This document shows positions 1-35,798 of a DNA stretch of 35,798 nt, piece by piece (positions within the stretch are counted from its first letter, which is position 1; each line of letters starts with the position of its first letter). The DNA comes from Bacteroidota bacterium (lineage in GTDB: Bacteria > Bacteroidota > Bacteroidia > B-17B0 > Aurantibacillaceae). Made by a program: the position numbers and the translations under genes. The DNA lies in the NCBI GenBank assembly GCA_013816615.1, contig JACDED010000022.1:8823-44620 (forward strand), written 5' to 3'. The notes below the pieces were generated by a model. It did no database searches and was not told where the DNA came from. It was given only the letters and a program-made list of their open reading frames with translations.

Positions 1-456
1 ACGTACCATACCATCAAAAGCAGAAACAACCTGGTCACCGGTTTCAAGATCAATATCAGTGCCGTAATGCGGGCGGTATTTTCTCCAGCCAAAAACGCTG
101 GTCTTACCACCTTTAAAAGGCATTACAAAACTATTATCACCTTGTGCAACTAATTCAATAACAACACTGTCTGTTTTAAAACTCTCATTAAAGTTATATG
201 GATGTGCCCAAACAGTATCCCATATAGCATAAAGATCATGACTTGGAAATAAGATCTGGTTGGTATCCGGACTTTCGTCATCGCCTTCTATAATGTTCTC
301 GTTATTAATTACAAACTTGGTAGTGTCTTCACGTTTGGCTTTGTTCTTCTTATCATCACCGCGTTTGTTCTTATCGTCATCACCATACGAACTGATTGCA
401 TTTAGGTTAAAGAACCCAATACAAATCATTGATAATATGACAAATAGCCTTTTCAT
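1..456 (-). CDS. M23-family peptidoglycan metallopeptidase, truncated by the window edge (N-terminal part)
   Basis: Reverse strand reads MKRLFVILSMICIGFFNLNAISSYGDDDKNKRGDDKK...MPFKGGKTSVFGWRKYRPHYGTDIDLETGDQVVSAFDGMVR, open to base 1. The signal peptide and the HxGxDxDL...G..V.A..DG.V pattern are typical of M23/LytM. Absent from the ORF track because it has no stop in the window. Confidence 0.82.
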   Translation of the reverse strand, partial: MKRLFVILSMICIGFFNLNAISSYGDDDKNKRGDDKKNKAKREDTTKFVINNENIIEGDDESPDTNQILFPSHDLYAIWDTVWAHPYNFNESFKTDSVVIELVAQGDNSFVMPFKGGKTSVFGWRKYRPHYGTDIDLETGDQVVSAFDGMVR

Positions 457-602
457 TTAATTAAGAAGTTTTGCAAAGATTAATTTTTTAACGAGAAAAG
501 CAAACCCAACGTTCCGCTTTAGGGGCAAAAGTTATTAACAATTGGCAGTTTTCGGTATTTTTGTGATAAAAAAGAGTCAATTTGTCACCCAAAAAGCATA
601 TT

Positions 603-1115
603 TTAAAATTGAAATTGTAGAATTTTTTCCGGATTATGGGCCTTTAAACTCTTTTTGGAATTATTTACCTCAATATGAGTAATATTCATTTGGTCCTTTA
701 AATGATCATATAATAATGTATTCTCAACATCAATTTTTTTAGGAACCTCGCTTTTTTCAAACTCTACATACATCCAAAGTGCCTCTTCCTCTTTTTCAAA
801 ACCAATTAATTTATATGTACAGGCCTTACCATTGATTTTTAAGGATAAATGTTTTTTTAAATATTCTGATAAAATGATATTTACCTCTTCTTTATTCTTT
901 ACATTAATAAGATCTACGGTTTTGTTGTGAACCTTTTTTAGCGCTGCTTCCAGGTCATTTACAAATAGCTTTACAGAACCCTGAAGCACTTTTTCTTTTG
1001 CATTAAATTTAAGATCGGTAACACCTAAATAGAAAGGATGTTTAAACCCAAACAAAAAAATAATTGTTGCCAGAACTAAAACTTTTCTCAATTTAGTTGT
1101 TGTAAGTGTGAGCAT
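603..1115 (-). CDS. DUF6702 family protein
   Basis: 170-aa ORF with an N-terminal hydrophobic segment and 'FKHPFYLGVTDLKFNAKEKVLQGSVKLFVNDLE', matching the DUF6702 pattern; divergent from a HupE/UreJ gene. Confidence 0.7.
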   Translation of the reverse strand: MLTLTTTKLRKVLVLATIIFLFGFKHPFYLGVTDLKFNAKEKVLQGSVKLFVNDLEAALKKVHNKTVDLINVKNKEEVNIILSEYLKKHLSLKINGKACTYKLIGFEKEEEALWMYVEFEKSEVPKKIDVENTLLYDHLKDQMNITHIEVNNSKKSLKAHNPEKILQFQF

Positions 1116-1135
1116 AACAAAAGCGAAGGTACAAA

Positions 1136-1722
1136 ATGGATGAATTCAAAATATGGTTTTTTACCGGGATAGAGCATATACTCGATCTTAAGGGCTACGA
1201 CCATATTTTATTTGTTACTTTAATGGTACTTACTTATTATTTTAATAAATGGGGCAAATTGCTTTTGTTAATTTCTGCTTTTACGATCGGACACTCCATT
1301 TCGCTGGCTTTAAGTGTAACCAATAAAATTTATTTACCCCCACCTTTAACCGAATTTTTTATTGCTTTAAGTATTTTAATTACGGCTGTTTATCATTTAG
1401 TATATTATAAAAAGGTAGATCAAAAAATGCAACCTTCGTTATTTTTATTGTTGTTTTTTTCGGGTTGATCCACGGAATGGGCTTCTCATACCTTTTAAGA
1501 TCAATGTTAGGACGAGAAGAATCTGTTGCACTACCCTTACTTTGGTTTAACCTTGGTTTGGAAGTTGGCCAGATCATAATAGTTCTGATCGTACTAATTA
1601 TTTCTTTTTTACTCGCCTTTGTATTTAAATTTCCATATAAACTTTACAAATTAATTTTAGTTTGTATTATTGGCCTTATTGCCTTAAAAATAACAATAGA
1701 GCGGCTTTTAGAGCTTTTTTAG
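1136..1722 (+). pseudogene. HupE/UreJ family membrane protein, interrupted by a single-base frameshift
   Basis: ORFs 1136-1468 and 1465-1722 are the N- and C-halves of one HupE-like protein (GIEHILDLKGYDHILF...IGHSISLALS / LIHGMGFSYLL). Adding one T to the T7 run near 1452-1458 gives continuous LFLLLFFFGLIHGMGFSYLL. Confidence 0.8.
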
Positions 1723-1807
1723 TTCCACGTACTTTTTTAAACACATAGAAACATAGAAGAAAGACTAAGCTAACCGCATAAAGTTTCACATAAATTTTCT
1801 ACTCTGA

Positions 1808-1841
1808 CAATTCCCCCTTGGAGAAGGGGCTAGGGGGATTG
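1808..1841. repeat. C/G-tract imperfect inverted repeat
   Basis: CAATTCCCCCTTGGAGAAGGGGCTAGGGGGATTG: CAAT(T)CCCCC pairs with GGGGGATTG, and CCCCTT pairs with AAGGGG inside. Confidence 0.6.
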
Positions 1842-1899
1842 AGATACGAAACTAATTTTTCAACTATATAGAAGTCGAAATTATGAATTACTGAACCCC

Positions 1900-1947
1900 A
1901 TTCAGCATATTTTGAACATGGGTGTCCATCTTCAAAATATGCTGAAT
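1900..1947. repeat. Perfect 17-bp-arm inverted repeat with nested ATGG/CCAT
   Basis: ATTCAGCATATTTTGAA (1900-1916) and TTCAAAATATGCTGAAT (1931-1947) are exact reverse complements; the loop contains ATGG-GTGT-CCAT. Confidence 0.95.
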
Positions 1948-2024
1948 CCCCCTAAAAGGGTGTTGTTTACATTAAATTATTCCTATACTTTTAGCCTTGT
2001 ATATAAACTACAAACCACTTTATC

Positions 2025-4394
2025 ATGTATTTACGTCTTCATTTATTTAAAACGATCTTAGGAATTTTTCTGATCTTTTTAACTGCACTTTCATTTTCTC
2101 AAAATATTCATAACAATCCGCAATCCAATCACGGCAATAAATTTGAACAATTAGGAACCATACTTCCTACGCCTAACGAATACCGTACTGCTTCGGGCGC
2201 ACCGGGAAATAAATACTGGCAGCAAAAAGCAGATTACGATATTGATGTAAAGCTGGATGAAAAAAATCTTTCGATCGTTGGTACAGAAACTGTTACCTAT
2301 CACAATAACTCACCGGATAATTTAAATTACATCTGGTTACAGCTGGATGAAAATCAACACGACCCAACAAATGAAGTAAATTATTTTGATGAGAATAAAG
2401 TACAAGAACCTGTGACCGAACAAGCATTAAAAGGTTTACAAACAAAACAAAATTTAGCCGGCCTTGGCGATAAGATCGACGCCGTTACTGATGAATCAGG
2501 CAAAGCCCTAAAATATACCGTTAACGGAACAATGATGCGCATTGATCTGCCAAAAACATTATCATCTAAATCAAAAACAAAATTTATTATTAAGTGGCAT
2601 TATAAAATGATCAACCGTACTCAATATGGTGGACGTGGCGGTTACGAATATTTTCCTGAAGATGGAAATTACTTATTTACACTGACACAGTGGTACCCAC
2701 GCTTATGTGTGTACAGCGATTTTCATGGTTGGCAAAATAAACAATTTACAGGTCGCGGTGAATTTGCTTTAGCATTTGGAAATTTTAAAGTAAAAATGAC
2801 TGTGCCTTCGGATCATTTGGTTTGTTCAACCGGTGAATGTCAAAACTATCAACAGGTATTAACGCCTGCACAATTTGCAAGATGGACAAAAGCACAAACC
2901 GCTACAGAACCTGTAGAAATTGGTCTTTTAGCAGATGCTATTGAAGCAGAAAAAAGTGGTGAAAAAGGTGCAGCAGCACAAAAAACAAAAACATTTATTT
3001 TTAAAGCGGATAGTGTACGTGATTTTGCATGGGGCAGCTCACGTAAATATTGTTGGGATGCAATGCCGGTTAAAGTAGAAGGCAAGAAAATAATGTGCAT
3101 GAGTTTTTATGGTAAAGAAGCTTATGGTCTTTACAGAAAATATTCAACAAAAGTTGTAGCGCATACTATTAAAACCTATTCAAAATATACAATTCCTTAT
3201 CCTTACCCTGTTGCTCAAAGTATAGAAGCTGCAAATGGTATGGAGTACCCAATGATCTGTTTTAATTTTGGAAGAACAGAAAAAGACGGAACATATACTG
3301 AAGGTTCTAAGAATGGAATGATACTGGTTATTATTCACGAAGTTGGCCATAACTTTTTTCCGATGATCATTAACTCCGATGAACGCCAATGGAGTTGGTT
3401 AGATGAAGGCTTGAATACTTTTGTACAGTTTTTAACCGAACAGGAATTTGATTCTAACTATCCTTCGCAACGCGGACCCGCACATAAAATGACAGATTAT
3501 ATGCGTTTACCAAAAAGTCAGTTAGAACCAATTATGACCAACAGCGAAAATATTATTGGTTTTGGTCCGAATGCATACGGCAAACCAGCAACGGCTTTAA
3601 ATATTTTACGCGAGACTGTAATGGGCAGAGAATTATTTGATTTTGCATTTAAACAATATTGTACGCGTTGGGCTTTTAAACATCCGGAGCCGGCAGATTT
3701 TTTCCGCACAATGGAAGATGCAAGTGCTGTTGATCTTGATTGGTTTTGGAGAGGCTGGTTCTATGATATTGAACCCGTAGATATTTCTATTGATACTGTA
3801 AAAGCATTTACGGTTGTAAAAGGAAACAGAATTCCTGTATTGAATGACACGCTTTATACCTATCCAAAAATGAAAGAATTTGAATTCATTACAAAAACAA
3901 GGAATAAAGAAGCTGGATTAAAATCGTTAGTAGATGTGGATACAACACTACGCGATTTTTATTATCACTATAGTCCAAAAGAGCTCACAAAAGAAGTAAA
4001 GAACCGCTTTGATGAAATTGAACCCATAAGCGATACTGCCATTGCAAAATATGACGACAAATTTATTTACGAAATTAAATTCTCAAATAAAGGCGGTTTG
4101 GTCTCGCCATTAATTATACAATTTAATTATGCGGATGGCAGCAGCGATGTTGAACGTATTGGCGCTTATGTTTGGCGCAAGAATGAATATGAAGTAAGTA
4201 AAACATTTATGAAGAATAAAAAAGTAGTTTCAATTCTTTTAGATCCAATGCGTGAGACCTGTGATATTAACGAGCGCAACAATACCTGGAACATTAAAAC
4301 AGAACCAAATAAATTTGACCTATTTAAATCTAAAGCTGCAAAAACCCGCGGACAAAGCACCGGAGAAAATCCGATGCAAAAAGCGAAAAAATAG
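2025..4394 (+). CDS. M1 family metallopeptidase (secreted)
   Basis: 789 aa; signal peptide; GMEYP motif; zinc site HEVGHNFFPMIINSDERQWSWLDEGLNTF (HExxH-x18-E). Confidence 0.93.
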   Translation: MYLRLHLFKTILGIFLIFLTALSFSQNIHNNPQSNHGNKFEQLGTILPTPNEYRTASGAPGNKYWQQKADYDIDVKLDEKNLSIVGTETVTYHNNSPDNLNYIWLQLDENQHDPTNEVNYFDENKVQEPVTEQALKGLQTKQNLAGLGDKIDAVTDESGKALKYTVNGTMMRIDLPKTLSSKSKTKFIIKWHYKMINRTQYGGRGGYEYFPEDGNYLFTLTQWYPRLCVYSDFHGWQNKQFTGRGEFALAFGNFKVKMTVPSDHLVCSTGECQNYQQVLTPAQFARWTKAQTATEPVEIGLLADAIEAEKSGEKGAAAQKTKTFIFKADSVRDFAWGSSRKYCWDAMPVKVEGKKIMCMSFYGKEAYGLYRKYSTKVVAHTIKTYSKYTIPYPYPVAQSIEAANGMEYPMICFNFGRTEKDGTYTEGSKNGMILVIIHEVGHNFFPMIINSDERQWSWLDEGLNTFVQFLTEQEFDSNYPSQRGPAHKMTDYMRLPKSQLEPIMTNSENIIGFGPNAYGKPATALNILRETVMGRELFDFAFKQYCTRWAFKHPEPADFFRTMEDASAVDLDWFWRGWFYDIEPVDISIDTVKAFTVVKGNRIPVLNDTLYTYPKMKEFEFITKTRNKEAGLKSLVDVDTTLRDFYYHYSPKELTKEVKNRFDEIEPISDTAIAKYDDKFIYEIKFSNKGGLVSPLIIQFNYADGSSDVERIGAYVWRKNEYEVSKTFMKNKKVVSILLDPMRETCDINERNNTWNIKTEPNKFDLFKSKAAKTRGQSTGENPMQKAKK

Positions 4395-4424
4395 TTGTCA
4401 CCCTGAGCGGAGTCGAAGGGCAAC
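4394..4424. repeat. Short intergenic repeat with GAGCGGAGTCGA core
   Basis: GTTGTCACCCTGAGCGGAGTCGAAGGGCAAC: GTTG/CAAC and CCCT/AGGG arms. The core GAGCGGAGTCGA recurs at 5261-5298. Confidence 0.65.
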
Positions 4425-4441
4425 ACTAAAAAAGTAATTTT

Positions 4442-4472
4442 AAATCCCTCTTTTTTAAAGAGGGATTTTTTA
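4442..4472 (+). terminator. Intrinsic terminator after the M1 peptidase gene
   Basis: AAATCCCTCTTTTTTAAAGAGGGATTTTTTATTTT: perfect stem followed by a T-tract. Confidence 0.85.
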
Positions 4473-4502
4473 TTTTCAATATATTTTTCACTTCACTTTT
4501 TT

Positions 4503-4995
4503 GATTTGATGTTTTAATTTTTTTGCGTCGCCCGCAAACTCGCCCGAAAAGGGCTCAGACAGCGCGGGCTCAAAAGAATTTTAATGCGTCGCTATTGCCT
4601 AAATAAATTAATTATTCTACGCATTAAAAATCCGTCAGGATAAAAAATTAAAACCCAAATCTTACGGAATTTCTTTGAGGCCGTTATACAGCGTTTGCTT
4701 ACGCGTATTAGATTACGGAAATTTAGTTAGTTAGATGTTTGAGTTTTCGTTTCGATCTTTTGCAGAGATAGCTGCTGGCTAAGCTAGGCAATTAGTATTA
4801 TAGGCATAAAGATAGAAAGCTTAGACAGGCAGCGGTTTTATTTTGGCTGTCCTTCATCGCCAAAATAAAAATTTCCTTCAAAAGATCGAAAGCGTTTTGG
4901 TTACTTTTGCGCGCCAAAAGTGACAAAAGAAACATAAACAGTTTTGCTCAACTTTTTATAAAGAAAAAGTTGGATGAAAGGCTTTTAACACTGTT
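4503..4995 (+). ncRNA. Candidate large structured intergenic RNA or structured repeat element (undetermined)
   Basis: At least eight exact inverted-repeat stems, several nested, in a non-coding interval flanked by terminators at 4442-4472 and 5335-5364. A G-U-compatible stem on the + strand (GTTACTTTTG/CAAAAGTGAC) weakly favours + strand RNA. Confidence 0.42.
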
Positions 4996-5078
4996 CTCAC
5001 TTTTTGTTGTTTATAAAACGGTATGCAAAATATGTTATACCTGTTTTAATAAAAATTTGTTTTAGCTAATTTCATTGC

Positions 5079-5246
5079 ATGCAAAACAACACACAAACTC
5101 AGCCAAACAGCAACTTTATTAAGTCGCTTATTAAGATCAACAATCCAGATTGGTCGCCGGAACAAATTGAAGCAGAAGCTCAAAAGAAAATGCTTGAAAT
5201 TACCAATGGTAATGATAGTGATGATTGTGAATTTTGCTCGAGCTAG
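5079..5246 (+). CDS. Small 55-aa protein of unknown function
   Basis: ATG...TAG encodes MQNNTQTQPNSNFIKSLIKINNPDWSPEQIEAEAQKKMLEITNGNDSDDCEFCSS. Protein-like composition; acidic CxxC tail; below the ORF-track length cutoff; terminator downstream. Confidence 0.55.
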   Translation: MQNNTQTQPNSNFIKSLIKINNPDWSPEQIEAEAQKKMLEITNGNDSDDCEFCSS

Positions 5247-5252
5247 GCCAAT

Positions 5253-5308
5253 TGTCACTTCGAGTAGAGTCGAAGCATAAACTTGTCTCGACTCCGCTCG
5301 ACATGACA
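5253..5308. repeat. Inverted pair of the GAG(C/T)(G/A)GAGTCGA intergenic repeat
   Basis: TGTCACTTCGAGTAGAGTCGAAG...CTCGACTCCGCTCGACATGACA: TGTC/GACA, CGAG/CTCG and GAGTCGA/TCGACTC arms. Confidence 0.7.
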
Positions 5309-5334
5309 CCGTTTTCCTCATTAAAAAAACTTAT

Positions 5335-5364
5335 AAACACCTACTGCTGGCAGTAGGTGTTTTT
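5335..5364 (+). terminator. Intrinsic terminator
   Basis: AAACACCTACTGC-tg-GCAGTAGGTGTTT followed by TTGTTT; 13-bp perfect stem. Confidence 0.88.
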
Positions 5365-5482
5365 GTTTGATGCCCGATTGAGAATTTTCGCCAAACGAGA
5401 AAAAGTATGTTTTATTGTGGGAACTTTTTGCAATAATTGATAAATCTATTCGTTACTAATTCATATACCAAAATATGGAAAT

Positions 5483-8400
5483 ATGAATCTCTTCCGGAAT
5501 GTATTTATAATCATAGCGCTTATAAACGTGAGCGCCTTGCTGGCTCAGCGGACTACAGGTCAACCTAAAGAGCAACAAATAAAAAGCAGTTCTAATATTA
5601 TCGCATCAAGTACTGCCGATTCTGTTCTGTTTAAAGTAGAAATGCTGGGAGCGCAATATGATATAACGCAAAAAAATATGCCTTATTATCTTATTTCAAA
5701 AAATACATTCTATAATCAAAATGCAAGGCCAACTTTAATTGTTAAACGAATTTCTATTGTTGCAGAACCTCATGCCAGTGTAATTAAAAAATATTTTTCA
5801 AAATACCTTACTAATAATTTTGAATTAATTGCAAAAGCCAGTCTTAGTAAAGGTGAAAATCTAAATCATCATCAATTATTTCCTTTTCGTTTGAATACTT
5901 CAGGACAAATAGAGGAATTAATTGAGTACAGTGTTAACTGGCAGGTAACCACAGATAATTTGCGAAAGCCAGCCAGTGCTGCGTCTTTTAAAAATAACTC
6001 GGTTTTAGCAAGTGGTAACTGGTACAAGATCGGGATCACTAAAACCGGTTTTCATAAAATTGATAAAACGTTTTTAAGCAGCTGTGGTATAAACATTGCA
6101 GGATTGAATCCAAAAAACATTCGCATTTATGGTAATGGCGGCAAAATGTTAGCAGAAAAGAATTCTGATTTTCGTTACGATGACCTTGAAGAAAATGCTA
6201 TACAGGTTGTTGGCGAGAACGATGGTGTGTTTAACGATGCGGATTATGTTTTATTTTATGCCAACGATGCAACAGGTTGGAAAAACACAAAGTCAACCAG
6301 CACTTTAAAATTTACAAATTTAAAAAACACGTATTCCGATACCAGTTTTTATTTTATCAATGTTGATCAGGGTGCCGGCAAACGCATTGCAACGATTGCT
6401 TCCTCTACCCTGCCACAAAATATTACAAGCACATCTTACGATTATTATAATTTTCATGAAAAGAACCAATTGAATTTCATAAAAAGCGGTCGCGAATTTT
6501 ACGGCGAATACTTTGACATCACAAATCTTTACAGTTTTACTTTTAATGAGGGTAGTTTTGAACTGGACACTATTATGGCCGAAACCCTTGTTGCGGGACG
6601 TGGCATTATTGATGGGAAATACAGTGTTAGCGGAAATAATTTAAGCGGTATTATTACTACAACATGGACAGATATAAATTATTACCTGGCCGATTATGCC
6701 AACCCGGGTTTATTGTTCAGTAAAGCTATTAATTCAGATCCAAACATTATTAATATTTCAGTTACAAAACAAACACCTACAACCATTGGTTGGTTAGACA
6801 AAATTACCGTCAATGCCCGCAGAAAATTAGTGATTAATAGCAAACAATTTGAGTTCAGGGATACGCGCGTTGTTTTACCCGGCAATATGTGTGATTATAT
6901 ACTTTCAAATCCAGCAAACTTAAATGCTACTATTTGGAATGTTACTGATCCTATAAACCCTTTTATGCAATCGTATACTTCGGGCACCGGCGTTATTGAC
7001 TTTATTGCCAATAGCGACTCTTTAAATGTTTATGCAGTACATACCGGTACAGATCTTTATTTACCCACTTTTATAGGAAAAACACAGAACCAGAATTTAC
7101 ATAATTTACAACAGGCAGATTATGTTCTTATTACACCCCCTATCTTTTTATCGCAGGCACAACGGTTGGCAACTTTACACCAGCAGCAGGAAGGTTACAC
7201 TTATGCTATAGCAACCACCGACCAGGTGTATAATGAATTTAGCAGTGGCAGGACGGATGCAGCAGCTATTCGCGATTTTATCCGCATGCTGTATTCACGT
7301 AACATTGCAAGTGGTAAACAGGTAAAATATGTTGTACTTGTTGGTGATGGTTCTTACAATAATCTGAATCACAATACTTCAACCAACAGTTGTTTGATTC
7401 CAACTTATCAAACAAATAATTCTACTTCATTTACACAAAGTGCAGCTTGCGATGATTTTTTCGGTTTGATGGATCCTAATGAAGGTTTTAATACAGCGTT
7501 TGCAGGCGCTATGGATATTGGTGTGGGGCGATTAACCTGTAGAAATTTAACGGAAGTTACTGCGGTTGTAAATAAAATTGAAAATTATTACCGTAAGGAT
7601 CCAAATTTTAAACCTACAGAAAGTACAATTGAAAATTGCAATACTCAAAACGAATTGCCCTTGGGAGATTGGCGCAACTGGATGGTTTTTTTAGCAGACG
7701 ATGGGGATGCAGCAAGGCATATGATAGATGCTGATGACTTATCATCCACCATAAAAAATAGCTACCCGAATTATAATATTGACAAAATTTATTTAGATGC
7801 GTACCAGCAATTTTCAACTCCCGGTGGACAAAGATATCCTGATGCTGCGGAAGATCTTTTAAGGCGCTTTAAAAAAGGCGCATTGGTATTTAATTACACA
7901 GGGCATGGCGGGGAAGTTGGCATTACCGATGAACGCATCCTGGATGTACCTGCCATTAACAGCCTTGATAACTTTAATAAGCTTCCTTTATTTGTAACTG
8001 CAACCTGTGAGTTTAGCCGCTACGATGATCCTGACAGAACTTCTGCAGGAGAGCTTTGTTTATTAAATCCAAAAGGAGGCTCTATTGCTTTACTTACTAC
8101 ATGCCGGGTAGCATATTCGCCCACTAATAAAACACTTAATCAAACTTTGCTTACCTATCTCTTTAAAAAATTACCAAACGCAAAAATGCCCGCGCTAGGC
8201 GATGTGATGCAAAAAATGAAAGCTGCATTGGGCCAAAATATCTATTTTGTCAATTTTCATTTACTGGGAGATCCTGCATTAACATTAGCCTATCCCCAAC
8301 AAAATATAGTTACATCTAAAATAAATAATCACGTTGTTACCAGCGCTACTATTGATACACTTGGCGCTTTAGCAAAAGTTACAATAACAGGTTTTGTTTC

Positions 8401-9394
8401 TGACACCTTAGGCAATAAGCTCAGTAATTTTAACGGTGTAGTTTATTCAAGCGTGTTCGACAAAGAGCAAAACGTTAGCTGCCTGATAAATGATATTGAA
8501 TCTGCTATTGGTGGAGCACCTTTTGCATTTAATCTTCAAAAAAATATTTTATACCGTGGTAAATCTACCGTTACCAATGGTGATTTTTCTTTTGCCTTTG
8601 TTGTACCAAAAGATATAAGTTTTGCAATCGGGCCTGGAAAAATTTCTTATTATGCTACAAATGGAGTTATAGATGCAAGTGGCGCTACCAAAAATATAAA
8701 AGTGGGCGGCGGATCTAATAATCCATTAATAGATGATGATGGTCCGCAGGCGGCGATATATTTAAACGATAAGAATTTTGTGAATGGTGGTACAACAAAT
8801 GAAAAACCAATTTTATATGCTACACTTTCAGACTCCAGTGGTATCAATACACTCGGCTCGAGTATTGGGCATGATCTATCAGTAATATTAGATGAGAACA
8901 GCAGCAAACCCATTATTTTAAATGATTACTACGAAGCAGATCTTAACAGTTATCAAAAAGGAAAAGTAAGATATGCGTTTGATGAATTACCGGAAGGCAA
9001 TCACCGTTTAACCTTCAAAGCATGGGATATTCAAAACAATTCAAATACGGTAAGTACAGATTTTGTAGTTGCACCAAGTGCTGAACTGGCGTTGAAACAT
9101 GTTTTAAATTATCCTAATCCGTTTACTACAAACACTAAATTTTATCTTGAACACAACCAGGCATGCAATCCATTAAAAATTACCATACAAATATTTACTA
9201 TTAGCGGTAAGGTTGTTAAAACCATTCAAAGAACGGTAACCTGCGAAGGCTTTAGACCCGAAGGAGTTGACTGGGATGGCAAAGATGAATACGGTGATAA
9301 ACTTGGAAGAGGCGTTTACGTTTATAAATTAGCGATCATTAATACTGATAATAAAAAAGCTGAAAAAACAGAGAAACTGGTTATTTTGAATTGA
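5483..9394 (+). CDS. porU: Type IX secretion system sortase PorU (C25 family)
   Basis: 1303 aa; C25 catalytic segments 'VFNYTGHGGEVGITDERIL' and 'LPLFVTATCEFSRYDDPDRTSAGELCLLNPKGGSIALLTTCR'; C-terminal LNYPNPF...YKLAI/EKLVIL domain typical of PorU. Confidence 0.93.
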   Translation: MNLFRNVFIIIALINVSALLAQRTTGQPKEQQIKSSSNIIASSTADSVLFKVEMLGAQYDITQKNMPYYLISKNTFYNQNARPTLIVKRISIVAEPHASVIKKYFSKYLTNNFELIAKASLSKGENLNHHQLFPFRLNTSGQIEELIEYSVNWQVTTDNLRKPASAASFKNNSVLASGNWYKIGITKTGFHKIDKTFLSSCGINIAGLNPKNIRIYGNGGKMLAEKNSDFRYDDLEENAIQVVGENDGVFNDADYVLFYANDATGWKNTKSTSTLKFTNLKNTYSDTSFYFINVDQGAGKRIATIASSTLPQNITSTSYDYYNFHEKNQLNFIKSGREFYGEYFDITNLYSFTFNEGSFELDTIMAETLVAGRGIIDGKYSVSGNNLSGIITTTWTDINYYLADYANPGLLFSKAINSDPNIINISVTKQTPTTIGWLDKITVNARRKLVINSKQFEFRDTRVVLPGNMCDYILSNPANLNATIWNVTDPINPFMQSYTSGTGVIDFIANSDSLNVYAVHTGTDLYLPTFIGKTQNQNLHNLQQADYVLITPPIFLSQAQRLATLHQQQEGYTYAIATTDQVYNEFSSGRTDAAAIRDFIRMLYSRNIASGKQVKYVVLVGDGSYNNLNHNTSTNSCLIPTYQTNNSTSFTQSAACDDFFGLMDPNEGFNTAFAGAMDIGVGRLTCRNLTEVTAVVNKIENYYRKDPNFKPTESTIENCNTQNELPLGDWRNWMVFLADDGDAARHMIDADDLSSTIKNSYPNYNIDKIYLDAYQQFSTPGGQRYPDAAEDLLRRFKKGALVFNYTGHGGEVGITDERILDVPAINSLDNFNKLPLFVTATCEFSRYDDPDRTSAGELCLLNPKGGSIALLTTCRVAYSPTNKTLNQTLLTYLFKKLPNAKMPALGDVMQKMKAALGQNIYFVNFHLLGDPALTLAYPQQNIVTSKINNHVVTSATIDTLGALAKVTITGFVSDTLGNKLSNFNGVVYSSVFDKEQNVSCLINDIESAIGGAPFAFNLQKNILYRGKSTVTNGDFSFAFVVPKDISFAIGPGKISYYATNGVIDASGATKNIKVGGGSNNPLIDDDGPQAAIYLNDKNFVNGGTTNEKPILYATLSDSSGINTLGSSIGHDLSVILDENSSKPIILNDYYEADLNSYQKGKVRYAFDELPEGNHRLTFKAWDIQNNSNTVSTDFVVAPSAELALKHVLNYPNPFTTNTKFYLEHNQACNPLKITIQIFTISGKVVKTIQRTVTCEGFRPEGVDWDGKDEYGDKLGRGVYVYKLAIINTDNKKAEKTEKLVILN

Positions 9395-9415
9395 TGATGT
9401 TACAGTAATAATTTT

Positions 9416-10882
9416 TCACCAATCACTACTTGCACCGCCGCCGCCTGATGTACCGCCACCGCCGTAATAACCTCCATTAGAAGAAGAATTAGAATTACTG
9501 CTTGATGAAGACGATGATGAGTTTGAAGATGAAGAAGAATCTGAAGAATTAGAATAGCTGCTGCCACCTCCTCCTTTGCCCATCCAACTGAATAATTTTG
9601 AATTGAAATAATTTGCATCGATCTTATATACGTAAATAACATTTACCACTTGCGAAACAGCAAGTAAGATCATTAATAATACGGTTATAAGCCCGCTTAA
9701 ACAAATATATTCACTGAAGATAAAATAATAAAGCATTTCAAATGTTACAAGACTAAGAAATGAATATAAATTAATGGCTACCAAAATAATTCCAAGTGGA
9801 ATTTTAATAGCCATTGGCTTCTTTGTTTTTGTTTTTCCCTTTTTATTTTTAGTGAACATAGCTACTATAAATACAAATACTGATATCGATAGCAAATAAG
9901 AAATAAAATAAATAAAACAATTTAACCGTTTAGCGTAAGCTACTTTTTCATCTGCTATCAGCTCCATAATTGTGGTGTATGGCCCCACACTTGCCAGGCG
10001 TTCTTCAATGGCTTTTTGTTTTTTGTAAAAAGTGGGCGAATCGTCGTATTCATCCGATTCACTCATAAAACTTAAATAATAAGTTTTTCTATCAGTACTA
10101 AATTTTAAGATAGAATCTTTTTCATCGGTATAATATCCCGGATTAAATGAAATTTTAAAAAGTGTTGTATCATAACTGTACTTTTTACTAATGTAAACGT
10201 AATTATAATTATAATTTTGCTGGTGATCGGTTATCAAAACTCTTCTTTCGGCATTGAATCCACTATTCATTTCCGCTTCCAGATTCTTTTTTTCTTCATC
10301 AGTAAACACCCTTGCATAGTCATATACAAGATCAGCGCTTTTTTGAACTTCTATTTTATATTGTGGGATCTTACCTACATTTTCTTTACTAATAAAATTT
10401 AAAATAGAGGTACTTCCGTTTTTTATAGCTTTAAAATAATTTCCTTTTTTTAATTCAGGTACCATCATTGCTTTTTCGATCCTACTGCAAAGAAGATCAG
10501 GCAACACACCTTGAACACCGTAACCTGTATGAATTCTAAGCTTACGGCCAACACTATCCATCTTAGAACCAACAATTATCATTAATATGCCATTATTAAG
10601 ATCTTTTTGTCCGGGTTGCCATTTTTCAAATAATTTTTGGGCGTAATCTTCAATTTGTAAATTGCCCAAATAACTTGTAGGAATGGTAACGATCATTAAT
10701 TGGTTAGAATTGGAATTGTATTCACCTTTAATAGCATAGGCCAAAATGCCAATTTCTTCTTCGGTTAAAAGTTTTTCAAAATCGCTTATAACGTTTAAGG
10801 TTGGCTCAGGAATAAATGCATTTTGCGAATACGAAAAATCATAAAGTAAAAAAGCAAAAAATAAAAATATGATTTTTTTCAC
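9416..10882 (-). CDS. TPM domain-containing protein (YgcG-like) with Ser/Gly-rich C-terminal tail
   Basis: 488 aa; signal peptide; 'VISDFEKLLTEEEIGILAYAI...QLMIVTIPTS...YAQKLFEKWQPGQKDLNNGILMIIV' TPM signature; C-terminus GGGGASSDW. Confidence 0.88.
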   Translation of the reverse strand: MKKIIFLFFAFLLYDFSYSQNAFIPEPTLNVISDFEKLLTEEEIGILAYAIKGEYNSNSNQLMIVTIPTSYLGNLQIEDYAQKLFEKWQPGQKDLNNGILMIIVGSKMDSVGRKLRIHTGYGVQGVLPDLLCSRIEKAMMVPELKKGNYFKAIKNGSTSILNFISKENVGKIPQYKIEVQKSADLVYDYARVFTDEEKKNLEAEMNSGFNAERRVLITDHQQNYNYNYVYISKKYSYDTTLFKISFNPGYYTDEKDSILKFSTDRKTYYLSFMSESDEYDDSPTFYKKQKAIEERLASVGPYTTIMELIADEKVAYAKRLNCFIYFISYLLSISVFVFIVAMFTKNKKGKTKTKKPMAIKIPLGIILVAINLYSFLSLVTFEMLYYFIFSEYICLSGLITVLLMILLAVSQVVNVIYVYKIDANYFNSKLFSWMGKGGGGSSYSNSSDSSSSSNSSSSSSSSNSNSSSNGGYYGGGGTSGGGGASSDW

Positions 10883-10950
10883 GGGTACTAATGTAGATTA
10901 GTTTAAAAAGGGATAAGATGCCGGATCAAATTCGGAATAGCCTTACAATA

Positions 10951-13900
10951 TCATATTTTAACACCGATCAAACAAACGTCATCAACCTGCTCTAATCCAC
11001 CTTTCCATGATTCAAAAGCTTCATCGATAATGATCTTTTGTTCATGCATTGGTTTTTTAGAAACACTTAAAATAAGTTCTTTTAGATTTTTGAATTTGAA
11101 TTTCTTTCCTTTTTCACCACCAAATTGATCAGCATAACCATCGGTTACGAGGTACACCTGGTCGCCCGGCAATATATCGATTTGATTTAATTCAAATTTT
11201 TTACCATCAGTAGAATGTCCTCCGATAGAAAATTTACTTGGCCTGAATTCTAAGATCTCTTCACCACGGATAATTAAAAGCGGGCGATGAGCTCCTGCAT
11301 AATTTAATACCTTATCATTTTTAGAATATGCACAAAGTGCAATATCCATACCATCGTTAGCAGAACTTTCTGAACTCTTTTTGATCAATTGAACCAGTTT
11401 TTCATCAATGCGTTTTAAAGCATCAGCCGGGCTGGTGATTTTTTGATCATTAATTACCTTGTACATGATATCGCTGCAAATAAGCGACATAAATGCGCCA
11501 GGAACACCGTGACCAGTGCAATCGGCAGCTGCAAAAACAGTAGTGTTGCCAAAATGCTCGAACCAGTAAAAATCACCACTTACAATATCTTTTGGTTTGT
11601 ATAGAATAAAACTATCTACAAAATTTTTATTGAAATCGTCAATATTTGGTGCAATTGCCTGCTGAATTTTTTTAGCGTATTTAATACTATCCGTAATATC
11701 TTTATTTTTTTCTTCAATGATCGCTTTTTGCTTGATCACTTCTTTTGTACGCTCTTTTACTTTTTCTTCAAGATTTTGATACAGGTTAGCATTATCCAAT
11801 GCAATACCTACCGAAACCGCTAATGTTTTTAATATATTGAATTGATATTCAGAATAAGCATTCTTCTCAAAACTTTGTACGGTTAAAACTCCAATTGTAA
11901 CATCCTTAGAAAATACAGGAAGATAAATAATAGAAACAGAATCTTGCCCTGAAACAGGGGCCTGCATTCCTGAAATATATTTTTTATACTCTATTGTATA
12001 ATCATTAATATGGATCTCTTTTTGTCCGCTAAAACATTGCGCTGCTAAACGGTTAGGATCATCAGATCTATATGAGAAATTATCCATGAAATTATTATTC
12101 TCAACAAAACCTTTAAACTCTAATTCGTTTGTTACAGGATTATTAAGGCCGATACCAAACATGGTAGCATCCATTAATTTATTTACATTTTCGTAAACCT
12201 TGCTGTTAATAGTTTCTACAGATAATGAAGCGCTAATGTCTTCTGCGATCTGGCTCAATAAACGTGTGTTCTCATAAGCAACACGAATCTCTTCGGTTCT
12301 TTCTTTAACACGTTGATCTAAATTATTATAAAGTGAAGCATTATCCAAAGCAATAGCAGTATAAACAGCTAAGCTTTTTAATAATTGTAAATGATAATCA
12401 GTATAAGAATTTACTTTAAAACTTTGAACGGTAATTACACCAATGCGTTTTGTGCCTTGTGTAATTGGCACGTATATAATTCCCTCAGGTAACTCTCCTT
12501 GTTTTGCGGCAATATTAGTTTGTCCGTAATCGCGGGCATAATTATTTATTAAATAATCTTTTTGCTCGGTAAAACATTTTATGGCCGGGCGATGCGTTTC
12601 TTTAAGGTTATGGGAGAATACTGATAATTTTTCGCCACGCTCTATCACTCCTTCAAACACAATGCACTCATTTTTTGGATCATAGATACCAATACCAAAA
12701 ACGGTAGCATCCATTAATTTATTTACACTCTGGTAAACCTTAGCAATAATATCTTCAATAGAGAATGTACTTGATATCTCTTTACCTATCTCGCTAACCA
12801 AACGCGTGTTCTCGTATGTTTTTACGATCTCTTCTTTTTGTTTAACAACTTCAAGTGTTCTTTCATTAACTTTTTCTTCAAGAGTTTGATAAAGATTAGC
12901 ATTATCTAAAGCAATGCCAATTGATACTGCTAGATTTTTAAGGATACTTACATGATAATCTGTATACGAGTCTTTTTCTAAACTCTGAACGGTAATAACA
13001 CCAATTACTTCATCTTTAGAATAAAGGGGCAAATAAATAATTGACGATGTAGCTTTACCATATATTGGTTTTACTTCAAGCGTAATATATTTAGAATGTT
13101 CGTTAACAAAATCGTTAATAATGATCTCTTGTTTATTATGAAAACACAAAGAGCCTAAACGATTAAGATCAGTAACATCTATCTGAAAATTTGGAACAGT
13201 CTCATTATTTTCTCTAAAGCCATTAAACTCTAAAACATAATTTTGCGGATCGAACAATGCAATACCAAAACTATCGGTACGCATTAAACGGTTTATGTTT
13301 TTATAAACCGAAGACACAATTGTTTCGATAGAAAGCGAAGAACTTAATTCTTTTGCTATCTCTCCCAACAAACGTGTATCGTTATAATTTTTTTCGATCT
13401 CTTCTGTTCTTTCTTCTACCCTGGTTTCAAGATTAGTGTATAAAGAAGCATTATCCAATGCAATAGCCGCGTATGTTGCCACACTTTTTATTAATTGCAA
13501 ATGATAATCATTATAAGCGTAGGCTTTAAAACTTTGTACCGTAAGAACACCTATTTTTTTGTTATTTTGAGTGAGCGGAATATAAATGATCGACTCTGTA
13601 TTTTTGCCTGGAATAGAATTTCGATTTTGAATTTTATTTGTTTTTAAAAACTCTTCTGTAAAATCATGGATCACATAATCTTCCTGTTTTGTAAAACAAA
13701 TAATGGCTGGCCTTACTATATCAGTTAATTCATAATAATAATCCTCGAGCTGCGCGCCATCTTCAATAACACCTCTAAAATTAATACGTTTATCTGTAGG
13801 GTCATAAATACCAATACCAAACATGGTGGCATCCATTAATTTATTGATGCTGTTGTATACTTTACTGATAATTTCTTCGATCGAGAATGTGCGTGAGATC

Positions 13901-16170
13901 TCTTTACCAATTTCACTTACAAGTCGTGTATTCTCGAATGTTTTTTCAATTTCTTCTTTTTGCTTAACAACTTCAATGGTACGCTCTTTCACTTTATCTT
14001 CCATATTCTCATACAGGTAAGCGTTTTCAAGTGCTGTAGCTGTATAAGTAGCAAGTGTTTTTAATATCTCAAGGTGATGTGGTTGGTATGCATTAAATTT
14101 AAAACTCTGAACAGTAATAACACCAATTAGTTTTTCACCTATCATCATTGGCGTAAACATTAAAGAGTTTGGCATATCGCCGGTAACTACTTTAATTTGC
14201 TTAACATATTTAGAGTATTCTTTTTTATTATCGTTTAGAAAAATATCTTTTTTATTCTTGATACACCAAACAGTATAATTATCATCGTCGGTTAAGGGAA
14301 TGGTCATTACTTCTTCGTAAACCTCACCTTTTTCCATTTCAAATCTATACTCAACAGAATTGATCTCCGGTTTATATATACGAACACCAAAGCATTCAAC
14401 CGACATGATCTCATTGATGTTATAATAAAGGTCTTTAAAGATCTTTCCTAAATTTAAGTTAGAAGTGATCTCGCGGCCGATCTCATTTATTTTTTTGTTT
14501 GTCTGGTATGCCTTTTCAATTTCTTCTTTACTCTGAACCAACTCTTTGGTCCTTTCTGCAACTTTTAATTCCTGCTCTTCGTACATCTTTGCATTTTCTA
14601 ATGCAATAGCTGTATAAGTAGCAAGATTCTTAAAAATGTTATAATGATAATTGTTGTAAGCATTTTTATTAAAGCTCTGTACGGTCATTACCCCAAGCAA
14701 AGTATCTTTATAGCGTAATGGTAAATAAATAATAGAAGCTACATTTCTGCCTGCCTTCGGTTTACTAACGTTAGTTAAAAAATTACCGATCTCATTTTCG
14801 TAATCGTTAATAATAACATCTTTTGCCTGGTTAAAACATAAAGAAGTTAAACGATTATCATCATTCAATTCGTATTTTAAATTCTCAAATTTTTCGTCTC
14901 CTTCAATATATAACGGATAAACAATGGTGTGATCTTCGGCATTGTACAAACCAATACCAAAACCCGGAGCATCCATTAACTCGTTAACACTTTTGTAAAC
15001 TGTTGTTACAATGGTGGCAACCGATAGGTTGGAAATAATCTTCTGCCCTACTTCACGCATCAACACTAAGCTTTCCGAAAAATTTTCAAGTTCTTTTGCG
15101 CGTTCTTCTAATATTGCTTTTTCAGCCTGCGATTGTAATACTTTATTTTGAAGTTCTAAACTTTTTGAAAGTTGTGCGCTTTTATGATTACGTACATCTT
15201 CTTTAGCCTGGTGAAAGATCTTATAAAATTTTAAAGCTTCATTAGAATTCTTTTGTTGTTCGTAAAGCTCTGCTAATTTTTCACTTGCCTGGTAAACACC
15301 TTCTTTACTTGAGATCTGTTTTGATAGTTCGTAAGCCTCAGTCAAATTTTTAATAGCATTTATGCTATCACTTTTTTGAATATATAATTTACCAATATTA
15401 CTTAATGTTGTAGCAACACCAAATTTAAATTCTATGTTTTTTCGGATCTGTAAGCTCTCGCTGTATTTTTCAAGCGCTGTATCAAATTGCTTTAAACCTG
15501 TATAAGCCCTGCCCAAACCATCTAGTGCAAATGCTGCCACCCTGAAATTGCCGGTAAGAACCGCAATAATGGCAAGACATTCATTATAATAATCAAGCGC
15601 TTTGTGATAATCTTTTAAATTGTAATAGGTTTCACCTAATCCATCCAATACTTTAATGAGAATGCTTTTAAGATCATTGTCTCTGCAAATTTTTTCGCTT
15701 CTAGTTAAAACATCTAATGCGCTTTCGTTTTGTTCGATGGTATAATAAACGGTACCCATACCATTAAGGCCATCTGCCATACCAAATACAAAATCAATTT
15801 CTGTACTGATGTCGTAACTTTTTTTGTAATATTTAATGGACGTATCGTAATCTGATAAATAGAAAAAATTACTTCCTAAAATGTAATTTGTTTCTGATTC
15901 GTTCTTTTTATCTTTTAAAACCTGGAATAACGAAATAGCTTCAAAACAATAATTTGCAGCATCTTCGTTCTTTGCAACCCACACATGGCAAGCACCCAGT
16001 GTTTTTTTAGCATGTGCAATACCATTAATATAATTTAAAGAAACAGATTGCTCGAGTGCTTTAGTAGCCAGTTCAATAGCTTTTGGGGCATTTTCACGAT
16101 TTAAACTCCATGCTAACGAGTTTAATTCATCAATTTCAAGTGTAGAATTATTTAAAGCTTTTGTGCTCAA
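10951..16170 (-). CDS. TPR + six tandem GAF domains + PP2C/SpoIIE-type serine phosphatase signalling protein
   Basis: 1739 aa. N-terminal TPR repeats (~16170-15200), six GAF-like modules with LMDA..FGIGIYD and IIYLP..IGV(I/L)TVQSF motifs, C-terminal 'KPKDIVSGDFYWF...AAADCTGHGVPGAFMSLI...DGMDIALCAY...GDQVYLVTDGYADQFGG...DDVCLIGVKI' typical of SpoIIE/RsbU phosphatases. Confidence 0.9.
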   Translation of the reverse strand: MSTKALNNSTLEIDELNSLAWSLNRENAPKAIELATKALEQSVSLNYINGIAHAKKTLGACHVWVAKNEDAANYCFEAISLFQVLKDKKNESETNYILGSNFFYLSDYDTSIKYYKKSYDISTEIDFVFGMADGLNGMGTVYYTIEQNESALDVLTRSEKICRDNDLKSILIKVLDGLGETYYNLKDYHKALDYYNECLAIIAVLTGNFRVAAFALDGLGRAYTGLKQFDTALEKYSESLQIRKNIEFKFGVATTLSNIGKLYIQKSDSINAIKNLTEAYELSKQISSKEGVYQASEKLAELYEQQKNSNEALKFYKIFHQAKEDVRNHKSAQLSKSLELQNKVLQSQAEKAILEERAKELENFSESLVLMREVGQKIISNLSVATIVTTVYKSVNELMDAPGFGIGLYNAEDHTIVYPLYIEGDEKFENLKYELNDDNRLTSLCFNQAKDVIINDYENEIGNFLTNVSKPKAGRNVASIIYLPLRYKDTLLGVMTVQSFNKNAYNNYHYNIFKNLATYTAIALENAKMYEEQELKVAERTKELVQSKEEIEKAYQTNKKINEIGREITSNLNLGKIFKDLYYNINEIMSVECFGVRIYKPEINSVEYRFEMEKGEVYEEVMTIPLTDDDNYTVWCIKNKKDIFLNDNKKEYSKYVKQIKVVTGDMPNSLMFTPMMIGEKLIGVITVQSFKFNAYQPHHLEILKTLATYTATALENAYLYENMEDKVKERTIEVVKQKEEIEKTFENTRLVSEIGKEISRTFSIEEIISKVYNSINKLMDATMFGIGIYDPTDKRINFRGVIEDGAQLEDYYYELTDIVRPAIICFTKQEDYVIHDFTEEFLKTNKIQNRNSIPGKNTESIIYIPLTQNNKKIGVLTVQSFKAYAYNDYHLQLIKSVATYAAIALDNASLYTNLETRVEERTEEIEKNYNDTRLLGEIAKELSSSLSIETIVSSVYKNINRLMRTDSFGIALFDPQNYVLEFNGFRENNETVPNFQIDVTDLNRLGSLCFHNKQEIIINDFVNEHSKYITLEVKPIYGKATSSIIYLPLYSKDEVIGVITVQSLEKDSYTDYHVSILKNLAVSIGIALDNANLYQTLEEKVNERTLEVVKQKEEIVKTYENTRLVSEIGKEISSTFSIEDIIAKVYQSVNKLMDATVFGIGIYDPKNECIVFEGVIERGEKLSVFSHNLKETHRPAIKCFTEQKDYLINNYARDYGQTNIAAKQGELPEGIIYVPITQGTKRIGVITVQSFKVNSYTDYHLQLLKSLAVYTAIALDNASLYNNLDQRVKERTEEIRVAYENTRLLSQIAEDISASLSVETINSKVYENVNKLMDATMFGIGLNNPVTNELEFKGFVENNNFMDNFSYRSDDPNRLAAQCFSGQKEIHINDYTIEYKKYISGMQAPVSGQDSVSIIYLPVFSKDVTIGVLTVQSFEKNAYSEYQFNILKTLAVSVGIALDNANLYQNLEEKVKERTKEVIKQKAIIEEKNKDITDSIKYAKKIQQAIAPNIDDFNKNFVDSFILYKPKDIVSGDFYWFEHFGNTTVFAAADCTGHGVPGAFMSLICSDIMYKVINDQKITSPADALKRIDEKLVQLIKKSSESSANDGMDIALCAYSKNDKVLNYAGAHRPLLIIRGEEILEFRPSKFSIGGHSTDGKKFELNQIDILPGDQVYLVTDGYADQFGGEKGKKFKFKNLKELILSVSKKPMHEQKIIIDEAFESWKGGLEQVDDVCLIGVKI

Positions 16171-16257
16171 TTTTTACGTTAAAACACATAAATATAAGAT
16201 AGTTTACTTTAAAATCAAAAATTTTTAGACCGTACACGGATTTAGGTATCCAAACCC

Positions 16258-18027
16258 TTACTGCACAAGCATTTCAAAAGGCAGGCGAGCCTGAATACCC
16301 TTCATATTTACCAGTTTTTGAAGCTGTTTAAAATAAGTATACGAAATGCCAAGGTTCTGCTTAATAAAACGGGCCTCGATCTCATTTTCTTTTTTAGTTA
16401 AAAAATCGAATGGACTTTTTTGCTTTGGCAGTTCAACGATTTTATAATCCGTTAGTTTCACTTTTTTTACAGCATATGCAATGGCATCATTTAATCCGCC
16501 CATTTCATCAACCAAATTTATTTTTAAAGCATCCGCTCCTGTCCATACGCGACCTTGTCCAATACTATCAACATCCGCCTGACTCATGTTACGACCTTCA
16601 GCAACACGCTTTGTAAATACATCATACACGCGCTCTACTCCGCCTTGAATATATTCATACTCTGATGGAGAAACCGCACGTAAAGCACCGCCTACATCAC
16701 TGTGAAGGTTAGTATTTACGGTGTCTACAGTAATTCCTAATTTTTGATCCAATGCTTTTTGAATATTCGGAAGCATACCAAAAACGCCTATAGAACCTGT
16801 GATGGTATTGGGTTGCGCAAAAATACGATCAGCTGCACAACTAATATAATATCCACCACTTGCCGCTAAATTACCCATACTTACAATTACCGGTTTTGCT
16901 TTTTTTGCCAAAACAACTTCTCTCCAGATCACATCACTTGCCAAAGCACTGCCACCCGGCGAATTTACACGTAATACAATAGCTTTTATTTTATCATCCA
17001 AACGCGCATCTTTAATCGTTTTTGCCAATGCATCGCTTCCAATTTCATCATCATCTCCACTACCGCTGTTAATACTGCCACTTGCGTAGATCACAGCTAT
17101 TTTTTTCACATCTATACCTTCTGTTTTTTTATCTTTTGGATCGTATTTATCTATATCAATTAAATTCAGTTTATCTTTTTCAGCAATACCAACTTTCTTT
17201 TTTATTTCTGCCAAAACTTCATCTTCATAATAGGTTGCATCTACTAATTTTCCAACAGCATCTTCCGGATATTTTATTTCAAGATTATTTGCCATTCTGT
17301 TAAGATCTTCAATAGATGTTTTTCTGTCTTTTGATATCTGCACTAACATAGTGTTCCAGATACTATTTAAAAAAGTTTCAGACTGAATTCTGTTTGAAGC
17401 ACTCATTTTATCCAATAAAAATGGCTCCACCGCGCTTTTAAATTTACCGTGACGGAATACCTGAACATCTACGCCTAATTTTTCGAAAGTCTTTTTAAAG
17501 AACATAATGCTCATGCTTAAACCTTTCCAATCAAGGTCGCCTTGCGGGTTTAAGAAAACTTTATCAGCAACAGAGGCTAAATAATATTCTTTTTGGCCAT
17601 AAAATTCGGCGTAACTATAAATGAATTTTCCTGATTTTTTAAAATCTTCAAGTGCATTTCTTAATTCCTGTGTTGTTGCAAATCCTGCTTCCAAATGTTT
17701 TGAGTATAAATAAATACCTTTTATTTTATCATCTGTTTTTGCTTTTTGGATCTTATCGATCAATACGTTTAATCCATAAGCACCTTCAGCAGTTAAAGGG
17801 CCAAGGTCACCAAATTCTTTTAAAGGGTTTTCTTTTTCACGGTCCTGGATCTGTCCTTCAAGATCTAATTTTAAAACAGAATTGGTTTTTACTGTTGATG
17901 ATCCTTCCTCCTTCATACCAGAACCAAAACTTGATTTTACTGCTCCAATGATCATTATAACTGCTAAAACAGTTGCTATAATAATTCCTATTACCGACCC
18001 AAAAAATGCTCCAAAAAACTGCTTCAT
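16258..18027 (-). CDS. sppA: Signal peptide peptidase SppA, 67K type
   Basis: 589 aa; N-terminal TM; two ClpP-like domains; 'LRVNSPGGSALASDVIWREV...KPVIVSMGNLAASGGYYISCAADRIFAQPNTITGSIGVFG'. Confidence 0.95.
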   Translation of the reverse strand: MKQFFGAFFGSVIGIIIATVLAVIMIIGAVKSSFGSGMKEEGSSTVKTNSVLKLDLEGQIQDREKENPLKEFGDLGPLTAEGAYGLNVLIDKIQKAKTDDKIKGIYLYSKHLEAGFATTQELRNALEDFKKSGKFIYSYAEFYGQKEYYLASVADKVFLNPQGDLDWKGLSMSIMFFKKTFEKLGVDVQVFRHGKFKSAVEPFLLDKMSASNRIQSETFLNSIWNTMLVQISKDRKTSIEDLNRMANNLEIKYPEDAVGKLVDATYYEDEVLAEIKKKVGIAEKDKLNLIDIDKYDPKDKKTEGIDVKKIAVIYASGSINSGSGDDDEIGSDALAKTIKDARLDDKIKAIVLRVNSPGGSALASDVIWREVVLAKKAKPVIVSMGNLAASGGYYISCAADRIFAQPNTITGSIGVFGMLPNIQKALDQKLGITVDTVNTNLHSDVGGALRAVSPSEYEYIQGGVERVYDVFTKRVAEGRNMSQADVDSIGQGRVWTGADALKINLVDEMGGLNDAIAYAVKKVKLTDYKIVELPKQKSPFDFLTKKENEIEARFIKQNLGISYTYFKQLQKLVNMKGIQARLPFEMLVQ

Positions 18028-18115
18028 AATAATGTACTTTTAAATTTTATTTTGCTTTGTTAACCGTTCAATCCTTTATTTGTTTAATTTATTACAAGAT
18101 AGTTGAACGATACTC

Positions 18116-18123
18116 TATATTTG
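18116..18123 (+). promoter_or_regulatory. Possible Bacteroidota -7 element (TAnnTTTG) upstream of folK
   Basis: TATATTTG matches the Bacteroidota sigma-ABfr -7 consensus TAnnTTTG, about 50 bp upstream of ATG 18174. No convincing -33 box was identified. Confidence 0.3.
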
Positions 18124-18173
18124 TATTTTGATTTAAAGATAGAGATAAAGTAATTTTACCGGCAAAGAATATT

Positions 18174-19262
18174 ATGAATGTAGCTTTTTTATGTTTGGGC
18201 GGAAATATTGGCAACCGGATAGAGAATCTAAATCTCACAAAAAAAGCCATTAGCCGTATTTTAGGCAAACTAACAGCTCAATCACAGGTGTACGAAACGG
18301 CAGCCTGGGGAAGTGATTCGGCTAATAAATACCTGAACCAGGTAATTAAAATACAAACCAAATTAAGCGCACAAAAACTTTTAACCAGCGCATTGGCTAT
18401 TGAAAAAAGTCTTGGCCGAAAAAGAGGAGTAACAAAAAATAACGATAGAACTATTGATATTGACGTGCTGTTTTTTAATTCGGAAATAATTAAGGATAAA
18501 AATATCCAGATCCCGCACCCTCGTTTACACATGCGCAACTTTGTTTTAAAACCACTAAATGATATTGCAGCCGGTTTTATTCATCCTGAATTAAAAAAAT
18601 CTATCGCTGTTCTATTAAAAAACAGTAAAGATAAATTATCGGTAAAAAAATATGATGGAATAAAAAGCCTTAAATACATTTGTATTGAAGGTAATATTGG
18701 ATCCGGAAAAACCACGCTGGCAAAGGTGTTAGCGAAAAAATTAAGTGCACACTTTTTGCCTGAAGAGTTTGAAGATAATCCGCTATTACCGTTATTTTAC
18801 GAAAATAAAAAACTTTTTGCTTTTCCTTTAGAATACAGTTTTTTAGTGAGCCGTTTTAAACAATTAAATCAAACATTAAAAACAGAAAAAAAATTAGTTG
18901 TAAGCGATTATAGCTTATACAAATGTTTATGGTTTGCGAAAAATAATTTAGCAAAAAAAGATTTTACCCTTTTTAAGAAACAGTTTAAGCTTATTGCTGA
19001 GCAACTACCAAAACCCGACCTGATGGTTTATTTAAATACAACAACTAAAAATTTAAAACAAAATATAAAAAAACGTGGCAGAAAATACGAGCAAAGTATT
19101 TCTGAAGACTATTTAAACAATATCAGTGCGCAATATGATAAGGGTTTTGCTAAAATAAATGATATAAAAACACTACGCATAACAGTTAATACGTACCATC
19201 AAAAGCTTGAAGAAGCGTCTGTACAGGCGATTAATAACTTTATAAAAGAAAATTTTGGCTAA
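18174..19262 (+). CDS. folK: Fusion of FolK (HPPK) and a deoxynucleoside kinase domain
   Basis: N-terminal HPPK: LCLGGNIGNR...QVYETAAWG...RTIDIDVLFFN...IPHPRLHMRNFVLKPL. C-terminal kinase: ICIEGNIGSGKTTLAKVLAKKL...EEFEDNPLLPLFYE...VSDYSLYKCLWFA. Confidence 0.92.
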   Translation: MNVAFLCLGGNIGNRIENLNLTKKAISRILGKLTAQSQVYETAAWGSDSANKYLNQVIKIQTKLSAQKLLTSALAIEKSLGRKRGVTKNNDRTIDIDVLFFNSEIIKDKNIQIPHPRLHMRNFVLKPLNDIAAGFIHPELKKSIAVLLKNSKDKLSVKKYDGIKSLKYICIEGNIGSGKTTLAKVLAKKLSAHFLPEEFEDNPLLPLFYENKKLFAFPLEYSFLVSRFKQLNQTLKTEKKLVVSDYSLYKCLWFAKNNLAKKDFTLFKKQFKLIAEQLPKPDLMVYLNTTTKNLKQNIKKRGRKYEQSISEDYLNNISAQYDKGFAKINDIKTLRITVNTYHQKLEEASVQAINNFIKENFG

Positions 19263-19298
19263 TATATTCAAAAAAATTACATTTAGTTAATATTTATA

Positions 19299-21191
19299 AT
19301 GAAGAGTTTCCTCATTTTTTTAATTACATTTTTTTATTCCGCTTTTTTAACGGGTCAAATTACAATTATTGGCCATGCTGAATTCAATAGCACACCCTTA
19401 ATAAATACAACCATTGTTATAAAACAGGATGGCCTTGTAAAAGAAACATTTTATACAAAAACAAAATCAGATTTTACTTTAAAGCTAACCTTTGATAAAA
19501 ATTACCAGGTATACTTTAGCAATACAAAATACCAAACTTTATTTTTGGAAGTAAAAGCGGATGATATTCCAAAAGAAAAGCAGGATATTAATATGGTGCA
19601 CGAACTCAATATTCCCTTTGTGCTTAGAACTGATCAAGACATTGATACCAACGTTTTTAAAAAAGCTTTTTGTAAAATATTTTTTGACGGCAGGTCCAAA
19701 ATGATAGCAGATACCGCCTACACAAACACATTCAACAAAAGTGTTATAAAAAAACAAACACAAGAGCCCACTACTACGAACACTACAGTTGAAATTCCGG
19801 TAATGCTTGCCGGGCGTATTTGTTTAAATAAAAACACAAACTTACCGGTTGTTAACCAGGTAATAACTTTACTGGATAAAAGTGGTAAGGTTTTAAAAAC
19901 CACAGCCACTAACCGTTTTGGCGCATTTGCATTTACAGGTGTTAAGGCTTCTGAAGTTTCTAAGATCAAACTTAACATTAAGGATGCAGAAAATGCTACT
20001 GCAAAATTCACGCTATTCAATTCAAATAAAGTTGCCGTTTCAGAAGCAAAACCGGCAAGTAACGGATACGAATGGGTTTTAAAGCCCGAAGAATTAAAGA
20101 ACATGATCAATAACCAATACGTAAGTAATATTGGTGGTAAATTAGTATTAACATCAGGACAACAGAAAAAATTCTTTTCAAATAAAACCGTTTACTTATG
20201 CAATAAACATAATACTATTATTAAAAAAACAACCTCGAATGTTTTGGGAGCATTTGTTTTTGAAGATATCAGACCTGATGACACTTACTTTATAGGGGTT
20301 GATACAAAAGAAGTTGGCAGCGGCGAAAAGCTCGATTTTTTAAATAAAGATGATAATTACATAAAGCATTTTGATACAATTGCCGGTATAAGAAGGTCGT
20401 TAAAAATAAATACAAACTACAACAACCTTTTTAATTCTATCTCTATCAGCGATGATGAAATGAAAATGAATGTAAATGCAAAAGTGTATGGCGATCAAAA
20501 TACTCCTTTAGGAAAAATAAAGATCATTTTATTAAATGAAAATTACCTTGTAATTGACAGCGTTTTAACAGATGATCTGGGAGCTTTTAAATTTAAATAC
20601 CTCCCATTCTTAAAGCGTTTTTATTTAAGCGCCAATAATTCAGACAATGCTTTAGATGCTTTTAAAAACATTTTAGTTTATACTTTAGATGATAAATTAG
20701 TGAAGATAATTACAAATGAAAAAGGCAAGCGCTTTATTTACAAACCTATTGATGCCGAAATAAATCAAATTAAAGATCTTGAAATGGATGATCCATGGTT
20801 AGACCTCATGGGTAGTAATAAACCTAAAAAAAGCAGCAGTACTATTATTGAGAATATTTTATTCGAGACCAACAAAACAGATCTGTTGCCACAGGCAAAA
20901 GAAGTATTAAATAAAGTGATCTTAGTATTAAACACTAATAAAACAATTAAGATAGAAATTAGCGCGCATACGGATAGCAAAGGAACTGATGCTGATAATT
21001 TAAAACTTAGTCAGCTAAGAGCAAAAACAGCTTTAACATACGTTACTGCTGCAGGTGTTGATGCCGACAGAATAATCTCTATTGGTTATGGAGAAGGAAA
21101 ATTATTAAATAAATGTAAAGATAACACGCCTTGCAGCGAAATAGAACACGCACAAAACCGACGTGTTGAATTTAAAATATTAGAAAATTAA
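19299..21191 (+). CDS. OmpA family protein with N-terminal carboxypeptidase-regulatory-like/beta-sandwich repeats
   Basis: 630 aa; signal peptide; C-terminal OmpA domain 'ILFETNKTDLLPQAKEVLNKV...IEISAHTDSKGTDADNLKLSQLRAKTALTYVTAAGVDADRIISIGYGE...NRRVEFKIL'. Confidence 0.92.
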   Translation: MKSFLIFLITFFYSAFLTGQITIIGHAEFNSTPLINTTIVIKQDGLVKETFYTKTKSDFTLKLTFDKNYQVYFSNTKYQTLFLEVKADDIPKEKQDINMVHELNIPFVLRTDQDIDTNVFKKAFCKIFFDGRSKMIADTAYTNTFNKSVIKKQTQEPTTTNTTVEIPVMLAGRICLNKNTNLPVVNQVITLLDKSGKVLKTTATNRFGAFAFTGVKASEVSKIKLNIKDAENATAKFTLFNSNKVAVSEAKPASNGYEWVLKPEELKNMINNQYVSNIGGKLVLTSGQQKKFFSNKTVYLCNKHNTIIKKTTSNVLGAFVFEDIRPDDTYFIGVDTKEVGSGEKLDFLNKDDNYIKHFDTIAGIRRSLKINTNYNNLFNSISISDDEMKMNVNAKVYGDQNTPLGKIKIILLNENYLVIDSVLTDDLGAFKFKYLPFLKRFYLSANNSDNALDAFKNILVYTLDDKLVKIITNEKGKRFIYKPIDAEINQIKDLEMDDPWLDLMGSNKPKKSSSTIIENILFETNKTDLLPQAKEVLNKVILVLNTNKTIKIEISAHTDSKGTDADNLKLSQLRAKTALTYVTAAGVDADRIISIGYGEGKLLNKCKDNTPCSEIEHAQNRRVEFKILEN

Positions 21192-21199
21192 TTAATAGC

Positions 21200-21523
21200 A
21201 TGAAGACCTCTGAAATTAAATTTAAAGTAACAGTTGACGAAAATAATTTACCCACTAAAATTGAATGGGATGCGCCCGATTCAGGCGAAAAAAGCACTTG
21301 TAAAAGCGTTATGATAGCGCTTTGGGACGAAAAAGAAAACAACACATTACGCATTGATCTGTGGACCAAAGAAATGATGGTGGATGAAATGAAAAAATTC
21401 TACCATCAAAATGTAATGACCTTAACAGATACTTATTTACGTGCAACAGGCGATACAAAAACCGCAGATAGCGTAAAAGCTATTTTTAACCAAGTTGGAA
21501 AAGATATTGGGGTATTGAAGTAA
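21200..21523 (+). CDS. gldC: Gliding motility protein GldC
   Basis: 107 aa: MKTSEIKFKVTVDENNLPTKIEWDAPDSGEKSTCKSVMIALWDEKENNTLRIDLWTKEMMVDEMKKFYHQ, a recognisable GldC sequence. Confidence 0.92.
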   Translation: MKTSEIKFKVTVDENNLPTKIEWDAPDSGEKSTCKSVMIALWDEKENNTLRIDLWTKEMMVDEMKKFYHQNVMTLTDTYLRATGDTKTADSVKAIFNQVGKDIGVLK

Positions 21524-21530
21524 TTCCTGC

Positions 21531-21610
21531 GTCATTCCGGCCTTGAGCCGGAATCTCAGCTCTCTTTAGAATTGTTTAGTTCTGAGACCCTGAATCAAGT
21601 TCAGGGTGAC
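21531..21610. repeat. Cruciform-like intergenic repeat with two hairpins and a closing stem
   Basis: ATTCCGG/CCGGAAT (21534-21554), ACCCTGA/TCAGGGT (21587-21607), CTCAG/CTGAG linking stem, GTCA/TGAC outer ends. Confidence 0.75.
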
Positions 21611-21639
21611 AGTTTATTAGTAATAAATTCTTTATGTGT

Positions 21640-22182
21640 TTAAGACTTCTCGTTCGTCTCAAAAAAACTAAAATTCACATTACCATAACTTCTTTTTTGA
21701 ACAAAACCCTGTAAGGTTTCCAGGTTAGTTCTTGGTCCGTGTTCAATAATTAAAATTCCGTTTTCATTTAATAATTGTTTCTCCATTACCAATTGGTGAA
21801 TGGTTGGTATATTTTCTAGATCGTAAGGTGGATCAGCAAAGATCAGATCGAATTTCTGATTACAATTCTTTAAAAAATCAAATACATCACTTTTAATTGT
21901 ATCGATATTGAGTTTTAATTCTTTACTGGTGGCTTTTAAAAAGCCAACGCATTTAAAATTTTTATCTACTGCTAAAATATCATTACTTCCTCTTGATGCA
22001 AACTCTAAAGAAATATGACCGGTTCCGCTAAAAAGATCCAGCACTTTTGTCTCGTCATAATTGATCTTATTATTAAGCATGTTAAACAAACCTTCTTTTG
22101 CAAAATCGGTTGTAGGCCTTAGCGGCAGGTCTTTGGGCACTTTTATTACCCTGCCTTTGTGGGTTCCGTTTATGATACGCAC
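21640..22182 (-). CDS. rsmD: 16S rRNA (guanine966-N2)-methyltransferase RsmD
   Basis: 180 aa: MRIINGTHKGRVIKVPKDLPLRPTTDFAKEGLFNML...VLDLFSGTGHISLEFASRG...FDLIFADPPYDL. Confidence 0.95.
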   Translation of the reverse strand: MRIINGTHKGRVIKVPKDLPLRPTTDFAKEGLFNMLNNKINYDETKVLDLFSGTGHISLEFASRGSNDILAVDKNFKCVGFLKATSKELKLNIDTIKSDVFDFLKNCNQKFDLIFADPPYDLENIPTIHQLVMEKQLLNENGILIIEHGPRTNLETLQGFVQKRSYGNVNFSFFETNEKS

Positions 22183-23027
22183 AGGTGTTGATTTAATAAA
22201 GTAAAATAAAAGTGTTTAGGTAATGTTTGCAGTTCAGCATCCAATTTTATGTCAGGGTTATGTACAACAAAGTTTACTTGTTTAATATACTTTTTTATAC
22301 TTAAAATTAAACTATCATCGGTTTGCACCTGCCCGCTTATCACCAATTTAATTTGTAATGGATTTAAATTAAATTGTTCCATCATAAACAATAGGTAATA
22401 CAAAATATCTTCGTTGTTCTCGTAATTAAATACATTATAAAAAAGAAGGTCGTTCTTTTCTTTTGCTGCAATTTCGATCAGATCATCATTTATGGTTAAA
22501 AATAAATTGTCGTTAATTAAAGAATGATTATTAAAAAACAATTCATTATTAATAGCGCCTGCGTGTTTTATAATAGCATGAGAAAACACCCGTTCAAGGG
22601 CCTGCACTAATTCATTATCGAAAACATAACAAAATTTTACATTCTTAATAGTATGTGCCAAAGGATTTTTAACTTCGGCTATACCTGATGAAAAAGAAAG
22701 AAATTCCTTAAGATCGTTTGAATTGGAATAAGCTTCGGGAACAATAGTAAAATCTTTATTTAAAACAGATACAATTACTTTTTCAAATTTTTTTTGGGCC
22801 AATTGATAATTGTTGAGTAAAAAAACAATTTTTTCACCAAACGTTTGAGCCGTGCCGAGCGTATTGTTTATTGTTACGTGACCAATTTGTATAACATTTT
22901 TAAAATTATTTGATGAAACAGCAAACATAAAAGAGCTTTGGCTTATAAAAAGAGATAAAGATATTGCATCACCTACAACAGCCTTATTCGTTAATACCTG
23001 CTTTTCTTTATAATATTCGCCCAACAT
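22170..23027 (-). CDS. DUF3822 family protein
   Basis: 285 aa, overlapping rsmD by 13 bp on the same strand; DUF3822 proteins commonly sit next to rsmD in Bacteroidota. Confidence 0.75.
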   Translation of the reverse strand: MLGEYYKEKQVLTNKAVVGDAISLSLFISQSSFMFAVSSNNFKNVIQIGHVTINNTLGTAQTFGEKIVFLLNNYQLAQKKFEKVIVSVLNKDFTIVPEAYSNSNDLKEFLSFSSGIAEVKNPLAHTIKNVKFCYVFDNELVQALERVFSHAIIKHAGAINNELFFNNHSLINDNLFLTINDDLIEIAAKEKNDLLFYNVFNYENNEDILYYLLFMMEQFNLNPLQIKLVISGQVQTDDSLILSIKKYIKQVNFVVHNPDIKLDAELQTLPKHFYFTLLNQHLCVS

Positions 23028-23135
23028 CCGGTAACAAATCTAAGGTATTCTTAAAAATAAAAAACTTTTTTTTTAAACTCATTAAACCTTTTCCTTTTTT
23101 CACCATCATAGATTAAAATATTAAAACTTTAAAAC

Positions 23136-24071
23136 ATGAAAACTTCAAAAATCTATTTAGTCCTGGTTGCAGCTTTAGTGGCCTTTTCTATAGCATTTAC
23201 ATCTTGCCGCAAAAAAGATAAAAACCCTGTAGAGGAGCCTGATAATGAGCAAACAACCGCAACAGATAACAACTTAGCTGAAACTACTTCCAGCGATATT
23301 GAATCGATGGGAAGCCAGGTAGGCGAAAACGGCACATTGTCTACTTATAGATCCAACGGCTCTTCAACAGGCAATGGGATCGTCTCCATCGCTCCGTGTG
23401 CTACTCTTAGTGGTATTGGCACCGGAACAGTGACCGTAGATTTTGGCACAACCGGCTGTATAGGTACTGATGGCAGGGTTCGTACAGGTAAATTATTCTT
23501 TGATTTTTCTGCATCAAGCCCTACTACCTCTATTTATTATCGTAATCCGGGTTTTAGCATGAAAGTTACTGCATTAAATTATGTTGTAGATGGATACCAG
23601 GTTACTATTAATAACAAGGTGATTACTAATACTACACCGGCTGGTGCTCCTGTGGGTACAAACCTTACATGGTCAATTGCTGCAAACATATCAATTGTTA
23701 AACCAAATAATGCAGGTACTGTTTCGTGGAGTTGCAACCGTACTAAAGAACTTATTAATACAAGTGATCCCCTTTGCTATAGTGGCCAAACTAATCCAAT
23801 TAACTGGACAAAAGCTAAAGTAAAACTAAATGGTTCAGCAACGGGTACAAATGCAAAAAATGAAAATTTTACTGCAACAGCTACAGATCTTGTAAGAGAT
23901 TTTACTTGTGCGCCTGATGTTGCTCACCCGCACCGCCACCCATTTGTAAGTGGTACTATTTCTTATACTCCCGGCAGTCGGCCAACACGCTTGATCGATT
24001 TTGGTAGCGGCACCTGTGATCTTGTTGGTACAATCACCATCAATAGTCAGACATATGCGTTCAATTTCTAA
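23136..24071 (+). CDS. Putative lipoprotein of unknown function
   Basis: 311 aa; signal peptide with lipobox-like AFTSC followed by RKKDKNPVEEPDNEQ. Confidence 0.7.
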   Translation: MKTSKIYLVLVAALVAFSIAFTSCRKKDKNPVEEPDNEQTTATDNNLAETTSSDIESMGSQVGENGTLSTYRSNGSSTGNGIVSIAPCATLSGIGTGTVTVDFGTTGCIGTDGRVRTGKLFFDFSASSPTTSIYYRNPGFSMKVTALNYVVDGYQVTINNKVITNTTPAGAPVGTNLTWSIAANISIVKPNNAGTVSWSCNRTKELINTSDPLCYSGQTNPINWTKAKVKLNGSATGTNAKNENFTATATDLVRDFTCAPDVAHPHRHPFVSGTISYTPGSRPTRLIDFGSGTCDLVGTITINSQTYAFNF

Positions 24072-24093
24072 CAAACTAAATAAATAAAAGTTG

Positions 24094-24125
24094 AAAAGCC
24101 ATCCGTAACAGGGTGGCTTTTTTAT
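24094..24125 (+). terminator. Intrinsic terminator after the lipoprotein gene
   Basis: AAAAGCCATCC-gtaaca-GGGTGGCTTTT plus T-tract; 11-bp stem with one G-U pair. Confidence 0.87.
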
Positions 24126-24160
24126 TTAATTTAGAGGGCTTCGTAAATTTATATTCTGAA

Positions 24161-25585
24161 ATGTCCAAAATAATTTTGCCACACGATTTTGAAAAAATAG
24201 TTTCAGGATATTTACCATTTATTGCAAACGCAGATCAAAAGATCGCAATAAAAAAGATCTCTGAATTTATTTTTAATCCCGATGAACGTGGTGTGTTTAT
24301 TTTAAGAGGTTATGCCGGAACGGGTAAAACAAATTTAATTTCTGCATTTACAAAAGCTTTACCAAATATAAAATGGCGTAGTGTTTTATTAGCTCCAACA
24401 GGCCGTGCAGCAAAGGTGTTGGGTATGTATTCACAAAAACCAGCACAAACCATTCATAAAAAAATATTCAGGAAACAAATTGGCGCGGATGGTACTTTTT
24501 ATTTTTCACTGGCCGAAAATTTACACAAGAATACGTTGTTTATTGTTGATGAAGCATCTATGATAAGTGCTGATTCAGGTGGAGAAAGTTTATTGAACAG
24601 TTTGCTCGAAAATTTATTTGAATACATTTACAGCGGCGATAATTGCAAACTTATTCTTATTGGTGATACAGCTCAGCTGCCACCTGTTGGCAGTATTGAA
24701 AGCCCGGCATTGAGCGAAGACTATTTAAAAAGTGCTTTTCATTTAAACATTAATTTTTTTGAATTAAAAGAAGTTGCAAGACAACGTTTAGAAAGCGAAA
24801 TTTTATTGAACGCAACCCATATCAGAAACAATATTGGCAACAAGGTTTTTGAATTTCCGAAATTTATTTGTGGTAAAGATCTTATTAATTTGCCAGGCGA
24901 TGAATTGGAAGATCAGATAAACGCTGCTATTTCAAAGTATGGTGAAGAAAATGTAGTGATCATTACACGCAGCAATAAAAGAGCAAATCTTTTTAATCAG
25001 AGTTTCAGGAACAGGATAAAATTGTATGAGGAAGACCTTTGTGCAGGAGATAAAATAATGATCGTGAAAAATAATTATTTTTGGTTGCCCGAAAATAATG
25101 GTGAAGCAGGTTTTATTGCAAACGGCGACATGGTAGAAATTACACGCATTGTAAAACGTGAAAATTTATACGGCCTGGATTTTTGCGAGTGCCAGGTAAG
25201 ATTTATTGATTATCCAAACCTGGCAGAATTGCAGGTGAAGATAATTACCAACTCACTCTTTTCAGATAATCCTGCCTTAACACAGGAAGAGCAAAAACAT
25301 TTGTTTGAAGCTGTAATGGCCGATGTAAGCCATGAGCCAGCCAAAGGCATACGTATGGCCTATTTAAAAAACAGTCCGTATTACAACGCATTACAGGTAA
25401 AATTCAGTTATGCTATAACTTGCCACAAGTCACAGGGCGGCCAATGGCCAGTGGTATTCATAGATCAGGGTTATTTAAAAGAAGAAAATATTGATGAGGG
25501 TTTCCTGCGATGGCTGTATACAGCCATAACAAGAGCAACTGAAAAAGTATACCTTATTAACTTTAACGCATTGTTTTTTAATTAG
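24161..25585 (+). CDS. RecD-like ATP-dependent DNA helicase (AAA_30/UvrD_C_2 type)
   Basis: Walker A GYAGTGKTN, Walker B FIVDEASMIS, 'LIGDTAQLPPVGS', C-terminal 'FSYAITCHKSQGGQWPVVFIDQG...RWLYTAITRATEKVYLIN'. Start moved from 24113 to the MSKIILPHDFEK Met, because 24113 lies inside the upstream terminator. Confidence 0.9.
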   Translation: MSKIILPHDFEKIVSGYLPFIANADQKIAIKKISEFIFNPDERGVFILRGYAGTGKTNLISAFTKALPNIKWRSVLLAPTGRAAKVLGMYSQKPAQTIHKKIFRKQIGADGTFYFSLAENLHKNTLFIVDEASMISADSGGESLLNSLLENLFEYIYSGDNCKLILIGDTAQLPPVGSIESPALSEDYLKSAFHLNINFFELKEVARQRLESEILLNATHIRNNIGNKVFEFPKFICGKDLINLPGDELEDQINAAISKYGEENVVIITRSNKRANLFNQSFRNRIKLYEEDLCAGDKIMIVKNNYFWLPENNGEAGFIANGDMVEITRIVKRENLYGLDFCECQVRFIDYPNLAELQVKIITNSLFSDNPALTQEEQKHLFEAVMADVSHEPAKGIRMAYLKNSPYYNALQVKFSYAITCHKSQGGQWPVVFIDQGYLKEENIDEGFLRWLYTAITRATEKVYLINFNALFFN

Positions 25586-25680
25586 TTACAAGCGACTTAA
25601 CAATTGCTTTTTGAAAATATATTAGTAAACCTATGGTATTTTCCGAAATTTTTCCTATTTTTATTCGATTAAAACCCTAA

Positions 25681-26622
25681 ATGAGAAAAGTACTTTTTTT
25701 AATTTCCTTACTTTCTTTTATACTAATTACTGAGGCTCAGAATTTTACACGTCCTGGTGATTGGAAAAAATACAGGAAGGAAATTTTTGTTACAGGTGGT
25801 ACTTCTAATTTTTTAGGTGATCTTGGTGGACGTGATCAAATAGGAAAAGATTATAGTCCTGTTGATCTGGAACTTTCTCAAACAAAAACAGCATTTGGTG
25901 TAGGCTACAGATATAAATTAGATACCTGGATAAATCTTACTGCAAAATTTAATTATTTAATTGTAAAAGGCGACGATGCTTTAACGCAGGAACCTTTTAG
26001 AAATAACCGTAACCTTAATTTTAAATCTAATATTTTTGAATTAGCTGGTAGAATTGAGATCGGTTATCAAAGTAGTAAAAGCAGGAACCGTTATGGTATT
26101 AAACGAACTTTAAGTAAAAGAACAAAAGGCCTTACTCATGCAGCATTTGCTTTTATTGGTGTTGGTGGTTTTTACTACAATCCAAAAGGCCGTATGAGTA
26201 ACGGAAAATATGTAAAGCTTATCTCTTTACACACCGAAGGACAAGGCTTACCCGGTGGTCCTAAAAAATATACAAATTATAGTGTTTGCATTCCTATTGG
26301 TTTATTTTATAAATGTACTATCAATAAACAGTGGAGCGTTGGCCTTGAAGCCGCCTGGCGCAAAACATTTACAGATTATATTGATGATGTTGGTACAAGT
26401 TATTATGATCCCATTGCTTTAACCGAAGCTTACGGCCCGTTATCTGCAACTATGTCCGATCCAAACAAAGGCCTTATTTACGGAGCAACATCGCCGGATG
26501 GTTCTGGAGTTGCTGCACAACGTGGTGATAGACAAAAAGATTCTTACGTTTCAGTTGAATTAACCGTAGGCTACATTTTTAAACAAAAACGTAAGCGCGC
26601 AAGGTTAAGAAGTAAGTTCTAG
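25681..26622 (+). CDS. DUF6089 / PorG-like outer membrane beta-barrel protein
   Basis: 313 aa; signal peptide; FVTGGTSNFLGDLGG and WRKTFTDYIDDVGTSYYDP are typical of DUF6089. Confidence 0.8.
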   Translation: MRKVLFLISLLSFILITEAQNFTRPGDWKKYRKEIFVTGGTSNFLGDLGGRDQIGKDYSPVDLELSQTKTAFGVGYRYKLDTWINLTAKFNYLIVKGDDALTQEPFRNNRNLNFKSNIFELAGRIEIGYQSSKSRNRYGIKRTLSKRTKGLTHAAFAFIGVGGFYYNPKGRMSNGKYVKLISLHTEGQGLPGGPKKYTNYSVCIPIGLFYKCTINKQWSVGLEAAWRKTFTDYIDDVGTSYYDPIALTEAYGPLSATMSDPNKGLIYGATSPDGSGVAAQRGDRQKDSYVSVELTVGYIFKQKRKRARLRSKF

Positions 26623-26654
26623 TACTTTTTATTCACTATTCAAATTTATATTTT

Positions 26655-27158
26655 ATGAATTTCACATTAAGGCCCTGGACGGTCAAGGACCTGGAGAGCC
26701 TTGTAAAATATGGCAATAATAATAACATTGCAAAATTTATGACCGATAAATTTCCACATCCATATACACTTGAAAAAGGAAAACAATTTATTGAATTTGC
26801 AACAAGTCATAAACCTGTTCGTTTGTTTGCGGTTGAAATTAACGGAGAAGCTTGTGGTGGTATTGGCATTCATCCACAAGATGATATTCACTGTAAGAAC
26901 GCTGAATTGGGTTATTGGCTTGGTGAACCATTTTGGGGACAGGGTATAATAAGCAAAGCAATAATACAAATGGTAGATCATGGTTTTATGAATTTTGATA
27001 TCACACGCATTTTTGCAAGACCATTCGGAACAAATGCGGCATCACAAAAAGTATTAGAAAAAGCAGGTTTTAAACTTGAAGCGCGCTTTGAAAAAACCTT
27101 ATATAAAAACGGTATTTATCTTGATGAACTTATCTATTCGGTAAATAAAAAAAACTAA
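26655..27158 (+). CDS. GNAT family N-acetyltransferase (RimJ/RimL type)
   Basis: 167 aa: LRPWTVKDLESLVKYGNN...CGGIGIHP...ELGYWLGEPFWGQGIISKAI...FARPFGTNAASQKVLEKAGFKLEA. Confidence 0.92.
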   Translation: MNFTLRPWTVKDLESLVKYGNNNNIAKFMTDKFPHPYTLEKGKQFIEFATSHKPVRLFAVEINGEACGGIGIHPQDDIHCKNAELGYWLGEPFWGQGIISKAIIQMVDHGFMNFDITRIFARPFGTNAASQKVLEKAGFKLEARFEKTLYKNGIYLDELIYSVNKKN

Positions 27159-27299
27159 AAAAAACACAACAAATTTCATGCCTTTTTACAATCCTTTATT
27201 CATAAGAATTTCAAAGCAATATCAAAAAACAGTTTGAGGAATTTGTTTCCCATAAAAAACTAAAAGTTAAATTAATAACTCTTTAATTCAATACCTGCT

Positions 27300-27307
27300 T
27301 AGATTTG
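27300..27307 (+). promoter_or_regulatory. Possible -7 element (TAnnTTTG) upstream of the ECF sigma gene
   Basis: TAGATTTG, 28 bp before the TTG start at 27335; -33 box not clear. Confidence 0.3.
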
Positions 27308-27334
27308 TATCTTTAAACATTAGAAGATAGATAT

Positions 27335-27850
27335 TTGCAGGAACAGTTTGAAATAATTTACCGAACTTATTATAATACACTTCGAAACGTAGTAGAGAAT
27401 ATAATTAATGATAAGGATGCATCTCATGATGTTGTTCAGGAAGTATTTTTAAAACTCTGGCGAAAACGCGATGAATTAGATCTGATTTTGGATAAAAGAT
27501 CTTACCTTTTCAGATCTTCTATCAATGCCTCTATCACTTATCTTGAACACAATAAACATTGTGTACAATTAACCGACGTGATAGCAGGTACCGAAAATGC
27601 CGATTCAACTATATTAACTAAAGAGCTTGAACTTAAAGTACAAATTGCACTGGATAAATTACCGCCAAAATGTAAAGCGATCTTTATTTTGAGCCGTTTT
27701 GAAAACATGAAATATAAAGAGATAGCAGCCTTTCTTGATGTATCCGAAAAAACTATTGAAAACCAGATCGGAATTGCACTTAAACGCATGAGAGATGACC
27801 TAAAGCGCTATTTAACCAAAGGTTTTTCATCCTTTCACCAAACTAAATAA
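27335..27850 (+). CDS. ECF-type RNA polymerase sigma-70 factor (Bacteroidetes family)
   Basis: 171 aa; TTG start; FEIIYRTYYNTLRNVVENIINDKDASHDVVQEVFLKLW and LPPKCKAIFILSRFENMKYKEIAAFLDVSEKTIENQIGIALKRMRDDL (regions 2 and 4). Confidence 0.93.
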   Translation: MQEQFEIIYRTYYNTLRNVVENIINDKDASHDVVQEVFLKLWRKRDELDLILDKRSYLFRSSINASITYLEHNKHCVQLTDVIAGTENADSTILTKELELKVQIALDKLPPKCKAIFILSRFENMKYKEIAAFLDVSEKTIENQIGIALKRMRDDLKRYLTKGFSSFHQTK

Positions 27851-27978
27851 CCACGCTCCTTTTAATTTCACTCTAAGGATCAATCAGTTAAAGTATTTAT
27901 TTTTTTCTTTTGGGGGTATAGCCTTTTTTTTGGGTCTTATAGTTAAACCATGGCGTATTTAATAATTAAATCTAAAAA

Positions 27979-28845
27979 ATGAAAACAGGTAAAGAAAAAC
28001 TAATTGGTAAATATCTTTCCGGTAATGCATCTTTAGCAGATGAAAAAGAATTGTTTGATTGGATAAAAGAAGATGGTGCCAATGAAGTGTTTTTTGAAGA
28101 GGCTAAAAATATTTGGGCCACATCGTTAAATCTTAAAAAAGAAGGTGAGGACCTTACAGAAAAAGCCTGGCAGGATTTTAAAATATTAGCAGCAAATGAA
28201 CCTGCTAAAATAGATAAGAAGGTCAATTTTCGTCCATTGCAAATTGCTGCTGCGATTGCATTAGTAGTTACATTAGTTCTTCTTATAAAATATTTTGTAC
28301 CTGTTTCAACTATTGATATTAAAGAACGATCTGAAACTCCAATTTTAAAGCGCGAAAAAGAAAAAGCTGTTGCAATGATCACTATTCAGACAACGGACTC
28401 TGCAAAAACTTTCTTTTTACCGGATAGCAGTTGTATCCACTTAAATAAAAAAAGCAGTTTTACCTATCCCAAAAAATTTGACACTCATGAAAGAGCTACC
28501 TCTCTTTCAGGCGAGGCATTTTTTGAGATAATAAATAATGGTGTAGCATTTGCAGTAACATGTAAAGAAACTAAAACAATGGTAGTTGGCACTTCGTTTA
28601 ATATTAAAGGGTATGAAGAAGATAAAAAAGTAACCGTAAGCGTTGTAACAGGCACAGTAGAGCTTTCAAATAACGAAAATAAAAAAGTAACTCTAACAGC
28701 AAATGAAAGAGGCACTTTTAACAATGAAAACACATCGCTGTCGAAAACAAATTACACCGATAAAAATTTTATTTGGTGGAAAAAGAATACTCTTAAAACC
28801 AGGATCAAAAAAATTATAAAAAAATTAAAACAAAAAATAAATTAA
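27979..28845 (+). CDS. FecR-family anti-sigma factor, short form
   Basis: 288 aa; N-terminal KYLSGNASLADEKELFDWI; TM near AAAIALVVTLVLLIKYFVPV; FecR domain FFLPDSSCIHLNKKSSFTYPKKF...SGEAFFEI...VVGTSFNIKGYEEDKKVTVSVVTGTVEL. Ends in a Lys-rich tail. Confidence 0.9.
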   Translation: MKTGKEKLIGKYLSGNASLADEKELFDWIKEDGANEVFFEEAKNIWATSLNLKKEGEDLTEKAWQDFKILAANEPAKIDKKVNFRPLQIAAAIALVVTLVLLIKYFVPVSTIDIKERSETPILKREKEKAVAMITIQTTDSAKTFFLPDSSCIHLNKKSSFTYPKKFDTHERATSLSGEAFFEIINNGVAFAVTCKETKTMVVGTSFNIKGYEEDKKVTVSVVTGTVELSNNENKKVTLTANERGTFNNENTSLSKTNYTDKNFIWWKKNTLKTRIKKIIKKLKQKIN

Positions 28846-29091
28846 ATGCAACAACTTCTTACAACTATGAGTAAAGTGTTAAGTGAGATAGATCATGTAT
28901 ATGGAACCCTGTATCAAAAAATGACACAGAGAGAGAGAATAAGTTATTGTGAAATATTGATCAATACTATGAAGACTTCAATAAAAGGATCAAAAAACCT
29001 GCATACTATTGATACAAAAAGAAAAGATGAGCTGATCGCAGCTGCACAGTCTGAACTGGAAATACTAACTGATTCAACAACTAAAAAATAA
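28846..29091 (+). CDS. Small protein of unknown function, tandem paralog 1 (YCEILI motif)
   Basis: 81 aa; ATG directly abuts the FecR stop; IDHVYGTLYQKMTQRERISYCEILI... resembles the next ORF. Confidence 0.75.
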   Translation: MQQLLTTMSKVLSEIDHVYGTLYQKMTQRERISYCEILINTMKTSIKGSKNLHTIDTKRKDELIAAAQSELEILTDSTTKK

Positions 29092-29114
29092 TGCGTTAAA
29101 ATCATCCTGTACGA

Positions 29115-29372
29115 ATGATAAAATTTTCGGATAAAATAACTAAGAATATAACTGATCTCGATACAGTTTATGCCGATGTACTTTCAAAAATGAGTATTGA
29201 GGAAAGAATTACATACTGTGAAATACTTATAAAAACCACAGAAGACTTTCTAATGAAAAACGAGCTTTTTTTACATAAGACCATAAAAATAAAATCACTT
29301 GAGATTATTTCTGCTGCTCAAATAGAAGTAAAAGAACTAAAAAAACAAATTAAAAGAATTAAAAAGAATTAA
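29115..29372 (+). CDS. Small protein of unknown function, tandem paralog 2 (YCEILI motif)
   Basis: 85 aa; LDTVYADVLSKMSIEERITYCEILIKT...EIISAAQIEVKEL aligns with the preceding ORF. Confidence 0.75.
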   Translation: MIKFSDKITKNITDLDTVYADVLSKMSIEERITYCEILIKTTEDFLMKNELFLHKTIKIKSLEIISAAQIEVKELKKQIKRIKKN

Positions 29373-29410
29373 AAAATAAAATTAACCGTATAAAATAAAA
29401 TCCAAAAAGT

Positions 29411-30058
29411 ATGAAAAACAAAATAGCTTTATGCATTGCATTTTTAGTAACCACCACCTTTGCAAATGCGCAGGATAATAAAAGTTCCTCTTCATCTTCA
29501 GGCGGACAATGTTTTGATGAGAGTACTAAAATTATAAATATTGGCGTTGCATTTGGAGGATATTACTATCGATACAACCGCGGTTTAGGCTATACATATA
29601 GAATAACACCGGCAATTAATTTAAGCTACGAACAAGCATTGAAGAATAAAGTTGGCCCGGGTTTTATTGGCCTTGGTGCTTATTTTGGCTATCAGCATGC
29701 TTCGCTTAGATATAACGATTATTACTATAACGGAAACCAATATTATTACCGTCATAGCTGGAACTATATGTTGATCTCTTTGAGAGGGGCATATCATGCT
29801 GATGCTTTAAATTTCGAAGAAGGCGAAGTTTATTTTGGAGCAACAGTTGGTGTAAGGCTTCAAACATATAATTACGAAAGTAATAGCCTTGATCCCAATA
29901 AAGATAATTATCAGATAAGTGGTGGCAGCGTTTACCCCAGCTCTTCGGTATTTGTTGGGGGCCGCTGGTATTTCACAAATAAAATAGGTGTGTTTGGAGA
30001 AATAAGCTATGGTTATTCTTACCCTTATTTAACTGCCGGATTAAGCATTAAATTATGA
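29411..30058 (+). CDS. Outer membrane beta-barrel protein
   Basis: 215 aa; signal peptide ending FANAQ; Tyr/Gly-rich alternating beta-strand pattern; terminal strand YPYLTAGLSIKL. Confidence 0.75.
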   Translation: MKNKIALCIAFLVTTTFANAQDNKSSSSSSGGQCFDESTKIINIGVAFGGYYYRYNRGLGYTYRITPAINLSYEQALKNKVGPGFIGLGAYFGYQHASLRYNDYYYNGNQYYYRHSWNYMLISLRGAYHADALNFEEGEVYFGATVGVRLQTYNYESNSLDPNKDNYQISGGSVYPSSSVFVGGRWYFTNKIGVFGEISYGYSYPYLTAGLSIKL

Positions 30059-30074
30059 TCAAATAATAAAATGT

Positions 30075-30527
30075 ATGAAAAAAATACTCTTTTTATCCCT
30101 GCTTCCTTTTTTTTGTTTAGCGCAAACAAATAAGTTGGATCAGAAAAATGGTTTTAAAACTTATATTTTTGGCGCATCGCCAAAGGAGTTTACTAATTTG
30201 GTACTTGAGATCGATGAAGGAAATACAAAACTGTATTCGCTTGGCCAATCAAATATAAACCTTGATGGAGCAGAGTTTGAATACATCCGTATTACTTTTT
30301 GCAAAGATAAGCTTTCGGCTATCTCGCTTCAAACCAAGAACTCTACAGGTCAAAAATTCTTATCAAGCCTTAAAGAAAATTATGGTGAACCGGGCAAGTC
30401 AAACAAGCAAAAAGAAAATTATGAATGGCTAAGCAGCAAATGCCAGCTGGTGTACGAGAAAAACGCCAGATCGAACGATGCTACCATCTCTTTTTATGCT
30501 AAAACTATTTGCAAAAACAAGAAATAG
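30075..30527 (+). CDS. Secreted protein of unknown function
   Basis: 150 aa; signal peptide MKKILFLSLLPFFCLAQ. Confidence 0.6.
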   Translation: MKKILFLSLLPFFCLAQTNKLDQKNGFKTYIFGASPKEFTNLVLEIDEGNTKLYSLGQSNINLDGAEFEYIRITFCKDKLSAISLQTKNSTGQKFLSSLKENYGEPGKSNKQKENYEWLSSKCQLVYEKNARSNDATISFYAKTICKNKK

Positions 30528-30540
30528 GAATTAACATTTT

Positions 30541-30559
30541 ATATACAAATTTTGTATAT
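30541..30559. promoter_or_regulatory. Perfect 9-bp-arm palindrome, candidate operator
   Basis: ATATACAAA-T-TTTGTATAT, about 20 bp upstream of ATG 30579. Confidence 0.5.
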
Positions 30560-30578
30560 TTAATGTATATATTCAATC

Positions 30579-31016
30579 ATGTATCGAGAAGCAAAAATAG
30601 AAGACATTAAACAAATTCAGATCGTTCGTAATTCTGTTAAAGAGAACACCCTATCAAATCCCGCATTAGTAAGTGATAAAGACTGTGAAGAATTACTTAC
30701 CGTTCGCGGTAAAGGATGGGTATACGAGGTTGACAATATCATCGTAGGATTTTCGATAGTAGATCTAAAAGAAAATAATATATGGGCTTTATTTGTAAAA
30801 CCTGAGTTCGAAAAAAAGGGTATTGGCAAAGAATTATATACTCTTATGATGGATTGGTATTTTGATCAAACCAAAACACCTGTATGGCTGGGAACAGCAC
30901 CAAATACAAGAGCGGAAAAATTTTATGAAACATTAGGCTGGATCAAAACCGGTACCGTTAATAAAGGGGAAACAAAATTTGAAATGAGCTACAAAAGCTG
31001 GATACAAAATGGTTAG
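30579..31016 (+). CDS. GNAT family N-acetyltransferase
   Basis: 145 aa: NIIVGFSIVDLKENNIWALFVKPEFEKKGIGKELYTLMMDWYF...WLGTAPNTRAEKFYETLGWIKTG. Confidence 0.93.
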   Translation: MYREAKIEDIKQIQIVRNSVKENTLSNPALVSDKDCEELLTVRGKGWVYEVDNIIVGFSIVDLKENNIWALFVKPEFEKKGIGKELYTLMMDWYFDQTKTPVWLGTAPNTRAEKFYETLGWIKTGTVNKGETKFEMSYKSWIQNG

Positions 31017-31350
31017 CATCGAAATTTTCAAAAAGCTCGCTCTTTCTTATGATGAAGCACAGGAACTTCCGCATTTTGAAAAAACATCTTTTCGTGTACA
31101 CAAAAAAATATTTGCTACCCTCGACATTGAAAAAAAAAGAGCCTGTTTAAAATTCACCGAAATTGAACAATCTGTTTTTGGCGCTTTTGATAAAAGCATT
31201 ATCTATCCCGTACCGGGTGCCTGGGGTAAAAAAGGCTTTACTTACGTTGAATTAAAAACTGTAAGAAAGGATATGTTAAAAGACGCCCTTAACGTTTCAT
31301 ATTGTAACGTTGCTCCAAAAAAACTATCCGAAAAATATAAACAACACTAA
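31009..31350 (+). CDS. MmcQ/YjbR family DNA-binding protein
   Basis: 113 aa: ELPHFEKTSFRVHKKIFATLDIEKKRACLKFTEIEQSVF...PVPGAWGKKGFTYVELKTVRKDMLKDAL. Overlaps the upstream stop by 8 bp. Confidence 0.85.
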   Translation: MVSIEIFKKLALSYDEAQELPHFEKTSFRVHKKIFATLDIEKKRACLKFTEIEQSVFGAFDKSIIYPVPGAWGKKGFTYVELKTVRKDMLKDALNVSYCNVAPKKLSEKYKQH

Positions 31351-31351
31351 C

Positions 31352-32692
31352 ATGACGAAAACAATTCAATACAAAACGTTTTACTTATTTATATTGATCT
31401 TTTGTTTTCAAATAAAATTTTTTGGCCAACGCGTAGTTGCCTCAGAAGAAGTAAAATTAATTACAGTAACAAACCCTTCGCCGGCATGTACTGCTACATC
31501 AAGTGCTTATGTTAAAAAATACAGCAAACAATCCTTTTACATTCCTGCAAAAAATGATCCGCTTATAACTTTAAAAATAACTATTCATATTTTTAAGCCG
31601 CTTAACGATTCAGGCAGGTGGCAAATGAACGATAATAAATTTAATGGCCTTCCCGCATTAAAAGCTATGCTTGATTCAGTTACAAATGGCCACCAGGAAA
31701 GATATTCTGCCAAACGCCGTTCAAGTTATGAAGTAAAAAATTTTAATTCACCATACATTCACGATTCAAAAATACAGTACGAGATAACCAATATTTATTT
31801 TTATCCCGAATCAACATTATATACTTCTTATAACGATCTGGCTCTTTTTGAACACATCGAAAAAATTGACCCAAAACGTTTGGAAGAAGGAATGCCTTTT
31901 GTGTTTAATGCCAGCGGCGGTCCGGGCCATTTATCAGGTTATAAAGGTGCGGCAGCGCTGGTAACAACCATACAGGCTTTCGATCCGGTTTTTAGCCGCT
32001 CACATATTTTACATGAAATAGGACATGCTTTTGGACTTGGACATACTTATATAAATGGCGGTGGCGGCGGTTCTGACTGGCAAAATTTTAACGGGGCCTG
32101 TGGCTCTGATGATTATTTAAATGATGTTTTTCCAAATAATAATCCTGCCTGCCAGCACGAAAAAGAAGCAACAACAAAGCCCATTAATACGCCTTGTTTT
32201 TCATGTTATGAATCAACACCCGACACCAGTAATAATATTATGGGCGGGCAACGTTATAATTTATGGATGTCGCCTTTACAAATGGGAAGACGCATCAGGA
32301 GCTTTCATATAAATTCAAACGCAGGGCGAAACTTAAGACACTTTGCAAAAGACATGGAAAGCGAACATAAGAACGTACTAACGATAACCGAAAATGAAAT
32401 GTGGGATTTTGATATCCAGCTTTATAAAGACGTTGTTGTTAAAGCCGGAAAAACGTTGATCATAAAATGTAAAGTGGCAATGGCTATTAACGGAAAAATA
32501 AAACTGGAAGCCGGCGCCAAAATAATAATTGATGGCGGTGAAATTACCTGTTGGTGCAAAACCGGCGACTGGCAAGGAATAGAAACACCGCTAAAGAAAA
32601 AAGGCGCTAAAGTTATCGGGCCCTCTCCTATTTCGATTATTAATAGTGGTGTAATAAACAAAGCAAAAATGCAAATGCCAATTAGTAAATGA
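31352..32692 (+). CDS. Secreted metzincin-type zinc metalloprotease
   Basis: Start taken at MTKTIQYKTFYLFILIFCFQIKFFGQ (signal peptide). Zinc motif HEIGHAFGLGHTY (HExxHxxGxxH) with a later Met-turn candidate NNIMGGQRYNLWMSPLQMGR. Confidence 0.82.
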   Translation: MTKTIQYKTFYLFILIFCFQIKFFGQRVVASEEVKLITVTNPSPACTATSSAYVKKYSKQSFYIPAKNDPLITLKITIHIFKPLNDSGRWQMNDNKFNGLPALKAMLDSVTNGHQERYSAKRRSSYEVKNFNSPYIHDSKIQYEITNIYFYPESTLYTSYNDLALFEHIEKIDPKRLEEGMPFVFNASGGPGHLSGYKGAAALVTTIQAFDPVFSRSHILHEIGHAFGLGHTYINGGGGGSDWQNFNGACGSDDYLNDVFPNNNPACQHEKEATTKPINTPCFSCYESTPDTSNNIMGGQRYNLWMSPLQMGRRIRSFHINSNAGRNLRHFAKDMESEHKNVLTITENEMWDFDIQLYKDVVVKAGKTLIIKCKVAMAINGKIKLEAGAKIIIDGGEITCWCKTGDWQGIETPLKKKGAKVIGPSPISIINSGVINKAKMQMPISK

Positions 32693-32699
32693 TCCTACT

Positions 32700-33172
32700 A
32701 TGAAAAAAGAACATCATTATAAAGCAAATATAACGTGGACAGGTAATCCGGGACATGGAACAATTAATGCTGCTGCATACAGCCGTGATCATACTATATC
32801 AGTTGCAAACAAAGTTAATATTCTTGCTTCATCCGATACACCTTTTCGCGGTGATGGAACGAAACATAATCCTGAAGATCTTTTGCTTTCCTCTTTATCT
32901 GAGTGCCATATGTTATGGTATTTACATATTTGCGCAGATAACGGTATTACTGTTATGGCATACGTTGACAATGCAGAAGGTATAATGACCCAAAATGAAG
33001 ATGGTGGTGGTCAGTTTAAAGAAGTAACCTTAAATCCTGTGGTTACAATAACAGACACATCTCAAATAGAAAAAGCTAACGCTTTGCATCATGAAGCAAA
33101 TAAAAATGTTTTATTGCAAACTCCGTTAATTTTCCTGTTAAGCATAATCCAAGTAGTTCTGTAAAAAAATAA
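32700..33172 (+). pseudogene. OsmC family protein with a C-terminal single-base frameshift
   Basis: The in-frame ORF reads ...ALHHEANKNVLLQTPLIF; restoring one T near 33107 gives ...ALHHEANKNCFIANSVNFPVKHNPSSSVKK*, the canonical OsmC C-terminus. Confidence 0.85.
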
Positions 33173-33198
33173 ACCAAAAAAAAGAGAAAAAATGTTCT

Positions 33199-33397
33199 TT
33201 GGACGTGCCCCGCAGCCTGCGCTGAGCCCGACGAAGCGGGCCGCGTTTTACGCTGCAAGTCCTCGCTTCGCTGTGGGCTTTTCGCTACAATCGCTCACGC
33301 AGATTTTCGTATGGCATGCGTGAGGGATACGAAGGGCTTGGTGCGAAGCACGGGAGTGAAACGCACCCGTAGAAGCCCGGCCTGAAAGGACACGCCC
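33199..33397. repeat. GC-rich structured intergenic island, likely Bacteroidota repeat element
   Basis: GCCCG/CGGGC (33226-33241), TCGCTCACGC/GCGTGAGGGA (33291-33327, one mismatch), GGGCTTGGTGCG/CGCACC-cgtag-AAGCCC (33334-33378), imperfect outer GGACGTGCCC/GGACACGCCC. GC far above surroundings. Confidence 0.55.
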
Positions 33398-33446
33398 AAA
33401 TTAAAATTTTTAATATAGAATGTTGAAACCTAAAAAAACAGAACTA

Positions 33447-35600
33447 TTACTTCACCAATTTCATCTCGTTTAATAAATAGCCTGCGCCGGCATATTTATC
33501 TACCATCCACAATGTAAATCTTACATCCAAAACAATGTTACGGCAAAAGCTGCCATTGTACATTACATCGCTCATCGTACCTTCCCAGTTACGGTCAAAA
33601 TTAGTTCCTATTAATTCGCCTTTGGCATTAATGACAGGGCTACCGCTGTTACCACCTGTTGTATGATTACTTCCGGTAAAAGCAATATGTAACTTGCCGT
33701 TTTTATCTGCATATTGTCCAAAATCTTTTTTCTCGTATAATTCCAATAAACGCGGCTTCACATAAAAATCTTCAAGGCCCGTTTTATTTTTGTCAACCAT
33801 TCCATCAATTGTTGTGTAATGTAAATACTGCACACCATCTTTAGGTTGATAATCTGCCACTTTACCATAAGTAACGCGTAAAGTACCGTTGGCATCCGGA
33901 TAGAATTTTTTATCCTTAACATTATCCATAAGGCCTTTCATGTAGGTTTTTTGCAATTCATTTATCTGGCGATCATAATAACCTATTTGAGGTAATACTG
34001 TTTTTTGATAATGAACCAAAATACTTGAAGCCAATAAATACATTGGATCGCGCTCGTAAAGTGCTGCATTTTTTTCAAAATCAGCAAACATGATCTTTGC
34101 CTTTTCATTGTCTACAAAGCTTGAATTGTTGTATAAGAAATCGGTTAAGGCTCCAACATTTCCATTGTGCACATTTAAAAGTGAATCTAAAAAACGCGGC
34201 ATAAACTCTCTATCTGTGTTAGCAACGTATACCTCCAACATTGCTTTGCAAAGCTTTCTATCTGTTTCTTTATTAAAATTCTTAAAAGGAATTGCAGGTT
34301 TGTTATCTTTAAATGCAGTCTCGAATTTATTATCCTTTCCTGCTTGTTTTTTTCTTAGTTCATTAAATACAACAGTAAAATTAGCAGTGAATCTGAAAGC
34401 CTCAACGCCCCATAAACACTCAGTAAAATAATCGTACTGTTTGCTTAAGGGTGCATAATCTGCATAGGTTCTTTTAAACTCTGCAAACAGGTTCTTATAT
34501 AATTCAGCTTTTTTTGGATCGCTGGCAACAAGTGCCAGAAAATCTGCTTCCTGTTTTTTCTTTTTATTTATAGCATCAGATTTTTGTAAGCCAAGCATTT
34601 CGCCGCTCCATTTTTTATAGTAGTTTGCTACACCCGCATATTTTGCAGTATACATTAAACGCAGGGTATCGTTCTTTTTCATATCTGCATCTAAAATATT
34701 TAAACGTTTTTCGCGAAGGCTTACACGTAAAGGATCTTGTTGATTGATCAACAGATCAACTGCGTAAGAAGTTAAATATTCTTGTGTTCTTCCAGGGAAA
34801 CCATACACCATTGTAAAATCCCCTTTTTCAACTCCTTTTAAAGAAATAGGAAATGAATGAAGCGGTGTATAAGGAATATTTTCCTGGTTAAAATCAGCAG
34901 GTTTATTTTCCTTATTACCGTAAATTCTAAACATACTAAAATCAGCATTGTGTCTTGGCCAAACCCAATTATCTGTCTCGCCACCAAATTTACCAATGCT
35001 TTCAGGAGGTGTGCCAACTAAACGAATATCTTTAAATGTTTCTACAACAAATAAATAATATTCGTTACCATAATAAAAGGGGCGAATAAAAGAATCAAAA
35101 TGTGAATCTTTTTTTGCTGCTACCTCCAACGCTTTAATATTTGATTGAATTGCTGAATCTTTTTGAATCTCCGAAAAAGCTGACTTAATACTTCCCATTA
35201 CTTTTGCAGTTACATCCTCTATTCGTTTAATGAACGTAACAGTTAAACCCGGACACATCAGTTCTTCATTCGGCTTCATTGCCCAATAACCATTTTTTAA
35301 ATAATCATTTTGTACGGTGCTTAAACCCGCAATAGATGAAAAACCACAGTGATGATTGGTTAAGATCAATCCTTTGGTGGAAATTACCTCAGCAGTACAA
35401 CCACCGCCAAATATGGCAACAGCGTCTTTCATACTTGCTTTATTGATACTGTAAATTTGTTCCGCTGTTAATTTAAAGCCATTCTTTTTCATATCCTGAA
35501 AATTCAGTGCTTCAATTAATTGTGGCATCCACATTCCTTCATCTGCTTTTGCAAAAAAAGAAACCAACGTAAAAACAATAATTATTTTTTTCATTTTCAT
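33447..35600 (-). CDS. S46 family serine dipeptidyl-peptidase (DPP7/DPP11-like)
   Basis: 717 aa; signal peptide; GGCTAEVISTKGLILTNHHCGFSSI (His region) and TTGGNSGSPVINAKGELIGTNFDRNWEG (Ser region). Confidence 0.95.
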   Translation of the reverse strand: MKMKKIIIVFTLVSFFAKADEGMWMPQLIEALNFQDMKKNGFKLTAEQIYSINKASMKDAVAIFGGGCTAEVISTKGLILTNHHCGFSSIAGLSTVQNDYLKNGYWAMKPNEELMCPGLTVTFIKRIEDVTAKVMGSIKSAFSEIQKDSAIQSNIKALEVAAKKDSHFDSFIRPFYYGNEYYLFVVETFKDIRLVGTPPESIGKFGGETDNWVWPRHNADFSMFRIYGNKENKPADFNQENIPYTPLHSFPISLKGVEKGDFTMVYGFPGRTQEYLTSYAVDLLINQQDPLRVSLREKRLNILDADMKKNDTLRLMYTAKYAGVANYYKKWSGEMLGLQKSDAINKKKKQEADFLALVASDPKKAELYKNLFAEFKRTYADYAPLSKQYDYFTECLWGVEAFRFTANFTVVFNELRKKQAGKDNKFETAFKDNKPAIPFKNFNKETDRKLCKAMLEVYVANTDREFMPRFLDSLLNVHNGNVGALTDFLYNNSSFVDNEKAKIMFADFEKNAALYERDPMYLLASSILVHYQKTVLPQIGYYDRQINELQKTYMKGLMDNVKDKKFYPDANGTLRVTYGKVADYQPKDGVQYLHYTTIDGMVDKNKTGLEDFYVKPRLLELYEKKDFGQYADKNGKLHIAFTGSNHTTGGNSGSPVINAKGELIGTNFDRNWEGTMSDVMYNGSFCRNIVLDVRFTLWMVDKYAGAGYLLNEMKLVK

Positions 35601-35611
35601 ATTTTTTACTT

Positions 35612-35798
35612 CTATTTAATCATTCCTGCCATCTTCATAGCATCTACTTTTATCGCACTATCTAATGGTATTTGAAGATCACTGCTTTTTTGAGTTGATT
35701 TTTTTAATAGGGCTGGTGTGTCTCTAATTTGTTTTGCAAATACCTGTATCTGCCTGTTTTTTTCGGCGCGAGGATAATATGTTTTTGGCGACGTATAT
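35612..35798 (-). CDS. C-terminal end of an unidentified protein, truncated by the window edge
   Basis: Reverse strand open to the window end: ...YTSPKTYYPRAEKNRQIQVFAKQIRDTPALLKKSTQKSSDLQIPLDSAIKVDAMKMAGMIK*; same orientation as the S46 gene, stop 12 bp before its start. Confidence 0.6.
   Translation of the reverse strand, partial: YTSPKTYYPRAEKNRQIQVFAKQIRDTPALLKKSTQKSSDLQIPLDSAIKVDAMKMAGMIK

Follow-up and report, generated by a model that had tools for sequence, protein, structure and literature searches.

The locus and its features

The tract considered here occupies positions 4503-4995 of the window, meaning the whole 35,798-nt stretch of DNA that was analysed, from the genome designated G000. 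It is bordered on one side by an M1 peptidase gene (2025-4394; PF01433) and on the other by a 55-aa ORF (5079-5246), after which comes a C25 peptidase gene. No ORF of at least 80 aa was found within the tract, in keeping with an initial inspection of the DNA letters (the sequence-only reading), which had seen no credible protein there and had favored a large structured RNA. The features of the interval, with their evidence in parentheses, are as follows.

4442-4468, plus strand: terminator-like hairpin AAATCCCTCTTT/AAAGAGGGATTT with a T run, belonging to the upstream M1 peptidase gene (inverted repeat I7)
4503-4661, plus strand: core of module A, stem P1 (4503-4523 with 4642-4661) around P2 and P3 (27 copies aligned; covariation; z -4.7)
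4530-4535/4564-4569, plus strand: P2 of module A, with inner stem 4542-4545/4551-4554
4579-4589/4619-4629, plus strand: P3 of module A
4666-4682, plus strand: GGAATTTCTTTGAGGCC, the 3' strand of an extra outer stem round A (comparison of A-copy flanks)
4683-4749, plus strand: A-B linker with the conserved motif TGCTTACGCG (common to A+B copies)
4750-4891, plus strand: module B, whose outer stem (4750-4762/4879-4891) encloses branches at 4771-4833 and 4836-4870 (32 curated copies; z -3.8)
4900-4924, plus strand: 3' terminal hairpin GTTACTTTTG-CGCGC-CAAAAGTGAC (copy alignment and flank comparison)
4942-4988, minus strand: inverted relic of the hairpin that normally lies 5' of module A (83% opposite-strand match in own-genome copies; flank comparison)
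4983-5078, plus strand: region 5' of the 55-aa ORF (alignment of orthologous intervals)
5079-5246, plus strand: 55-aa ORF (tblastn, 76-85% identity in four relatives)

The hairpin at 4442-4468 is the M1 gene's own, lying ahead of the tract and outside the element; a hairpin of like kind follows the gene's stop in relative G007. At the other end, region 4983-5078 is conserved whether or not a relative has the element, and is no part of it. The 55-aa ORF, for which no Pfam match was obtained, is likewise a conserved neighbor rather than a component. Its position between the M1 and C25 peptidase genes is kept in relatives, together with the conserved upstream sequence TTAACACNGTTCTCACTTTTTG. A second dispersed repeat (TGTCACCCTGAGCGGAGTCGAAG and its relatives) was seen at window positions 4396-4420 and 5252-5308, flanking tract and ORF; it occurs in direct and inverted copies, and three further places hold it in the window's own genome.

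Architecture of the window copy

Comparison with other copies shows the tract to be composite, made up of two modules that can occur separately: A (4503-4661 plus a tail) and B (4750-4926). In full-length A+B copies the element has a different type of end from that of complete B copies: a hairpin before A, GTCACTTTTTG..CAAAAAGTAACC, of which the hairpin after B (4900-4924) is the inverted counterpart; in the latter a T.G mismatch is retained in 29 of 32 copies. The 5' partner of GGAATTTCTTTGAGGCC (GGCT..CAAA.AAATTCC), present in full-length copies, is absent from the window copy, which is therefore 5'-truncated. Because the window copy lacks both the hairpin before A and the 5' half of the stem around A, and carries an inverted relic at 4942-4988, it is rearranged as well as truncated. 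It carries no terminal inverted repeats, and its insertion junction is not exactly readable, the empty sites holding other filler repeats.

Every stem arm listed in the sequence-only reading was found at its coordinates, bar one end: in the stem at 4681-4717 the arms are present, with the last, ACGG, displaced by one to 4715-4718. This stem is not among the conserved stems of the repeat family. Compensatory changes in homologous copies bear out P1, P2 and P3 and every stem of the second domain, and the hairpin at 4949-4972, read at first as one more stem of the tract, is a separate piece that matches, in inverted form, the hairpin found 5' of module A elsewhere.

Folding, covariation and strand

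The view that two branched domains in tandem are not expected by chance held up, each folding better than all 200 of its dinucleotide shuffles. For module A (4503-4661) the folding energy is -45.9 kcal/mol, with shuffles at -28.1 +/- 3.8 (z -4.7; 0/200 as low), and for module B with its hairpin (4750-4926) it is -56.0 kcal/mol, with shuffles at -40.8 +/- 4.0 (z -3.8; 0/200 as low). DNA parameters gave a larger excess, with z of -5.7 for A and -6.0 for B. Over the whole tract the excess of the minus strand over its own shuffles was at least that of the plus strand (z -4.5 versus -3.3; 20 shuffles).

Covariation among homologs, which a structured tract had been predicted to show, is strong in both modules. 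Fifteen of 35 pairs in module A changed on both sides (23 aligned copies; paired cells 96%), as did 26 of 50 in module B with the terminal hairpin included (32 copies; paired cells 98%). In 500 shuffles and in slid controls, none equaled the observed number of doubly changed pairs, of doubly changed cells or the covariation score; because the alignments tested had also supplied the structures, the slid versions were at a disadvantage, an effect that the shuffle test and the count of doubly changed pairs exceed by a wide margin. Conclusions were drawn from A1 and A2, two curated alignments, since RNAalifold gave a poor consensus for A on the large raw ones, which contain nested insertions. Loops and junctions, though unpaired, are also conserved between species, and covariation extends to arms separated by more than 100 nt (helix 1 of A and of B). 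Judged from the alignments, the fold of the family is under real pairing constraint, and the folded molecule may be either RNA or single-stranded DNA.

A sense strand was looked for in the balance of G.U and A.C combinations. On the plus strand of the curated B alignment these stood at 24 versus 5, a signal that failed on strand-neutral pairs (B 28 versus 24), where A leans the opposite way (12 versus 33), and the indication was rejected.

Copy number and distribution

A search of the window's own genome with the tract uncovered seven further partial copies (loci L002-L008), spread over five other contigs, and across genomes the matches split into module A (window 4501-4711) and module B (window 4740-4939). 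Some copies are A then B; many are one module alone. Covariance models of A (R1) and B (R2) gave 62 A and 87 B matches, found together in 14 of the 40 genomes of the genus, including 8 A and 6 B matches in G000 and 21 B matches in G061 alone, the most B copies of any genome.

Three of the own-genome loci (L003, L007, L008; G000:C185:66312-68516) form an array of about 2.2 kb between genes, with five A modules in alternating orientation and one B module. A third hairpin module, GGCAATGCA..TGCATTGAGC...GGCTAAATA.., was seen nested in B or replacing part of it at L006, L059, L069, L075, L077, L080 and L137-L140.

When 60 relatives were searched with the tract, nearly every match fell inside the same genus. 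The 29 places returned by a pattern scan of a genome collection all belong to MAGs of uncultured Bacteroidota, including UBA2475; genus UBA2475 has been placed in Bacteroidia; AKYH767; B-17BO (PMC11080526), and the GTDB genus holding this MAG is presumably the host genus of the family. Wider class-level scans were run with stricter filters. Under these, module A had no match outside the genus in same-class genomes, and among 295 such genomes clear B relatives outside the genus came from G229 alone, a member of another family. The five weaker B matches of G229 are distant, and keep the motif order of module B including the end hairpin; loci L112, L116 and L119 were noted there as distant B-type relatives. 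The single weak B match of G120 lies in protein-like sequence and is probably due to chance. A phage or plasmid origin was also considered and set aside, phage records, plasmid records and viral contigs all being without a match.

Element ends and insertion sites

In G061, conservation of B copies extends over about 67 and about 109 further flanking bases and then ends abruptly, at GTC(G/A)(A/T)CCCTCAAA and TTTGATGTTCGAC, which are mutual inverted repeats. Copies in G061, G012 and G034 have the ends GTCGACCCTCAAA...TTTGATGTTCGAC with TA outside. The terminal inverted repeat sequence of complete B copies is GTCGAMCMTCAAA, seen as GTCGACCCTCAAAAAG / GTCGAACATCAAATTC in these three genomes; such ends were established mainly in one B subfamily. 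TA stands outside 12 of 14 two-ended copies, and 8 of the 14 have an identical 6 bp on both sides (TAATTA six times, TAAATA twice), as read from occupied sites with no exact empty site for comparison. The same ends surround other cargo, of about 410 bp in G029 and about 300 bp in G017. Another conserved piece, GCACCAAATCGCC...CAAGACGTAGCTG, was observed 5' of the B element at G061 loci L131, L133 and L136 and at G012 locus L052.

The M1 gene was traced into 36 genomes of the genus, in five of which the 55-aa ORF is recognizable beside it, each time with the conserved sequence directly before it. The M1-to-ORF interval is about 206 bp and without a module in G007, whose M1 protein makes it the nearest relative (94% aa), and in G034. 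The interval of the window genome holds A then B in gene direction, that of G019 a complete A+B copy in the opposite direction, and that of G006 A followed by a different second half, so that presence of the family is polymorphic at this orthologous site. Separate insertions would be a simpler account than one ancestral insertion, which would take two losses and an inversion; the junctions are unreadable because the intervals contain other short repeats.

These comparisons bear directly on the options raised at the outset. A leader for the 55-aa ORF is contradicted by G007 and G034, which retain the ORF and its conserved upstream sequence without the tract, and the same absence, together with the many copies elsewhere, excludes a unique ncRNA gene dedicated to the locus. 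The term "structured" remains right, given the pairing constraint. What fits is the repeat or mobile-element option, for which there are dispersed copies, presence, absence and inversion at one site, and, in complete copies, terminal inverted repeats, often with direct flanking repeats. The reading favored earlier, a large structured RNA at this place, gives way to a modular MITE-like family with a pairing-constrained fold.

Genomic context

The copies are non-coding, multiple and dispersed between genes in the 14 carrier genomes, with 3 of 145 module hits overlapping an ORF of at least 100 aa. By ORF-based gene calls, 112 occupied gaps comprise 49 convergent, 10 divergent and 53 co-directional ones, against 12, 34 and 75, respectively, among unoccupied gaps of the same loci (p 3e-7 for context preference). 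In co-directional gaps, B lies with the genes in 25 cases and against them in 14, and A in 14 and 9; neither difference is significant. The distribution is that of insertions tolerated 3' of genes, and copies avoid genes and divergent promoters. A pattern of insertion downstream of genes has been described for REPs (PMC3733652), and some MITEs have been described with such downstream-tolerated insertion (PMC10969869).

Mobilization

The tract is most probably a truncated composite copy of a non-coding, modular, MITE-like mobile family and not an RNA gene dedicated to its locus. MITE membership of the complete copies has support from their terminal inverted repeats and weaker support from the direct flanking repeats. 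A transposase encoded elsewhere would move the elements as DNA, and insertions would survive mainly 3' of genes, off promoters. Less certainly, the branched fold may be kept through recognition of a folded single strand in mobilization. A multi-branched fold is not something that a plain passenger element requires, and the strong covariation is therefore not fully explained by the MITE-like reading.

A non-exhaustive search for a transposase-bearing relative revealed none among the end-pattern hits examined. An IS630/Tc1-type partner, suggested by the TA flanks, was rejected: DDE_3 (PF13358) of the IS630 type occurs in 2 of 12 carrier genomes and is absent from G061, the genome richest in B copies. 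The single transposase found beside an element end belongs to a DDE_Tnp_1 (PF01609) insertion sequence at L305:4732-6354 (the end of G061:C19) inside an element copy, at the palindrome TCCCGATAGCTATCGGGA. It was dismissed as an autonomous copy, since this insertion sequence has ends of its own and had landed in a hairpin. The palindrome itself occurs as an additional hairpin in B copies L125, L126, L132 and L136.

Alternative explanations

Mobilization by an IS200/IS605-type Y1 transposase (RAYT) that recognizes the end hairpins would make these REP/REPIN-like elements. The end hairpins are indeed mutually inverted with a mismatch kept, some reading CGTCAC and many copies TGTCAC, and Y1 genes (PF01797) occur in 28 of the 40 genus genomes. 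However, no end hairpin and no module B lay within 1.5 kb of any of 30 sampled Y1 genes, and G006 holds copies with no Y1 match. Complete copies run to several hundred bp and have multi-branched interiors, with modules of about 160-180 nt each, unlike the 20-40 bp GTAG- or CGTC-tagged palindromes of REPs. Flanking direct repeats, moreover, are not expected of IS200/IS605 Y1 movement, and those seen here are at odds with it. CGTC-tagged REPs have been reported in Bacteroidetes without a known transposase (PMC3733652); even so, this explanation is highly improbable, and Y1/RAYT mobilization was rejected for want of association at the Y1 genes.

That the modules are structured regulatory or non-coding RNAs spread by mobility, residing in 3' UTRs or having their own promoter and affecting mRNA stability, termination or targets in trans, is suggested by the strong covariation, by conserved loops such as GCAGAGATAG and TAGGC..TTAGT, by the preferred sites 3' of genes and by the plus-strand excess of G.U in the curated B alignment. 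Against it, orientation in co-directional gaps has no clear bias, the strand-neutral counts point to no common sense strand, the locus works without the tract in relatives, and the Rfam search advised by the sequence-only reading gave no family at the gathering cut-off, with weak hits below it. RNA function of this kind is thus unlikely. Similar doubt attaches to a mutational origin of the fold, in which template switching between inverted-repeat arms corrects pairing without selection and covariation is a by-product in decaying repeats. Template switching can create hairpins and keep them paired, with compensatory changes of several bases among its products (PMC8794818), the arms are AT-rich and near perfect, and the strand-neutral counts show no strand preference; yet unpaired loops and junctions are conserved between species too, and the covarying arms of helix 1 in A and B are more than 100 nt apart. 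As it concerns the cause of the fold, it is compatible with the mobile-element reading.

Somewhat less doubtful, if still speculative, is a further proposal in which the branched modules would be recognition folds and the element would move via a folded single-stranded intermediate, DNA or RNA, carrying exchangeable structured modules as cargo. The enzyme would be new to such repeats, with distant relatives of the family elsewhere in Bacteroidia.

Significance and relation to known systems

As a MITE-like mobile family, these elements work like known small passenger elements. An uncultured genus of Bacteroidota gains with them a modular family of mobile elements, and G229, from a different family, may hold a distant relative of it. 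Structure searches for ncRNAs take covariation as the main proof of functional RNA, and the family is a warning case in this respect: its strong covariation and multi-branch junctions belong to a polymorphic repeat that is dispersed and shows no clear sense strand. It also provides a set for separating selection on folding from repair-driven correction of arms.

The family shares with the large structured ncRNAs of Rfam a multi-branched fold backed by covariation, and differs from them in having no match at cut-off, no conservation at a locus and no consistent strand signal. CGTC/GTAG-tagged REPs (PMC3733652) resemble it in their inverted end hairpins and in sites 3' of genes and in convergent gaps. 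A REP, however, is a single hairpin of 20-40 bp, whereas the present element measures several hundred bp and has a conserved interior. Prokaryotic MITEs (ERIC, Correia, bcr1, QMITE), like it, are short, non-coding, AT-rich, intergenic and dispersed, with stable folds, terminal inverted repeats and, probably in its case, flanking direct repeats (features as reviewed in PMC10969869). Distinct from these, the present family is built of two separable multi-branched covarying modules, of the size given above, and a parent insertion sequence was not found. In Streptococcus pneumoniae, BOX elements consist of interchangeable modules that are dispersed between genes in varying combinations, and this modular build and intergenic dispersal are found here also. 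BOX is unrelated in phylum and sequence and has smaller subunits, whereas the present family comprises at least three branched module types together with terminal-hairpin pieces.
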